This document shows, piece by piece, positions 1 to 64,000 of a stretch of DNA of 64,000 nucleotides. A program made the translations under genes and the position numbers. This DNA comes from Lactobacillus taiwanensis DSM 21401 (GTDB taxonomy: Bacteria > Bacillota > Bacilli > Lactobacillales > Lactobacillaceae). Position 1 is the first letter of the stretch. Each line of letters begins with the position of its first letter. Under the pieces are notes generated by a model. That model was not told the DNA's origin, made no database searches, and saw only the letters and a list, made by a program, of their open reading frames with translations. The stretch lies in the NCBI RefSeq assembly GCF_001436695.1, contig NZ_AYZG01000011.1:1-64000 (forward strand), written 5' to 3'.

Positions 1-57
1 CCTGTCGATAGAATATCATAGATATCCATCAACAGGATTTATTATAGAGCCAAAAAG

Positions 58-94
58 AGAAGGTTAGGCGACTTGTTTGCCTAACCTTCTTTTT
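58..94 (+). terminator. Intrinsic terminator of the gene upstream of the window
   Basis: A perfect 12-bp stem (58-69 with 79-90) with a 9-nt loop is followed by TTTTAT. It ends a transcription unit entering from the left. The first 57 bases hold at most a short open frame that runs into this hairpin, and I do not recognise it. Confidence 0.85.
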
Positions 95-138
95 ATAAAA
101 AATTAACTCTAAAAGATAATTAAGTACAGACCTATCAT

Positions 139-178
139 TTTAGAAATGCGATTTTTTTGCTATACTTGTTCAAGGTGA
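139..178 (+). promoter_or_regulatory. Probable promoter and RBS of ylxM-ffh
   Basis: TTTAGA (139-144), a 16-bp spacer and TATACT (161-166) fit a sigma-A promoter. The ribosome-binding site AAGGTGA (172-178) follows before the ATG at 186. The -35 is a weak match. Confidence 0.45.
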
Positions 179-185
179 GACAAAA

Positions 186-527
186 ATGGATGAACTTGAA
201 AGAAACGAAAGATTAGGCGATTTATTTGCCTATTATGGTTCTTTGTTGACTAAGGGACAACAAGATTATTTTGAAGATTATTATTATAATGATCTTTCTT
301 TAGGTGAAATTGCTGATAATCACCATGTCTCTCGTCAGGCTGTTTACGACAACTTAAAACGTAGCAGCAAGGCTTTAGAAAAATATGAAAATAAACTTCA
401 TATGAAGCGTGATTATTCTAGAATAGAAGAAAAAATTACTGAAGCTGTATATGCCCTTGAAAATGGCAAAATTAATCGAGCTCAGATTGAACTTTTGAAA
501 TTATTAAGACAAATGGGAGTAGAATAG
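186..527 (+). CDS. ylxM: YlxM family putative helix-turn-helix protein
   Basis: This 113-aa protein belongs to the YlxM/UPF0122 family, found next to ffh in Gram-positive bacteria. Residues about 25-60 resemble the helix-turn-helix of sigma-factor region 4, including a stretch reading SLGEIADNHHVSRQAVYDN. In streptococci the homologue is linked to the signal recognition particle and stimulates Ffh GTPase, so a role in protein targeting is more likely than classical gene regulation. The stop lies one base before the ffh start, so the two genes are one operon. AAGGTGA supports this start. Length is normal. Confidence 0.9.
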   Translation: MDELERNERLGDLFAYYGSLLTKGQQDYFEDYYYNDLSLGEIADNHHVSRQAVYDNLKRSSKALEKYENKLHMKRDYSRIEEKITEAVYALENGKINRAQIELLKLLRQMGVE

Positions 528-528
528 T

Positions 529-1959
529 ATGGCTTTTGAAAATTTAAGTGAAAGACTTCAAAAAGCATTAAAAAATTTAACTGGTAAAGGTAAGATCTCA
601 GAAGCGGATATTAATGATGCTAGTCGTGAGATTCGATTAGCTTTATTAGAGGCAGATGTTAACTTTAAAGTTGTAAAAGACTTTATTAAAAAGATTAAAA
701 AAGAAGCTCTGGGTAAGGAAGTTCAAGATAGCTTAAATCCCGGACAACAAATCATTAAAATTGTTGATGATGAATTAACAAAAATGATGGGAGAAGAAGC
801 CGTTTCTCTTAATAAGTCCCGACATATTCCAACAATTATTATGATGGTAGGTTTACAAGGTACTGGTAAAACTACTACTGTTGGTAAACTTGCAAATTAC
901 TTAATGAAGAACGAAAAAGCTCGTCCATTGTTAATTGCAGGTGATATTTACCGTCCAGCTGCTATTGAGCAATTAAAGCAAATTGGTCAACAACTAGACG
1001 TACCGGTTTATAGTGAAGATAACCAAGATGTAGCCGAAATTGTAAAGCATGGTCTTGAAAAAGCTGATAAAAATAAAAATGACTATGTTTTGATTGATAC
1101 GGCTGGTCGTCTTGAAATTGATGAACAATTGATGGATGAGTTGAAACGTGTAACTGAAGTTGCTCATCCTGATAATACTTTATTAGTTGTTGATGCAATG
1201 ACGGGTCAAGCAGCTACACAAGTAGCAGAAGGATTTAATAATGACTTAGATCTAACTGGAATTGTTTTAACTAAGCTTGATGGTGATACTCGTGGGGGTG
1301 CGGCGCTTTCTATTCGTGCCGTCACTGGCCTTCCAATTATCTTTACGGGTCAAGGTGAAAAATTAACTGATCTTTCTACTTTCCACCCTGATCGAATGGC
1401 TTCACGTATCTTAGGTATGGGTGATATGTTGACCTTAATTGAAAAGGCTCAGCAAGATTACGATGCTAAAGAAGCCGAAAAGATGGCTGAAAAGATGCGG
1501 GAGAATACTTTTGATTTTAATGACTTTATTGATCAAATGGAACAAGTTCAAAAAATGGGTCCTCTAGATCAAATTATTAAAATGATCCCTGGATTGGGTA
1601 ATAATCCTGCTCTTAAAAATATTCAGATTCCGGAAAAACAAATCGATCATATTAAGGCGATTGTTTACTCAATGACACCAGAAGAGCGTGAAAATCCTGA
1701 TATTCTTAATCCATCAAGAAGACGTAGAATTGCTGCCGGTTCTGGTAGATCGATCGCTGAAGTTAATCGTATGATTAAGCAATTTAAGCAATCAAAAGAA
1801 ATGATGCAAAAGATGACTAAGGGAGATATGGGGGAATTGGCTAACTTACCAGGGATGAATTCACCAATGGGTAAAATGGCTATGCGTTCAATGAATAAAC
1901 GCTTTAAGAGGAATAAAAAGAAGCGCATGAAAAATATCAAACGCTATCGTTCAAAATAA
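529..1959 (+). CDS. ffh: Signal recognition particle protein Ffh (SRP54)
   Basis: This is the 476-aa GTPase subunit of the signal recognition particle, which binds 4.5S RNA and signal sequences and delivers ribosomes to FtsY at the membrane. The N-domain four-helix bundle covers about residues 1-90. The G domain carries the P-loop GLQGTGKTTT near residue 110, DTAGR, and TKLDGDTRGG. The methionine-rich M domain fills the C-terminal third (GMNSPMGKMAMRSMNKRF) and ends in a basic tail. It directly follows ylxM with a one-base gap. Nothing unusual. Confidence 0.97.
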   Translation: MAFENLSERLQKALKNLTGKGKISEADINDASREIRLALLEADVNFKVVKDFIKKIKKEALGKEVQDSLNPGQQIIKIVDDELTKMMGEEAVSLNKSRHIPTIIMMVGLQGTGKTTTVGKLANYLMKNEKARPLLIAGDIYRPAAIEQLKQIGQQLDVPVYSEDNQDVAEIVKHGLEKADKNKNDYVLIDTAGRLEIDEQLMDELKRVTEVAHPDNTLLVVDAMTGQAATQVAEGFNNDLDLTGIVLTKLDGDTRGGAALSIRAVTGLPIIFTGQGEKLTDLSTFHPDRMASRILGMGDMLTLIEKAQQDYDAKEAEKMAEKMRENTFDFNDFIDQMEQVQKMGPLDQIIKMIPGLGNNPALKNIQIPEKQIDHIKAIVYSMTPEERENPDILNPSRRRRIAAGSGRSIAEVNRMIKQFKQSKEMMQKMTKGDMGELANLPGMNSPMGKMAMRSMNKRFKRNKKKRMKNIKRYRSK

Positions 1960-1983
1960 TTTTTAGCTGTTAAGGAAAAACAC

Positions 1984-2036
1984 TTTACACATATTTTTCT
2001 TTATGCTATATTATTTAAGTCAAGAAATTTAGGAGG
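1984..2036 (+). promoter_or_regulatory. Promoter and RBS of rpsP operon
   Basis: TTTACA (1984-1989), a 17-bp spacer and TATATT (2007-2012) with an extended TG at 2004-2005 form a strong promoter. AGGAGG (2031-2036) is the ribosome-binding site. No strong hairpin separates ffh from this promoter, so some read-through is possible. Confidence 0.75.
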
Positions 2037-2044
2037 AATTATTA

Positions 2045-2317
2045 ATGTCTGTAAAGATTCGTATGCGCCGTATGGGCTCAAAGAGAAAACCTTTTTACCG
2101 TATCGTAGTTGCTGATTCACGTATGCCACGTGATGGTCGTTTTATCGAAGAAGTTGGTTACTACAACCCACTTACTAACCCTGATGAAGTTAAGCTTGAA
2201 GAAGACAAGATTTTTGAATGGCTTGAAAAGGGTGCTCAACCATCAGATACTGTAAGAAGCTTACTTTCAAAAGCTGGTTTGATGACTAGATACCACGACG
2301 CAAAGTACGGTAAGTAA
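2045..2317 (+). CDS. rpsP: 30S ribosomal protein S16
   Basis: This 90-aa protein of the small subunit has the family start [25 protein letters not shown]16 binds 16S rRNA early in 30S assembly. It heads the conserved rpsP-rimM-trmD-rplS order, has its own promoter, and is followed at once by a terminator-like hairpin. That arrangement probably makes rpsP mRNA more abundant than the maturation genes behind it. Confidence 0.97.
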
Positions 2318-2334
2318 TTTACTATTGCAATTAG

Positions 2335-2367
2335 AAGTTTGGGAAGGCTCTTCCCAAACTTTTTTAT
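2335..2367 (+). terminator. Terminator/attenuator between rpsP and rimM
   Basis: A perfect 12-bp stem (2335-2346 with 2350-2361) with a 3-nt loop is followed by TTTTATTT. It lies inside the ribosomal operon. I see no clear new promoter before rimM, so partial termination is inferred. Confidence 0.85.
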
Positions 2368-2385
2368 TTAGAAAGAATAAATTCT

Positions 2386-2907
2386 ATGACTGAGTATTTT
2401 GAAGTTGGAAAAATATTATCTCCTCATGGTTTAAAGGGAGAGGTTAAGGTAAATGCCACAACTGATTTTCCAGAGGAAAGATTAGCTGCAGAGAGTAGAT
2501 TGTTTATTAAAAACAATGACGAGTATCAAGCAATGGTTGTTGAAGTTGCTCGACGCCATAAGCAATTTTATTTGGTTAAGTTTGAAAAAGTTGATGATAT
2601 TGATCAAGCAGAAAAAATTTGTGGCAAAGAGCTATATGTTGCAGAAACTGATCAACAAGAATTACCTGAAGGTAGTTATTACTTTAAAGATATTTTGAAT
2701 TGTCCTGTATATGATGCTGAAACTGGTGAAAAATTAGGTATTTTAGAGAATATTGAAACTCCTGGAGCAAATGATATTTGGGAGATAAAGCCAGAACAGG
2801 GGAAGAGTTTTTGGATTCCAAATATTAAATCAGTTGTTAAGAAAGTTGATTTACCTAATAAACGAATAGAAGTAACTTTACTTGAGGGATTGCGAGATGA
2901 AAATTAA
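2386..2907 (+). CDS. rimM: Ribosome maturation factor RimM
   Basis: This 173-aa 16S rRNA-processing factor binds S19 and the 30S head during assembly. The N-terminal RimM barrel begins EVGKILSPHGLKGEVKV, a family hallmark, and the C-terminal PRC-barrel contains NDIWEI and FWIPNI. Its last 11 bases overlap the start of trmD, suggesting translational coupling. A standard RBS is weak (AGAAAGAA before the ATG). Confidence 0.95.
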   Translation: MTEYFEVGKILSPHGLKGEVKVNATTDFPEERLAAESRLFIKNNDEYQAMVVEVARRHKQFYLVKFEKVDDIDQAEKICGKELYVAETDQQELPEGSYYFKDILNCPVYDAETGEKLGILENIETPGANDIWEIKPEQGKSFWIPNIKSVVKKVDLPNKRIEVTLLEGLRDEN

Positions 2908-3619
2908 TGTTTTAACTCTTTTTCCAGATATGTTTACTCCTTTGCAGGTATCCATGCTGGGAAGAGGACTAGAAGACAAAAAGTGGGAGTTAAATTTAGT
3001 TAATTTCCGTGATTTTACAACTGATGTTCACCATCATGTTGACGATACTCCTTATGGAGGAGGCGCCGGCATGGTTTTACAAATTATGCCGATAAAAAAA
3101 GCACTTGATTCTTTAACTAACAAAGGTAAAGTTATTATTACTGCTCCTCAGGGAAAGACCTTTAATGAAAAAATGGCTCAAAATTGGTCAAAGGAAGAAA
3201 ATCTGACTTTTATTTGTGGTCATTACGAAGGTTTTGATCAAAGAGTGTATGACTTAGCGGATGAGACAGTCTCAATTGGGGATTACGTTTTAACTGGCGG
3301 TGAATTGCCGACAATGAATATGATTGATGCTACTGTAAGACTATTACCGGGAATTTTAGGAAATGCAGCTTCTCCAGTTGAAGAAAGTTTTTCTCATGGA
3401 CTTTTAGAGTATCCACAATATACCCGTCCTGCAGATTTTGAGGGACAAAAAGTACCAGAAGTACTGACATCTGGTAATCATCAAAAAATTGCTGAATGGC
3501 GTCATAGGGAAGCTTTACGTGCAACATATCTTCATCGTCCAGATATGTTATCAGAACGCAATTTAACTAATGAGGAAAAGAAAATGCTAGAAGAAATTAA
3601 ACTTGAAAAAGATAATTAG
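2897..3619 (+). CDS. trmD: tRNA (guanine37-N1)-methyltransferase TrmD
   Basis: This 240-aa SPOUT-class methyltransferase makes m1G37 next to the anticodon, which prevents frameshifting. The start is the ATG at 2897 (MKINVLTLFPDMF); an earlier TTG in frame would add five non-conserved residues. Key motifs are the trefoil-knot cofactor region with CGHYEGFDQR, SIGDYVLTGGE and the substrate-binding RPADFEG. The start lies inside the end of rimM, with GAGGGA about 8 bases ahead. Confidence 0.96.
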   Translation: MKINVLTLFPDMFTPLQVSMLGRGLEDKKWELNLVNFRDFTTDVHHHVDDTPYGGGAGMVLQIMPIKKALDSLTNKGKVIITAPQGKTFNEKMAQNWSKEENLTFICGHYEGFDQRVYDLADETVSIGDYVLTGGELPTMNMIDATVRLLPGILGNAASPVEESFSHGLLEYPQYTRPADFEGQKVPEVLTSGNHQKIAEWRHREALRATYLHRPDMLSERNLTNEEKKMLEEIKLEKDN

Positions 3620-3621
3620 TA

Positions 3622-3650
3622 TTTACAAGCTTTTTTCTATTTGATAAACT
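3622..3650 (+). promoter_or_regulatory. Promoter before rplS leader
   Basis: TTTACA (3622-3627), a 17-bp spacer and TAAACT (3645-3650) with TG at 3642-3643 start two bases after the trmD stop. This gives rplS a separate transcript that begins just before the structured leader. Confidence 0.6.
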
Positions 3651-3656
3651 AATCGT

Positions 3657-3725
3657 TGTGGCATAAGCCACTGATTTATGGGTATTCCGCTGGCACTGAG
3701 TGTTGATGAATGCCGTAGAAGGAGA
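3657..3725 (+). ncRNA. L19-type ribosomal protein leader
   Basis: The leader between the promoter and rplS folds into a GTGGC/GCCAC hairpin (3658-3671) and a longer arm pairing GGTATTC (3681-3687) with GAATGCC (3708-3714). It then runs into GGAGAG. Position and shape agree with the Firmicute L19 leader, thought to bind L19 for autogenous control. The family assignment is by eye. Confidence 0.6.
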
Positions 3726-3732
3726 GACAATA

Positions 3733-4083
3733 ATGGATCCATTAATTCAAGAATTAACTAAAGACCAATTACGTGATGATATGCCTGACTTCCGTGCAGG
3801 TGATACTGTTCGTGTTCACGTACGTGTTGTAGAAGGTACTCACGAACGTATTCAGATGTTCGAAGGTGTTGTAATTAAGCGTAAAGGTGCAGGCATCAGC
3901 GCAACTTACACTGTACGTAAGATGTCATCTGGTATTGGTGTTGAACGTACTTTCCCAGTAAACGATCCACGTGTTGCTAAGGTTGAAGTTCTTCGTCATG
4001 GTCGTGTACGTCGTGCTAAGCTTTACTACTTACGTGAACGTCATGGTAAGGCAGCTAGAATTGCTGAAAAGCGTCGCGGTTAA
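3733..4083 (+). CDS. rplS: 50S ribosomal protein L19
   Basis: L19 is a 116-aa large-subunit protein at the 30S-50S interface. The start is the ATG at 3733 ([20 protein letters not shown]), behind GGAGAG. A longer in-frame reading from 3700 would begin inside the RNA leader and is rejected. The motifs [13 protein letters not shown] and [18 protein letters not shown] are typical. A strong terminator follows. Confidence 0.97.
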
Positions 4084-4110
4084 TTCAATAATTAAGCAAG
4101 ACAGGATTAA

Positions 4111-4139
4111 AAGCTATCTCAAACGAGATAGCTTTTTTT
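4111..4139 (+). terminator. rplS terminator
   Basis: A perfect 10-bp stem (4111-4120 with 4125-4134) and AAAC loop is followed by seven Ts. It ends the ribosomal operon. Confidence 0.9.
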
Positions 4140-4146
4140 CATACCA

Positions 4147-4176
4147 AAAAAGAGTTTCAAAAATGAAACTCTTTTT
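4147..4176 (-). terminator. lepB terminator, usable on both strands
   Basis: A 12-bp stem (4147-4158 with 4165-4176) rich in A on one side and T on the other lies just after the lepB stop on the minus strand. It can act for both converging units. Confidence 0.75.
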
Positions 4177-4178
4177 AA

Positions 4179-4820
4179 TTAATAAAATGTAATGTGACTT
4201 AGTGGCCAATAGCGTAATTTTACTACACCAACTATTTTACTTCGAGGAATTGTTCCAATGTATCGACTGTCTTTTGAAACACTTCGATGATCTCCCATTA
4301 CAAAGTATGTATTAGCAGGAACCTTGTTAGTTTTTTGCATTTCTTTTAATTGCTTAGAAGTGTAGAATTGGCGATAATTTTGTGTTTTTGCAAGTGAGCT
4401 CAGAGTGAAGTTCTGAGTATTAGTATATTTGGTTCCAGAAACACCATCTTCACCATTATCAATTAGTTTTTGACCTGCTTTTAACCAAGGCTGATTTAAC
4501 TTTTTACCATTGATATAAATTTGATTATTTTTACTTACAATCTTATCACCAGGTAATCCAATAACTCGTTTAATATATAGGGCACCTGGTTCATCTGGTG
4601 CGTCAACAATTACAATATCGCCTTGCTTAATTTGAGCATGACGAAGAGCAATTACACGATCGTTATTTTCAAAAGTTGGCTGCATTGAAATCCCAGATAC
4701 GGTTAAATTAGCAAATACAAATCTATTTAGTACAAAGAAAATACCAAAAAAGATAGCTACTAAAATTAGTACCTGGAGAATCCATTGACCCCAGCTTTCA
4801 GCTTGTTCTTGTTTTTTCAA
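4179..4820 (-). CDS. lepB: Signal peptidase I
   Basis: This type I signal peptidase (213 aa from the TTG at 4820) cuts Sec signal peptides at the outer membrane face. A single membrane helix lies near residues 11-33. The nucleophile Ser is in SGISMQPT (residue 45), the general-base Lys in LYIKRVIGLPGDK (residue 84), and box E reads MGDHRSVSKDSR, where Asn of the common GDNR is His. An in-frame GTG at 4829 is possible, but AAGGTGG (4826-4832) sits five bases before the TTG and overlaps that GTG, so the TTG fits better. The gene stands alone. Confidence 0.92.
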   Translation of the reverse strand: MKKQEQAESWGQWILQVLILVAIFFGIFFVLNRFVFANLTVSGISMQPTFENNDRVIALRHAQIKQGDIVIVDAPDEPGALYIKRVIGLPGDKIVSKNNQIYINGKKLNQPWLKAGQKLIDNGEDGVSGTKYTNTQNFTLSSLAKTQNYRQFYTSKQLKEMQKTNKVPANTYFVMGDHRSVSKDSRYIGTIPRSKIVGVVKLRYWPLSHITFY

Positions 4821-4993
4821 TTTTTCCACCTTAATTTTTTCTATTTCAACATAAAGTTTAACCTTAAATAGAGATTTTGTCGATTAAACAAAAATAGAAG
4901 TAATAATTTCTACCTTATTTTTCAAGTTAGAAAGTAGATGTAAAAAGAGCTATAAAATCAAATTTAGCTTATAATAAAAAAGTAGGAGTGTGA

Positions 4994-5431
4994 ATGGTTA
5001 TGAAAGACATCCATGAATATTCAGCTGGAAGCATTATATACAGACTTAATAATGGAAAAATAGAATTTTTGCTAGCTCAGAGTAAGCTTAATAAAACTTG
5101 GGGATTTCCTAAAGGACATCTTGAAGAAGGTGAGAATGAAATACAGGCTGCTCAAAGAGAAGTATATGAAGAAGTAGGTTTAAAACCAGACTTTGATTTT
5201 AATTTCAAAGAAAGTATTACTTATAAAATTGCAAAAGATCGCGTAAAGACGGTTACGTTTTTTTTGAGTAAATTTAATTCGAATCAAAAGATTAAATTAC
5301 AAGAGAGCGAAATTGGTGCTTCTAAGTGGTCAAGTTTGGAGGAAGCCAGTACTTGTTTACATTATGAGGAATTAAATGAACTCTTGAAAAAGGCACAGGA
5401 ATATATTGAAAAAAATGAGATATCCAGATAA
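4994..5431 (+). CDS. NUDIX hydrolase, Ap4A-hydrolase-like
   Basis: This 145-aa NUDIX protein has a full box, from GHLEEGENE to REVYEEVGL (about residues 42-64), which binds Mg2+ and cleaves nucleoside diphosphates linked to another moiety. The N-terminal sequence (HEYSAGSIIYR and WGFPKGH) is closest to bacterial diadenosine tetraphosphate hydrolases of the MutT/bis(5'-nucleosyl) type. The substrate cannot be fixed from sequence. AGGAG (4984-4988) serves the ATG at 4994; a second ATG at 5000 is possible. It overlaps the following glycosylase gene, so they are co-transcribed and may act together in nucleotide or DNA cleaning. Confidence 0.85.
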   Translation: MVMKDIHEYSAGSIIYRLNNGKIEFLLAQSKLNKTWGFPKGHLEEGENEIQAAQREVYEEVGLKPDFDFNFKESITYKIAKDRVKTVTFFLSKFNSNQKIKLQESEIGASKWSSLEEASTCLHYEELNELLKKAQEYIEKNEISR

Positions 5432-6062
5432 GTTATTAGAAGAAGTTAAAGATCGAGCAAAAGGAATGAAACTGGAAGGAATTAATTTTGGAGCTGGACC
5501 TGTTCATCCAAAATTGATGATTGTAGGAGAAGCCCCAGGAAGAGAAGAAATAGAGTCTTTGATTCCTTTTCATGGTGCTTCTGGTAAAGAACTAATGAAG
5601 TCTCTGGCTTCGATTGGACTTAAACGAGAAGACGTTTATATTACAAGTGCAGTAAGAAGTCGTCCATATAGTGTTAAGAAAGTTTTCAGTAAAAAAGAAA
5701 ATAAAGAAGTAACAAAGTATCCAAATCGGAAACCAACGAAGAAAGAAATTCTAGCTCATGCACCCCTGTTAGATTATGAAATTAATTATGCTCAGCCAAA
5801 GATAATTGTTACAGTTGGGACGACGGCTTTAAATAGGTTGTTAGGAAATAAATATGAAATTAGCAAGGTGCATGGAAAGATTATAAAAAATACCCCAATT
5901 TTAAAGTTAAATGATGCAAAAGATGGTTATGTTTGGTCAAAAGAAAAATATACTATTATTCCACAATATCATCCAGCTGCAGTATTTTATAATCGAAAAC
6001 TGGCTGAAACTATTACTCAGGATTGGTTAAATATAAAGCCCTTATTAAAAAGAGAGAATTAA
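5415..6062 (+). CDS. Uracil-DNA glycosylase, family 4-like without cluster cysteines
   Basis: This 215-aa protein matches the uracil-DNA glycosylase superfamily: motif 1 reads VGEAPGREE, followed by PFHGASGKELM (usually PFVGRSG), and motif 3 reads PQYHPAAVFYNRKL. It should remove uracil from DNA for base-excision repair. Family 4 enzymes normally hold a 4Fe-4S cluster on four Cys; this protein has no Cys at all. The start is the ATG at 5415; a TTG at 5406 would add three residues. It overlaps the NUDIX stop by 17 bases. Family is secure; activity without the cluster is inferred. Confidence 0.85.
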   Translation: MRYPDKLLEEVKDRAKGMKLEGINFGAGPVHPKLMIVGEAPGREEIESLIPFHGASGKELMKSLASIGLKREDVYITSAVRSRPYSVKKVFSKKENKEVTKYPNRKPTKKEILAHAPLLDYEINYAQPKIIVTVGTTALNRLLGNKYEISKVHGKIIKNTPILKLNDAKDGYVWSKEKYTIIPQYHPAAVFYNRKLAETITQDWLNIKPLLKREN

Positions 6063-6095
6063 AAAAGCTGGTAGGAAAATCCATACCAGTTTTTT
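6062..6095. terminator. Bidirectional terminator between udg and lexA
   Basis: A 12-bp stem (6062-6073 with 6084-6095, one G-T pair) has A-tracts and T-tracts on its two sides and lies between converging stop codons, so it can end both units. Confidence 0.85.
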
Positions 6096-6717
6096 AGTCG
6101 ATATTATTACGATATAAACCTACAACCTTACCCAAAATCTGAACCACAGGTAAAATAATTGGATCCATTGTATCATTTTCTGGTTGTAATCGATAATAGC
6201 CGTCTTCCTTGAAAAATCTCTTGACAGTTGCTTCATTATCTTCGGTCATTGCAACAACAATTTCACCATTATTTGCACTAGATTGTTTCCGAACAATAAC
6301 GTGGTCACCGTTAAGAATACCAGCATTAATCATAGATTCTCCATGAATACGTAACATAAAGAGCTCTCCAGCATCATTTTCGAGATCAGGTGGGAGAGGG
6401 AAGTACTCATTAATGTCTTGAATCGCTAGAATTGGTTGACCAGCAGTTACTACACCAACTATTGGGATATCCTTGGGCTTAATTCCTAGAACTTCACGGC
6501 CCTTTTCTGTAACTTCGATTGCTCTAGGTTTAGTAGCGTCTTTTAAGATATAACCTTTCTTTTCTAGGCGGGCTAAATGGCCATGTACTGTTGAAGTAGA
6601 AGAAAGATCAACAGCACTACAAATTTCTCTAACTGTAGGCGGAAAAGCACGCTCTTCAACAGTGTCGTAAATAAAACGTAAAATTTCTAATTGTTTATTT
6701 GCATGTGGTTCAGTCAT
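6094..6717 (-). CDS. lexA: LexA repressor (SOS regulator)
   Basis: This 207-aa repressor of the SOS response has an N-terminal winged helix (residues about 1-65, with [21 protein letters not shown]) and a C-terminal S24 autoprotease domain. The self-cleavage site is Ala92-Gly93 (VVTAGQP), with Ser128 (HGESM) and Lys166 (ATVKRFF) as the catalytic dyad. RecA-ssDNA triggers cleavage. It is divergent from a DUF896 gene, as in Bacillus where lexA neighbours yneA-ynzC. A candidate LexA box lies in the shared upstream region, suggesting autoregulation. Confidence 0.96.
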
Positions 6718-6773
6718 AATTTTTTCTCCATTTAGTTACTTACTAATATTTTAACAAAAAAAGATTTGTTCGA

Positions 6774-6787
6774 CAAACAGGCGTTCT
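6774..6787. promoter_or_regulatory. Candidate LexA (SOS) box
   Basis: Read on the minus strand, 6787-6774 is AGAACGCCTGTTTG, close to the Gram-positive box CGAACRNRYGTTYC with three mismatches in flexible positions. It sits in the lexA/DUF896 divergent region, upstream of a TATAAT at 6813-6818. Single site, modest match. Confidence 0.45.
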
Positions 6788-6854
6788 TAACAGTTGAGTC
6801 TTTTTTTATTGGTATAATTAAGGTAAACTAACATTGTTTAGTGAGGTGTTTATT

Positions 6855-7103
6855 ATGGATAAAAAAGAAGAAGAAAAATTAATTAAGCGGATTAATGAAT
6901 TAACTAAGATTAGTAGAGAACGTGAACTAACTCCGGACGAATTAGAGGAACGTAAGAAGTTAAGAGCTGCTTTTCTTGAAAACTTCCGTGCAGGATTTAG
7001 ACAACAACTTGAAGATACGGTTGTGATTGATAAAGATGGTAAAGAAGTTACATCAGAAAAGGCAAAAGAAGCTCAACGTCGCAAAGGATTAAGAAAAGAT
7101 TAA
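6855..7103 (+). CDS. DUF896 (YnzC/UPF0291) small protein
   Basis: This 82-aa highly charged helical protein matches DUF896: KRINELTKISRERELTPDELEER followed by LRAAFLENFRAGFR. Members are short two-helix proteins; in Bacillus subtilis ynzC sits beside lexA and yneA. The exact function is not established. The start is the ATG at 6855 behind GAGGTG; an earlier in-frame start at 6834 adds seven unrelated residues and lacks an RBS. TATAAT at 6813 gives a likely -10. Confidence 0.88.
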   Translation: MDKKEEEKLIKRINELTKISRERELTPDELEERKKLRAAFLENFRAGFRQQLEDTVVIDKDGKEVTSEKAKEAQRRKGLRKD

Positions 7104-7175
7104 TTTTCCACTTTAAAAAAGACTATTTTTTTGGTATGCTGAAAAAGTACATTAATTTTCGGAGGTTTTTGGGAA

Positions 7176-7397
7176 ATGAATTTAGGATTAGCAATTTTTC
7201 TTATTATTATCGCACTATTGATCGGTCTTGTTGGCGGATTTTATGGTGCTCGTGCATATATGAAGAAGTATTTCCAAGACAATCCTCCTATTAGTGAAGA
7301 TATGATCGCAGCTATGATGGCGCAAATGGGTCAAAAACCATCCGCTAAGAAGCTCAATCAAGTTATGAACATGATGAAGCATCAACAAAAAAAATAG
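7176..7397 (+). CDS. YneF family membrane-anchored protein
   Basis: This 73-aa protein has one N-terminal membrane helix (residues about 3-23) and a short cytoplasmic tail with YFQDNPPISEDMIAAMMAQMGQKPS, the hallmark of the YneF/UPF0154 family. Function is unknown. GGAGG (7161-7165) precedes the ATG by ten bases. A strong terminator follows, so it is monocistronic or the end of the preceding unit. Confidence 0.9.
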   Translation: MNLGLAIFLIIIALLIGLVGGFYGARAYMKKYFQDNPPISEDMIAAMMAQMGQKPSAKKLNQVMNMMKHQQKK

Positions 7398-7423
7398 TAG
7401 CTTACTTTACTAATATTTGGTTT

Positions 7424-7452
7424 AGACAGAGGAATTACTCCTCTGTCTTTTT
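7424..7452 (+). terminator. Terminator after yneF-like gene
   Basis: A perfect 10-bp stem (7424-7433 with 7439-7448) and 5-nt loop is followed by TTTT. Confidence 0.88.
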
Positions 7453-7472
7453 GTATATATGTGAGGTGAAAT

Positions 7473-9236
7473 ATGAACATTTTTAGTAAATTAGGATGGT
7501 TTTTTAAGCAAGAAAAAAAGCGCTATATTATTGGAATAACTTTTTTAGCATTAACTTCAATTGCTAATTTAGTACCACCTAGGATTCTAGGGTTAATGGC
7601 AGATCAACTTGATAAGGGATCAATTAGTTGGACTGAATATGGCGCACTAATTTTAGCTGTGATTGCTGCAGCAATTGTTTTGTATCTTTTGCGTTATTTC
7701 TGGCGTAAGCAAATTTGGGGCGGAGCAGCTGAACTAGAAAGACAGATGCGATCGCGTTTATTTAGCCATTTTATGATAATGGATCGAACTTTTTATCAAA
7801 GACACCGAACTGGTGACTTAATGGCACATGCTACTAATGATATTAATTCAATTCAAAATGTTGCGGGGGACGGTGTCTTAACTTTAGTTGATTCTTTAGT
7901 AACTGGTGGGACAACAATGATTGCTATGATTATTTTTACTGATTTTCGTTTGACAATTGTCGCTCTCTTGCCACTTCCATTTTTAGCTTTAGGTGCCTGG
8001 AAATTAGGCGATAAGCTTCACTATAGTTTTGATAAGTCCCAAGCGGCCTTTTCTCGGCTTAATAATAAGACGCAAGAATCAGTTTCTGGAATTAAAGTAT
8101 TAAAGGCATTTGGTGAAAGTAAACAAGATTCTGCTGCTTTCAATAAGATGGTAGATGAAACAATTCAAATCAATAAGAAAGTTTTTAAGTGGGACTCAAT
8201 GTTTGATCCACTTGGAACCTTAATTATTGGAGCAACATATGTAATTACTATTATTTATGGTGGTCTTTTAGTAACCAATCATACTTTATCTGTTGGCCAA
8301 CTAGTATCTTTTATTGCTTATATTTCAAATATGGTTTGGCCAATGTTTGCAATTGGTTACTTATTTAATATCTTAGAGCGTGGATCTGCATCTTATGATC
8401 GTGTTGAGCGGCTATTATATGAAAGACCACAAATTACCGATGAGAATGCTGATCGCAATTTAACTGCTAGGGACATTCAAGGCGACTTAAATTATGATGT
8501 AAAGTCTTTTGCTTATCCCGATGAAAAAGAGATTCCAGTCTTACAAAACATTAATTTTAATCTAAAACCGGGACAAACTTTAGGTTTGGTTGGAAAAGTT
8601 GGTGCCGGGAAAACAACAATTATTGAACTTTTATTAAGGGAATTTGATAAGTACCAAGGAAAAATAACTTTAGGTGGTCATGATATTAGAAATATTCCAC
8701 TAGAGTTACTTTTAAATGAAATCTCCTATGTGCCTCAAAATAACTTTTTATTTTCGACATCAATTGAGAATAATATCGCTTTTTCTGATCAAGCTGCAGG
8801 TGAAGAAAAAATTCAATCTGCTGCGCAAAAGAGTGATTTGCATGATGACATTATGCAGATGCCGGCTGGCTATAAGACTCTAGTTGGTGAGAACGGAGTG
8901 TCTTTATCTGGTGGTCAAAAGCAACGTTTATCTATTGCTCGTGCACTATTAAAAGAAAGTCCAATTTTGATTTTAGATGATGCTCTTTCTGCAGTAGATG
9001 CAAAAACTGAGACGGCGATTTTAGATTCACTTAAGTCTGAAAGAAAAGATAAAAAGACTTTGATTGCAGCTCATCGATTAACTTCGGTAATGGATGCAGA
9101 CTTAATTTTAGTATTAAAAAATGGAAAAATTGTTGAAAGAGGTAAGCATCAAGATCTTCTTGACCAAGATGGTTGGTATGCTGAAATGTGGCGTAAACAA
9201 GAATTACAGGCAAAGGTGGGTGAACTAGATGGATAA
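7473..9236 (+). CDS. ABC exporter half-transporter, degenerate Walker B (BmrC/LmrC-like)
   Basis: This 587-aa half-transporter has six membrane helices (about residues 17-300) and a nucleotide-binding domain from about 345. Walker A is GKVGAGKTT and the signature is LSGGQ. Walker B ends in LILDDALSAVD, so the catalytic Glu is Asp, as in the degenerate site of heterodimeric multidrug exporters such as BmrCD and LmrCD. The next gene supplies the complementary half and overlaps by 8 bases. Together they probably export drugs, lipids or peptides; the substrate is unknown. GAGGTG gives a good RBS. Confidence 0.92.
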   Translation: MNIFSKLGWFFKQEKKRYIIGITFLALTSIANLVPPRILGLMADQLDKGSISWTEYGALILAVIAAAIVLYLLRYFWRKQIWGGAAELERQMRSRLFSHFMIMDRTFYQRHRTGDLMAHATNDINSIQNVAGDGVLTLVDSLVTGGTTMIAMIIFTDFRLTIVALLPLPFLALGAWKLGDKLHYSFDKSQAAFSRLNNKTQESVSGIKVLKAFGESKQDSAAFNKMVDETIQINKKVFKWDSMFDPLGTLIIGATYVITIIYGGLLVTNHTLSVGQLVSFIAYISNMVWPMFAIGYLFNILERGSASYDRVERLLYERPQITDENADRNLTARDIQGDLNYDVKSFAYPDEKEIPVLQNINFNLKPGQTLGLVGKVGAGKTTIIELLLREFDKYQGKITLGGHDIRNIPLELLLNEISYVPQNNFLFSTSIENNIAFSDQAAGEEKIQSAAQKSDLHDDIMQMPAGYKTLVGENGVSLSGGQKQRLSIARALLKESPILILDDALSAVDAKTETAILDSLKSERKDKKTLIAAHRLTSVMDADLILVLKNGKIVERGKHQDLLDQDGWYAEMWRKQELQAKVGELDG

Positions 9237-11022
9237 CAAGGAAGAATCAAAATCTGTTTGGTCAAAGGCGATTCCTTTTAAAGAACAAGTTCAGATTTTT
9301 AAACGTGTCTTAAAATATGTAAAGCCTTTTAAAGTAGAAATGGGAGTTGCAATTTTTGGTGCTTTCTTAGTAAGCGTAATTAATATGCTTTTGCCTAGGG
9401 GACTACAATTCTTTTTAGATAACTATTTGATTAAGCAAAAGGCTACTGTTCAAATTATTGTTTGGGCTGGTCTATTATACGGAATTGGAACGATTATTAA
9501 GGCAGTTCTGCAATTTATTTATCAATATTTGTATGCCTTGGGAGCCGAAAAGACACTTGAGAATGTTAGAAAGGATTTGTATCAAAAACTTCATAGTTTG
9601 GGGATGAGGTATTTTGATCAAACGCCTGCGGGGTCAATTGTTTCAAGAGTTACTAACGATACAATGACATTAAGCGATTTCTTAGGCGTGCTCTGTCAGG
9701 TGGTAATTGGAGTATTTTCACTAGTAACTGCTTTTGTAGCGATGTATGTCACTAATAAAGTAGCAGCATTAATTGTTTTATTATTTTTACCAATTTTAGG
9801 ATTTGTTTTTTGGATTTATACTCAAAAAAGTTCGAAACTATATCGTGGATTTCGTGAGCGGTTAAGTAGAATTAATACCAATTTGAATGAATCTATTGAA
9901 GGTGTTTCTTTAATTCAACAATTTAAACAAGAAAAGAGAATGACTCACAATTTTGAAAATGAAAATGGGACTTTAATGAAAACTCGTTTTAACATGATTA
10001 GAGTTAATTCACTTCTTTTATCTCCAATGACTAGTTTGCTTTATTCATTAGCTTTGGCGTTAGTTTTAATGTATTTTGGCTTTCCACTACAAAAAATATT
10101 TGTACCCGCTGGAATTGTATATGCATTTTCTCAATATGTGCAACAATTTTTTAATCCAATCTCTACGATGATGGATCGAATGACGTTCTTTCAGGATGGA
10201 ATAGTTGCGGGTAAACGTATTTTTAAAATTATGGATGAGCAAGAATATGAACCAGAGCAAGAAAACGATCAGAATGCTGTAATTTCTAAAGGAAAAATTG
10301 AATTTAAAAATGTGAGTTTTTCTTATGATGGTAAAAATGAGATTTTGCATAATGTTTCATTTGTAGTTAAGCCAGGAGAAACTTTGGGAATTGTTGGTCA
10401 CACTGGATCAGGAAAGAGTTCAATCATTAATGTTATGATGAGATTTTATGAATTCGGTAGCGGTCAAGTTCTGATTGATGATATTGATATTAGAAAATTT
10501 TCTAAAAGGGAATTACGTAAAAAATTGGGGTTAGTTTTACAAGAACCATTTATGTTTTATGGTGATATTTCTTCAAATATTCGCTTGTATAATGATCAAA
10601 TTACTGATCAACAAATTAAAAAAGCTGCACAAGCAGTTCAAGCGAATTCCTTTATTGAAAAAATGCCAGGTAAATATCATGCAAAAGTAATTGAGGGTGG
10701 CACAGAACTTAGTCAGGGACAAAGACAACTGATTTCTTTTGCAAGGACTCTGGTAACTGATCCGAAAATACTAGTCTTAGATGAAGCTACGGCTAATGTG
10801 GACACTGAAACTGAAAATTTGATTCAAGAAGGACTTAAAAAGCTTCGGCAGGGTAGAACGACATTAGCAATTGCCCACCGACTTTCAACGATTGCGGATG
10901 CTGATCAAATTATTGTTTTAGACAAAGGGAGAATTGTTGAACGTGGTACGCATCAAGAATTATTAGATAAAAAAAGATATTACTATAATCTTTATAAACT
11001 ACAACAAACCAGTGATAAGTAA
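9229..11022 (+). CDS. ABC exporter half-transporter, canonical Walker B (BmrD/LmrD-like)
   Basis: This 597-aa partner half-transporter has a membrane domain (about residues 35-330) and an ATPase domain with Walker A GHTGSGKSS and Walker B ILVLDEATANVD with the catalytic Glu. Its signature is LSQGQ rather than LSGGQ. With the preceding protein it forms one consensus and one degenerate ATP site, the known design of heterodimeric exporters. It starts within the end of the first gene (ATG at 9229), indicating coupled synthesis. Confidence 0.92.
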   Translation: MDNKEESKSVWSKAIPFKEQVQIFKRVLKYVKPFKVEMGVAIFGAFLVSVINMLLPRGLQFFLDNYLIKQKATVQIIVWAGLLYGIGTIIKAVLQFIYQYLYALGAEKTLENVRKDLYQKLHSLGMRYFDQTPAGSIVSRVTNDTMTLSDFLGVLCQVVIGVFSLVTAFVAMYVTNKVAALIVLLFLPILGFVFWIYTQKSSKLYRGFRERLSRINTNLNESIEGVSLIQQFKQEKRMTHNFENENGTLMKTRFNMIRVNSLLLSPMTSLLYSLALALVLMYFGFPLQKIFVPAGIVYAFSQYVQQFFNPISTMMDRMTFFQDGIVAGKRIFKIMDEQEYEPEQENDQNAVISKGKIEFKNVSFSYDGKNEILHNVSFVVKPGETLGIVGHTGSGKSSIINVMMRFYEFGSGQVLIDDIDIRKFSKRELRKKLGLVLQEPFMFYGDISSNIRLYNDQITDQQIKKAAQAVQANSFIEKMPGKYHAKVIEGGTELSQGQRQLISFARTLVTDPKILVLDEATANVDTETENLIQEGLKKLRQGRTTLAIAHRLSTIADADQIIVLDKGRIVERGTHQELLDKKRYYYNLYKLQQTSDK

Positions 11023-11053
11023 AAAGGTTTGGTCTCATGACCAAACCTTTTTT
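11021..11053. terminator. Bidirectional terminator between ABC pair and cfa
   Basis: AAAAAGGTTTGGTC (11021-11034) pairs with GACCAAACCTTTTT across a 4-nt loop. It lies between converging genes. Confidence 0.88.
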
Positions 11054-11076
11054 AATAGATATTCTACTATTTGTTG

Positions 11077-12258
11077 CTACTTATCATTTAACATATATTG
11101 ACGGGTCATTGGTAAGTTCTTACCGGATGGACCTTTAGTTAATAAGTATTGGATAACATCAATGTTTCCTGATTCAAATGAAGCGGCACAAGCTTGTAAA
11201 TACATATCCCACATTCTTGCAAAACGTTCACCCATCATACCTTCAACTTCAGAACGGTGATCGTTAAAGTTTTTGTCCCAAATTTCAAGAGTTCTTTGGT
11301 AATGGCGACGAAGCATTTCCATATCAGCAATTTGCAAGTTTGATTCTTCAATTCTTGAAACAATTTCAACTAAGCCTGGGATGTAACCGCCTGGGAAGAT
11401 GTATTTATTAATCCAAGCGTTGGTTGCTCCACCTTGTTGACGAGTGATTCCATGAATTAATGCAACACCGTGTGGTTTTAAGTACTTAGCGACATCTTTA
11501 AAGTATTCCCCCAAGTTTTCCGAACCAACGTGTTCAAACATCCCTACAGAAGTTACATAGTCAAAATCACGGTTACCTAATTCACGATAGTCTTTAAGTA
11601 AAACTTCTGCTTGATCTTCAAGGCCCATATCCTTAATTTTTTTGTTTACAAGATCGAATTGTTCTTGACTCAAAGTAACACCAGTAACTTTAAGTCCATA
11701 TTCTTTAGCTGCAGTTAACATTAAGGTTCCCCAACCACAACCAATATCTAACAAGGTCTTGCCAGGTTTAGGATCTAATTTTTGAAGAATGTGATGAACT
11801 TTTGCAATTTGAGCTGCCTCCAGATCATCAGTGTTGTCATTAGTGAAGTAAGCACATGAATAAGTCATAGTAGGGTCAAGCCATAGCTTATAGAAGTCAT
11901 TTCCAATATCATAGTGACTTTGAATATCTTCTTGGCTTTGCTTTTCAGTATGCTTTTGCTTTGGTAAGAATTTTCTGAATTTTGAAGCACGCATGAAAGA
12001 TTCACTACTTCCATAAGCTGCTTCTATTAATTGTTGAATGCTTCCTTTAATTTCAAGATCCTTGTTCATGTAAGCTTCCCCTAAAGCTAAGGAAGCATTA
12101 CTTGTTATATCTTTAAAAGGAATCTTTTTGTTAAAAATAACCTCCACTTCTGGTGTACCATTTCCATAAACTTCTGATTTTCCATCCCAGTAGGTGACTT
12201 TTACTGGAATATTAAATGAATGACTAAGCATCATTTTATATAAAGGTTTTTCTAACAT
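11077..12258 (-). CDS. cfa: Cyclopropane-fatty-acyl-phospholipid synthase
   Basis: This 393-aa SAM-dependent enzyme adds a methylene bridge to unsaturated acyl chains in membrane phospholipids; cyclopropane (lactobacillic) acid supports acid and stress tolerance in lactobacilli. The SAM site reads [16 protein letters not shown] near residue 165, preceded by [16 protein letters not shown] and TYSCAYF, both family signatures. GGAG precedes the ATG. It stands as a single gene beside plsC, another phospholipid gene on the same strand. Confidence 0.95.
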
Positions 12259-12325
12259 TACTGATTCTCCTTTTCTACATTAGACTATGTTATTTTAACA
12301 CTAAAAAGGTTAAATAATAAAAAAT

Positions 12326-12940
12326 TTATTTTGCAACATAATGAAAATCAGGATTCTGTTCTTTATCTAGTTTATCCCAGGCGTCTTCTAATTGTTTGTA
12401 GAGAGTGGGCGTAGTATCTTGGTTGATCTTTTCTCTACGAGGAATATAAATAGGATCACCAAAACAGATATCTAATGGCTTTCTTTTAAGCAGATCTTTA
12501 AAAGAAAGAGGTCCTTGGTAAACAACTGGGACCAATGGTTTATTAGCCATTTTAGCAATCACAAATGCTCCACTTTTGAGTTTCTCCGAGTGTCGAGTTC
12601 CAGATGGAAAAATGATTAGTGACAGCTCACCTTTGCGTAGGCCTTTTACTGGAATTTTAATTGCAGAGGGGCCTGGATTATCACGATTAACTGAGAATGC
12701 ATGAGCATGTATTAAAATAAATCGTAGAATAGGATTTTTAAATAACTCTTTTTTTGCCATGAACATGAATTCCATTGGACTAGCAGCAAGTGCAAAAAGA
12801 ATTGGTTCCCACCAAGTTCTGTGGGGAGCAACTAAAATGTAGTTTCCTTTAGGAAGGCGATCTTTATGATGAACATGTAAATGGCCATTTAAGACCCACA
12901 CAATAAAGCGAGCAATAGGTCGAATAATTTTATAAAACAT
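12326..12940 (-). CDS. plsC: 1-acyl-sn-glycerol-3-phosphate acyltransferase, PlsC-like
   Basis: This 204-aa acyltransferase should add the second fatty acid to lysophosphatidic acid at the membrane. The catalytic box reads APHRTWWEP, an HX4E form where most family members have HX4D, and the substrate box reads FPSGTRHS where FPEGTRS is usual. The start is the ATG at 12940 behind GGAGGAAAC; a longer reading from 12976 crosses this RBS. The PlsC family is clear; the sn-2 specificity is inferred. Confidence 0.88.
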   Translation of the reverse strand: MFYKIIRPIARFIVWVLNGHLHVHHKDRLPKGNYILVAPHRTWWEPILFALAASPMEFMFMAKKELFKNPILRFILIHAHAFSVNRDNPGPSAIKIPVKGLRKGELSLIIFPSGTRHSEKLKSGAFVIAKMANKPLVPVVYQGPLSFKDLLKRKPLDICFGDPIYIPRREKINQDTTPTLYKQLEDAWDKLDKEQNPDFHYVAK

Positions 12941-13008
12941 AATGTTTCCTCCAATTTTATCTATAGTATTATACAATACAGCTAAGAATTTTTAGAAGGG
13001 TATAGAAA

Positions 13009-14031
13009 ATGGATCTATTAAAACCTAATGAACGAATTGATTATATGTACAATGATGATTTACGCATAATTCAAGAAAAAGATGCTTTTTCTTTTTCTTT
13101 AGATACTTTATTACTAGGATATTTTGCACAAGAGAAAATACATGATAATTACAAAGTAGTAGATTTATGTAGCGGGAATGCGGCTGCTAGTATTTATATG
13201 TCATATTTTAATCGCGCTCATTATGATGCCGTTGAGATTCAAAAAGAGATGGCTGATCAAGCAAGACGTAGTGTACAACTAAATAAATTAGAAAACCGCA
13301 TTGAAGTACATTGTTTGAATGCTCTGGATGCACCAAAAAAGCTAGGGAAGGATAAATACGATATGGTTGTGGTTAATCCGCCTTACTTTAAAGTGCCTAA
13401 GGGACATGTTATTAATCCTGATGAGAAAAAGGCATTAGCTAGACATGAATTAGCAATTAATCTTGAACAAATCATAAAAGTTGCAAGCAATATGTTAAAG
13501 ATGAAAGGAAAAATGTTTATGGTGCACCGGCCTGAAAGATTAGGTGAAATTATACACTATTGCTTAGAAAATCAGTTGAGTGTGAAATGGGTACAGCCTT
13601 TTGTTTCAAAAAGAAATGTGGATGCAAATTTAGTAGTTGTTGAAGCAATTAGAAATACCGCTAGTGATGGATTAGTCTTAAAAGATGCAATTGTAGTTCA
13701 CAATGAAGATGGTTCGTTTACTCCAAAAGTTAGAGAAATAATCTCTGAAAACAAAAATAAAAAGCCTAAAAAAGAAAAATATTACTTTTATTGTTTATTG
13801 TGTAATGATGAAAGTTTTTATGGTGGCTTTACTAATGATTTGGAGAATCGTTTAAAAATGCACAATGAGGGAAAAGGTGCAAAATATACTAAGGCGCGTC
13901 GACCAGTTAAAATGATTTATCATGAAGAATTTGATGATAAAAAATTGGCTTTAAAAAGAGAATACTGGTTCAAGCATCATTCAAGAAAATGGAAAGAGAA
14001 TTTTTTGCGCGAACATAATGTAAAATTTTAA
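13009..14031 (+). CDS. Fusion: TrmN6-like tRNA methyltransferase and GIY-YIG domain
   Basis: This 340-aa protein joins two domains that are separate neighbours in Bacillus (yabB and yazA). Residues about 1-245 are a class I methyltransferase with the SAM strand [10 protein letters not shown] and catalytic [10 protein letters not shown], as in TrmN6, which makes m6A37 in tRNA-Val. Residues about 258-340 are a YazA/UPF0213-type GIY-YIG nuclease-like domain: [20 protein letters not shown], then KYTKARRPV and [10 protein letters not shown] Lys-rich linker (about 247-257) joins them. The ORF has no break in between. The methylation target is inferred by homology. Confidence 0.88.
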
Positions 14032-14060
14032 TTGCATTTGTAAGCTTAATTAGTTACAAT
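14032..14060 (+). promoter_or_regulatory. rpsB promoter
   Basis: TTGCAT (14032-14037), a 17-bp spacer and TACAAT (14055-14060) begin right after the fusion gene and precede the rpsB leader. Confidence 0.7.
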
Positions 14061-14100
14061 GTTCAAGTATGCATTTTGCATATTTGAATTTATATCACAT

Positions 14101-14157
14101 CAAGAGCGATTAAATTCCTAGGTGCCGATTTTGGTCAGAATTTAATACGACCTCTTG
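14101..14157 (+). ncRNA. Structured leader of rpsB
   Basis: CAAGAG (14101-14106) pairs with CTCTTG (14152-14157), and inside it ATTAAATTC (14109-14117) pairs perfectly with GAATTTAAT (14138-14146), closing a loop that holds GGTGCCGATTTTGGTC. The stem sits between promoter and RBS without a T-run, which suits autogenous translational control by S2. I cannot confirm a named RNA family. Confidence 0.5.
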
Positions 14158-14184
14158 AGAGGAATTAACCAGGAGGAATTTTTT

Positions 14185-14967
14185 ATGACAGTTGTTACTA
14201 TGAAGCAATTGCTTGAAGCAGGTGTCCACTTTGGTCACCAAACTAGAAGATGGGATCCAAAGATGGCTCCTTACATTTTCACTCAAAGAAACGGAATCTA
14301 CATCATTGACTTACAAAAGACTATTAAGATGTTAGATGATGCTTACAACTACGTTAAGGCAGTTGCTCAAGATGGCGGCGTATTTTTGTTTGTTGGTACT
14401 AAGAAACAAGCACAAGAAGCTGTTAAAGAAGAAGCTACACGTGCAGGTCAATACTACGTTAACCAACGTTGGTTAGGTGGTACTTTGACTAACTGGACTA
14501 CTATCCAAAGCCGTGTTAAGAGATTAAAAGAATTAAAACAAATGTCAGAAGATGGCACTTTCGATGTATTACCAAAGAAGGAAGTTGCACTTTTGACTAA
14601 AGAAATGGAAAAACTTGAAAGATTCTTAGGTGGTATCGAAGATATGCCTAGAATTCCAGATGTTATGTTCGTTGTTGATCCTAAGAAAGAAAAGATCGCT
14701 GTTCACGAAGCAAACATTTTAGGTATCCCTGTAGTAGCTATGGTTGATACCAACACTGATCCAGATCCAATTGACGTCGTTATCCCAGCAAATGATGATG
14801 CAATTCGCGCAATTCGTTTAATTTCTGGTGCTATGGCTGATGCAATTATCGAAGGTAAGCAAGGCCAAGATGATAGTGAAGACGTTGAAAAGGAAATGGC
14901 AGATGCAGCAGCTGAAAACGGTGAGGAAGAATCAATCGAAGAAGTTGTTGAAAAGTCAGAAGACTAA
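14185..14967 (+). CDS. rpsB: 30S ribosomal protein S2
   Basis: S2 (260 aa) binds the 30S head-body junction and is needed for S1 binding and initiation. The start is the ATG at 14185 ([21 protein letters not shown]), behind AGGAGG; an earlier TTG in frame falls in the leader. The C-terminus is an acidic tail rich in Glu/Asp. It is followed by tsf, the universal partner gene. Confidence 0.97.
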
Positions 14968-15004
14968 TTTGTTTTTACTGTTAGTTCTGTAGGAGGACAT
15001 ATTA

Positions 15005-16030
15005 ATGGCAAAAATTACTGCTCAATTAGTTAAGGAATTACGTGAACGTACTGGTGCTGGTGTTATGGATGCCAAGAAAGCATTAGTAGAAGTTGACGGT
15101 GACATGGATAAGGCAGTTCAATACCTTCGTGATAAGGGTATGGCTAAGGCTGCTAAAAAGGCTGACCGTGTTGCAGCTGAAGGTTTAACTGGCGTTTACG
15201 TTGATGGTAATGTTGCAGCTATTACTGAAGTTAACTCAGAAACTGACTTCGTTTCATCAAACGATAAGTTTGTTAAATTAGTAAATGCAGCTACTAAGAC
15301 TATTGCTGAAGGTAAGCCTGCTGATATGGCAGCTGCTGAAGAATTAAAGATGGATGATGGAACTACTTTAGCTCAATCATTTGTTGATGCAACTGCAACT
15401 ATTGGTGAAAAGATTGTTTTACGTCGTTTTGCTTTAGAAGAAAAGACTGACGATCAAGAATTCGGTGCTTACCAACACAATGGTGGTCAAATTGGTGTTA
15501 TCACCGTTTTAGAAGGTGCTGATGCAGCTACTGCTAAGCACTTGGCAATGCACATTGCAGCTATGAGTCCTAAGGTTATCTCACCTGATGAATTAGATGA
15601 TGAATTTATTACTGATCAATTGGCTGTAATGAACCACAAGATTGATCAAGATAACGAAAGTCGTGCATTGGTTAACAAGAAACCATTACCACACCTTGTT
15701 TATGGTTCAGAAAAGCAATTAACTGATGATATCTTGGCTAAGGCTAAAGAAGATATCAAGGCTGAGCTTAAAGAAGAAGGTAAGCCAGAGAAGATTTGGG
15801 ATAAAATCATTCCTGGTAAGATGCAACGTTTTATTGATGATAATACTCAAGTTGATAAGCAATTTGCAGTTTTGTCACAAAACTACATTATGGACGACAG
15901 CAAGACTGTTGGCGAATTCTTAAAGGAAAAGGGAGCTAAGTTAGTTGCTTTCCAACGTTACGAAGTTGGCGAAGGTATTGAAAAGAAGCAAGAAGACTTT
16001 GCTGCTGAAGTACGTGAACAAATGAAGTAA
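15005..16030 (+). CDS. tsf: Elongation factor Ts
   Basis: EF-Ts (341 aa) exchanges GDP for GTP on EF-Tu. The N-terminal UBA-like domain and core read [24 protein letters not shown], with NSETDFVS further on. It is longer than the 283-aa E. coli protein because of insertions in the dimerisation region, common in lactobacilli. AGGAGG lies before the ATG. It shares the rpsB transcript and is followed by a terminator. Confidence 0.96.
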
Positions 16031-16043
16031 TTATTTACTTAAG

Positions 16044-16077
16044 AAAGGAGTAACGCTTAGGCGCTACTCCTTTTTTT
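16044..16077 (+). terminator. tsf terminator
   Basis: AAAGGAGTA (16044-16052) pairs with TACTCCTTT (16065-16073), with an inner CGC/GCG, followed by a seven-T run. Confidence 0.88.
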
Positions 16078-16139
16078 CGGTATAATATATTGCAGTGATT
16101 TTATGGTAAAATGGTAAAAGCAAATGAGGAGGTAAATTT

Positions 16140-16865
16140 ATGAGTCAAGTTAAGTACAAATGTATCATTTTAAAAGTTTCAGGTGAAGCACTTGCTGGTG
16201 AAAAAGGTACAGGTATTAATCCTGAAGTTATTAAGCATTTAGCTGAAGAAATTAAATCTGTTCACGACATGGGCGTTGAAATTGGTATTGTCTGTGGTGG
16301 CGGAAATATGTGGCGTGGTGAAACCGGTGCTAACCTAGGTATGGAAAGAGCACAAGCAGATTACATGGGAATGCTAGCTACAATTATGAATGGTTTAGCA
16401 TTACAAGATGGGCTCGAAAACTTAGGTGTTCCTACACGTGTTCAAACATCAATTGAGATGCGTCAAATTGCAGAACCTTATATTCGTCGTAAGGCTGTTC
16501 GTCACTTAGAAAAGGGCCGTGTAGTTATCTTTGGTGGTGGTACTGGTAATCCTTACTTCTCAACTGATACTACTGCTGCATTACGAGCTGCTGAAATTAA
16601 TGCTGATGTAATTTTGATGGCTAAAAATGGTGTTGATGGAGTTTACTCAGCTGATCCTAAGGTTGATCCAAATGCTAAGAAATATTCTGAATTAACTCAA
16701 CTTGATTTAATTTCAAAAAACTTAAAGGTAATGGATAGTACTGCAAGTTCACTATCGATGGATAATAATATTCCTCTAGTTGTCTTTAACGTAAACAAGC
16801 CTGGTAACATTAAGAAAGTTGTTATGGGCGATAATATTGGTACTGTAATTAAGGGTGATAAATAA
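16140..16865 (+). CDS. pyrH: Uridylate kinase
   Basis: UMP kinase (241 aa) of the amino-acid-kinase fold phosphorylates UMP to UDP in pyrimidine supply and in bacteria is a hexamer regulated by GTP and UTP. Motifs are [12 protein letters not shown] at the N-terminus, CGGGNMWRG, and [26 protein letters not shown] precedes the ATG. Its stop shares a base with the frr start (TAATG). Confidence 0.97.
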
Positions 16866-17422
16866 TGGCTAACGAAGTAATCGAAAAAGCAAAAGAAAAT
16901 ATGAATAAGTCTATTGCCGTATTCCAAAAGGAATTAGGCGGTATTCGTGCAGGTGTTGCGAATGCAAGCTTATTAGATGGTATTAAAGTTGATTATTATG
17001 GCGTTCCTACTCCTCTTACGCAAATGTCTAGTGTAAGCATTCCTGAAGCTCGTGTTTTAATGGTAACTCCATATGACAAGTCAAGTTTAGATGATATTGA
17101 ACATGCAATTTTAGCTTCTGATCTTGGTATTACGCCAGCTAATGATGGTACTGTAATTAGAATTGTGATTCCTCAATTGACTGGTGAACGTCGTCAAGAA
17201 ATCGCTAAGCAAGTGGGCAAACTTGCTGAAAAAGGAAAAATTGCAGTTCGTAATGTTCGTCGTGATGCTATGGATACTTTAAAACGTCAAGAAAAAGATG
17301 GTGACATCACTGAAGATGAACAACGTAGTTTAGAAAAGCAAGTTCAGAAAGTAACTGATGATGCGACTAAAGAGATTGATAAATTAGCCGACCAAAAGAG
17401 TCAAGAAATTACTCAAGGTTAG
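16865..17422 (+). CDS. frr: Ribosome recycling factor
   Basis: RRF (185 aa) splits post-termination ribosomes together with EF-G. Hallmarks are [22 protein letters not shown] near the start and the helical [10 protein letters not shown] near residue 130. It starts on the last base of the pyrH stop, so translation is coupled. Confidence 0.97.
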
Positions 17423-17441
17423 TCTAGGATTTGATAAACTT

Positions 17442-18161
17442 ATGTCAGAATCGAAAAAACCACTTAATCATTTAGCCATAATTATGGATGGAAATGGCCG
17501 CTGGGCTAAAAAAAGACATATGCCTCGTTTTGTAGGTCATCGCCATGGAATGGATAATATCCGTAATATTGCTCTTGCCGCCAATGATTTAGGCATAAAG
17601 GTTTTAACGCTTTATGCCTTTTCAACTGAAAACTGGGCTCGTCCTACTGATGAAGTAAATTATTTAATGCGTTTACCAATTGATTTTTTTGATAAATTTA
17701 TGCCTGAGTTAATGGATAATAATGTTCGTGTGAATATTATGGGTTTTGTTGATGAATTACCTGAAAAGACATATTTGGTAACGCAGAAGGCAATGAAAGA
17801 AACTGCTCATAATACAGGCATGATATTAAATTTTGCTTTTAATTATGGATCACAGCGTGAAATAACTGCTGGAGTTCAAAAAATTGCGCGCAAAGTAAAA
17901 GAGGGAATAATTGATCCCAATAATATTGATGAAAAGATGGTTTCAGATCATTTATTAACTCATTCTTTGGCTCCATATGAAGATCCTGATTTGTTGATTA
18001 GAACATCAGGTGAAGAGCGGTTATCCAATTTCTTATTATGGCAAATGGCCTATACTGAATTTAGTTTTTCGGATAAATTATGGCCAGATTTTAATAAGGA
18101 TGATTTAGAAGAATTAGTTAAAGATTATCAAGGACGTAATCGTCGATTTGGAAAATTGTAA
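17442..18161 (+). CDS. uppS: Undecaprenyl pyrophosphate synthase
   Basis: This 239-aa cis-prenyltransferase makes the C55 lipid carrier for peptidoglycan and wall polymers. Catalytic Asp16 lies in [13 protein letters not shown]; other signatures are [10 protein letters not shown] and [19 protein letters not shown]. The RBS is weak (AGGAT). It lies 19 bases after frr and 26 before cdsA in one operon. Confidence 0.97.
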
Positions 18162-18187
18162 AATTTATTAGAACTGTAGAATTTTAA

Positions 18188-18979
18188 ATGAAACAACGTG
18201 TAATAACAGCTATTGTAGCTTTAATTTTATTTATTCCGATTGTTTTAATGGGTGGCATTTGGATTGATGTCTTGGTCTGCGCATTTGCAGCAGTTGGAAT
18301 TAGCGAAATCTTTATTATGAAGAAACAAATTATTGTTTCTTGGGACTTTATTTTAGCCTTATTAGCCACTTTAACTATGGCAGTACCTGATTCATTCTTT
18401 AAGTTCTTGCCGGCATTTTTAAACAAATATGATGTTTTTTATATTTTTGTAATGTTAATGCTAGTTAGAACAGTTCTGTCAAAAAACAAAGTGACATTTG
18501 ATGATGCGGGAGTTTATACGCTGGCTGCTTTATATATTGGAACAGGTTTTCACTTTATGGCAGCAATTAGAAATGCACATCTCGGTTTAGCTATTTTAGG
18601 TTATGTATTTGCAGTAGTATGGTCAACTGACATTGCCGCATATATGGTAGGGCGCAAAATAGGTAAGCACAAATTGTGGCCTGTAATTAGTCCTAATAAA
18701 ACTTGGGAAGGTTCTATTGGAGCGGTAATTTGTGCTGTGATTATTGCAGCAATTTATGTTACCTTAGTACCTACTGGCAGGAATAATGCTTTAATGATCA
18801 TTTTAGCTTTCTTCCTATCAATTGTTGGTCAAATAGGAGATTTAGTCGAATCAGCCTATAAACGCTTTTATGGTGTGAAAGATTCAGGGAAGATGTTACC
18901 AGGTCATGGTGGAATATTGGATCGGTTTGATAGTATGCTTTTCGTTTTACCTGTTGTTGCATTTATGGGTATTTTATAG
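18188..18979 (+). CDS. cdsA: Phosphatidate cytidylyltransferase
   Basis: CDP-diacylglycerol synthase (263 aa) makes the activated precursor of phosphatidylglycerol and cardiolipin in the membrane. It has about seven membrane helices. The family signature begins SPNKTWEGSIGA, and the C-terminal motif includes DLVESAYKRFYGVKDSG and LPGHGGILDRFDS. Located between uppS and rseP, the usual order. Confidence 0.96.
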   Translation: MKQRVITAIVALILFIPIVLMGGIWIDVLVCAFAAVGISEIFIMKKQIIVSWDFILALLATLTMAVPDSFFKFLPAFLNKYDVFYIFVMLMLVRTVLSKNKVTFDDAGVYTLAALYIGTGFHFMAAIRNAHLGLAILGYVFAVVWSTDIAAYMVGRKIGKHKLWPVISPNKTWEGSIGAVICAVIIAAIYVTLVPTGRNNALMIILAFFLSIVGQIGDLVESAYKRFYGVKDSGKMLPGHGGILDRFDSMLFVLPVVAFMGIL

Positions 18980-18991
18980 GAGAACTGCTTA

Positions 18992-20248
18992 ATGAAAGGT
19001 ATTTTAATCTTTCTAGTTGTTTTTGGGATACTTGTCTTTGTCCATGAATTTGGACATTTTATTGTTGCAAAAAAATGTGGGATTTTAGTTCGAGAATTTT
19101 CAATTGGTATGGGGCCAAAGCTATTTCAAAAAATGCGAGCTAAAACAACATATACTATTCGTTGGTTGCCATTAGGGGGATATGTTCGCTTAGCTGGTCC
19201 AGACGATGCAGCTAAAATTGATCCTGGTACTACCGTAGTTTTACAGTTAGATAAACACAATAAGGTAAAACGAATTGATGCTTCTGGGTCTCAAATGCCA
19301 ATTGAAGGTGTTCCAGTGCAAGTAAATTCAGCTGATTTAGTTGATGATCTAGTCATTCAAGGCTATGAAAATGGTGATGAAGATCAACTGAAGACGTACC
19401 ATGTTGACCATGACGCTACAATTATTGAACAAAATGGTACTGAATTGTTAATTGCACCAAGAAATACGCAATTTCAAGAAGCAAGTGTTGGTAAAAAATT
19501 AGCAACAAACTTTGCTGGTCCTTTTATGAATATTGTTCTTGGCTTTGTTGTCTTCATTATTTGGTCTTTAGTGGCACCAGGAGCTCCAACTACTACAGTA
19601 GGAAGCACAATTGCTAATCAACCTGCACAAGTGGCTGGTATTAAAGCTAATGATCAAATCATTGCAATTAATAATAAAAAAATTAATAATTTCAATCAGA
19701 TTGCAGTTGAACTTGCTAAAAGCAACGGTAAGAAAGTTGAAGTAATTGTAAAGAGAAATAATAAAACAAAAGATTTCTCTGTAAAACCAAAAGCAAAGAA
19801 AATAGATGGTCAGAAAATCTACCAGTTAGGTTTTTATGGTAAACCGGATAATAGTTTAGGGGCTAAACTACAACGTGGGTGGACTACAAGCGTTAATACA
19901 ACTGCCTTAATATTTAATGCTGTGGGAAACTTGTTTAAACACTTTAGTTTGAATAAACTTTCTGGACCTGTTGGAATTTATTCTCAAACAGTTCAAGTGT
20001 CAAATATGGGATTCACATACTTATTAGCATTTTTAGCAATGATCTCTATTAATTTAGGTATTGTGAATTTGATTCCGATTCCTGGACTAGACGGCGGAAA
20101 GCTTTTGCTTAATTTGGTTCAATTAATTATAGGAAGACCAATTCCGGAAGATAAGGAAGCTATTGTAGATGTAATTGGTGTTGTCATTCTACTCGCATTG
20201 ATTATTGCAGTAACTGGCAATGATATTTATCGATATTTTATTAAATAA
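18992..20248 (+). CDS. rseP: Site-2 membrane metalloprotease RseP/Eep
   Basis: This 418-aa intramembrane zinc protease cuts transmembrane segments of anti-sigma factors and lipoprotein signal peptides. The zinc site is HEFGH at residues 18-22 in helix 1, and the third ligand is in IPGLDGGKL near the C-terminus. A PDZ domain lies around residues 195-270. In enterococci the homologue Eep releases peptide pheromones. GGAG precedes the ATG. Confidence 0.95.
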   Translation: MKGILIFLVVFGILVFVHEFGHFIVAKKCGILVREFSIGMGPKLFQKMRAKTTYTIRWLPLGGYVRLAGPDDAAKIDPGTTVVLQLDKHNKVKRIDASGSQMPIEGVPVQVNSADLVDDLVIQGYENGDEDQLKTYHVDHDATIIEQNGTELLIAPRNTQFQEASVGKKLATNFAGPFMNIVLGFVVFIIWSLVAPGAPTTTVGSTIANQPAQVAGIKANDQIIAINNKKINNFNQIAVELAKSNGKKVEVIVKRNNKTKDFSVKPKAKKIDGQKIYQLGFYGKPDNSLGAKLQRGWTTSVNTTALIFNAVGNLFKHFSLNKLSGPVGIYSQTVQVSNMGFTYLLAFLAMISINLGIVNLIPIPGLDGGKLLLNLVQLIIGRPIPEDKEAIVDVIGVVILLALIIAVTGNDIYRYFIK

Positions 20249-20263
20249 TTTTTGGAGGAATAA

Positions 20264-21961
20264 ATGCGTCAATCAAAATTTTTTATGCCAACATTAAAAG
20301 AGGCACCTTCTGATGCTGTAGCAAAAAGTCACCAACTAATGCTTAGAGGTGGTTATATTCGTCAGGTAACTGCAGGTGTTTATGCTTATTTGCCTTTAGG
20401 TTATCGAGTATTGCGCAAGGCAGAAAATATTATTGAGGAAGAAATGGACAATATTAATGTGCCAGAAATGATTATGCCTCATCTTTTGCCAGCTACTTTA
20501 TGGCAAGAATCTGGTCGTTATAAAAAATATGGCGCAGAAATGTTTAAGCTACAAGATCGTCATGGACGTGAAAGTTTATTAGGTCCAACTCATGAAGAAA
20601 CTTTTACAGAAATTGTTGCTAAAAATTTGAAGAGTTATAAGCAAATGCCACTTGCTTTATACCAAATCCAAACTAAATTCCGCGATGAAAATCGTCCACG
20701 TTTTGGTTTGCTTCGTGGAAGAGAGTTTGTAATGCTTGATGGCTACAGCTTTGCTGCAACTCGCGAACAATTAGATGAGCAATTTGATGATCAAAAGAGT
20801 GCTTACTTAAAGATCTTTAATCGTGCAGGCGTTACTGTACACCCAGTTATTGCTGACTCAGGAACAATGGGTGGTAAGAATTCAACTGAATTTCAAGCAC
20901 CTGCAGCAATTGGTGAAGATACAATTGCTACTAATGAAAAAGGTACTTATGCTGCAAACCTTGAAATGGCAAAGAGTATTGATACCTTCAAGCAAGATCC
21001 AGAAGAAGCAAAAGAGTTAACTAAAGTTGCTACACCGGATTGCGATACAATTGAAAAATTGGCTAAATTTTTGAATGTTCCAGCAACTAGAATTGTGAAG
21101 AGCATTTTGTATATTGCTGATGATCAAAAGGTATTAGTTTTAATTCGTGGTGATAAAGAAATCAACGAAGTTAAATTAGGTCATGTTTTAGATGCTGATG
21201 ATGTTCATGTAGCAAATAAGGTTGAGCTTGAAGATATCACTGGCAGTGCTAAGGGTGGGGTTGGTCCCGTTAACGCTGATTGGGCTGATAAGATTGTCGC
21301 AGATGAAACAGTTAAAGGTTTGTACAATGTAGTGGTTGGTGCAAACGAAACTGATTATCAATATCAAAATGCTAATTTAGATCGTGATTTCAAAGTCGAT
21401 GAATTTGCTGATCTACGTGTTGCAAATGAAGGAGAACCAGATCCTGTAGATCATTTACCATTGAAGTTTACGACCAGTATTGAAGTGGGGCATATCTTCA
21501 AACTTGGTACTTACTATACCAAAACTATGGGAGCTGATTTCTTAGATAATAATGGTAAAGCTAAGCCTGTTATTATGGGTTCTTATGGAATTGGTGTAAC
21601 TAGAATGCTTTCAGCAGCTGTAGAACAACACTTAACAGAAAACGGAATTGCTTGGCCAAAGGAAATTGCTCCATTCGCTATTCATCTAATTCAGATGAAG
21701 ATGAAAGATGAAACTCAAACTGAATTAGCTGAAAAACTTGAAAAAGAGCTCTCAGCTAAGTATGATGTTTTATACGATGATCGAAATGAGCGTCCAGGCG
21801 TTAAATTTAATGATGCAGATTTAGTTGGTGCGCCATTAAGAATTACGATTGGCCGTAAAGCAAAAGATGGTATTATAGAAATTAAGCGTCCAACTGACGA
21901 AAAAGCTGTTGAAGTTAATATTTCTGATTTGGATGCAGTGATTACAAAAGAGTTAGGATAA
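20264..21961 (+). CDS. proS: Prolyl-tRNA synthetase, bacterial type
   Basis: ProRS (565 aa) charges tRNA-Pro. Class II motif 2 is FRDENRPRFGLLRGREF and motif 3 includes GSYGIGVTRML. A long editing insertion of about 180 residues between motifs 2 and 3 (about 225-400) identifies the bacterial form that clears Ala-tRNA-Pro. GGAGG precedes the ATG. No T-box leader is visible; it is transcribed within the operon. Confidence 0.97.
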   Translation: MRQSKFFMPTLKEAPSDAVAKSHQLMLRGGYIRQVTAGVYAYLPLGYRVLRKAENIIEEEMDNINVPEMIMPHLLPATLWQESGRYKKYGAEMFKLQDRHGRESLLGPTHEETFTEIVAKNLKSYKQMPLALYQIQTKFRDENRPRFGLLRGREFVMLDGYSFAATREQLDEQFDDQKSAYLKIFNRAGVTVHPVIADSGTMGGKNSTEFQAPAAIGEDTIATNEKGTYAANLEMAKSIDTFKQDPEEAKELTKVATPDCDTIEKLAKFLNVPATRIVKSILYIADDQKVLVLIRGDKEINEVKLGHVLDADDVHVANKVELEDITGSAKGGVGPVNADWADKIVADETVKGLYNVVVGANETDYQYQNANLDRDFKVDEFADLRVANEGEPDPVDHLPLKFTTSIEVGHIFKLGTYYTKTMGADFLDNNGKAKPVIMGSYGIGVTRMLSAAVEQHLTENGIAWPKEIAPFAIHLIQMKMKDETQTELAEKLEKELSAKYDVLYDDRNERPGVKFNDADLVGAPLRITIGRKAKDGIIEIKRPTDEKAVEVNISDLDAVITKELG

Positions 21962-21966
21962 TTTTT

Positions 21967-24900
21967 GTGACAAAAAAGAACGAACTTTTCAAAAAACTAT
22001 TAGATCAAATTAAGTTTCCTGATAAGTTTGAAGATAATGATATTGTCCAAAATGGTGAAATTGAAAACGTGGATGTATACGCTAATGAAAGAAAGTGGAA
22101 AATCCACGTTTTTTTTGATACACCCTTAGATTTTGAAACATATCGTTCCCTTAATGAACTTATTCATCAAACTTTTGAGCCTTTTGTTGATGTGGAATTG
22201 TTAGTCCAAACAAAGGATGGTAACAGTCAAAAATTACCAGATTATTGGACTTATGCTATTCAAAATTCAAATAATTTAAAGCCTGCTGTTCGAGAATTTT
22301 TGCAGGGACAGGCACCTCATTTAGAAAAAGAAAAATGGCTTATTCCGACTCAAAATGAAGTAGTTAATGGTTTGCTTTCAGAACAAGTCTTAGCAGAACT
22401 AAATAGCGAATTTAGACGATATGGATTTTTTAATATTAAATTTACAACGAAAGTTGACGAAAGAAATATTGATGAAAATCTAAGAAGTCTAGAAGAGCAA
22501 CAAGCTCAACATGAATCTGCAATGCAGGAATTTTATGAGAAAAACCCTGCTGAACCCAAAAAGAAAATGCCTGTTAAAAGTACAAGAATGGGTACCAAAA
22601 AAATTGATAGAAAAGCTCAATTTATTCAGATTCAAGACTTGGAAGATGGTAGTGGAAATGTTGTCATTGAAGGACATATTTTTAATACAGATATTCGAGA
22701 ATTAAAGTCCGGAAGTGTAATCTTTACGGGTGAAATTACTGACTATACTGATTCAATCAGCTTTAAGAAATTTGTTTCTGATCAAGATCAAATTGATTAT
22801 CTTAAAGGAATTAAGCCTGGAGTTTGGGCACGCATGCAGGGGTATGCAGCTGATGATCAATATCAACATGATGTTGTATTTAATATTCGAAATTTAGAAT
22901 TAATTGAACATAAAGGCCGAGAAGAAAAGTATGAAGGTGAAAAAAAGAGAGTCGAATTGCATCTTCATACCAACATGAGTCAACTTGATGCTACAAGTAC
23001 AGCTAGTGATTTCATTAAAACTGCTAAAAAGTTTGGACAGAATGCAATTGCAATCACGGACCATGCTGATGTGCAAGCCTTTCCTGAAGCTTATCACACT
23101 GGGGCAAGTGAAAAGATGAAAGTTTTGTATGGTTATGAGGCTAATATGATTGATGATCATGCTCTATTAGTTCTTAACCCTACTGAAATGGATTATCGTG
23201 ATCGCGAATATGTCATCTTTGACGTTGAAACAACAGGTCTTTCCTCTGTTTATGACACCATTATTGAAATTGGTGCAGTAAAAATGAAAAATGGCGAAGT
23301 ACTTGAGCGATTTGATGAATTTATTAATCCTCATCATCCTTTGAGTGATACTACCATTAATTTGACTTCTATTACTGATGAAATGGTTGGAGCAGCTGAT
23401 GATGAAAAGGACGTAATTAAGAAATTTAAAGATTTTTATGGCGACCGACCTTTGTGTGGACATAATGTACAATTCGATGTTGGTTTTGTAAATGCTGCAT
23501 TACGTCGTGCGGGTCTAGAGGAAATTTCTCAACCTGTTGTAGATACACTTGAAGTTTCAAGACTCCTTCATCCTGAACAAACTCGTCATACACTAGATTC
23601 TTTGGCTAAAAAATATAATGTAGTTTTGGAACATCACCACCGGGCAAACCAGGATGCCGAAGCTACTGGATATTTAATGTTTAAATTACTTGATGCGTTT
23701 AATGCACGCTTTCATGAAGCTGATTTGGGCAAAATGAACGATTATGCTAAATATGGTCAGGTATATAAACGTGCTAAACCAAGTCATATGAGCGTCCTTG
23801 CTTTAAATCAAGAAGGACTAAAGAATATGTACAAACTTGTATCCTTAGCAAGCACTAAATACTTTTATCGTATTCCTCGTACACCTAAGTCTGAGTTAAG
23901 AAAATATCATAAAGGTTTATTATTTGGTAGTGGTTGCTGGCAAGGCGATGTATTTATTTCGATGATGCAAAAAGGATACGATGAAGCACGTGAAAAAGCT
24001 AAGTTTTATGACTATCTTGAAGTTCAGCCACCAGCTGCTTATCAAACTTTAATCGAAGATGATTTAATTAAAGATGAATATGAGTTGCATGAAATTATTC
24101 AGAATATTTATAAACTGGGTAAAGAATTAAATAAGCCAGTGGTAGCAACCGGAGATTCACATTATGTTGAGCCTCATGAAGCAATTTATCGTAAGATTTT
24201 ATTGGCAGCTCAAAAAGGAAATCCTAATCGCAATAAAAATTTACCTGATTTACATTTCTATTCAACTCAAGAGATGTTAGATGCATTTAGTTTTTTAGGA
24301 GAAGATATAGCAAAAGAAATTGTTATTGAAAATACTAATAAGTTAGCAGATCAGATTGAAGAAATCGCTCCAATTAAGAGTGGATTGTATCCTCCTCATA
24401 TTGAAAATGCGGATCAAGAAATGAAGGACCTGACTTATAACAAGGCGTATGAGTTGTATGGAAAACCTTTACCTAAAATAGTTAAAGATAGAATTGAGCT
24501 TGAATTAAACTCAATCATTTCTAATGGATATGCCGTAATTTATTTAATATCTCAACGTTTGGTTGCTAAATCGAATAAAGATGGATACTTAGTTGGTTCT
24601 CGTGGGTCTGTGGGATCTAGTTTAGTAGCTACAATGTCAGGAATTACAGAAGTAAATCCGCTAGCTCCTCATTATCGTTGTCCTAAATGTAAATATTCTA
24701 AGTTTTTTGAAAATGGAGAATATGGTTCTGGTTATGACCTTCCAGATAAAGATTGCCCTAAATGTGGAGCTCCATTAGTAAAGGATGGACAGGATATTCC
24801 ATTTGCGACTTTCTTAGGATTTCACGGGGATAAAGTTCCTGATATTGATTTGAACTTTTCTGGGGACTATCAACCAGTAGCTCATAATTATATTAGGGTT

Positions 24901-26265
24901 ATGTTTGGTCCTGATAATTCATTTAGAGCTGGAACAATTGCGACAGTTGCTGATAAGACAGCTTATGGTTATGTTAAACATTATGAAGATGAAAATGAAT
25001 TACATTTAAGAAATGCGGAACTTGATCGTTTGGCAGCAGGTGCATCTGGAGTAAAAAGAACAACTGGTCAGCACCCTGCTGGTATTGTTGTTGTTCCTGA
25101 TGATATGGATATCTATGATTTCACACCAGTACAATATCCGGCGGATGATTTAAGTGCAGCTTGGCTTACAACACACTTTGATTTCCACTCTATTCACGAT
25201 AATATTTTGAAGTTTGATATTTTGGGACATGATGATCCGACGATGATCAGAATGTTACAAGATTTATCAGGAATTGATCCTTTGACTATTCCACCGGACG
25301 ATCCAGGAGTAATGTCACTATTTTCAAGTCCAGAGATTTTAGGTGTAACGCCCGAACAGATTCAATCAAAGACGGGGACTTTGGGAGTTCCAGAATTTGG
25401 TACTAAGTTTGTTAGAGGGATGCTCGAAGAGACTAAGCCAACAACTTTTTCAGAATTATTACAGATTTCAGGATTGTCTCATGGAACTGACGTATGGTTA
25501 GGAAATGCGGAAGATCTTATCAATAACGGAACTTGTAAGTTAAAGAATGTAATTGGTTGTCGTGACAACATTATGATGGACTTGATTCACTGGGGCGTGA
25601 AACCAGAGGTAGCTTTCTTTACAATGGAATCAGTTCGTCATGGTAAAGGTATTAGCGATGAAAACATGGAAATCTTGAAGAAGAACGATAAGATTCCAGA
25701 TTGGTATATTCCATCTTGTTTAAAGATTAAATATATGTTTCCTAAAGCCCACGCGACAGCTTATATTTTAATGGCACTTAGAATTGCTTGGTTTAAGGTA
25801 TATTATCCAGTTATTTACTATGCTTCCTATTTCTCTGTACGTGCTGATCTATTTGATTTAGTTGCCATGAGTCATGGTAAGAATACGGTTAAAGCAGCAA
25901 TGAAAGAAATTCAGGATAAGGGAATGGATGTTTCCGCTAAGGATAAATCATTACTTACTGTTCTTGAAATTGCTAATGAATGTTTGGAACGTGGAATAAA
26001 AATTAAGATGGTTGATGTAAATGAATCAGAAGCAACTGATTTTAAAATTATTGATGATCATACTATTTTGGCTCCATTTAATGCTGTTCCAGGATTAGGT
26101 GACAATGCTGCTAAGCAAATTGTTGCTGCACGCGCAGAACAAAAGTTTCTTTCGAAAGAGGATCTTTCTACACGTGGGAAAGTATCTCAAACAATCATGG
26201 AGTATTTTGAAAACAATGGTGTTCTTGAAGGGATGCCAGATCAAAATCAATTATCGCTATTTTAG
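21967..26265 (+). CDS. polC: DNA polymerase III alpha subunit, Gram-positive PolC
   Basis: PolC (1432 aa) is the main replicative polymerase of Firmicutes. In order: N-terminal domain, OB fold (about 230-320), PHP domain (VELHLHTNMSQLDA at about 330), a proofreading exonuclease inserted in the PHP (FDVETTGLSS at about 420), and the palm and fingers with a zinc-binding pair CPKCKYSKF and DCPKCGAP. PDIDLNFSGD holds catalytic Asp residues. It starts with GTG five bases after proS. Confidence 0.97.
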   Translation: MTKKNELFKKLLDQIKFPDKFEDNDIVQNGEIENVDVYANERKWKIHVFFDTPLDFETYRSLNELIHQTFEPFVDVELLVQTKDGNSQKLPDYWTYAIQNSNNLKPAVREFLQGQAPHLEKEKWLIPTQNEVVNGLLSEQVLAELNSEFRRYGFFNIKFTTKVDERNIDENLRSLEEQQAQHESAMQEFYEKNPAEPKKKMPVKSTRMGTKKIDRKAQFIQIQDLEDGSGNVVIEGHIFNTDIRELKSGSVIFTGEITDYTDSISFKKFVSDQDQIDYLKGIKPGVWARMQGYAADDQYQHDVVFNIRNLELIEHKGREEKYEGEKKRVELHLHTNMSQLDATSTASDFIKTAKKFGQNAIAITDHADVQAFPEAYHTGASEKMKVLYGYEANMIDDHALLVLNPTEMDYRDREYVIFDVETTGLSSVYDTIIEIGAVKMKNGEVLERFDEFINPHHPLSDTTINLTSITDEMVGAADDEKDVIKKFKDFYGDRPLCGHNVQFDVGFVNAALRRAGLEEISQPVVDTLEVSRLLHPEQTRHTLDSLAKKYNVVLEHHHRANQDAEATGYLMFKLLDAFNARFHEADLGKMNDYAKYGQVYKRAKPSHMSVLALNQEGLKNMYKLVSLASTKYFYRIPRTPKSELRKYHKGLLFGSGCWQGDVFISMMQKGYDEAREKAKFYDYLEVQPPAAYQTLIEDDLIKDEYELHEIIQNIYKLGKELNKPVVATGDSHYVEPHEAIYRKILLAAQKGNPNRNKNLPDLHFYSTQEMLDAFSFLGEDIAKEIVIENTNKLADQIEEIAPIKSGLYPPHIENADQEMKDLTYNKAYELYGKPLPKIVKDRIELELNSIISNGYAVIYLISQRLVAKSNKDGYLVGSRGSVGSSLVATMSGITEVNPLAPHYRCPKCKYSKFFENGEYGSGYDLPDKDCPKCGAPLVKDGQDIPFATFLGFHGDKVPDIDLNFSGDYQPVAHNYIRVMFGPDNSFRAGTIATVADKTAYGYVKHYEDENELHLRNAELDRLAAGASGVKRTTGQHPAGIVVVPDDMDIYDFTPVQYPADDLSAAWLTTHFDFHSIHDNILKFDILGHDDPTMIRMLQDLSGIDPLTIPPDDPGVMSLFSSPEILGVTPEQIQSKTGTLGVPEFGTKFVRGMLEETKPTTFSELLQISGLSHGTDVWLGNAEDLINNGTCKLKNVIGCRDNIMMDLIHWGVKPEVAFFTMESVRHGKGISDENMEILKKNDKIPDWYIPSCLKIKYMFPKAHATAYILMALRIAWFKVYYPVIYYASYFSVRADLFDLVAMSHGKNTVKAAMKEIQDKGMDVSAKDKSLLTVLEIANECLERGIKIKMVDVNESEATDFKIIDDHTILAPFNAVPGLGDNAAKQIVAARAEQKFLSKEDLSTRGKVSQTIMEYFENNGVLEGMPDQNQLSLF

Positions 26266-26273
26266 TGTTAGAA

Positions 26274-26302
26274 TTTACAAATAGCAGTAAATATGCTATT
26301 CT
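26274..26302 (+). promoter_or_regulatory. Promoter of rimP-nusA-infB operon
   Basis: TTTACA (26274-26279), a 17-bp spacer and TATTCT (26297-26302) with an extended TGC lie just after the polC stop. Confidence 0.65.
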
Positions 26303-26328
26303 AAAAACGAAGTTCGAATAGCAAATTC

Positions 26329-26355
26329 GAGTGAGCAGTAATGCTCACTCTTTTT
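26329..26355 (+). terminator. Leader terminator/attenuator upstream of rimP
   Basis: GAGTGAGCA (26329-26337) pairs with TGCTCACTC (26342-26350), a perfect 9-bp stem with a GTAA loop followed by TTTTTATT. It lies downstream of the promoter at 26274-26302 and immediately before the rimP RBS (26361), so transcription of the operon must pass it. It may serve both as polC terminator and as an attenuator. Confidence 0.75.
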
Positions 26356-26372
26356 ATTACGGAGGAAGAGAT

Positions 26373-26849
26373 TTGACAAAAGTTACCGAATTGGTGGCAG
26401 ACGTAGTTACGCCTTTAGCTGAGACACGAGGCGATGAACTGGTCGATGTTGAATATGTAAAGGAAAAGAAGCAATATTATCTTCGCATTTATGTTGATCG
26501 TCGCCCAGGCGGAATTGATATTGAAGAGATCGCAAATTTAAGTGAATTGGTATCAGAAAAACTAGATGAATTAGATCCTGATCCTTTTCCTGAGCCGTAT
26601 ATTTTAGAGCTTTCATCTCCTGGCCTAGAGCGTCCAATTAAAAATGAAAAAGATTGGGAGCGTGCCAAAGGTTCATACATTCATGTTAGTCTTTATCAAA
26701 AAATTGATGGAGAAAAGACTTTTGAAGGTACTTTAAAAGATCTCAATCAAGATCGGATCGTCTTAGAAGTAAAGATCAAAACACGACGCAAAGAAATAAC
26801 AATCCCTAGAAAAGTAATTGCTTCTAGTCGCTTTGCGGTTGAATTTTAG
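26373..26849 (+). CDS. rimP: Ribosome maturation factor RimP
   Basis: RimP (158 aa) assists 30S maturation. The family core reads [30 protein letters not shown] and [12 protein letters not shown]. The start is the TTG at 26373 behind GGAGGA (26361-26366); the reading from 26331 runs through the leader hairpin and is rejected. First gene of the nusA operon. Confidence 0.94.
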
Positions 26850-26868
26850 AAAGGATGATCAAAAACTT

Positions 26869-28089
26869 ATGTCTAAAGAAATGGTCGAGGCCTTTGCAAC
26901 CTTAGAAAAAGAAAAAGGCATTAAGCAAGAAGTCATTGTTGATGCAATTAAGGCTGCTTTAGTAGCTGCATACAAAAAGAATTATAATCAAGCTCAAAAT
27001 GTAGAAGTTGTTTTTGATGAAAAAAAAGGCAATTTCAAAGTTAATGCAATTAAGACAGTTGTTGATGAAGTTCAAGATAGTCGTCTTGAAGTAAGTCTTA
27101 AAGATGCTCTTGAAATCAATCGTGCTTATGAAGTTGGCGACGAAATTCGTTTCGAAGTAACTCCAAAGGACTTTGGACGCTTGGCTGCACAAACTGCTAA
27201 GCAAGTTATTATGCAGCGTTTACGCGAAGCTGAAAGAGAACACATTATTAGTGAATATTCTCAATATAAGGATGAAATTGTAACGGGTACAGTTGAAAGA
27301 AGAGACAATCGCTTTGTTTACGTAAAGATTGGTAATGTTGAAGCTGTAATGCCTCACAATGATCAATTACCAGGTGAAAATTATAATCCTCAAGACAAAG
27401 TGCGTGTATTAGTAACTAGAGTTGGTTCTGATTCAAAGGGTGCACAAATTACTGTTTCAAGAACTGCACCTGATTTAGTAAAACGTCTTTTTGAACAAGA
27501 AGTACCTGAAGTTTATGATGGAACTGTTGAAATTGTTTCAATTGCTCGTGAAGCAGGTGATAGGACTAAGATTGCTGTTAAGAGCAATGATCCAGATATT
27601 GACCCAGTTGGTACTTTAGTTGGCCCTAAAGGTTCTCGGGTTCAAAATATTGTTAATGAATTGGGTGGAGAAAACATTGATGTTGTAAAATATGAAGACA
27701 ATCCATCCGATTTCATTGCTAATGCTTTAAACCCAGCAGAAGTAATTGCTGTTCAATTTAGCGGAGATGAAGATGACAAAAATGCTTTGGTAATTGTTCC
27801 TGATTATCAATTATCTCTAGCTATTGGAAAACGTGGTCAAAATGTTCGACTTGCAGCTCGTTTAACTGGTTATAAGATTGACATTAAGCCTGAGTCTCAA
27901 GTTGAATTTGTTGAGTCTGATAATGACGAAACTGAATCTAGTCAAGATGATACTTCTAGTGAAGCGTCAAACGAAGAAACGCCAGAATCTATTGCTGAAC
28001 AAATTGAAGATGATCCAAGTCAAGATTTCCCAAATGGAGAAGATGTTGATTCAGCACTAGATGATGATGCAGATAAAGATGAGGAATAG
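26869..28089 (+). CDS. nusA: Transcription elongation/termination factor NusA
   Basis: NusA (406 aa) binds RNA polymerase and nascent RNA and promotes pausing, termination and antitermination. An N-terminal polymerase-binding domain (1-125) is followed by S1 (about 135-200, with VTGTVERRDNRFVYVKIG) and two KH domains (with VGPKGSRVQNIVNEL and AIGKRGQNVRLAARLT). A Glu/Asp-rich tail fills the last 60 residues. The start is ATG 26869 with AAAGGATG ahead; a longer frame from 26818 overlaps rimP. Confidence 0.96.
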   Translation: MSKEMVEAFATLEKEKGIKQEVIVDAIKAALVAAYKKNYNQAQNVEVVFDEKKGNFKVNAIKTVVDEVQDSRLEVSLKDALEINRAYEVGDEIRFEVTPKDFGRLAAQTAKQVIMQRLREAEREHIISEYSQYKDEIVTGTVERRDNRFVYVKIGNVEAVMPHNDQLPGENYNPQDKVRVLVTRVGSDSKGAQITVSRTAPDLVKRLFEQEVPEVYDGTVEIVSIAREAGDRTKIAVKSNDPDIDPVGTLVGPKGSRVQNIVNELGGENIDVVKYEDNPSDFIANALNPAEVIAVQFSGDEDDKNALVIVPDYQLSLAIGKRGQNVRLAARLTGYKIDIKPESQVEFVESDNDETESSQDDTSSEASNEETPESIAEQIEDDPSQDFPNGEDVDSALDDDADKDEE

Positions 28090-28099
28090 GTGACCTTCT

Positions 28100-28396
28100 T
28101 TGAAAAAAAGAAAAATTCCAATGCGTAAAGATTTATTAACTAATACTATGCAGCCGAAAAAAGAATTGGTGCGTGTTGTAGTTGATAAGGATAAAAATAT
28201 TTCAGTTGATCCCACAGGCAAGAAGTCTGGTCGGGGAGCTTATGTATCTTTAGAGCCTGATAAAATTGCTCAAGCGCAAAAAAATCAAGTTTTAGAAAAG
28301 AGTTTAGGTGTTAAAGTTTCAGCTGATTTCTATGATGATCTTTATGCATATGTTGATCATCAAAAAGCAAGAAAAGAATTGTTTGGTGATAAATAG
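28100..28396 (+). CDS. ylxR: YlxR family RNA-binding protein (RnpM)
   Basis: This 98-aa protein of the YlxR family lies in the nusA-infB operon of Firmicutes. The fold signature is KIPMRKDL at the start and SGRGAYVS in the middle. Recent work on Bacillus names the homologue RnpM, a modulator of RNase P; that function is taken from the family. The start is a TTG with AGGTGACC ahead. Confidence 0.9.
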   Translation: MKKRKIPMRKDLLTNTMQPKKELVRVVVDKDKNISVDPTGKKSGRGAYVSLEPDKIAQAQKNQVLEKSLGVKVSADFYDDLYAYVDHQKARKELFGDK

Positions 28397-28398
28397 TT

Positions 28399-28710
28399 TT
28401 GCAAAACAAACAAAAAACTTTAAATTTACTTGGATTGGCTCAAAGAGCCGGAAAGTTGGCAACTGGTTTTGATGCAGTGAAATTAGCTTTGAATAAAAAT
28501 CAAGTAAAGCTGATTTTTATCGGTAGCGATGTTAGTCAGAATACTAAAGATAAACTTGCATTTCTTCTTAGAAAAAAGAAAATAGAAACTATTGAAATTT
28601 TTTCTAGTCAAGAAATAACGCAAGCTCTTGGAAAAGAGAGAAAATTAGTTGCTGTGACAGATTCTGGATTCAGTAAAGCAATAAAAAAGAACTTAAACGA
28701 AGGAGTGTGA
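28399..28710 (+). CDS. ylxQ: L7Ae-family ribosomal protein YlxQ
   Basis: This 103-aa protein of the L7Ae/L30e/S12e family is expected to bind kink-turn RNA. The motif [19 protein letters not shown] is typical. It starts with TTG two bases after ylxR and is followed by infB. Role on the ribosome is not settled. Confidence 0.9.
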
Positions 28711-28714
28711 TTTG

Positions 28715-31360
28715 ATGGCTAAAAAGCGTATTTATGAAGTAGCGAAAGAATTAGGCATTGAAAACAAAATTGTTGTAAAAAAGGCACAAGATTTGGGTTT
28801 TGATGTAAAGAGCCACATGTCCTCCCTAGATGATAAGCAAGTTTCTAAGTTAGTAGATAGTTTTAAGTCTGCTAATGAGACTAAGCCATCTACTGAAAAG
28901 GATTCTAAAAAGCCCAATCGTAATGAAAAGACAAAAATAAAAGTTTCTGTTGGTGCAATTCGTCGCCGTGATAATAAAAATGACCATGAAAATCATCATG
29001 GAAATAATAAACGCAGAAACAATAAATTTAAGAAACAACAAAACGATCATCATGCTGGTGAAGATAGAAAACAAAATTCATCTAAGCCAGCAGCACGTGA
29101 CTTGTTAAGCAAGTTTAAAAAGAAGCAAAGAGCTGAAGCAAGTGAACTAAATGCTCAGACTGAAGCTTCCCGCCGTAAGTGGCATCAAGAACAAAATCCT
29201 AAAAGATCAAAGGTTAAAAAAGTGGAAAATACTCGTAAGCCAAAAGAAGAAAAACTCGAAGGAGCTGCAGCTGTTAAAGCTCGTGTACAAGCTTCACAAA
29301 AACCAGTTGGTCCTAAGATTATCAAACCATCGCCGGCAAGAAACAAGGCTAAAAGACCTACTGTAAAGAAAGTAGAACCGATTTCTCCAGTTGTACCTGC
29401 TCCTCAAAAAGAAGAAGCAAAACCAACTCGTAAGAAAGACTTTACTCGTAAAAAGCGTGAAGTGCCGGATTATGAACGCGAAAGAAGCGAACATTCTGAT
29501 AAGGCACGTCGTCGTAGAAATAAAAAGAATAAACGCATCAATCAAAGTAAAGAAGTAAAGAAGCAACCAACCCAAAGAAAGGAACGTCCATTGCCAGAAA
29601 CATTAGTTTATGAAGAAGGCATGAATGCTCAAGATTTAGGAAAACTTCTCCATAGAGAACCTGCAGAAATCGTTAAAAAACTATTTATGCTTGGTGTCAT
29701 GACAAACCAAAACCAATCTTTAGATAAAGATACTATTGAACTCTTAGCAGCTGAATATGGTATTGAAGCTAAAGAAAAAGTGCATGAAGATATTTCTGAC
29801 ATTGATACTTTATACACTAAGGAAATGGAAGAATCTAAGGCTTCTAAGCATCAAGAAAAACGCCCACCAGTTGTTACAATTATGGGACACGTTGACCATG
29901 GTAAGACTACTTTGCTTGACAGATTACGTCATACTAACGTATCTGAACATGAAGCTGGTGGTATTACTCAAGAAATTGGTGCTTATCAAGTAAGAATTGA
30001 TGATCGTTTAATTACATTCTTAGATACTCCAGGACATGCTGCTTTTTCTAACATGCGTGCTCGTGGTGCTGAAATTACTGATATTGTTATCTTGGTAGTT
30101 GCAGCAGATGATGGTGTAATGCCACAAACTATTGAAGCTATTGACCATGCTAAAAGTGCTGGAGTACCAATTATTGTTGCTGTCAATAAGATTGATAAAC
30201 CAGGTGCAAACCCTGATCATGTAATGGAACAACTTATGAAATATGGTTTAGTTCCTGAAGATTGGGGTGGAGACACAATCTTTGTTAAGATTTCCGCTAA
30301 GACTGGTAAGAATGTTGAAGAACTCTTACAAATGATTCTACTTCAAGCTGATGTTATGGAGCTTAAGGCAGATCCTGATCAAAAAGCTATTGGTACTGTA
30401 ATTGAAGCTCGTCTTGATAAAGGACGCGGTTCAGTAGCCGATATTTTGGTTCAACAAGGTACCCTGAAAGTTGGAGATCCAATTGTTGTAGGTGATACTT
30501 TTGGACGCGTACGTGTTATGACTAACGATAAGGGCCGTCGCGTTAAGAAAGCTACACCATCTACACCAGTTGAAATTACTGGTTTGAACGATGTGCCTGA
30601 AGCAGCTGACAAGTTAGTTGTCTTTGAAGATGAAAAGACTGCTAGAAGTGTCGGTGAGCAACGTGCAAAGAACGCTCTAGAGAAACAACGGGAAAATGTA
30701 CAACATGTTACTTTGGACAACTTGTTTGATACAATGAAGAAAGAGAACATGAAGGAAGTTGACATTGTTCTTAAGGCTGACGTTCAAGGTTCAGCAGAAG
30801 CATTACAACAATCTCTTGAAAAGATTGAAGTTGAAGGCGTACGAGTTAATATCATTCACTCTGGTGTTGGTGCCATCAATGAATCTGATGTTACTTTAGC
30901 TGGCGCATCAAATGCATTTATTGTTGGATTTAACGTTAGACCGACTAATACTGCCAAGAGTCAAGCTGATACTGAAGGTGTAGATATCCGTCTCTATAAT
31001 ATTATTTATAAAGTTATGGATGATGTTGAAGCTGCTATGAAGGGTATGCTTGAGCCTACATACGAAGAAAAGGTTACTGGAAACTTAACTGTTCGTGAAA
31101 CTTGGAAAGTATCTAAGATTGGTACAATTGCTGGTGCCTTTGTAGATAACGGATATGTTACTAGAGACTCCGGTATTAGAGTTATTCGTGACGGTATTGT
31201 TAAATATGATGGAAAAGTTGCATCTCTTAAGCGTTTCAAGGATGATGTCAAGGAAGTTAAGCAAGGATTTGATTGTGGTATCACAATTGAAAACTTCAAC
31301 GATATTAAGGTTGACGATCAACTTGAAGCTTACGAAATGCAAGAGGTACCTGTTAAATAG
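28715..31360 (+). CDS. infB: Translation initiation factor IF-2
   Basis: IF-2 (881 aa) places fMet-tRNA on the 30S and joins the subunits. After a short N-terminal domain there is a long basic, low-complexity linker (about residues 50-300) rich in Lys, Arg and Asn. The GTPase domain has [12 protein letters not shown] near residue 390, DTPGHAAF and NKIDKPGAN, followed by domains II, III and the fMet-binding domain. The start is ATG 28715 behind GGAG. Second-frame ORFs in the linker are shadows. Confidence 0.97.
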
Positions 31361-31390
31361 GCATCTTTTTTCACAAAAAGGAGCTTAATT

Positions 31391-31762
31391 ATGAAACATA
31401 GAATTGGTCGTGTAGAAGGCGAAATTTTACGTGAGTTAACTAAGATTTTACGTAAGGATATTCGTGATCCACGTTTGAGTGATGTTACTATTACAGCTGT
31501 AGAATGTACAAATGATTTGTCATATGCAACTATTTATTACAGCTTGTTGACAGATGATTCAGCAAAGGAAAAGGAGGTAGCTGAAGGACTTGATAAAGCA
31601 AAAGGAATGATGCGTCACTTGCTTGGTCAAACTCTAACAGTCTATAAAGTTCCTGAACTGATTTTTAAACGTGATACTTCTGTTGCTTATGGTTCTAAAA
31701 TTGACAGTTTAATCAACCAAGTTAAAAAGCAAGATCAAGAACGTGAAAATAAGAATAAATAA
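31391..31762 (+). CDS. rbfA: 30S ribosome-binding factor A
   Basis: RbfA (123 aa) is a cold-shock KH-fold factor for 16S 5'-end maturation. The start KHRIGRVEGEILRELTKIL and DPRLSDVTITAVECTNDLSYA are family signatures. AGGAG precedes the ATG, and a hairpin terminator follows. Confidence 0.95.
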   Translation: MKHRIGRVEGEILRELTKILRKDIRDPRLSDVTITAVECTNDLSYATIYYSLLTDDSAKEKEVAEGLDKAKGMMRHLLGQTLTVYKVPELIFKRDTSVAYGSKIDSLINQVKKQDQERENKNK

Positions 31763-31790
31763 AAAGGACGCCGTAAGGCGTCTTTTATTT
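31763..31790 (+). terminator. Terminator between rbfA and truB
   Basis: GACGCC (31767-31772) pairs with GGCGTC across GTAA, extended by A-T pairs and followed by TTTTATTTT. truB follows only 14 bases later without a clear promoter, so partial read-through is likely. Confidence 0.8.
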
Positions 31791-31803
31791 TGGAGATAAT
31801 GAT

Positions 31804-32697
31804 ATGTTAAATGGAATTGTAGTTGTAAATAAACCACGTGGAGTAACAAGTAGTGATTGTGTCTATAAGTTGAGAAAAATTTTACATATTAGAAAAATTG
31901 GTCATGCTGGTACTCTTGACCCGGAAGTAAATGGTGTATTGCCCATTGCCGTTGGACAGGCGACAAAATTAATTGAATTAATGCATGAAAAGCCGAAGTC
32001 ATATATTGGTAGCGGAATGTTTGGCCGAGCAACTGATAGTTATGATTTGGATGGGAAAACAACTGCAGAAGAGGAAATAGTTACACCTTTTACTAGTAAT
32101 GAAATTATTGTTGGTATGAAAGAATTAACAGGAAAACTTGAGCAGGTACCACCAATTTATTCAGCAGTAAGAGTTAACGGAAAGAGACTCTATGAATATG
32201 CAAGAGAACATATTCCAGTTGAACGACCGAAAAGAAAAGTAAATGTTTATAGTTATGAATTAACTCAAGATCCAGAATATGATCCTTTAGAAAAAACAGA
32301 AAGTTTTAACTTTGCAATTCGTTGTTCTAAAGGTACTTATGTGAGATCTTTAGTTAATGATTTGGGAGAAAAGCTGGGTGTGCCAGCCGTAATGACTAGC
32401 CTTACCCGAACTAGTAGCTCTGGTTTTGATATTAGCCAGGCTGTAGATTTAGAAACAATTGAGGCAGAAATAGATACTCCAGAAAAGTGGTTACAACCGA
32501 TTGATAGCTTTTTTGTCGACTTACCTAAAATAAAACTTTCTCCAGATCAATTTAAACGTGTTTCAAATGGAGCCGGTATTGATTTAAATACTAATTATGC
32601 CAAGGTCGCGTTGGTTTATAATGGATATATAAAAGCTATTTATCAACGGAAAGGGAAAATTTATTGTCCTGAGATGATGCTTTTAAAAAATGAATAG
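31804..32697 (+). CDS. truB: tRNA pseudouridine-55 synthase
   Basis: TruB (297 aa) makes Psi55 in the T-loop of tRNAs. The catalytic Asp lies in HAGTLDPEVNGVLPIAVGQATK, and the N-terminus reads GIVVVNKPRGVTSSD. The C-terminal segment resembles a PUA domain. It precedes ribF by 12 bases. Confidence 0.96.
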   Translation: MLNGIVVVNKPRGVTSSDCVYKLRKILHIRKIGHAGTLDPEVNGVLPIAVGQATKLIELMHEKPKSYIGSGMFGRATDSYDLDGKTTAEEEIVTPFTSNEIIVGMKELTGKLEQVPPIYSAVRVNGKRLYEYAREHIPVERPKRKVNVYSYELTQDPEYDPLEKTESFNFAIRCSKGTYVRSLVNDLGEKLGVPAVMTSLTRTSSSGFDISQAVDLETIEAEIDTPEKWLQPIDSFFVDLPKIKLSPDQFKRVSNGAGIDLNTNYAKVALVYNGYIKAIYQRKGKIYCPEMMLLKNE

Positions 32698-32709
32698 CGA
32701 GAGTAGAAC

Positions 32710-33648
32710 ATGAAAATAATAACCTTGGATTATCCTATTACAGCACCTATTACGAATGAAAAGGTAGTTTTAAGTTTAGGTTTTTTTGATGGGGTGCATA
32801 TTGGACATCAGAAATTAATTAAAGATGCTAAATTAATAGCAGAAAAGAAAAATTTACCATTAATGGTAATGACTTTTGATAAACATCCTAAAGAAATATA
32901 TAAAAATGATCATAAGTTTGTCTATTTAGAAACTGAGCGAGAAAAAGAGCATAAAATGGAGAAGTTGGGAGTAGATTATTTAGTCATTATTAAATTTACT
33001 AAAGAATTTAGCCAGCTTTCACCTCAAGATTTTGTTGATCAGGTGGTAATGAAACTCAAGGCTGATACAGTAGTAGTGGGTTTTGACTATACTTATGGTC
33101 CCAAAGATATTGCTAATGTAGAAAATTTTCCTAAGTTTGCTAAAGATAGATTTAAAATTGTAGTGGAGCCAAAACAAGCAATAGATAAGATAAAAGTTGG
33201 GTCAACTTTTATTAGAAAGGTTATTCAACGTGGAAACGTGGAATTGGCAGCCGCTTTGTTAGGGCAGCCATATGAAACTTCCGGAATTATTGTGCATGGA
33301 TTTAGAAGAGGTCATAAAATCGGTTTTCCAACTGCAAATCTTGAAATTGAAGGGTCAAAGGTTCTACCAGCTGAAGGTGTATATGCAACGCGAGCTAAAA
33401 TAAATGGAAAGTGGCATGATGCGATGACTAGCGTTGGTTATAATGAAACCTTTAAAACGAATCATGGATTAACTATTGAGACTAATATTTTTGATTTTGA
33501 TGAGGAAGCATATGGTAAGCAATTAACTTTAGCTTGGTATAAGTTTATGCGCAAGAATGAAAAATTTTCTGGGATAGAGGATTTATCTCGTCAATTAGAT
33601 CAAGATAAGCGAAATATTAAGCAATATTTTTATGAATTAGAAAAATAA
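32710..33648 (+). CDS. ribF: Bifunctional riboflavin kinase/FAD synthetase
   Basis: RibF (312 aa) converts riboflavin to FMN and FAD. The N-terminal nucleotidyltransferase has LGFFDGVHIGHQKLI and STFIRKVI; the C-terminal kinase has GHKIGFPTANLEI. Last gene of the nusA operon. No FMN riboswitch is seen. Confidence 0.96.
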   Translation: MKIITLDYPITAPITNEKVVLSLGFFDGVHIGHQKLIKDAKLIAEKKNLPLMVMTFDKHPKEIYKNDHKFVYLETEREKEHKMEKLGVDYLVIIKFTKEFSQLSPQDFVDQVVMKLKADTVVVGFDYTYGPKDIANVENFPKFAKDRFKIVVEPKQAIDKIKVGSTFIRKVIQRGNVELAAALLGQPYETSGIIVHGFRRGHKIGFPTANLEIEGSKVLPAEGVYATRAKINGKWHDAMTSVGYNETFKTNHGLTIETNIFDFDEEAYGKQLTLAWYKFMRKNEKFSGIEDLSRQLDQDKRNIKQYFYELEK

Positions 33649-33679
33649 AATATGAGCTATCTATTTATTTAAAATGTGG

Positions 33680-33685
33680 TAAAAT
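33680..33685 (+). promoter_or_regulatory. -10 element of ABC-F leader promoter
   Basis: TAAAAT (33680-33685) lies in the ribF-ABC-F gap with no clear consensus -35 seventeen bases ahead. Transcription from about 33692 would give a 210-nt leader. Confidence 0.4.
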
Positions 33686-33729
33686 AGTTTTATCAATTGA
33701 AATTTAATATTTGAAAGAAGGTTACGCCG

Positions 33730-33741
33730 TTGCGTTTTTAA
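33730..33741 (+). CDS. Candidate 3-codon leader ORF (Met-Arg-Phe)
   Basis: TTG-CGT-TTT-TAA lies eight bases after a good ribosome-binding site, AAGAAGG (33715-33721). The stop is directly followed by CTTGCAAAA (33743-33751), which can pair with the antiterminator strand at 33802-33811. A ribosome held on this ORF would cover that segment. Very short leader ORFs are known upstream of ABC-F resistance genes. Start with TTG is a guess from the RBS position. Confidence 0.4.
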   Translation: MRF

Positions 33742-33742
33742 T

Positions 33743-33887
33743 CTTGCAAAATAGCATAGTTGAGTTTTAATAATTATTTTTTTATAAGGACAACTGTGCA
33801 CTTTTGACAAGATTGAACGTAGATGGGAATCTTCTTTTTTGCTTAACTAGGAGAAAGTCTACACTTGTCAAAAGTGTAGGCTTTTTT
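33743..33887 (+). promoter_or_regulatory. Three-segment transcription attenuator of ABC-F gene
   Basis: Segment 1, CTTGCAAAA (33743-33751), can pair with segment 2, CACTTTTGACAAG (33799-33811), with one bulged base. Segment 2 is also the exact 13-nt complement of segment 3, CTTGTCAAAAGTG (33864-33876). Segment 3 is the core of an intrinsic terminator (33856-33887) ending in TTTTTT, so 2:3 pairing and the terminator exclude each other. Ribosome stalling at the short ORF would mask segment 1 and allow 2:3 pairing and read-through. Confidence 0.75.
33856..33887 (+). terminator. Conditional terminator before ABC-F gene
   Basis: AGTCTACACTT (33856-33866) pairs with AAGTGTAGGCT (33872-33882, one G-T pair), followed by TTTTT. 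The RBS GAGGTG (33891-33896) and ATG at 33903 come right after. Confidence 0.85.
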
Positions 33888-33902
33888 CGTGAGGTGATTA
33901 AT

Positions 33903-35420
33903 ATGAGTAATATTAATATTTCAAATCTTTCTTTTAGATATCCAGATAGCTCAGATAATATATTTAATAATTTAAATTTAGATTTAGATAGTAGTTGGAA
34001 ATTAGGTTTAGTAGGAAGAAACGGGAGGGGAAAGACAACCTTCTTGAATCTTTTACGAGGTAATTTAAGGGGAATAGGAAAGATACAAGCTAAACTTGAA
34101 TTTAACTATTTTCCGCTTACTGTTAAGAATCAGGAACAATTAACTTTATATGCGCTGCAAGAACATGTTTCATTTGAACAGTGGGAACTTGAACGCGAAT
34201 TAAATTTAATGAAAGTTGATCCTGAACTTATTTGGCAGCCTTTTAATTCTTTAAGTGGTGGAGAACAGACTAAGATTTTGTTGGCCCTATCCTTTATTAA
34301 TAAGAACGGTTTTCCTTTAATCGATGAGCCAACTAATCATTTAGATGAAGACTCTAGAAGACAGGTTGTAGCTTATTTACAACAACATTCTAATGGCTAC
34401 ATTGTGGTGAGCCACGATCGTGCTTTCTTAAATCAAGTAACAAATCATATCTTAGCCATTGAAAATACCGAAATTCATTTGTATCAGGGCAATTTTGCCA
34501 GTTATGAAGATACAAAGACAAAGCGAGATAAATTTAATCAAGATAAGAATGAAAAACTTCAAGGTCAAATTAGAAGTTTGAACGAAAGTAGAAAGCGAGT
34601 AAAAGGATATTCTCTTCAATCAGAAAACAATAAAAAAGCCAGCGCTCATAAAAATGAAATCCATGCATTCATTAATAAAGGTTTCTTTAGTCATAAAGCG
34701 GCTAAAATAATGAAAAGATCGAAGAATCTTGAAAGAAGAATGGATAAAAGCATTCAAGATAAAAAAGGCTTAATGACAAATATTGAGTCTATTCCTGAAT
34801 TAGAAATGAACTTTCATCCCAACTATCATGGAATCCTATTAGAAGCACAGCATTTAGATCTTACAGTCCAAAATAAGAAATTGTTTGAAGATTTAAATTT
34901 AACTATTAAAAATCATGGGATTGTAGCTCTAGAAGGAAAAAATGGATCTGGAAAGTCTACATTTTTGAAAAATATTTTAAAACCAGATAAAAATGTGATT
35001 TCTCAAGGAAAGCTTGATATTGTTAATGGCTTAAAGATATCATATTTACCACAAAATTTTATTGAATATTCTGGTACTTTATCTCAGTTTGCAGAAAAAG
35101 AAAAAATATCTTATGAAAATCTATTAAATATTCTTAGAAAAATGGGTTTTCCGAGAGAAAGTTTTGCCACAAAAATTGAAGAAATGAGTATGGGACAGCA
35201 AAAAAGGGTGGCAATTGCCAAATCATTAGTGGAAGAAGCAGATATATATTTATGGGATGAGCCAGCTAATTATTTAGACGTATTTAATCAGGATCAGTTA
35301 ATTAACATGTTAAGAAAAGAACAACCGGCAATGCTCTTAATTGAACATGATAAGTATTTTATTAGTCAGATTACAGATAAACGAATAAAATTAAAGGGGG
35401 TGGAGAAGCTAAATAATTAA
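33903..35420 (+). CDS. ABC-F ribosomal protection protein, Lsa/Vga-like
   Basis: This 505-aa cytosolic protein has two ATPase domains and no membrane helices, the ABC-F design. Domain 1 has GRNGRGKTT, LSGGEQTKI and LIDEPTNHLD; domain 2 has GKNGSGKST, MSMGQQKRV and LWDEPANYLD. The inter-domain linker (about residues 190-300) is long and basic, as in resistance ABC-F proteins that displace lincosamides, streptogramin A and pleuromutilins from the ribosome. The N-terminus (ISNLSFRYPDSSDNIF and WKLGLVGRNGRGKTT) resembles Lsa. The start is ATG 33903; an upstream extension would run through the attenuator. Drug specificity is not known. Confidence 0.88.
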   Translation: MSNINISNLSFRYPDSSDNIFNNLNLDLDSSWKLGLVGRNGRGKTTFLNLLRGNLRGIGKIQAKLEFNYFPLTVKNQEQLTLYALQEHVSFEQWELERELNLMKVDPELIWQPFNSLSGGEQTKILLALSFINKNGFPLIDEPTNHLDEDSRRQVVAYLQQHSNGYIVVSHDRAFLNQVTNHILAIENTEIHLYQGNFASYEDTKTKRDKFNQDKNEKLQGQIRSLNESRKRVKGYSLQSENNKKASAHKNEIHAFINKGFFSHKAAKIMKRSKNLERRMDKSIQDKKGLMTNIESIPELEMNFHPNYHGILLEAQHLDLTVQNKKLFEDLNLTIKNHGIVALEGKNGSGKSTFLKNILKPDKNVISQGKLDIVNGLKISYLPQNFIEYSGTLSQFAEKEKISYENLLNILRKMGFPRESFATKIEEMSMGQQKRVAIAKSLVEEADIYLWDEPANYLDVFNQDQLINMLRKEQPAMLLIEHDKYFISQITDKRIKLKGVEKLNN

Positions 35421-35435
35421 AGGAGAGAAAAATTA

Positions 35436-35652
35436 GTATTTGATTATAAAAAAGAATATAAAGATTTATATTTTCTAAAAAAAGAAACCTGAATTAATAA
35501 CTGTTCCTGAAATGAACTATCTCGCAGTTTCAGGAAGTGGTGATCCAATTGATATAAAAAATCCACGCTATCATCATGAAATATATTTAAGTGATCCGCG
35601 AGGAACTAGAGTGGAGAGATTAAAGACTGTAATTAAACTACCAATTAAATAA
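35436..35652 (+). pseudogene. Decayed GyrI-like small-molecule-binding protein
   Basis: Reading frame by frame gives FDYKKEYKDLYF, a frame change in the A-run near 35477-35488, then PELITVPEMNYLAVSGSGDP, and, without the middle of the domain, NPRYHHEIYLSDPRGTR and LKTVIKLPIK with a stop. Both ends match the GyrI-like/AraC-effector-binding family (about 200 aa), so an internal deletion of over 100 codons plus a frameshift have removed function. The start codon also appears lost, while the RBS AGGAGAG remains. Confidence 0.75.
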
Positions 35653-35658
35653 ACTTAC

Positions 35659-35684
35659 GCAAGTACTCTGTACTTGCTTTTTTT
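35659..35684 (+). terminator. Terminator before hrcA
   Basis: A perfect 8-bp stem (35659-35666 with 35670-35677), TCT loop and a seven-T run separate the pseudogene from the heat-shock operon. Confidence 0.88.
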
Positions 35685-35702
35685 GTGAAAAATTAAATTG
35701 AT

Positions 35703-35729
35703 TTAGCACTCTGCTTGCACAATTGCTAA
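35703..35729. promoter_or_regulatory. CIRCE operator 1 (HrcA site)
   Basis: TTAGCACTC, nine bases, AATTGCTAA. The right arm has two mismatches from GAGTGCTAA. It overlaps the -35 TTGCAC (35715-35720). Confidence 0.85.
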
Positions 35730-35742
35730 TATATGGTATTAT
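35715..35742 (+). promoter_or_regulatory. hrcA operon promoter
   Basis: TTGCAC (35715-35720), a 16-bp spacer and TATTAT (35737-35742) lie between two CIRCE elements, so HrcA can block both polymerase binding and early elongation. Confidence 0.75.
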
Positions 35743-35750
35743 ATAAATTG

Positions 35751-35777
35751 TTAGCACAAAGGAAAGAAGAGTGCTAA
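35751..35777. promoter_or_regulatory. CIRCE operator 2 (HrcA site)
   Basis: TTAGCACAA, nine bases, GAGTGCTAA. The left arm has two mismatches. It covers the expected start of the transcript. Confidence 0.9.
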
Positions 35778-35793
35778 TGATGGGGGCGAGAAA

Positions 35794-36852
35794 ATGTTGA
35801 CTGAACGGCAAGAACTTATTTTGAAGACTATTATTATGGACTTTACTCAGACGCATGAGCCGGTAGGTTCTAAGACCGTGACGAATCAACTGCCTGTCAA
35901 GGTCTCAAGTGCAACTATTCGAAACGAGATGGCTGCCTTAGAAGAGCAAGGTTTAATTGAAAAAACTCACTCTTCTAGTGGAAGGATTCCATCTAGTGCT
36001 GGTTATAGGTATTATTTGGATCATTTAATTAATCCAGTAAAGATACCAGCATCTGTTTATAATCAGATTGTTTATCAATTAGACCAACCTTTTCAGCAAG
36101 TTAATGAAATCGTGCAAGAAGCTGCAAAGATATTGTCCGATTTAACTAACTATACTGCTTTTGCGGCAGGTCCTGAAACCCATTCTGTTAAAGTTACTGG
36201 TTTTAGGATTGTTCCTCTTTCTAGTCATCAAGTGATGGCTATCTTAGTTACTGATGATAGTAATGTTAAGAATCAAATCTATACTTTACCTCATCATACT
36301 AGTGGAGAAGAGATTGAAAAAGCGGTAAGATTGATCAATGACCACCTAGTTGGTAAGCCTCTTAGTTCAATTAATGAAGTGCTGCTTAAAAGAATTGCAG
36401 ATCATTTGGTAGCTGGCGGATCGGCACCTGAAATTTTAGATTTGCTCCAAGATGTTATTAAGGACGCTGCGAGTGAACAAATGTATGTTGATGGTCAAAT
36501 TAATCTTTTAAGTAATTACGAAAACGATGATTTAACGAAAGTTAAGTCATTATATAAGTTAATTGATCAAAACGATGCTATTTCAAGTTTGATTGGCTTT
36601 AATCCAGAAGATGAAATTAAAGATGGTACTAATTCGAAAGTTCAAGTTAAGTTGGGCTCAGAATTACCATCAGATTTGTTAGAAGATTATAGCTTGCTTA
36701 CTGCACAATATAGTGTTGGTAAATATGGTAAAGGAACAATTGCACTGCTAGGGCCAACTAACATGCCATACTCGCAGATGATCGGACTACTCGAGTATTT
36801 TAGAAATGAACTAGCAAAGAAATTGTTGGATTATTATGGTAGATTTAAGTAA
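35794..36852 (+). CDS. hrcA: Heat-inducible repressor HrcA
   Basis: HrcA (352 aa) represses class I heat-shock genes by binding CIRCE and needs GroEL to stay active. The winged-helix N-terminus reads [16 protein letters not shown] and [30 protein letters not shown]. Two CIRCE sites lie directly upstream, so the operon is autoregulated. A 7-codon ORF (35777-35800) ends in TGTTGA over the hrcA ATG and may couple translation. Genes follow as grpE, dnaK, dnaJ. Confidence 0.96.
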
Positions 36853-36863
36853 GGAGGTTAGCT

Positions 36864-37442
36864 GTGAGTAAAGAAGAGTTTCCGCATGAAAAGGATTTAA
36901 AAGACGAGGTGACCCCAGATAAGGCACCAAAAAAAGATCCCCAATCAGCTCCGAAAGAGGAAGTTAAGGAAAATCCAGCAAAAGATTATGAAAAGGAAAT
37001 TGCTGAACTAACTGCTAAAAATACGGATCTTGAAGATAGATACTTACGTAGCGAAGCAGAGATTCAAAATATGCAAGCCCGTTATGCAAAAGAACGTGCT
37101 CAATTAATTAAGTATGAATCTCAAAGCTTAGCTAAAGAAGTTTTGCCTGCAATGGATAATTTAGAGCGTGCATTAGCTGTTGAAGCTGATGATGAAGCTG
37201 CTAAACAACTTCAAAAAGGTGTTCAGATGACTCTTGATTCATTAGTTAAATCAATGAAAGATCAAGGAATTACTGAAATTAAAGCTGAAGGCGAACCTTT
37301 CGATCCATCTCTTCATCAAGCTGTACAAACTGTCGCAGCGGAAAATGATAATCAAAAGGATCACGTAGTTAAAGTTTTACAAAAAGGATATCAATATAAA
37401 GATAGAACATTAAGACCAGCAATGGTTGTAGTGGCTCAATAA
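36864..37442 (+). CDS. grpE: Nucleotide exchange factor GrpE
   Basis: GrpE (192 aa) releases ADP from DnaK. A charged disordered N-terminus (1-45) leads to a long coiled-coil (about 46-90), then the beta domain with [11 protein letters not shown] and a C-terminal [11 protein letters not shown]. The start is GTG behind AAGGAGG, 11 bases after hrcA. Confidence 0.96.
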
Positions 37443-37459
37443 GAAAGGAAGTTATATTT

Positions 37460-39331
37460 ATGTCAAAAGTTATTGGTATTGACTTAGGTACGACTAACTC
37501 AGCAGTTGCCGTGCTTGAAGGAAAAGAACCTAAGATTATTACTAACCCAGAAGGTAACCGTACTACTCCTTCTGTAGTTGCATTTAAGAATGGTGAAATT
37601 CAAGTTGGTGAAGTTGCAAAGCGTCAAGCTATAACTAACCCTAACACTATTGTTTCAATCAAGAGTCATATGGGTGAAGAAGGCTACAAGGTTAAAGTTG
37701 GCGATAAGGAATATACACCACAAGAAATTTCAGCTTTCATTTTGCAATACATCAAGAAGTTTTCTGAAGACTACTTAGGTGAAAAGGTAACTGATGCAGT
37801 TATTACTGTTCCTGCTTACTTTAATGATGCGCAACGTCAAGCCACTAAAGATGCTGGTAAAATTGCTGGCTTAAATGTTCAAAGAATTATCAATGAACCA
37901 ACTGCTTCAGCTTTAGCATATGGTCTTGATAAAGATGAAAATGATGAAAAAGTCTTAGTATACGACCTTGGTGGTGGTACTTTCGATGTTTCTATCTTGC
38001 AATTAGGTGATGGAGTTTTCCAAGTATTGTCAACTAATGGTGATACTCACCTTGGTGGTGATGACTTTGATAAAAGAATTATGGATTGGTTAATCCAAAA
38101 CTTTAAAGAAGAAAATGGTGTTGACTTATCTAACGATAAGATGGCTTTACAACGTTTAAAGGATGCTGCTGAGAAAGCTAAGAAAGACTTATCTGGCGTT
38201 TCATCAACTCATATTTCACTTCCATTTATTTCTGCGGGGGAAGCTGGTCCTCTTCACCTTGAAGCAGATTTGACTCGTGCCAAGTTTGATGAATTAACTG
38301 ATGACTTAGTCCAAAAGACTAAGATTGCTTTTGATAATGCATTAAGCGATGCTGGTTTAACTGTTAACGATATTGATAAAGTTATTTTAAACGGTGGTTC
38401 AACTCGTATTCCTGCAGTTCAAAAGGCAGTTAAAGAATGGGCTGGTAAAGAACCTGACCACTCAATCAACCCTGATGAAGCTGTTGCTCTTGGTGCCGCA
38501 ATTCAAGGCGGTGTTATTTCCGGTGATGTTAAGGATATCGTTTTACTTGATGTTACTCCATTATCACTTGGTATCGAAACTATGGGTGGTGTATTTACTA
38601 AGTTAATTGATAGAAATACCACTATTCCTACTTCAAAGAGTCAAATCTTCTCAACTGCAGCTGATAATCAACCAGCCGTAGATGTTCACGTATTACAAGG
38701 TGAACGTCCAATGGCAGCTGACGATAAAACCTTAGGACGCTTTGAATTGACTGATATTCCACCAGCACCACGTGGTGTTCCACAGATTCAAGTTACTTTT
38801 GATATCGATAAGAATGGTATCGTAAATGTATCTGCTAAAGATATGGGTACTGGTAAGGAACAAAAGATTACCATTAAGAGTTCCTCTGGTTTGTCAGATG
38901 AAGAAATCAAGAAGATGCAAAAAGATGCTGAAGAGCATGCAGAAGAAGACAAGAAGCGTAAGGAAGAAGTCGATTTACGTAACGAAGTAGATCAATTAAT
39001 CTTCACTACTGAAAAGACTTTGAAGGAAACTAAAGGCAAAGTTCCAGAAACTGAAACTAAGAACGTTCAAGATGCTTTAGATGCTTTGAAGAAGGCACAA
39101 AAGGATAACAACTTGGATGAAATGAAGGAAAAGAAAGAAGCTTTGTCAAAGGCTGCTCAAGATTTAGCTGTCAAGCTTTACCAACAAAATGGTGGTGCTC
39201 AAGGTGCAGCTGGTCAAGCAGGCCCACAAGGTACGCAAGGCGGTCAACCAAATAATGATAATGGCTCTGACAACGGTCAAGGTGGTTCAACTGTTGATGG
39301 AGACTTTCACAAGGTAGACCCTGATAAGTAA
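37460..39331 (+). CDS. dnaK: Chaperone DnaK (Hsp70)
   Basis: DnaK (623 aa) folds and rescues proteins in the cytosol. The ATPase domain starts [15 protein letters not shown] and has [16 protein letters not shown]; the substrate-binding domain and lid follow from about 360, and the tail is Gly/Gln/Asn-rich ending in DPDK. The N-terminal domain lacks the Gram-negative insertion of about 24 residues, as expected for Firmicutes. Codon use is that of a highly expressed gene. A terminator separates it from dnaJ. Confidence 0.98.
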
Positions 39332-39355
39332 AAAGATTTATAATTGAATCAAACA

Positions 39356-39390
39356 AGAAAAGAACTGCGTGATTGTAGTTCTTTTCTTTT
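39356..39390 (+). terminator. Terminator between dnaK and dnaJ
   Basis: AGAAAAGAACT (39356-39366) pairs with AGTTCTTTTCT (39377-39387), then TTT. dnaJ lies 20 bases on, so this lowers rather than abolishes dnaJ transcription. Confidence 0.82.
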
Positions 39391-39410
39391 ATGAATAAAG
39401 GAGTTTTCAG

Positions 39411-40577
39411 ATGGCACAACGTGATTATTATGATGTGCTGGGTGTTGATAAAAATGCTAGTGAAAGTGACATTAATAAAGCTTACCGTAAACTAGCAAAG
39501 AAGTATCACCCAGACTTGAACCATGAACCTGGCGCTGAAGAGAAATATAAAGAAGTCAATGAAGCATATGAGGTTCTGCATGATAAGCAAAAAAGAGCTC
39601 AATATGATCAATTTGGTCAAGCCGGTGTAAATGGTCAGGGCGGCTTTGGCGGCCAAGGCTTCGGCGGTTTTGGTAACCAAGGAGGATATTCTTCTCAAGG
39701 CTTTAGTGATTTTGGTGATATTTTTGGTGATATCTTTGGCTCAGCATTTGGCGGAGGTAGAAGTCGAGTAGATCCAACTGCTCCTCAAAAAGGTCAAGAT
39801 TTAGATTACACTATGACTATTGACTTTATGGATGCAATTAAAGGCAAGAAAACTGACATCACTTATACAAGGAGTGAAGTATGTCCAACTTGTGATGGCT
39901 CTGGTGCTGAAAAAGGTACACATCCAATTACTTGTGAAAAATGTCATGGGACTGGTGTAATGACTGTAACTCGTCAGACTCCGCTTGGTGTTATTCAACA
40001 ACAAACTACCTGTGACAAGTGTGGCGGACGTGGTACTATCATTAAACATCCGTGCCAAACTTGTCATGGACAAGGTACTATTGATAAGAAGCAAACTCTT
40101 GAAGTTAAGGTACCAGCTGGTATTGATAATGGTCAACAAATTCGCTTGAGCGGTCAAGGTGAAGCCGGTAAAAATGGTGGTCCTTACGGGGATCTATATA
40201 TTGTCTTTAGAGTTAAACCAAGTAAAGAATTTAGAAGAAATGGCACAACTATTTATAGTGAAGCACCGATTTCTTTTGCTCAAGCAGCTTTAGGAGATAA
40301 AATTCGCGTAAATACTGTTCATGGACCAGTTGATTTGACTATTCCAGCCGGTACTCAACCTAACACTACCTTCAAATTACGCGGTCAAGGTGTTCCTAAG
40401 ATTAATGGTACTGGTAATGGAGACCAAGAAGTAACGGTTAAGGTTGTCATTCCAAAGAAGATTAATGATAAGCAAAAAGAAGCTTTAGTTGATTATGTTA
40501 AAGCTGGTGGTGGTAATATTTCTCCTCAAGAAAAGAATTTTTTTGAACGTTTAAAAGACAAATTAAACGGAGAATAA
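39411..40577 (+). CDS. dnaJ: Co-chaperone DnaJ (Hsp40)
   Basis: DnaJ (388 aa) delivers substrates to DnaK and stimulates its ATPase. The J domain (1-70) carries HPD in KYHPDLN; a Gly/Phe-rich region (about 75-120) follows; four zinc motifs are [24 protein letters not shown] and CQTCHGQG. The C-terminal substrate domain has a normal length. AAAGGAG precedes the ATG. Confidence 0.97.
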
Positions 40578-40581
40578 ATAA

Positions 40582-40627
40582 AGAACGTATATCTCTAAAA
40601 GACTGAGATATACGTTCTATTTTTATA
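40582..40627 (+). terminator. dnaJ terminator
   Basis: A perfect 14-bp stem (40582-40595 with 40605-40618) is followed by ATTTTTAT. It closes the heat-shock operon. Confidence 0.88.
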
Positions 40628-40716
40628 TTGGACAATCATTTATCAAAATATTGCATTAAGAATTTTATCTAGTAGGCTGCCTTTGATATAATTAATAAAG
40701 CGAAAAAGGTGAGAAC

Positions 40717-42555
40717 ATGGATATAAAGAAATTACAAGATTATCAAAAACATATTCGAAATTTTTCAATCGTTGCTCATATTGATCATGGTAAATCAACG
40801 ATTGCAGATCGTATTTTAGAGTTAACAGATACTGTTTCTGAACGTCAAATGAAAAATCAATTGCTTGACGATATGCCGCTAGAACGTCAACGTGGTATTA
40901 CTATTAAGTTGAACTCTGTTGAAGTAAAATATCATGCTGAAGATGGAGAAACTTATATTTTTCACTTAATTGATACACCAGGACATGTGGACTTTTCTTA
41001 TGAAGTATCAAGATCACTGGCTGCTTGTGAAGGAGCTCTTTTAGTAGTAGATGCTACTCAGGGTGTTCAAGCACAAACTTTAGCTAATACTTATTTAGCA
41101 ATTGATGATGACTTAGAAATTTTACCAGTCATTAACAAGATCGATTTACCATCAGCGGATCCGGACATGTGTAAAAATGAAATTGAAGAAATGATTGGGC
41201 TTGATGCGTCAGATGCAGTTGAAGTTTCTGGTAAAACTGGACAAGGTATCCCTGAATTACTTGAAGAGATTGTTAAAAAAGTACCAGCTCCTGATGGTAA
41301 TTTAAATGCTCCGTTGAAAGCTTTGATTTTTGATTCGAAGTATGACGATTATCGCGGAGTAGTTTTATCAGTTCGAATTGAAGAAGGTACTGTTAAACCT
41401 GGAGATAAAATTCGAATTATGAATACTGGTAAAGAATTTGAAGTAACAGAAGTTGGTGTTTCCAGTCCTCATCCTGTTAAAAAAGATATGTTAATTGCTG
41501 GGGATGTTGGATATTTAACTGCAAATATTAAGTCTGTTCGTGAAACTCGTGTCGGTGATACGATCACTAGCGCTGAAAATCCTACTGAAAAACCACTTCC
41601 TGGTTATCGTCAAATTCCACCGATGGTTTATTCTGGTATGTATCCAGTTGATAATCAAAAATATGATGATTTAAAAGAAGCTTTACAAAAACTACAATTA
41701 AATGATGCGGCTTTAGAATTTGAGCCTGAAACTTCTCAAGCACTTGGTTTTGGATTTCGTTGCGGCTTTTTAGGATTACTTCATATGGATGTTGTACAAG
41801 AAAGACTTGAGCAAGAATTTGGTATGGATTTAATCATGACTGCGCCAAGTGTAGATTATCATGCGATTATGAATGATGGCTCAACTAAATTAATCGATAA
41901 CCCAGCAGATTTACCGGATGCTGGTGAATATAGAGAAGTTCAAGAACCTTATGTTAAGGCAGAAGTTATGGTACCAAATGATTTTGTTGGTCCGGTAATG
42001 GAGTTATGTCAACGAAAACGTGGCGAATTTGTAACAATGGACTATCTTGACAAGTATCGAGTAAATGTTATTTACAATATGCCACTGGCTGAAATTATTT
42101 ATGACTTTTTTGATGAGTTGAAGTCTTCAACTAAAGGATATGCTTCTCTTGATTATGAAATAACTGGTTATCGTGCAACGGACTTAGTTAAGATTGATAT
42201 GTTACTTAATAAAGAGCCAATCGATGCTCTTAGTTTTATTGCACACCGTGAAGAAGCGCAAAACCGTGCTCGTCAAATGACTACAATGCTTAAGAAATTA
42301 ATTCCACGTCAAAACTTTGAAGTTGATATTCAAGGTGCAATTGGTGCTAAAATTATTTCTCGTGCGACAATTAAACCTTATCGTAAAGACGTTACTTGGA
42401 AAATCCATACTGGTGACCCAGATAGACGTGCTAAATTACTTGAAAAGCAACGTCGTGGTAAAAAGAGAATGAAGGCAGTTGGAAAAGTGGAAGTACCTCA
42501 AGATGCATTCATGGCTGTCTTAAAAATGAATGATGATGATATCAAAGGTAAATAA
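40717..42555 (+). CDS. lepA: Elongation factor 4 (LepA)
   Basis: EF4/LepA (612 aa) is a ribosome-bound GTPase with proposed roles in back-translocation and 30S assembly. The P-loop is [10 protein letters not shown]3 is DTPGHVDF and G4 NKIDLPSAD. The C-terminal domain unique to LepA has [27 protein letters not shown] at 40687-40692 gives a likely -10 of its own promoter; RBS AAGGTGAG. Confidence 0.97.
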
Positions 42556-42571
42556 TAATTGCTAACTTTAT

Positions 42572-42604
42572 AGGTGTATCAAGGATACTTGGTATGCCTT
42601 TTTC
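42572..42604 (+). terminator. lepA terminator
   Basis: AGGTGTATCAAG (42572-42583) pairs with CTTGGTATGCCT (42588-42599) using some G-T pairs, followed by TTTTT. Confidence 0.8.
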
Positions 42605-42702
42605 CGTTTCTTTTAGAAATTTACGTATATTTAGATCAGTATTATTTTTTGTAAATTGTGTTAGAATTTATAACAGCATTAATAAATTAAGGATAAAAAC
42701 AA

Positions 42703-43392
42703 ATGACAAAACATACAAAAAATACTACTAAAAAAACATGGATAATTCGAATTGTTGCAATCATTCTTTTAATTGTTGGATTAGGGATGATTTTTAATAG
42801 TCAAATTCGGGATATAATGGTTAGGCAGAATCAAATAACTGCTCTAAAAAAGTTGAATAAAGAAACTGTTAAGAAAAATCAGAAGAAAGAGGGAATGTTT
42901 GATTTTTCTAAAGTAGAAGAAATTGATTTTGGACAGGTAACAAAATCTCGGGTGAAAAATACTGCTGATGCAATTGGTGCAATTGCTGTTCCAAGTGTGA
43001 ATATGTATTTACCAATTATGAAAGGTCTAAGTAATGATGCCATGTCAACTGGAGGAGGCACTATGCGTCCTGACCAGGTAATGGGAAAGGGAAACTATCC
43101 TTTAGCAGGTCACTATATGACTGCTAAGGGTGTTCTGTTTTCACCACTTGAAAATACTAAAATAGGTGAAAAAGTATATTTAACAAATCTTGATAAAATT
43201 TATGTTTATCGCATATATATGAAAAAAATTGTTGATCCAACAGCGGTATGGTTAGTAGATAACACGAAACAAAATATTGTTACTTTAATTACCTGTGCTG
43301 ATGGTGGAGTTAATCGTTGGGCAATCAGAGGAAAGTTAATTACTGAGAAGCCCGCGACTGATAAAAATTTACAAGTCTTTAAACTTAAATAA
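42703..43392 (+). CDS. srtA: Class A sortase
   Basis: This 229-aa membrane-anchored transpeptidase links LPxTG surface proteins to peptidoglycan. One N-terminal membrane helix (about 13-31) places the catalytic domain outside. The catalytic triad is His137 (LAGHYM), Cys198 (TLITC) and Arg205 (NRWAIRG). The short C-terminus without a second helix fits class A. It stands alone between two terminators. Confidence 0.93.
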   Translation: MTKHTKNTTKKTWIIRIVAIILLIVGLGMIFNSQIRDIMVRQNQITALKKLNKETVKKNQKKEGMFDFSKVEEIDFGQVTKSRVKNTADAIGAIAVPSVNMYLPIMKGLSNDAMSTGGGTMRPDQVMGKGNYPLAGHYMTAKGVLFSPLENTKIGEKVYLTNLDKIYVYRIYMKKIVDPTAVWLVDNTKQNIVTLITCADGGVNRWAIRGKLITEKPATDKNLQVFKLK

Positions 43393-43393
43393 G

Positions 43394-43431
43394 AGGGTTT
43401 ACTTCTGGGATGAGGAAAGTAAATCCTTTTT
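43394..43431 (+). terminator. Sortase gene terminator
   Basis: AGGGTTTACTT (43394-43404) pairs with AAGTAAATCCT (43417-43427) across a 12-nt loop, followed by TTTT. Confidence 0.75.
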
Positions 43432-43490
43432 AATTTTTGCTATAATAGAAAATTAGATGTTTATAAATGATTTAGGTGAACTAGAAAATA

Positions 43491-45761
43491 ATGAAATGGC
43501 AACAAAGACAAGCAACTAATTTAGATCAACAATTGATAGAAGATTATGGCTTAACAGATATCCAGGCAAAGCTTTTTGCACTTAGAGGTATCGATACTAC
43601 AGAAAAGTTGGATTTCTGGTTAAATGCAACTGAAGAAGATCTAGCAGATCCATTTTTAATGCATGATATGGAAAAAACTATTAATCGAATTAATCAGGCA
43701 ATTGATAATGGTGAGAAAATCACTATTTATGGCGATTATGATGCTGACGGAATTACTGCGACGAGTATTATGATGGATACTTTGGAAATTTTAGGAGCTG
43801 ATGTTCACTTTTTCATTCCAGATCGCTTTAAAGATGGCTATGGACCAAGTATGGATCGTTATCAAGATATTGTAAACGATGGTACAAAGCTTATTATTAC
43901 AGTCGATAATGGTGTAACGGGTGTTGAAGAGATTAAATATGCTCAAGAACATGGTGTAGATGTAATTTTAAGTGACCACCATACTTTCCAAGATGAAAAG
44001 CCAGCTGCTTTTAGTACTGTTCATTGTAATTATCCGGGTCAAAAATATCCTTTTGATGATTATTGCGGGGCAGGAGTTGCATATACAATTTGCCGAGCTT
44101 TAATGCAAGATACGATGCCAGAACTACTTGATTTAGCGATGATTGGGACTATCGGTGATATGGTCAAAGTGACAGGAGAAGGTCATATCATTGTTAAACG
44201 TGGTTTAGATATTTTAAACCAAACAGAAAGACCGGGTCTGCGAGCTCTAATTAAGCAAGCTGGCTTAACAATGGGACAAATTAATGCAACTGACGTTGGT
44301 TTTAATATTGCTCCACGATTAAATGCCGTAGGTCGCCTTGCGGATGCTAGTTTGGCTGTTGAGTTACTTTTAAGTGATGATGAAGAACAAGCAGAAGAAA
44401 TAGCTGCTAAAATTGAAGAATTAAACAACGAGCGAAAAGAACTTACAACTGAAGTTTATGAGAATTGTTTAGCTCAAGTAAAGGATAATGGTTGGCAACA
44501 TCGAGATACTCTAGTTTTATATAATCCAAACTTTCATGAAGGAGTGTTAGGGTTAGTAGCAAATAAAATTGTAGAGAAATTACATAAGCCAACTCTTGTT
44601 CTTACAAAAGATGATGAAGGAGAGTTAAAGGGATCAGGTCGCTCAAGTGAGGGCTTTAATTTATTTGATGCTTTAGAGCCAATGAAAGAAGATTTATTAG
44701 ATAAATTTGGTGGTCATGATTTTGCCTGCGGATTATCTTTGAGATCAGATAAGTTAGAGGAATTACGGGAACGTTTTGAAAAAAGTTTAAAGCCAACTAC
44801 TAGTCTTGAAGTTAAAGATTTTGATTTTGAATTAAATTTAAGAGAGGTCTCACCAGAAACTCTAAACGAAATTGATTTGGTTGGTCCGTTTGGTACTGGT
44901 AATCCAGAGCCTATTTTCAGCATTACTGAGCCTCATATTAAGAGTTTGTTTAAAATGGGGAAGGAAAAAAATCATGTTAAATTCACTGCTGAAAAGAATA
45001 AAGGAAAACTAACAGTAGTTGGTTTTAATAAAGGATTTTTAAATCAGAATTTACTTCCGTTTGTTAAGGAACTTTATGTAACTTTATCAATTAATACTTG
45101 GAAGAATGTATCTACAGTTCAAGGAATGCTTGCTGGGATTGAATATGGCGCACCTAAATTAGCCGTTTTTGATCAAGTAATTGATATGCGTAAAGAGGAT
45201 TATGTGATGGGATTTGCCGATAAGTATCTAATTTTTGATAAAGATACTGTTTCTTGGGCTAGAAACGGATTAGGAATTCCAGAAGAAAAGATAAGTTTAG
45301 CTAAAGACTATCATGGTAGTTCTGAAGTGGTGGCGTTATTAGATACACCACGTAATCAAATTGAATTAAATAAAGCTTTAGAAAATAACTATCAGCAACT
45401 ATATTTGCGTTTTTTATTTGATAAATTACCTATTAATGATTTGCCAAGTAGGGATGCTTTCGGAAAAACTTTAAAATATATTTATGCCCATCCTGATTTG
45501 ACTATTGATGATTATCGGACTGTATCGCCATATTTAGGGTTAGATTATCAGACAGTTCTGTTTATCTTAAGAGTTTTCTTTGAATTAAAATTTGTATCAT
45601 TTACTGATGGAAAAATCATTGGAAATAAAAATCCTGAAAGTAAAAAATTAACCGCCTCTAGATATTTTAATAGTATTGCATCCCAGATAAAATTCACTAA
45701 TCAATTAAAAAATATACCGACTGATCAATTAATTAATTATGTCATGCAATATTTGAAGTGA
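43491..45761 (+). CDS. recJ: Single-strand exonuclease RecJ
   Basis: RecJ (756 aa) degrades ssDNA 5' to 3' in recombination and mismatch repair. The DHH phosphoesterase core has YGDYDADGITATSIM, ITVDNGVTG and LSDHHTF; the DHHA1 domain has GSGRSSEGFNLFDAL and KFGGHDFACGLSL. A C-terminal domain of about 200 residues follows, as in Firmicute RecJ. Start ATG 43491; TATAAT at 43441 gives a likely -10. Confidence 0.94.
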   Translation: MKWQQRQATNLDQQLIEDYGLTDIQAKLFALRGIDTTEKLDFWLNATEEDLADPFLMHDMEKTINRINQAIDNGEKITIYGDYDADGITATSIMMDTLEILGADVHFFIPDRFKDGYGPSMDRYQDIVNDGTKLIITVDNGVTGVEEIKYAQEHGVDVILSDHHTFQDEKPAAFSTVHCNYPGQKYPFDDYCGAGVAYTICRALMQDTMPELLDLAMIGTIGDMVKVTGEGHIIVKRGLDILNQTERPGLRALIKQAGLTMGQINATDVGFNIAPRLNAVGRLADASLAVELLLSDDEEQAEEIAAKIEELNNERKELTTEVYENCLAQVKDNGWQHRDTLVLYNPNFHEGVLGLVANKIVEKLHKPTLVLTKDDEGELKGSGRSSEGFNLFDALEPMKEDLLDKFGGHDFACGLSLRSDKLEELRERFEKSLKPTTSLEVKDFDFELNLREVSPETLNEIDLVGPFGTGNPEPIFSITEPHIKSLFKMGKEKNHVKFTAEKNKGKLTVVGFNKGFLNQNLLPFVKELYVTLSINTWKNVSTVQGMLAGIEYGAPKLAVFDQVIDMRKEDYVMGFADKYLIFDKDTVSWARNGLGIPEEKISLAKDYHGSSEVVALLDTPRNQIELNKALENNYQQLYLRFLFDKLPINDLPSRDAFGKTLKYIYAHPDLTIDDYRTVSPYLGLDYQTVLFILRVFFELKFVSFTDGKIIGNKNPESKKLTASRYFNSIASQIKFTNQLKNIPTDQLINYVMQYLK

Positions 45762-45895
45762 TCATTACTAGTTATAAATTGTTAAAAAGTTCGTCTTAAG
45801 CCTGATTTTGAAGGGAAAATTTGGTAAAATATACAAGTCAAAGACCGCTGAGTCTAATTTTTCAATGAGAGTCTAAAATGGAGGTTTCTCTTTAA

Positions 45896-46423
45896 ATGGC
45901 AATTGATTTTAAAGAACATATTGCAAGTGTACAGGATTTTCCAAATAAGGGGATTGTTTTTCGTGATATTACCCCAATCTTGCAAGATGGCAAGTTATAT
46001 CGCGCTGCTACCCATGAATTGGCTGAATATGCTAAGAGTCGTGGAGCAGAAGTGATTGTTGGACCAGAAGCACGTGGATTTATTGTTGGCTGTCCTGTTG
46101 CAACAGAGTTGGGAGTTGGTTTCATACCAGCTCGTAAACCTCATAAGTTGCCACGCGAAGTAGAAAGTGCTTCTTACGATTTAGAATATGGTTCTAATGT
46201 CTTAGAAATGCATAAAGATGCAATTAAGCCAGGTCAAAAAGTAGTAATTTGCGATGACTTAATGGCTACTGCAGGTACTCTTCACGCAACTAAAGAATTA
46301 ATTGAAAACTTGGGTGGAGAAGTAGTTGGAGCAGCATTTTATATTGAATTGACGGATTTAAAGGGAAGAGAACAATTCCCAGACTTAGATATTTATTCTT
46401 TAGTTAAATATAGCGGTGCTTAA
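45896..46423 (+). CDS. apt: Adenine phosphoribosyltransferase
   Basis: APRT (175 aa) salvages adenine to AMP. Motifs are [26 protein letters not shown] and the PRPP loop [16 protein letters not shown]. It follows recJ as in other Firmicutes but has a 134-bp gap with TAAAAT at 45825-45830, so a separate promoter is likely. GGAGG precedes the ATG by ten bases. Confidence 0.97.
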
Positions 46424-46429
46424 TGCCTG

Positions 46430-46455
46430 AAAGGAACTCGATCGAGTTCCTTTTT
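46430..46455 (+). terminator. apt terminator
   Basis: A perfect 10-bp stem (46430-46439 with 46444-46453) and GATC loop, followed by Ts. Confidence 0.88.
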
Positions 46456-46547
46456 ATTTTGTTTATTTTTAATCTCTTTTGTATTAGTTTAACAAAAAGC
46501 GCATAATAGTTAATGTTTGTATGAAAGAGGGAGTGTTTTAGTTTTTT

Positions 46548-48056
46548 ATGAAAAAAGACAAATCCGTCAAGATTGGGCTAAAAAGTCTTGTTTTGATGAT
46601 CTTTTCAGCCATTTTTGGTTTTAGCAATTCATTAACTGCTTATTACCAAATGGGTTACGCTAGTATCGTATGGTATATAATTACTGCGGTTTTATTCTTT
46701 TTACCATCTGCTTTGATTTTTGCGGAATATGGTGCAGCTTTTAAAGGTGTTAAAGGTGGTATTTTTTCTTGGCTTAAAGGCTCAGTCAGTGAAAAAATGG
46801 CATTTATTGGTACTTTTATTTGGCTAGCAGCTTGGGTAGTGTGGTTGGTATCATCCACCCAATTTTTCTTAGTGTCAGTATCAACTGCAATTTCAGGACA
46901 TGATACTACTCAAAGTTGGCATTTTTTAAATCTATCGTCGACGCAGTTCCTAGGAGTTTTAGAAGTTATCTTTTTAGTAGTGGTAACTTTCTTCGCTGCT
47001 AAAGGTGTTGACAAGATTGCAGCCGTAAGTAATGTTGGTGGTTTTTTTACTTTAGCTATTACTATTGGCTTTACTTTGGTATCAATTTTGGTATTCTTTT
47101 TGAATCATGGACACTTAGCGGAACCATTAACTGCTCAGTCATTAGTTCATTCGCCTAATCCGGCTTTTCAATCACCAATTGCTGTGGTTTCATTTATTGT
47201 TTATGCTTTATTTGCTTATGGTGGTTTGGAAACATCTGCGGGAGTTATCGATTCGGTTGATAAGCCTGAAAAGACTTTTCCTAAGGCTTTAATTACTGCA
47301 ATGATTTGGATGACTGCTTTATATGTTTTGAACATTTTAATGTGTGGTGTCGCTGCAAATTGGAGTAATGAATTAAGCGGAAAAAATGTTGACTTGGCTA
47401 ATGTTGAGTATGTTCTGATCAATAACTTAGGAGTTGAAACTGGTAAAGCCTTCGGCCTTTCTCATTCGGCTTCTTTGACTCTGGGAGCAGCATTTTCGCG
47501 TTTTGCTGGATTAGCTGATGTATTAGCGGGAATTTCAGCAGCTTTCTTGATGGTTTATTCACCAGTTAAATCATTTATTGAAGGCTGTGATCCAAAGCTT
47601 TTACCTAAGAGTTTAGTTAAATTAAATAAGCATGGGATGCCAGAGCGTTCAATGTGGGTTCAAGCTGCGATCGTTAGTGTCATTATCTTGTTTATTTCAT
47701 TTGGTGGTAATGCAGCTGGTCAATTCTACACCATTTTAATGGATATGATGAATGTTTCATCATCTGCGCCATATTTATTCTTAATAGGTGCATATCCTTT
47801 CTTTAAGATGAAGAAGGGTATTGATCGTCCATTTGTATTTATTGAAGGTAAAAAACGTGTTTGGGCAGTAACAATCGTTGTTTGGCTAGTAGTAGCAATC
47901 GGAATTGTCTTTACTTGTATCGAACCATTATTCACTGGAGATTATGCAACATCCTTCTGGACAGCAATCGGTCCTGTAGCATTTGGAATTATTGCTTGGG
48001 TATATTATTCTTATCAAGAAAGAAAAAGTGTTGCTGTAGTTGATGAAGAAGAATAA
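46548..48056 (+). CDS. APC-family permease, YjeM/GadC-like
   Basis: This 502-aa integral membrane protein has about 12 helices and belongs to the amino acid-polyamine-organocation superfamily, nearest the glutamate/GABA antiporter group and YjeM. The FSAIFGFSNSLTAYYQMGY stretch in helix 1 and the AYGGLETSAGVIDSVDKPEKTFPKA loop are typical. The substrate is not known; no decarboxylase gene is adjacent. The RBS GAGGGAG lies 14 bases before the ATG, an unusually long spacing, so the start is less certain than the product. Confidence 0.85.
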   Translation: MKKDKSVKIGLKSLVLMIFSAIFGFSNSLTAYYQMGYASIVWYIITAVLFFLPSALIFAEYGAAFKGVKGGIFSWLKGSVSEKMAFIGTFIWLAAWVVWLVSSTQFFLVSVSTAISGHDTTQSWHFLNLSSTQFLGVLEVIFLVVVTFFAAKGVDKIAAVSNVGGFFTLAITIGFTLVSILVFFLNHGHLAEPLTAQSLVHSPNPAFQSPIAVVSFIVYALFAYGGLETSAGVIDSVDKPEKTFPKALITAMIWMTALYVLNILMCGVAANWSNELSGKNVDLANVEYVLINNLGVETGKAFGLSHSASLTLGAAFSRFAGLADVLAGISAAFLMVYSPVKSFIEGCDPKLLPKSLVKLNKHGMPERSMWVQAAIVSVIILFISFGGNAAGQFYTILMDMMNVSSSAPYLFLIGAYPFFKMKKGIDRPFVFIEGKKRVWAVTIVVWLVVAIGIVFTCIEPLFTGDYATSFWTAIGPVAFGIIAWVYYSYQERKSVAVVDEEE

Positions 48057-48061
48057 GTAAG

Positions 48062-48111
48062 AAAAAACGAGGAATACTTAGATAAATAATCTGAGTTTTC
48101 CTCGTTTTTTT
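48062..48111. terminator. Bidirectional terminator between permease and cls
   Basis: AAAACGAGGAA...ACTTAGAT (48064-48083) pairs with ATCTGAGT...TTCCTCGTTTT (48089-48108), a stem of about 19 bp with T-runs on both strands. Confidence 0.85.
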
Positions 48112-49597
48112 ATAAAATTGGTGATAATAATCGTGAGAAGTATTGTTTAAATTTACGCCAGTTAGATTGATTGTCAAAATATTCTTTTGTTAGTAAAGTA
48201 GAGTCTTTTAAATCTTTTTCAAAAATCTCTTTGAGTTCTTTAGTCAGCTTAGAACTATAAGTAAATGCATTTACTTCAAAATTTAATTGATAACTGCGGA
48301 AGTCTTGATTAGCTGATCCAACAGAAGCAATATTAGATCCGCTGACAATAGTTTTTGCATGAATGAACCCATTATCATATTTATAAACTTTGACACCATT
48401 ATTAACTAGATATTTTGCATAATATTCAGTTGCGCGATAGACAAAAGGATGATCTGGCATTGAAGGAATCATAATTCTTACATCAACACCACTTTTTGCT
48501 GCGATTATTAAAGCTTCTAAAATTGAGTCTCCAGGAATTAGATAGGGAGTTTGGATGTAGACGTAATTTTGCGCCTGGGCAATTATTTCTTCATATGCGC
48601 GACGAATACCAAAATCACTATTATCAGGTCCTGAAGAAACGATTTGCATTGGAACTAAGTTATCGGATTGAACAACTTTTAATTTAAAATTTTCAATCAA
48701 ACTATCAACATTATATTTAGGTAGATGAGATTTGCGACAACTTGTATTCCAATCCATAGCAAAACGAATTTCCATCAGTAAGGCTGATTGCCCAACAACA
48801 CGTAAATGAGTATCTCGCCAGTGTCCAAACTTTGGACTTCGATCTACATATTGGTCACCAATGTTAAAGCCACCGATATAGCCAACTTCATTATCAATTA
48901 TTACTAACTTGCGATGTAAATGATAATTGGCACGTGGAGTAGTAAAGAAACGATTCCCAGCTGTTGAAATAAAGGGTTGAGCCTGTCCACCTAATTGACG
49001 CAATTTCTTAAAAAATGAAGGGTGTGTACCACGTGAACCACTTGCATCGTATAGGATTCTAATTTTAACTCCACGACTAGCAGCCTCTTCTAAAGCATGT
49101 AAGACTTGATTTCCCAATTGATCGTCATAAAAAGTATAGAATTCAATATTAATGCTATTTTTTGCTTGATCAATATTTTTTAGAATGTTTTTAAATAGAA
49201 CTTGCCCATCTACGAAAGTTTCTACTTTATTATTGAAGGTTAAAAGGGCATCATCATTATTTAAGTTTAATTCTACTAATCGCCTACTACGTGGACTTTG
49301 GTCTTTACTTGGAAGTAAATCATGAATTCTTAGTAATTTATTTTGCTCATTAAGAAAGCGATCGCGAAATTTCTTTTGTTCAGTTTTAATTGAAAAAATA
49401 TCGTCATGAGATAATTGACGTCCGGTAAATAAATATAATATAAAACCAACATATGGCAAGATCGATAAAATTAAAAGCCATGCCCATGTAGAAGATATGT
49501 CACGATGACTACGAAAAACAGTCCAAATAGCTAAACCTACATTAATTAACCAAAGAACTTCAATAGTTCGTCGAATTATATCCCACGTTAAAATCAT
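48110..49597 (-). CDS. cls: Cardiolipin synthase
   Basis: This 495-aa phospholipase D-family enzyme condenses two phosphatidylglycerols to cardiolipin. Two N-terminal membrane helices (about 10-55) precede two HKD motifs: HRKLVIIDNEVGYIGGFN near residue 220 and HAKTIVSGSNIASVGSAN near 400. The start is ATG at 49597 behind GGAGG; the frame open to 49675 adds unrelated residues. It stands alone. Confidence 0.94.
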   Translation of the reverse strand: MILTWDIIRRTIEVLWLINVGLAIWTVFRSHRDISSTWAWLLILSILPYVGFILYLFTGRQLSHDDIFSIKTEQKKFRDRFLNEQNKLLRIHDLLPSKDQSPRSRRLVELNLNNDDALLTFNNKVETFVDGQVLFKNILKNIDQAKNSINIEFYTFYDDQLGNQVLHALEEAASRGVKIRILYDASGSRGTHPSFFKKLRQLGGQAQPFISTAGNRFFTTPRANYHLHRKLVIIDNEVGYIGGFNIGDQYVDRSPKFGHWRDTHLRVVGQSALLMEIRFAMDWNTSCRKSHLPKYNVDSLIENFKLKVVQSDNLVPMQIVSSGPDNSDFGIRRAYEEIIAQAQNYVYIQTPYLIPGDSILEALIIAAKSGVDVRIMIPSMPDHPFVYRATEYYAKYLVNNGVKVYKYDNGFIHAKTIVSGSNIASVGSANQDFRSYQLNFEVNAFTYSSKLTKELKEIFEKDLKDSTLLTKEYFDNQSNWRKFKQYFSRLLSPIL

Positions 49598-49732
49598 TAA
49601 AATTCCTCCAAAATATATAATATCTAATTCTACCACATCTAAGCACATACAAAATATAGTATATGTATTTACCAAGACACTAAATATATGGTATTTTAAT
49701 GAAGAATATGCGCAATAGAAAGAAGAAAGAAA

Positions 49733-50689
49733 ATGGCAACTTTAGAGCAACCATATTTAGACTTATTAAACAAAATTATGTCTGAGGGACATGATAAGGA
49801 AGATAGAACAGGAACAGGTACCAGAAGTTTATTTGGTGCGCAAATGAGATTTGATCTAAGCCAGGGCTTTCCTATTCTAACTACTAAAAGAATTCCGTTT
49901 GGGCTTATTAAAAGCGAATTATTATGGTTTCTACGGGGAGATACCAATATTCGATTTTTATTGGAACATAATAATCATATTTGGGATGAGTGGGCTTTTA
50001 AAAATTGGATAGAAAGTTCTGATTATAATGGCCCTGATATGACTGATTTCGGACTTAGAAGTCAAAAAGATCCTGAATTTAAGAAGATTTATCAAGAAGA
50101 AATGCAAAAGTTTGATCAAAAAATATTAAAAGATCAAGCTTTTGCAGAAACATATGGAAATTTAGGAGACGTATATGGCGCCCAATGGCGACACTGGAAA
50201 AAACGTGAAGGTGGCTTCATTGATCAAATTCAAAATGTAATTGATCAAATAAAGAAGACACCATATTCTAGGCGTTTAATTGTCAGTGCTTGGAATCCAG
50301 AAGATGTTCCAACTTCTGCGTTGCCACCATGTCACGTTTTATTTCAATTTTATGTTAATGATGGAAAATTAAGTTTACAGCTGTATCAAAGATCAGGGGA
50401 TATGTTTTTAGGAGTGCCGTTTAATATTGCAAGTTACTCTTTGCTCGTTAATCTAATTGCACGAGAAACAGCTTTAAAACCAGGTGAATTTATTCATACT
50501 TTGGGAGATGCTCATATTTATAAAAATCATTTTAATCAAGTGAAGGATTTATTGAGTAGAAAGCCTTATAATTCTCCTCAACTTTGGTTAAATCCTGATA
50601 AAAAAATGGTTCAAGATTTTGAAATGTCAGATATCAAGTTAATTGATTATCGACATCATGGCACAATTAAGGCAGCAGTAGCCGTTTAA
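49733..50689 (+). CDS. thyA: Thymidylate synthase
   Basis: ThyA (318 aa) methylates dUMP to dTMP with methylene-tetrahydrofolate. The active-site Cys is in [13 protein letters not shown]. Residues about 85-135 form an insertion ([18 protein letters not shown]...) absent from the 264-aa E. coli enzyme but present in the 316-aa L. casei enzyme, supporting the lactobacillus assignment. It is followed 16 bases later by dihydrofolate reductase, which regenerates the cofactor. Confidence 0.97.
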
Positions 50690-50705
50690 GAATAAGGAGA
50701 TATCA

Positions 50706-51215
50706 ATGCTAAGATTTATTTGGGCAGAAGATGAAGCCAGTTATATTGGTTACCAAGGTAGGTTACCCTGGCATTTACCAGCTGATATGAAACATTTTAA
50801 AGAATTAACTTCTGATCATGTAATTGTTATGGGAAGAAAAACTTTTGAAAGTTTTCCTGGGCTCCTTCCTAAAAGAGAGCATGTTATTCTTTCGACTAGC
50901 CCAATCTTGCAGCGTGAATATCAAGATAATCCACGCGTTAAGATCTTTTCACAGATTGAACAATTAAGAAATTGGCTAGGAAATCATTCTAATGAAATAA
51001 TTGATATTATTGGTGGAGCGAGACTTTTTGAGGAATTTGAAAATGATGTTGATGTTCTTCAAAAAACCAAGATCCATCATCTATTTGTTGGTGATACGAA
51101 AATGTCGGATATAAATTATGACGATTTTAAGTTGTTTAATATTGAAAAACATTCAGCAGATAACAAAAATGAATTTGATTATGATTTTTTAGAATATAAG
51201 AGAATTAAAAAATAA
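50706..51215 (+). CDS. folA: Dihydrofolate reductase
   Basis: DHFR (169 aa) reduces dihydrofolate using NADPH. Motifs are GRLPWHLPADMKHFKELT, IVMGRKTFESFPG and IIGGARLFEEF. It pairs with thyA in one operon; AAGGAG precedes the ATG. Confidence 0.96.
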   Translation: MLRFIWAEDEASYIGYQGRLPWHLPADMKHFKELTSDHVIVMGRKTFESFPGLLPKREHVILSTSPILQREYQDNPRVKIFSQIEQLRNWLGNHSNEIIDIIGGARLFEEFENDVDVLQKTKIHHLFVGDTKMSDINYDDFKLFNIEKHSADNKNEFDYDFLEYKRIKK

Positions 51216-51226
51216 AATCTCCCTTA

Positions 51227-51272
51227 GACTGTTAATCCTTCGTTTATAAAGAAAGATTGGCAGTCCTTTTTT
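51227..51272 (+). terminator. thyA-folA terminator
   Basis: GACTGTTAATC (51227-51237) pairs with GATTGGCAGTC (51255-51265, G-T pairs allowed), then TTTTTT. Confidence 0.78.
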
Positions 51273-51281
51273 ATAATTTTA

Positions 51282-51293
51282 GTTACCGGTAAC
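51282..51293. promoter_or_regulatory. Palindromic operator, LacI-family type
   Basis: GTTACCGGTAAC is a perfect 12-bp palindrome 14 bases ahead of the -35. Such sites are bound by LacI/GalR-family sugar regulators; no such gene lies in the window. Confidence 0.5.
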
Positions 51294-51306
51294 AGTTTAT
51301 TTAATA

Positions 51307-51335
51307 TTGAAAGCATTTTCATCCTTGCTTAATAT
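51307..51335 (+). promoter_or_regulatory. Promoter of MFS sugar transporter
   Basis: TTGAAA (51307-51312), a 17-bp spacer and TAATAT (51330-51335). The -35 is embedded in a cre-like palindrome. Confidence 0.6.
51308..51321. promoter_or_regulatory. cre-like site 1
   Basis: TGAAAGCATTTTCA is a near-palindrome resembling the CcpA site TGNAANCGNWNNCA with A in place of the central G. It overlaps the -35. Confidence 0.4.
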
Positions 51336-51342
51336 AAAATTA

Positions 51343-51356
51343 TGAAAGCGCTTAGG
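51343..51356. promoter_or_regulatory. cre site 2 (CcpA)
   Basis: TGAAAGCGCTTAGG matches the left part of the CcpA consensus including the central CG and lies at the expected transcription start, where CcpA represses. Confidence 0.5.
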
Positions 51357-51378
51357 CGTAATAGTGAGGGAGAAAATT

Positions 51379-52722
51379 ATGGATAAAAATAATGAAGTAT
51401 CTGGTTTGCCAAAACTTGCTAAAAGTATAATTTGGATGATTAATTTTGGATATTTAGGTATCCAAATTGCCTTTACACTTGAAACATCACAAATGAGTCG
51501 TATTTTTCAAACTTTAGGTGCTGACCCAACGAAATTAGGTTGGTTCTTCATTTTGCCTCCTTTAGCTGGTCTAGTGGTTCAACCAGCTATTGGATCATTA
51601 TCTGATAAAACATGGGCTCCAAAACTTGGCGGAAGAAGATTACCGTATTTATTAATTGGGATGATCTTCGCGGTAGTTATGATGTTACTTTTGCCAAATA
51701 TTGGTAATTTTGGTTTGGGATATGGATCTATTGAAGCTTTAGTATTTGGTGCTATTGCAATTGCCATTTTAGATGTGGCGGCCAATATGGCGATGCAACC
51801 ATTTAAAATGATGATTGGGGATATGGTTAATGATGAACAAAAATCATATGCTTACGGTATTCAGAGTATGCTTTCAAACTCTGGTGCAGTAATTGCAGCA
51901 TTTTTCCCATTCTTATTAACAGTTTTAGGTGTGGCCAATACTGCTGAAAAGGGCGTAGTGCCTCAATCGGTTGTAATTTCATTTTATGTAGGTGCTGTAA
52001 TCCTTGTTATTACTAGCTTGTTAACCGTAACAAAGGTCCATGAATATGATCCTAAAACTTATGCACGTTATCATGGTATTAAAGAAGAAGATAATAAAAA
52101 GGATGGTAACTGGTTTGTATTACTAAAACATGCACCTAAAGTTTTTTGGGAAGTTTCCTTAGTACAATTGTTTTGTTGGTTTTCATTTCAATATTTGTCC
52201 ACTTACGCTACAGGAGCTATTGCCAAAAATGTATGGAGAGCAGTTGATCCCGCTTCTTCAGGTTACCAATTAGCAGGTAACTGGTTTGGTGTTTTAACGG
52301 CTGTACAATCTATTGCAGCAGTAATTTGGTCATATGTTTTAGCAAAAGTACCAAATGATCATCATAAGTTAGGTTATGGAATTAGTTTGTTGTTGGGAGC
52401 TGTAGGATATGGATCAATCTTTTTTGTTCACTCACAGAATTTACTTATTTTATCATTTGTTTTAATCGGAATGTCTTGGGCTGCGATGAATACTTATCCT
52501 TTAACTATGGTTTCTAATGCCTTATCTGGCAAACACATGGGGACTTATTTAGGATTATTTAACTGTTCAATTTGTTTACCACAAATTATTGCGTCATTAC
52601 TAAGCTTTGTATTATTCCCACTGATGAAATATTCAATGCCCGCAATGATGTTAACAGCAGGTGTTTCAGGAATATTAGCAGCAGTTTGCGTTTTGTTTAT
52701 CAAGGAAACTTATCAAAATTAA
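51379..52722 (+). CDS. MFS sugar transporter, SLC45/GPH-like
   Basis: This 447-aa protein has 12 membrane helices. The loop between helices 2 and 3 reads PAIGSLSDKTWAPKLGGRRLPYL, the signature of the SLC45 sucrose/maltose group. It likely imports an alpha-glucoside by proton symport; the exact sugar is inferred. Upstream cre and operator sites fit control by carbon supply. The start is ATG 51379 behind AGGGAG; a GTG at 51364 is upstream of that RBS. Confidence 0.85.
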   Translation: MDKNNEVSGLPKLAKSIIWMINFGYLGIQIAFTLETSQMSRIFQTLGADPTKLGWFFILPPLAGLVVQPAIGSLSDKTWAPKLGGRRLPYLLIGMIFAVVMMLLLPNIGNFGLGYGSIEALVFGAIAIAILDVAANMAMQPFKMMIGDMVNDEQKSYAYGIQSMLSNSGAVIAAFFPFLLTVLGVANTAEKGVVPQSVVISFYVGAVILVITSLLTVTKVHEYDPKTYARYHGIKEEDNKKDGNWFVLLKHAPKVFWEVSLVQLFCWFSFQYLSTYATGAIAKNVWRAVDPASSGYQLAGNWFGVLTAVQSIAAVIWSYVLAKVPNDHHKLGYGISLLLGAVGYGSIFFVHSQNLLILSFVLIGMSWAAMNTYPLTMVSNALSGKHMGTYLGLFNCSICLPQIIASLLSFVLFPLMKYSMPAMMLTAGVSGILAAVCVLFIKETYQN

Positions 52723-52744
52723 TTCATTTTATTGTGTTATATCT

Positions 52745-52759
52745 AAAAAGCAGATTACT
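52745..52759 (+). terminator. Left half of a split bidirectional terminator
   Basis: AAAAAGCAGATTACT is the exact reverse complement of AGTAATCTGCTTTTT at 57550-57564. Joined across ATTTTTA, the two would form a perfect 15-bp stem between the MFS gene and the ATPase gene. The insertion of 52766-57543 has parted them. Confidence 0.7.
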
Positions 52760-52819
52760 ATTTTTTGAAGTGCCTCATAATTGTTAGACATAAATCTAAT
52801 GATTGTGAGGCACTTTTTT

Positions 52820-53347
52820 ATGACCAAATATTCAACTGAATTAAAAATAGAAGTTGTTTCTAAATATTTAAATCATGTTAATTCATTATTAGGATTAGAA
52901 AAAGAATATGATATTCTTCCTAATTATCAAATTTTTAGATGGGTTAAATTGGCACAAAAACAAGGATTAGAGGCTCTTAGAGTTAAGCATACTAAGAAAG
53001 AATATTCTTTTGAATTTAAACTCGATGTGGTACGCTACTATCTAACTAATAATCAAGAACGAACAGAGGCAGCAGCTAGGTTTAATATCAACCCTTCTCA
53101 AGTGTATTCTTGGACACATAAATTTAATGAAGAAGGTATTGCTGGGCTGAAACCTAATCAGAAAGGATGCCCACGTAAAATACCTAAAAAGACGAAGTAT
53201 ATCAAAAAAAGAGCTCAGAAAATTGAGCTTAGCGAGAAGGAAAAGTACGAAGAGAAAATCTTACAACAAGAAGCTGAATTAGAAAGATTACGTATAGAGA
53301 ACTTAATCTTAAAAAAGTGGCTGCCCGATATCCACGTTATCCAATAG
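52820..53347 (+). CDS. IS3-family transposase OrfA
   Basis: This 175-aa protein has two helix-turn-helix segments (about 5-60 and 65-115, the second with FNINPSQVYSWTHKFNEEGIAGL) and a C-terminal coiled coil with leucine spacing (LQQEAELERLRIENLILKK). It binds IS ends. Start is ATG 52820; the frame open from 52781 lies in the left repeat. The -1 slip site A AAA AAG lies in phase near the 3' end. Confidence 0.85.
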   Translation: MTKYSTELKIEVVSKYLNHVNSLLGLEKEYDILPNYQIFRWVKLAQKQGLEALRVKHTKKEYSFEFKLDVVRYYLTNNQERTEAAARFNINPSQVYSWTHKFNEEGIAGLKPNQKGCPRKIPKKTKYIKKRAQKIELSEKEKYEEKILQQEAELERLRIENLILKKWLPDIHVIQ

Positions 53348-54230
53348 ACGAAAATCACAAATAATCCTGGATATTCGGGCTGAAGAACCTCAAGTTAAGC
53401 TTAAGACCTTATTTAAGCTGCTTAATTTAAATCGCAAAACTTACTACGATAATATCAAAAATCGTCTTGACAAGACTGATAAATACGCTGAAGTTAAGGA
53501 AAAGATCAAAGAAATATATTATGGTGAAGCTGATGAAACATATGGTTATCGTCCAATGTGGGCTGCTTTAAGAGATGAAGGTATTAAGCTTGCGATGGAA
53601 ACAGTGCGAAAAATAATGCGAGGTATTGGCATTAAAACCACACTGTATCATAAGAATACAGCTAAATATGGCTCTTATAAGGGGAATGTTGGCAAGAAGG
53701 CACTAAATATTCTTAACCAAACCTTTGATGAAACCAGACCTTATCATGTTCTACATACTGATGTGACAGAATATAAGCTAACTAATGGCAGAAAAGTTTA
53801 TATATCTCCAGTAGTGGATGAAGCTTCTTTAGAAATCTTAGCTTGTTCAGTTAGCCACTCCCCTGAGATGAAAACTATTTATAAAATGCTTGATGAGTTA
53901 GAGAAACATTTGCCTAAAGAGGCTAATCCTATCCTGCATTCAGATCAAGAATTTCAGTATCAAAATCCTGGTTATCAAGCTAGATTAAAAGAGATGAATA
54001 TTATTCAAAGCATGTCACGCAAAGGTAACTGTCATGATAATGCACCTGGAGAAACAATAATTAATCTAATGAAAAGAGAAAAACTAAATCGCTTGAAGAT
54101 TGGTTCATTGGAAGAAATGGAAAAAGTACTTCAAGAATATATCTACCGGTTCAATAACATCAGACGTTCCAATAAACTAAAATACACGCCCCCTGTTAAA
54201 TACAGAAGTCGTGTATTATCAAATATTTAA
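53311..54230 (+). pseudogene. IS3-family transposase OrfB, frameshifted
   Basis: The DDE integrase has LHTDVTEY, ILHSDQEFQYQ and the Glu in CHDNAPGETI. From the slip site the -1 frame reads KVAARYPRYPIDENHK and then meets TAA at 53362; the rest (LDIRAEEPQVKLKTLF onward) lies in another frame. One missing A near 53361 explains this: restoring it gives HKIILDIRAEEP. The longest intact piece starts at ATG 53556. Function is probably lost. Confidence 0.85.
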
Positions 54231-54242
54231 AAATTTATAAAA

Positions 54243-54267
54243 TGTCTAACTTTTGTATGGCACTTCA
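54243..54267. repeat. Right inverted repeat of the IS
   Basis: The reverse complement starts TGAAGTGCC and shares GTTAGACAT with the left end at 52766-52791. Confidence 0.8.
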
Positions 54268-54359
54268 CATAAATATTGGTTTTTTAATAATATTTTTATG
54301 AAGTAATGCATGTAAACAAATTATTTAGCGAGTTATATTAAAATATAAGATTAAAAATG

Positions 54360-54388
54360 TTGACATGATTAAAAAAGCATATTATTAT
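54360..54388 (+). promoter_or_regulatory. Consensus promoter of the peptide cassette
   Basis: A perfect TTGACA (54360-54365), 17-bp spacer and TATTAT (54383-54388) is among the best promoters in the window. It lies about 75 bases before the 32-aa peptide gene. Confidence 0.8.
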
Positions 54389-54439
54389 TAGTTTCAAATA
54401 AGAATGCTTTTAGCGTTTTAAAGTTAGGTGTTGATTTAA

Positions 54440-54538
54440 ATGAAAGAAGTATCAACAGAAGAAGTTATTGATTTGACTACTTTAGATGTAACTTTAAGTT
54501 ACACTCAAAAGAGAAACAGCTGGCAACTTTGGAATTAG
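54440..54538 (+). CDS. Candidate precursor peptide ending in Asn (microcin C-like)
   Basis: A 32-codon ORF starts MKEVSTEEV and ends RNSWQLWN followed by TAG. AGGTG (54426-54430) gives an RBS nine bases ahead, and a consensus promoter lies upstream. The acidic N-terminal half and polar, aromatic C-terminal half look like leader and core of a ribosomally made modified peptide. The last residue is Asn; MccB enzymes adenylate the C-terminal Asn of their precursors. A terminator-like hairpin then an MccB-like gene follow. I do not recognise the peptide itself; assignment rests on context. Confidence 0.6.
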   Translation: MKEVSTEEVIDLTTLDVTLSYTQKRNSWQLWN

Positions 54539-54572
54539 TCTGAGGATTATCAAAAAGGCACATGAATCAAAG

Positions 54573-54626
54573 AAATCCTACTAAATCATGGTAATAATAC
54601 GCCTTGATTTAATAGGATTTTTATTT
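54573..54626 (+). terminator. Hairpin between peptide gene and mccB-like gene
   Basis: AAATCCTACTAAATCA (54573-54588) pairs with TGATTTAATAGGATTT (54605-54620) with one mismatch, followed by TTATTTTA. It should give abundant short peptide mRNA with partial read-through, as between mccA and mccB in E. coli. Confidence 0.75.
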
Positions 54627-54679
54627 TAATAAAAATTCTAATTAATTTAGAAGTATTTTTAATATTTTTAAGGTGAAAG

Positions 54680-55393
54680 ATGTTTATATTACAAGATGGT
54701 ATTTTTTTATTTAAGTCACTTGATGATAAGAAACTAATAATTAGAAATTATCTAAATGGTTTAGTTATAAAAATAAATTATCAAGATTCTTTAAAAGATT
54801 TATTATGCTATTTAAAAAAACCACGAAGTAAAGGAGAAATTATCACAAAATTTTCTGATATAAAAAAGGATAATTTATATAGACAGAATTATGTGAAAAG
54901 TGATTTGAATAAAAAGAAAGTAGAAGTTCTTTTTGAAAGAGGTGGGCGCCCTTCGATTATTCTAATCGATATTATGTGTAATAATTCAGCCAAAATTGTT
55001 GATTTATGTAAGGAATATAAGATAGATATAGTGATTCAAGCTGGAGATTATCCATCTACAAGAGAATTGGCTAAATTAACAGAAATTGCCGCGAACGAAT
55101 TAAATATCTCCTATGTTATTAATGCGGGATACATAAGCAATGTTGTTTCGCTAGCAGAATTCTATTATCCCAACAATGTATATGATTTTTTATATAAACA
55201 TGAAATTTATAAAGAGAAACGAATATTTACTAATGCAAATAATAAGGCACAGTCATCTATAGTAGCTAATGTGGGACATATAGTAGCACGACAAATAAGC
55301 GACTATTGTGCTGGTAAAAAACCTTTTAAGTATCGGGAACGAGTTTTTTTCGATATTGGAGCTTTAGAATGGAGGACAGAAAAAATTGAATAA
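54680..55393 (+). CDS. MccB/E1 (ThiF)-like protein lacking the ATP-binding segment
   Basis: This 237-aa protein aligns with MccB-type E1-like adenylyltransferases. Residues 1-60 resemble the N-terminal peptide-clamp; residues 65-69 NLYRQ and KSDLNKKKVEVL match the E1 NLxRQ and GKxKxEV region; AGDYPS, ISYVINAGYISNVV and SSIVANVGHIVARQI match the second half of the fold. The first Rossmann half with GxGGxG and its Asp, normally between the clamp and NLxRQ, is missing in frame. CxxC zinc pairs are also absent. So it may bind peptide but not ATP, or be a decayed enzyme. RBS AAGGTGA. Confidence 0.65.
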   Translation: MFILQDGIFLFKSLDDKKLIIRNYLNGLVIKINYQDSLKDLLCYLKKPRSKGEIITKFSDIKKDNLYRQNYVKSDLNKKKVEVLFERGGRPSIILIDIMCNNSAKIVDLCKEYKIDIVIQAGDYPSTRELAKLTEIAANELNISYVINAGYISNVVSLAEFYYPNNVYDFLYKHEIYKEKRIFTNANNKAQSSIVANVGHIVARQISDYCAGKKPFKYRERVFFDIGALEWRTEKIE

Positions 55394-55487
55394 AAATTTA
55401 AATCTAAACTTTAGTAATGGTCTCTGGTTTCAAGGATTTAGAGAAAATGAGGATATCCAACAATATACTTTAGGAGTAGTTAAATGA
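55386..55487 (+). CDS. 33-aa coupled small ORF of unknown function
   Basis: TTG at 55386 lies nine bases after a strong GGAGGA (55371-55376), inside the end of the preceding gene. The ORF starts MNKNLNLNFSNGLWFQGF and its TGA overlaps the ABC gene ATG (ATGA). Strong RBS and overlaps on both sides argue that it is translated. I do not recognise it; it could be a carrier, a second precursor, or simply a coupling peptide. Confidence 0.5.
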   Translation: MNKNLNLNFSNGLWFQGFRENEDIQQYTLGVVK

Positions 55488-57077
55488 AGTATGTAATTCG
55501 AACCTATCCCAAACAAATATTACTGTTTAGTGTTTTATCAGTCATTTTAGCTATCTTAAATGTATCCAATGCTTTAGTTCTACAATTAATGATGAATGTA
55601 GCTACCAAAAAATCAAGTTTAAGCTACTCCTTTTTAGTCCTTATTGTCATCAGTTATATCATCATAAATGCAATTTTTTATTATTTTCAACAATATAATT
55701 CAGAATATTTAGCTAAAAAATCAATTAGCTTATATCGAAATATTATTTTTGAAAGAATCTCTGCTCAGAGAATTTCTTCTTTTACTAAAAAAGATAGTGG
55801 AGAGTATATTTCTTTAATGACTTCTCAAATGGATACGTTAGAACAAAATTACTTTACTGCTATTTTTTGGGGAAGTTACTTATTAATTCAGTTTATTACG
55901 GCATGTATTGTTGCGTTCTTTATTAATCCTGTAATGGCTCTTGTAGCTATTATATTAAGTATTCCAAATATGTTTTTACCGTTGTTATTTAGAAAAGTTC
56001 TTGAAAAAACAACTATTTAAAACTGTTAAGGCTACCGACACCTATATTTCTAAAATTTCAGATTATTTGAAAGGATTCGTAGACTGGAAAATAAATGGTG
56101 GAAGTAGTTTTGTGAAAAAGCAAGAAAAGTCGGCTAATAAAACTTTGCTTGCTAACCAAAAGAATGAAGTTAGAGCTATGAATCTATCTACTGTTTTTAA
56201 TAATACTTTTTCCAATATCTTGTACTTAGGAACATGGCTGATAGGATCTTTTTTGATTTTAAATAAAAGTATGACTGTGGGAGCAATTGTTGCATTTTCA
56301 CAATTGGTTACAAATATTTCATTTCCAATTTATAGCTTTTCTGATATGTTTTCTCAGATAGTTAGTGGGAAAAAATTATTCAAGGAAATTGAGTCAAGTT
56401 TTGTTAACGTTAAGAAAAATAATCCAGAAATACAAACTATTTCTGATTTCAAAAATATTAAATTTGATAATGTAAGCGTAGTTTATAATTCTGAACGTGT
56501 AGTTAAAATCGGAAATCTTGAAATATCCAATGATAAGAAATATGTGATCCATGGTCCAAGTGGAAGTGGAAAAACTACACTATTTAAACTTTTAACTAAA
56601 CAAATATTAGATTATCAGGGAAGTATTCTATTCAATAATATCAATATTAAAAAGATTAAAGATAATAGTATCTTTTCACAAGTTAGTTACTTACCTCAAT
56701 CAGGTCACATATTTTCAACGACATTAATCAATAATCTCACTTTGTTTAACACAGAGAAATACCCAAAAGAAGACTTATTCAAAGTTTTAAGATTTGTAGA
56801 GCTTAGGAAATGGGCTAATGAAGAAGAATTGTATAGAAAGATTGATCCTCAAAAAATATCTGGAGGAGAAGCTAAGAGAATAGAACTAGCACGCTTATTA
56901 TTAGATAAAAAGAATATTTTGATTCTAGATGAGTTTTCCTCTGGCTTAGACGAAGTTACTCGTCATAAAATTGAAAGTAAACTATTTAATTTAGAAAGTA
57001 CAATTTTGTACATTACCCATAATTTGGATGATGAGCTTAGAGAAAAAGCTGATAAAATTATTGAAATTAAAAAATAA
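55484..57077 (+). pseudogene. ABC exporter (membrane-ATPase fusion), frameshifted
   Basis: Two ORFs form one half-transporter of about 530 aa. 55484-56020 encodes membrane helices 1-4 and 56001-57077 (TTG) the remaining helices and ATPase with GPSGSGKTT, ISGGEAKRI and LILDEFSSGLD. The break is in a run of six A (56004-56009); with five, the text reads VLEKQLFKTVKAT without interruption. The exporter lacks a C39 peptidase. It would have exported the cassette's product. Either a true inactivation or corrected by slippage. Confidence 0.8.
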
Positions 57078-57145
57078 AAGTCAAGATTTATACCATTTGA
57101 TACATTTCTCGCCAAGTAGATAGTAGAAATACATAAAGCTTTTAC

Positions 57146-57180
57146 TCCTCAGTTGATTAATTTCGGCTGAGGAATTTTTT
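57146..57180 (+). terminator. Terminator of the peptide cassette
   Basis: TCCTCAG (57146-57152) pairs with CTGAGGA (57167-57173), followed by ATTTTTT. Confidence 0.75.
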
Positions 57181-57186
57181 GCTTTC

Positions 57187-57321
57187 TTAATCTTCAATCT
57201 TCTTTTCCTTTATCTTTTGCCAGTATTTCTTAATTCGATGATTTGGAGTAATGGTACAATTTTTAATATTGCCATTCATTGCCTCTTTGCGCATTTCACC
57301 AGCAGTTTTGATGTAAATGCG
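57187..57321 (-). pseudogene. C-terminal remnant of an unrecognised gene
   Basis: On the minus strand an open frame of 44 codons ends at TAA 57187-57189 and begins after a stop at 57322. It reads like a real charged C-terminus ([31 protein letters not shown]). No start codon or RBS is present at its upstream edge, where pyrD-like sequence begins. I do not know the family. Confidence 0.4.
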
Positions 57322-57432
57322 TTAGAAGCAATGGTTTTAAAAACAACCACACCTAATGCAACAACAGGGAATCCGCAACCACAAATTTCAATTTTACCAG
57401 ATGGAATATTAAATTCAGTTGGCTTAGCTAAT
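57322..57432 (+). pseudogene. Fragment of dihydroorotate dehydrogenase gene
   Basis: The frame reads [19 protein letters not shown] and [14 protein letters not shown], matching the region around residues 45-85 of PyrD (KTTTxxxxxGNPxPR, GxLNxxGLxN). Both flanks are other sequences: an antisense remnant on the left and an IS end on the right. An internal scrap with no function. Confidence 0.6.
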
Positions 57433-57543
57433 ACATCAGACGTTCTAATAAACTAAAATACACGACCCCTGTCAAATACAGAAATCGTGTATTATCAAAT
57501 ATTTAAAAATTTATAAAATGTCTAACTTTTATATGGCACTTCA
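57433..57543 (+). repeat. Second copy of the IS right end (111 bp)
   Basis: This matches 54157-54267 base for base in length with few changes: the last orfB codons and the right terminal repeat ending GGCACTTCA. It has the same orientation as the full copy, so 52766-57543 has proper IS ends on both sides and TTTTT on each flank. Confidence 0.88.
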
Positions 57544-57549
57544 TTTTTA

Positions 57550-57565
57550 AGTAATCTGCTTTTTT
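57550..57565 (-). terminator. Right half of the split bidirectional terminator
   Basis: AGTAATCTGCTTTTTT pairs with 52745-52759 across 4.8 kb. It lies three bases from the ATPase stop, whose transcript has therefore lost its hairpin. Confidence 0.7.
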
Positions 57566-57568
57566 CAA

Positions 57569-59836
57569 TTATTTGTTTTTCATAATTGGTTGATAGAATA
57601 GGTCAATTACAACTGCTGCAAGTAGGGCAACAATAATAGTTAAGCCTAGATTTGCAAAACTAATTTGGGTCATTGCTAAACCTAATAATGCTAAAGCAAA
57701 AGTAAGCAAGACATCTATAACTTGTACAATAGCAACCGATTTTGATGGAGCTGATTGCCAGAAGAATTTTCTTGTTCTAGTAATTAGCACAATTAGCATA
57801 GCACTTAAAACAAGATATACGTAAACCATTGTTGAAACTGTACCTTGAGCATAATTGCGTGACACTAAATACCAAACAAAGCCAAAACCAATTGCCGTCC
57901 AGCCAGCAGCAAGTGAAAAGGCAATCTTAGCCAATTTAAGCATATTCCAACTTTCAGGTTTATAGGTAATGTGTGTATTATCAGTCCCAATCATCATTGT
58001 TACCATATTATTCATAATAGTATAGATAACCATTGCGTTTAAAGCCATGGGAATATAGTTAAAGCAAAGATAACCAAAAGTTAATAACATAGTTAATTCA
58101 GCAGTACGAGATAGTTTGGTAAGTGACCACGTAGTCATTCTTTGGTAAACACGGTGACCAGCATCGAGGATTTTAACGATTGGACTTAGTCCATCTTCTA
58201 AAAGTACCATCTTGCCGCTTCGTTTTGCGACGTCGGCTGCATTTGAAACAGCGATTCCAACTTCGGCTTGTTTTAGAGCAGGCGCGTCATTAACACCATC
58301 TCCAGTCATTCCTACGATATATCCATCTTGTTGGAAAAGTTTAACCATATTTAATTTATCTTCTGGTAAAACATCTGCAATTCCTGCTAAATCATTAACA
58401 TCTGTATTTTTATTAAAATCATGAATTGAGATAACTTTACCAGTTAAGCCAACTTCTTTAGCAACAGCTTCTGCAGTTCTGCGGTTGTCTCCAGTAAGCA
58501 TAATTGGCTTAATGCCACGTCTTTTAAGCTCCTCTAGGGCTTTTTTGGAATCCGATCTTACTTTATCGCGTAGAATGAATACTCCAGCTAATCTATCATT
58601 AATTAAAACTGCCACTGATCGTCCAGCGGTAAAGTCAATTCCTTTAGCTTCCTCTTCCGCATTTTTATCGATTAGAGATAATTGTTTAAATGAACCTAAC
58701 TTGATATTGTAGTCTCCAACTTCAGCCATTGAGTAACCAGTATCTGAAGTAAAAGGAATAAATTTTTTAGGGGTGTCAGGTGCAACACCTTTTTCTTTTA
58801 AATAATCATCAATAGCGTTATCAATGATGCTGGGACTACGTTTATCAGTTGCTGCTCCAGCTAGCGCAAGAACTTCTTGATTTGGTAACTTACTTAAATT
58901 ATCCCAGTGAGAAACGGAAGTTTTATTTTCTGTAATAGTACCAGTCTTGTCAAGCAATAGTAAGTTCAAATTGGCTGCATCTTGAATCCCGGTTAGGTCA
59001 GACGTTAACACTCCTTCCTTACTTAGACGGGTAGCTTCAAAAGAGTTAGATAGAGCAAAAGTTGATGGCATTGCGACAGGAATCGAAGCAATAAACATCA
59101 TTGCTAAGAATGGCAACATTTCAATAACATTTTGACCACGGATTAATGCAGCAATTACTAGAATTAAGGTTAAGACACCATCTAGTAAGCAAAGATAATA
59201 GATAATTCTGGTCAATAATTGTTGTAAGTGACCAGGAGCAGCTGAATTGTTGATCAGGTTAATTGTTTTTCCGGATCGTGAATTGCTTCCTGTAGCTACA
59301 ACTGTGGCTAAGGCATCTCCATCAACTACAGTAGTTCCAGCATAAGCAGTAGCACCAACCGATTTTTTTATTGCTTTTGATTCACCAGTGATGGAACTTT
59401 CATCAACTGTAATTTGACCTTGAGCAATTTTTACATCTGCTGCTAAAACATCTCCACGCTTTAAGCTTATTAGATCACCAACAGCCAGAAATTTTGAATT
59501 TATTTGTTGCCATTTTCCATCTCTTTTTACTGAAACAGAAGGAGTTAATTCATGCGAAATGGTATTTAAAACGCGACGTGATTTTTTCTTTTGAGTTGCA
59601 CCATTAAACGCAGCAAACAAAAGCATTAATAGCACAAATAAAGATTGTATCCATTTTCCTAAAATGCATTCTAGTAAAAGGGCTGCTTCTAAAATCCAAG
59701 CTGATAAGTTCCACAATTTAGACATGAATTCTTTTAAAAAATTAAATTCAGGTTCTGGAACTTCATTTAGACCATCTTTTTTCAGACGCTCTTCTGCTTG
59801 GGATTGGGTTAGTCCTTGCAGTTCTTTATTTTCCAT
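57569..59836 (-). CDS. P-type ATPase, proton-efflux (P3A)-like
   Basis: This 755-aa pump has TGES (SSITGESKAI), the phosphorylated Asp in LLLDKTGTITENK, and GDGVNDAPALKQAEVGIAVSNAADVAKRSG. Helix 4 reads IPVAMPSTFALS, typical of plasma-membrane H+-ATPases of type P3A rather than Ca2+ or heavy-metal pumps. No metal-binding N-terminal domain is present. In a lactic acid bacterium it could take part in acid tolerance, but the ion is inferred. GGAGGA precedes the ATG. A LysR-type gene is divergent. Confidence 0.88.
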   Translation of the reverse strand: MENKELQGLTQSQAEERLKKDGLNEVPEPEFNFLKEFMSKLWNLSAWILEAALLLECILGKWIQSLFVLLMLLFAAFNGATQKKKSRRVLNTISHELTPSVSVKRDGKWQQINSKFLAVGDLISLKRGDVLAADVKIAQGQITVDESSITGESKAIKKSVGATAYAGTTVVDGDALATVVATGSNSRSGKTINLINNSAAPGHLQQLLTRIIYYLCLLDGVLTLILVIAALIRGQNVIEMLPFLAMMFIASIPVAMPSTFALSNSFEATRLSKEGVLTSDLTGIQDAANLNLLLLDKTGTITENKTSVSHWDNLSKLPNQEVLALAGAATDKRSPSIIDNAIDDYLKEKGVAPDTPKKFIPFTSDTGYSMAEVGDYNIKLGSFKQLSLIDKNAEEEAKGIDFTAGRSVAVLINDRLAGVFILRDKVRSDSKKALEELKRRGIKPIMLTGDNRRTAEAVAKEVGLTGKVISIHDFNKNTDVNDLAGIADVLPEDKLNMVKLFQQDGYIVGMTGDGVNDAPALKQAEVGIAVSNAADVAKRSGKMVLLEDGLSPIVKILDAGHRVYQRMTTWSLTKLSRTAELTMLLTFGYLCFNYIPMALNAMVIYTIMNNMVTMMIGTDNTHITYKPESWNMLKLAKIAFSLAAGWTAIGFGFVWYLVSRNYAQGTVSTMVYVYLVLSAMLIVLITRTRKFFWQSAPSKSVAIVQVIDVLLTFALALLGLAMTQISFANLGLTIIVALLAAVVIDLFYQPIMKNK

Positions 59837-59957
59837 AATAATCCTCCGATATTTATCTAATTTCCTAAAATATTTTAGCGCAGTTCTTGTTATTAAGAAA
59901 ATATCAAATTAAGATAGAAGATATTAAAAATATAGATAATTTAGAAGATGAATGATA

Positions 59958-60806
59958 ATGAATATTAAACAATTAAAGTATTTTTTAGTAGTTGCTGAAG
60001 AAAGGCAGATTACTTCTGCAGCTAAAAAGTTATACATTGCTCAACCGCCGTTAAGTTATCAACTAAAACAACTGGAAAAGGAGGTTGGAACCCAGCTTTT
60101 TGTCCGAAATGCACATGGAATAGAATTAACAGAAGAAGGAAAAATTTTTCAAAAGTATGCTGAGAAGATTGTTAATCTTAGCTTGGCAGTCACAAGTCAA
60201 ATTCATCAAATTAAAGAAGGCGAATTAGGAAAAATTAGAATTGGAGTTATTTCATCATGTGGGGGAGTTGTACCTAATAAGCAGTTTAAACAACTAATAA
60301 ATTATTACCCAAGTGTATCTTTTAAAATACATGAAGCTAATACTTTTGGGATTGTAGAACAATTGCAGGATGGAATTTTAGATTTAGGAATTGTTAGAAC
60401 ACCTTTTAATTTAGAAGGATTGAATTCTAAAGATTTTTATCAAGAACACATGGTTGCGGTAGCAAATAATGATTTTTTACAGGAAAATGAAATTGATCAT
60501 CTTAGTCAATTAGAGAATAAACCATTAATTTTATATCGTCGTTTTCAAGAAATATTTAATAGAAGTTTTCGTCATCAAGGGATAAGGCCTTTTTATGCTG
60601 TAATATGTGATGATGCTAGAACTGCAATTCATTGGGCAGATGAAGGATTGGGAGTGGCACTAGTTCCAGAATCAATTGCGCATACTTATGGTAAAAGTAA
60701 AATTATTCCAATTAAACATGAACATTGGATTACTCACTTAAATTTGGTGTGGCGTAAAGATAGGCAAGTAACACCATTAATGGATAAAATAATTGAAATG
60801 TTTTAA
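59958..60806 (+). CDS. LysR-family transcriptional regulator
   Basis: This 282-aa regulator has the LysR winged helix (MNIKQLKYFLVVAEERQITSAAKKL, PPLSYQLKQLEKEVGTQLF) and a periplasmic-binding-like effector domain (from about 90, with GKIRIGVISSC). Divergent orientation 116 bases from the ATPase suggests it controls that pump; the effector is unknown. The start is either ATG 59952 or 59958; no clear RBS is seen for either. Confidence 0.9.
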   Translation: MNIKQLKYFLVVAEERQITSAAKKLYIAQPPLSYQLKQLEKEVGTQLFVRNAHGIELTEEGKIFQKYAEKIVNLSLAVTSQIHQIKEGELGKIRIGVISSCGGVVPNKQFKQLINYYPSVSFKIHEANTFGIVEQLQDGILDLGIVRTPFNLEGLNSKDFYQEHMVAVANNDFLQENEIDHLSQLENKPLILYRRFQEIFNRSFRHQGIRPFYAVICDDARTAIHWADEGLGVALVPESIAHTYGKSKIIPIKHEHWITHLNLVWRKDRQVTPLMDKIIEMF

Positions 60807-60807
60807 T

Positions 60808-60835
60808 TAAAAAAGGCTAACCTTACAGATTAGCC
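60808..60835 (-). terminator. Terminator of the 31-aa gene
   Basis: On the minus strand, GGCTAATC (60835-60828) pairs with GGTTAGCC (60822-60815, one G-T pair) and is followed by a T-run at 60814-60809. Confidence 0.8.
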
Positions 60836-60842
60836 ACATAAA

Positions 60843-60938
60843 TTAGTTATTTTTAGAAATTTTATGATTTAAGTAACGTTCAATAGCCTGACGCATCAAC
60901 TTAACTTTGCGGGGCTTGTAAATAATGATCCTTGCCAT
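60843..60938 (-). CDS. 31-aa basic small protein
   Basis: A 31-codon ORF starts MARIIIYKPRKVKL and ends in NHKISKNN. AAAGGA lies eight bases before its ATG (60947-60952 on the plus strand), and a proper terminator follows its stop, so it forms a complete unit. Nine or more Lys/Arg residues make it strongly basic; no membrane helix. I do not recognise it. It lies between LysR and tRNA-Ser. Confidence 0.6.
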   Translation of the reverse strand: MARIIIYKPRKVKLMRQAIERYLNHKISKNN

Positions 60939-61040
60939 AATATGAGTCCTTTCGTTGTATCAATCGGTATATTTTTAAGATACAAGAAAAGTGTGAAATA
61001 ATAATGACTTTTTAAAGATTAATTTTAGAATTGCGGATAA

Positions 61041-61070
61041 TAAAAAAATCGTAAGCTTTTGCTTACGATT
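61041..61070 (-). terminator. tRNA-Ser terminator
   Basis: A perfect 10-bp stem (61047-61056 with 61061-61070) and a T-run on the minus strand end the tRNA transcript. Confidence 0.88.
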
Positions 61071-61092
61071 AAAAATTCTATTTCAATTTTAA

Positions 61093-61179
61093 GGAGAGTA
61101 CAGGATTTGAACCTGCGCGCCGGTATAAGCCGGTTCGCCGGATTTCGAGTCCGGTGCATTACCACTCTGCCAACTCTCC
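61093..61179 (-). tRNA. tRNA-Ser (anticodon CGA)
   Basis: The minus strand reads GGAGAGTTGGCAGAGTGG at the 5' end, an anticodon loop CTCGAAA between GGACT/ATCC arms, a long variable arm (GAACCGGC/ACCGG), the T-arm GGTTCAAATCC and the acceptor ACTCTCC. The long variable arm fits class II tRNA-Ser and anticodon CGA reads UCG. CCA is not encoded, and the base after the acceptor stem is T where G is usual for serine. Confidence 0.93.
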
Positions 61180-61318
61180 AAATACAACGATTTAATTATA
61201 ACAATTTAGGAATAAATGGTAAATACAAAAAATATTTAAATAAAATTTAAAAACGTATGTGTTTTATTTATTTGCTGTTACAATGATCATTAGCACATTT
61301 GATTGAGGTTAGATAAAA

Positions 61319-61903
61319 GTGAAATTGCATTGTTTAATTCAATTAATGATTTCGGCGATAATTTTGCTGGGTTTAATATTTAACATTAGAAATTCTCGCT
61401 TATTTAATTTTTATGACCATTTATTACACCATAAACTTGTTAGAAATAGAGAAGGTAAGATCTGGAAGATTATTACTATCTTGAATGAACCTAAAGTAAT
61501 AGTAGTTTGGGATTTTATATTAGCAGGACTTTTAGTTATGTTAAAACATCCTTGGCTTGCTATTTGGGCTTTGGGGACGTTAGCAGTAACTGATGCAATA
61601 GGGATTTTCTTGAAAAATTCAGTTAAAAGAAGAAGACCTCTATCAATGAAAACTTATCGAGATGGATATAGTTTTCCTAGTGGACATGTTTTAAGTGCGA
61701 CAATTATGTCACTTATGCTTTGGCAAATTTTTGGTCATGTAATGGGAATTTGGCTATTAGTTACGCTAATAATTGCTTGGGGACTAGTAGTAATTTCTCG
61801 TTTAAACATGAGAGCGCACTACCCATCAGACGTTTTAGGTGCTACAAGTTTGGCTCTATTTTGTTTTACAATTGCACAACAGCTTTTAGGATTGGCTTTT
61901 TAA
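61319..61903 (+). CDS. PAP2-family phosphatase
   Basis: This 194-aa membrane protein has about five helices and the three PAP2 motifs: KNSVKRRRP, FPSGHVLS and SRLNMRAHYPSD. It probably dephosphorylates a membrane lipid phosphate such as phosphatidic acid, phosphatidylglycerol phosphate or undecaprenyl diphosphate; the last would recycle the UppS product. The start is GTG with GAGGT nine bases ahead. Confidence 0.88.
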   Translation: MKLHCLIQLMISAIILLGLIFNIRNSRLFNFYDHLLHHKLVRNREGKIWKIITILNEPKVIVVWDFILAGLLVMLKHPWLAIWALGTLAVTDAIGIFLKNSVKRRRPLSMKTYRDGYSFPSGHVLSATIMSLMLWQIFGHVMGIWLLVTLIIAWGLVVISRLNMRAHYPSDVLGATSLALFCFTIAQQLLGLAF

Positions 61904-61919
61904 TAAGTCAATCTTTTTT
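61890..61919 (+). terminator. Terminator overlapping the PAP2 stop
   Basis: GATTGGC (61890-61896) pairs with GTCAATC (61907-61913), then TTTTTT. The stem begins inside the coding end. Confidence 0.7.
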
Positions 61920-61943
61920 GTAAAAAATAATTGCTTTCTTTAG

Positions 61944-61972
61944 TTTACATCCTCACAAAGTTGCTTTAAAAT
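61944..61972 (+). promoter_or_regulatory. Strong enolase promoter
   Basis: TTTACA (61944-61949), a 17-bp spacer and TAAAAT (61967-61972). The transcript has a leader of about 100 bases in which GCGA and GAAAAA (62004-62013) face TTTTTCGC (62047-62054), probably an RNA-stabilising stem. Confidence 0.7.
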
Positions 61973-62079
61973 AAATCTGTAGTCAAAAGGGCTATGCCTA
62001 AAAGCGACGAAAAACACTGGCTAAATGCCAATTCGGTTAGTTTGTATTTTTCGCCACAAATTTAAGGAGGATTTTTTTA

Positions 62080-63366
62080 ATGCTCAAATCAGTTATTGAG
62101 AATGTACATGCACTTGAAATCTTTGATTCACGTGGTAACCCAACTGTTGAAGTTTTCGTTACTCTTTCAAACGGTGTTGTAGGTAAGGCTGAAGTTCCAT
62201 CAGGTGCTTCAACTGGTGAAAACGAAGCTGTTGAATTACGTGATGGTGGTTCACGTCTTGGTGGTAAAGGTGTTATGAACGCTGTTAACAACGTTAACAC
62301 TGAAATTAACGACGCTTTAAAGGGATTAGATCCACATGATCAACCAAACATCGATGCTACTATGATTGCTTTAGACGGCACTCCAAACAAAGGTCGTCTA
62401 GGTGCTAACGCTATCTTAGGTGTATCTATGGCCACTGCTGCTGCAGCTGCTAAGGATAACCACCAACCATTATACCGTTACCTTGGTGGTACTGACCTTG
62501 AAATGCCTCAAACTTTCCACAACGTTATTAACGGTGGGGAACACGCAGACAACGGTATTGATATTCAAGAATTCATGATTACTCCAGTTGCTAAGACTTC
62601 ATTCCGTGATGGTTTTGAAAAGATCGTTAACGTATACCACACTTTGAAGAAAGTTCTTGAAGACATGGGTTACGAAACTGGTTTAGGTGACGAAGGTGGT
62701 TTCGCTCCTAACATGAAGAACTCAGAAGAAGCTTTGAAGGCATTACATGAATCAATCATCAAGGCTGGTTACAAGCCAGGTGAAGATATTGCTATTGCAT
62801 GTGACTGTGCTGCTTCATACTTCTACAACAAAGAAGATGGCAAGTACCACCTTGAAGGTAAAGTTCTTACTGACGAAGAATTGGCAGACTACTACGACAA
62901 GTTACTTGACGAATTCCCAGAATTAATTTCTATGGAAGACCCATACGATGAAAACGATGTTGAAGGTATGGTTAAGTTTACTGAAAGCCACAAGGACCGT
63001 ATCCAAATCGTTCTTGACGACTTCATTTGTACTAATCCTAAGCTTTTGAACAAAGCTATTCACGAAGGTGCTGGTAACGCTTCATTAATTAAGTTGAACC
63101 AAATCGGTACTGTTACTGAAACTCTTGAAACTATTCGTCTTTCACGTAAGAATGGTTACAACACTATGATTTCTCACCGTTCAGGTGAAACTGGTGATAC
63201 TTTCATCGCTGACTTCGCAGTTGCTGTTAACGGTGGTCAATTGAAGACTGGTGCTCCAGCTCGTTCAGAACGTGTTGAAAAGTACAACCGTTTACTTGAA
63301 ATCGAAGAAGAACTTGGTAAGGGTGAACGTTTAGCATTCTTCCCAGACAACGTTGACTTAGACTAA
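62080..63366 (+). CDS. eno: Enolase
   Basis: Enolase (428 aa) turns 2-phosphoglycerate to phosphoenolpyruvate. The N-terminus reads IENVHALEIFDSRGNPTVEV; further marks are GDEGGFAPNM, the metal ligand SMEDPYDEND and SHRSGETGD. AAGGAGG precedes the ATG. Codon use is strongly biased (Leu TTA/CTT, Thr ACT, Asn AAC), as expected for a major glycolytic enzyme that also appears on lactobacillus surfaces. Confidence 0.97.
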   Translation: MLKSVIENVHALEIFDSRGNPTVEVFVTLSNGVVGKAEVPSGASTGENEAVELRDGGSRLGGKGVMNAVNNVNTEINDALKGLDPHDQPNIDATMIALDGTPNKGRLGANAILGVSMATAAAAAKDNHQPLYRYLGGTDLEMPQTFHNVINGGEHADNGIDIQEFMITPVAKTSFRDGFEKIVNVYHTLKKVLEDMGYETGLGDEGGFAPNMKNSEEALKALHESIIKAGYKPGEDIAIACDCAASYFYNKEDGKYHLEGKVLTDEELADYYDKLLDEFPELISMEDPYDENDVEGMVKFTESHKDRIQIVLDDFICTNPKLLNKAIHEGAGNASLIKLNQIGTVTETLETIRLSRKNGYNTMISHRSGETGDTFIADFAVAVNGGQLKTGAPARSERVEKYNRLLEIEEELGKGERLAFFPDNVDLD

Positions 63367-63381
63367 TTAAGTTAGTATTTT

Positions 63382-63418
63382 AAAAAAGAGGTTGATTTTT
63401 AATCAATCTCTTTTTTTT
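63382..63418 (+). terminator. eno terminator
   Basis: AAAAAAGAGGTTGATT (63382-63397) pairs with AATCAATCTCTTTTTT (63401-63416, one G-T pair) across three bases. Confidence 0.85.
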
Positions 63419-63479
63419 GTGCTTGAGATAACTATAAAAAGTAAGTAAACTAGATATCATAGATAGAAAGGAAGATTAG

Positions 63480-63760
63480 TTGAAAAAGAAAATTAGATCT
63501 TTTGATAATAAGACTGTACTCATGATTGGACGAATTGGATCAATATTATCTGTGTTAATGTATGTTTCCTATATTCCGCAAATTATGAACAATTTACAAG
63601 AAAATTATGGTAATCCCATTTAACCACTTGTAGCTGCTATAAACTGCTTTTTGGGGTTCTATATGCTTTATTAAGAGAGAAAAAGGATTGGCCATTGTTT
63701 GTAGCTAACTTTCCAGGTATTTTATTTGGATTAGCTACATTCATTACCAGTTTGCATTAG
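63480..63760 (+). pseudogene. SemiSWEET/PQ-loop sugar transporter, broken
   Basis: From TTG 63480 (RBS AAAGGAAG) the frame reads MLIGRIGSILSV-like sequence and YVSYIPQIMNNLQ, the PQ-loop mark of SemiSWEET transporters, then GNPI and an in-frame TAA at 63621 where Gln is expected. After PLVAAINC a base is missing in TTTTTGGGG (63642-63652), and the text resumes as ALLREKKDWPLFVANFPGILFGLATF. An intact gene would encode about 93 aa. Two lesions make it a pseudogene. Confidence 0.8.
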
Positions 63761-63800
63761 ATTTTTCATAAAGTGACTTTCTATAATGTGTTATAACTAA

Positions 63801-64000
<200 letters not shown>

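Follow-up and report, generated by a model that had tools for sequence, protein, structure and literature searches.

A probably decayed RRE-ThiF (MccB-like) RiPP cluster in Lactobacillus taiwanensis and its intact relatives

Several described systems pair a short precursor peptide with a ThiF-like enzyme. In the microcin C (McC) clusters surveyed in PMC6495379 all precursors end in Asn, and those of a minor clade are 17–56 aa long. In other systems the outcome is a ring. According to PMC12250964, the enterofaecin enzyme EnfB forms an imide, the exact structure of which needs more NMR as judged in PMC12150305. IndF is described as an indolylamide macrocyclase that joins a Trp indole to the C-terminus of its precursor (PMC12150305), and GrcB proceeds by ThiF-like adenylation to a thiolactone ring (PMC12250964). 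By comparison with MccB, EnfB is reported to require an Arg and a Lys for binding ATP, with an Asp for Mg (PMC12250964).

The locus studied here lies in a stretch of 64,000 nucleotides of the draft genome of L. taiwanensis DSM 21401, referred to below as the window. A first-pass annotation made from the sequence alone had proposed a possible microcin-C-like cluster with a shortened MccB. Comparison with related loci leads us to regard the locus, with high confidence, as a decayed remnant of an RRE-ThiF (MccB-like) RiPP cluster of Lactobacillus with the gene order A-B-C-D. Its features and immediate surroundings are as follows, with the basis of each call in brackets.

52781–54230, plus strand: transposase ORFs in two pieces, 188 and 224 aa, with HTH and rve domains (ORF, Pfam)
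54360–54388, plus strand: promoter-like site TTGACA-17-TATTAT (consensus match only)
54440–54538, plus strand: A, precursor peptide ORF of 32 aa, MKEVSTEEVIDLTTLDVTLSYTQKRNSWQLWN (ORF list and comparison with relatives)
54571–54622, plus strand: stem-loop in the A–B interval, with a T-rich stretch after it (folding z-score)
54680–55393, plus strand: B, degenerate ThiF/MccB-like adenylyltransferase, 237 aa versus 299 (ORF, relatives, deletion, model)
54869–54878, plus strand: deletion junction in B, a single copy of the 10-bp repeat GATAATTTAT (comparison with L001)
55386–55487, plus strand: C, 33-codon remnant whose start matches that of a ~395-aa C protein
55484–56020, plus strand: D, 5′ part, transmembrane part of an ABC exporter, 178 codons, ending at a frameshift (ORF, Pfam)
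56001–57077, plus strand: D, 3′ part, remainder of the exporter including its ATPase domain, 358 codons in another frame (ORF, Pfam)
57433–57543, plus strand: remnant copy of the right end of the same insertion sequence (95% identical to 54157–54267)

The intact order A-B-C-D was found in G017 (locus L019), on the L. helsingborgensis plasmids L025 and L026, and in G750 (L030), which matches the Aerococcus protein P0011. In these relatives A has 26, 26, 26 and 33 aa (L019, L025, L026 and L030, respectively), B is a ThiF/MccB-like adenylyltransferase of ~299–318 aa, C has ~390–400 aa, and D is an ABC exporter of 528 aa; in the Aerococcus draft, C itself is in two pieces. G017 and L025 were counted as one lineage because the last 300 residues of their B proteins are identical. 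The closest locus to the window is L001, from a metagenome-assembled Lactobacillus, which is 98.0% identical over 2,883 columns and 98.6% over 705, with the match extending to the transposase and part of the upstream transporter gene. In the collections searched, close relatives were confined to G017/L. helsingborgensis, Aerococcus and the window group, with protein matches to B also in L. helveticus and L. acidophilus; no near-identical copy of the locus was found among plasmids and no relative among viral contigs. The distant ThiF genes of G060 and G738, which carry Cys pairs, were left out of the comparison, as were those of G024, G028, G066, G289, G648, six plasmids and one cyanobacterial plasmid. 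On the 125-kb L. helsingborgensis plasmid pIBH002-1 (L025), a lantibiotic dehydratase gene lies about 4 kb away from the intact cluster, and three small genes with a hypothetical annotation come before the cluster. The Aerococcus genome that has the A-B-C-D cluster also contains another ThiF-like gene, a more distant one (L034; contig 18 of G750, 59988–60458).

The coordinates given in the first-pass annotation proved accurate. The 32-codon ORF ending in Asn that it described is present and has counterparts in two other lineages. The peptides compared were MKEVSTEEVIDLTTLDVTLSYTQKRNSWQLWN (window), MEAIDLSSLEVSSAIGQAGTCWTLWN (G017, L025 and L026) and MNKEELKTVKIDLSSLDIKTSFNQAGVSWSLIN (L030). 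The window peptide comprises a leader segment, IDLTTLDV, which corresponds to DL[ST][ST]L[DE] in the relatives, and a core, SWQLWN, at the C-terminal end (...NSWQLWN); it has Arg25 where the relatives have Gly. Its alignment scores with the short ORFs at the same place in the two other lineages were 60 and 55, against 32 for the best of 724 other short ORFs, and none of 5000 shuffles per pair scored as high. The relatives' ORFs had been chosen by eye with their endings in view, which means that the shared Asn alone is no independent test, and the alignment was rerun without the last six residues: the window pairs then scored 33 and 39 (33, 39 and 48 for all three pairs), the best other ORF of the 724 scored 26–27, and 1, 0 and 0 of 5000 shuffles matched the three pairs. 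All the peptides of homologous clusters compared, in the three lineages with readable DNA, end in [SC]WxL[WI]N and thus in Asn. This conserved core refers to the window group, G017/L. helsingborgensis and Aerococcus. Within the window, the WxLxN ending is unique to A among 333 ATG ORFs of similar size.

The consensus promoter noted upstream of A is also present: with a hexamer match of 11/12 it is the best of 19 promoter-like sites, a count that shows no excess over shuffled sequence (mean 21.5, sd 4.6). The terminator-like hairpin fared less uniformly, as the A–B interval of the window folds strongly (z −3.95) but a fixed-rule terminator scan did not report 54571–54622, listing two sites, both elsewhere. 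Stem-loops occur between A and B in all three lineages, with z-scores of −3.95, −4.09 and −2.61, the second and third stretches folded including the end of A; for the Aerococcus stretch, 2 of 200 shuffles folded equally well. Three further copies of the hairpin (54570–54647) were observed in the genome (L014, L015 and L016), two of them 85% and 88% identical and the third 73%. The first two lie within short elements with inverted ends (GTGTCTGGGAA... and ...TTCCCAGACA), so the hairpin may derive from, or have been acquired by, a small mobile repeat.

The clearest lesion of the window copy is in B, which is 62 codons short. The missing 186 bp lay between two 10-bp direct repeats: L001 retains them, flanked by two copies of GATAATTTAT, and the window has one copy at the junction. 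Loss between short repeats is a typical outcome of slippage or recombination. The part removed corresponds to helix 63–75, the third helix of the N-terminal domain, and to the ATP-binding beta-alpha-beta unit, so the earlier observation that the GxGGxG half is missing in frame was correct and is accounted for by the deletion. Pfam gave no ThiF match for window B, and the NCBIfam ThiF match was faint and far below the cut-off (best E 0.0026, 17.4 bits, cut-off 159). The E1-like identity assigned to the 237-aa protein is upheld instead by its relatives. A protein search with the ORF returned 11, among which were the full-length homologues that the first-pass annotation had proposed to look for: eight ThiF/MccB-like proteins of 299–318 aa, carrying GxGTTGS. 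The structure prediction proposed alongside did not help, as it gave a poor model without significant matches. VIA comparison of that model listed no MccB or ThiF chain among 50 matches, an absence which by VIA's own rule is no evidence for a different fold; a low-confidence model of the 237-aa protein shows nothing alone.

Other alleles place this deletion in context. P0001 (a cluster of 49 sequences), the nearest of the full-length relatives, has an open 299-aa frame; it is identical to window B at 228 of the 237 shared residues and carries 62 residues that the window lacks. The representative of P0002, the one member compared of a cluster of 11 sequences, shares the deletion junction and is missing its N-terminal part as well. 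With differences from window B at 5 of 195 shared positions it is another allele, so this strain is not alone in having the deleted form. In L001, B has a frameshift in an A run, and an apparent length difference in an A run early in B (L001:8001–8899, P0002) was observed between alleles with and without the deletion; A-run slippage may be recurrent, or the L001 metagenome contig may contain an assembly error. Several lesions thus occur within this small group alongside one open 299-aa allele. Frameshifts in A runs are a common type of error, and the strain could in principle have an intact B and D that were misassembled or misread. The genome is a draft in 52 contigs (estimated to be 99.97% complete), the L001 frameshift falls in such a run, and the D lesion lies in an A-rich stretch of a single sequence. 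We nevertheless consider such an error highly improbable: deletions of this sort, here 186 bp lost between 10-bp repeats, are a standard biological event, the distinct allele P0002 shares the junction, and the drift of B and the loss of C, described below, are independent of it.

At 70 columns that are invariant in seven full-length relatives, window B is missing 11 and departs from the invariant residue at 5 of the other 59; for P0001 the number of differences is 1 in 70, and for the incomplete P0008 and P0010 it is 1 and 0. Four of the five drifted alleles also occur in L001, as read from its translation, which indicates that the drift of B began before the deletion. Between the window and L001, B has accumulated 6.5 non-synonymous and 2.5 synonymous changes (ratio 0.64), compared with 3 and 13 in the neighboring MFS gene (ratio 0.066). 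The difference gave a Fisher p of 0.009 to 0.031, depending on the rounding of halves, and the test is weak because only 9 substitutions in B stand behind it. The sole change in A hits the Gly common to L001, L. helsingborgensis and Aerococcus. Together these are signs of relaxed constraint.

The first-pass annotation contained no mention of the 33-codon ORF between B and the exporter. Its first part matches three of the four C protein starts with 57–72% identity over 18–31 residues (3.6-kb search, E 1.7e-5 to 1.8e-6). Judged by eye, its last residues are similar to the C-terminus of P0013. L001 carries C in this 33-codon form too, so C was most simply lost before the window and L001 split, hence before the deletion in B. 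The ~395-aa C proteins of the relatives match neither Pfam nor NCBIfam, which makes an unrecognised immunity role possible. One C relative, P0014 (395 aa, 43% identical), is named from Streptococcus pneumoniae, and a similar cluster may therefore exist in that species. The ABC exporter reported downstream is indeed present (55484–57077), but split over two frames, which had gone unmentioned: relative to P0017 (530 aa, a cluster of 139), residues 1–178 are in one frame and residues 164–530 in another. The frameshift is known from one sequence, as L001 stops short of it. Programmed frameshifting was set aside because the D proteins of the relatives are read in a single frame.

With B lacking its ATP-binding half and part of its N-terminal domain, the pathway would be unable to run in this strain, and the loss of nearly all of C and the frameshift in D would also block it. 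The 237-aa ORF would then be an open frame that survives passively, most likely a dead relic rather than a new kind of enzyme, since a simple deletion took the ATP-binding half. The first-pass annotation had left a choice between a decayed cluster and a variant in which the 237-aa protein binds the peptide without adenylating it. Some features speak against decay: the deletion in B is in frame and the C remnant is open, so B could still be translated, and the A ORF, the promoter-like site and the start region of B are undamaged. A functional variant, in which the protein, descended from an E1-like enzyme, would serve as a chaperone or as a peptide-binding partner without catalytic activity, is nonetheless very unlikely. 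The deletion takes helix 63–75 of the N-terminal domain besides the ATP-binding half, the P0002 representative is without its N-terminal part as well, C and D are broken, conserved residues have drifted, and the genome yielded no full-length partner. A functional shortened E1 was rejected on the junction, the damage to both domains, the drift and the lesions in C and D. A full-length second B acting in trans was also considered: searches of the draft genome turned up neither a further B nor a further C, although one of the searches for B also missed the window's own truncated copy. Selective retention of the deleted form is unlikely, and comparison favors decay and with it a probable loss of function.

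The intact relatives show what kind of enzyme was lost. Pfam recognises ThiF in B of L. helsingborgensis (47.3 bits) and of L001 (40.2 bits; cut-off 28.1). The predicted model of a full-length relative is that of an MccB/PaaA-type enzyme, with an MccB-like fold and an N-terminal peptide clamp made of strands and three helices; the RRE was assigned by topology and by alignment to the N-terminal domain of MccB rather than by an RRE profile. The family keeps the residues that align with NLTRQ of MccB, the Lys after it, the Asp of ADHP and NAGY, which makes adenylation of the C-terminal carboxylate of A the most likely reaction of B. A leader-core precursor adjoins an RRE-ThiF fusion and a transporter in L019, L025, L026 and L030, and the cluster is a member of the broad group of RRE-ThiF (MccB-like) RiPP clusters known from lactic acid bacteria. 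In the proposed mechanism, precursor A (26–33 aa) would be bound via its leader by the N-terminal domain of B, which with ATP would adenylate the carboxylate of the terminal Asn. We lean slightly toward capture of the acyl-adenylate by a nucleophile within the [SC]WxL[WI]N core, which would close a ring. Capture by the Asn side chain, giving a microcin-C-like nucleotide product, is a weaker candidate, and another route is improbable. C would act in modification or immunity, and D would export the product.

The microcin-C-like reading is thus borne out as far as the Asn and the MccB-like fold go; that the intact family is a true microcin C system, producing a peptide-nucleotide poison of aspartyl-tRNA synthetase, is possible but doubtful. 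The C-terminal Asn and the A–B stem-loops in three lineages speak for it, as does the position of MccB as the closest solved relative in sequence and one of the first in fold, and the minor McC clade with its longer precursors (PMC6495379) would accommodate the length of A. Several points argue against it. The residues beside the Asn are conserved, whereas the major McC clade as described in PMC6495379 keeps only the first Met and the last Asn. ThiF-RiPP macrocyclases have the same fold and first chemical step. No MccD, MccE, MccF or HIT-type gene was recognised among 16 annotated neighbors (mostly 'hypothetical protein') or among the relatives' proteins scanned with Pfam and NCBIfam; in the window, where the first-pass annotation had seen no MccE/MccF-like gene, none was recognised in seven proteins scanned with Pfam and five with NCBIfam. 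The Trp-rich core and the absence of recognised Mcc accessory genes fit macrocyclising ThiF-RiPPs equally well or better. One specific, speculative version, which we regard as rather unlikely in all its particulars, is an undescribed ThiF-RiPP subfamily in which the MccB-like enzyme would join the Ser/Cys or the invariant Trp to the Asn of [SC]WxL[WI]N, and the product would be a signal or bacteriocin of the lactone/thiolactone or indolylamide type. A Ser/Cys swap at one position occurs in agr-type autoinducing peptides, and by that likeness would point to a six-residue (thio)lactone. The literature searched, which did not extend to the groups of the enterofaecin mining study, contained no description of a WxL[WI]N group.

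The cluster is flanked by an insertion sequence just upstream, whose transposase is IS3-type by inference, and by the right-end remnant just downstream. In the window the cluster is a degenerate representative of a known kind and an example of cluster death by short-repeat deletion beside an insertion sequence, with little else at stake. Of greater interest are the intact relatives, which occur in bee lactobacilli, in Aerococcus and, judging from protein matches, in L. helveticus and L. acidophilus. Their [SC]WxL[WI]N core stands between two known outcomes of one enzyme family, nucleotide attachment and ring closure, and for this reason intact A/B pairs offer a clean test of what decides the outcome.

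Compared with MccA/MccB, known from microcin C7 of Escherichia coli and from an L. johnsonii pair (PMC13255007), the family shares the ThiF fold, the N-terminal peptide clamp, the NLTRQ, Lys, ADHP Asp and NAGY residues, a precursor ending in Asn, and a hairpin between A and B. It differs in the length of its precursor, 26–33 aa against 7 aa in the main McC clade, and in its Trp-rich conserved core, ABC exporter and ~395-aa C gene; in the window, B is in addition truncated. With the enterofaecin pair EnfA/EnfB of Enterococcus it has in common a leader-bearing precursor with a Trp-rich C-terminus, an RRE-ThiF enzyme, and clusters in lactic acid bacteria with transporters and nearby transposons (PMC12250964). 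The motifs are different: EnfA is described as having WWIVI and a (V/I)RKA leader motif (PMC12250964), and this family has WxL[WI]N and DL[ST][ST]L[DE]. The IndA/IndF system of S. pneumoniae likewise combines an RRE-ThiF enzyme, a short precursor with a Trp near its C-terminus, and a transporter (PMC12150305). The ind cluster encodes an M16 peptidase and a core ending in NWYFI, with the Trp three before the last residue (PMC12150305), whereas in this family the Trp is four before the last residue and no peptidase was recognised. The GRC clusters, which share ThiF-like adenylation, differ in having radical SAM enzymes and a stand-alone RRE, and their ring is formed between a Glu and the C-terminal Cys (PMC12250964).
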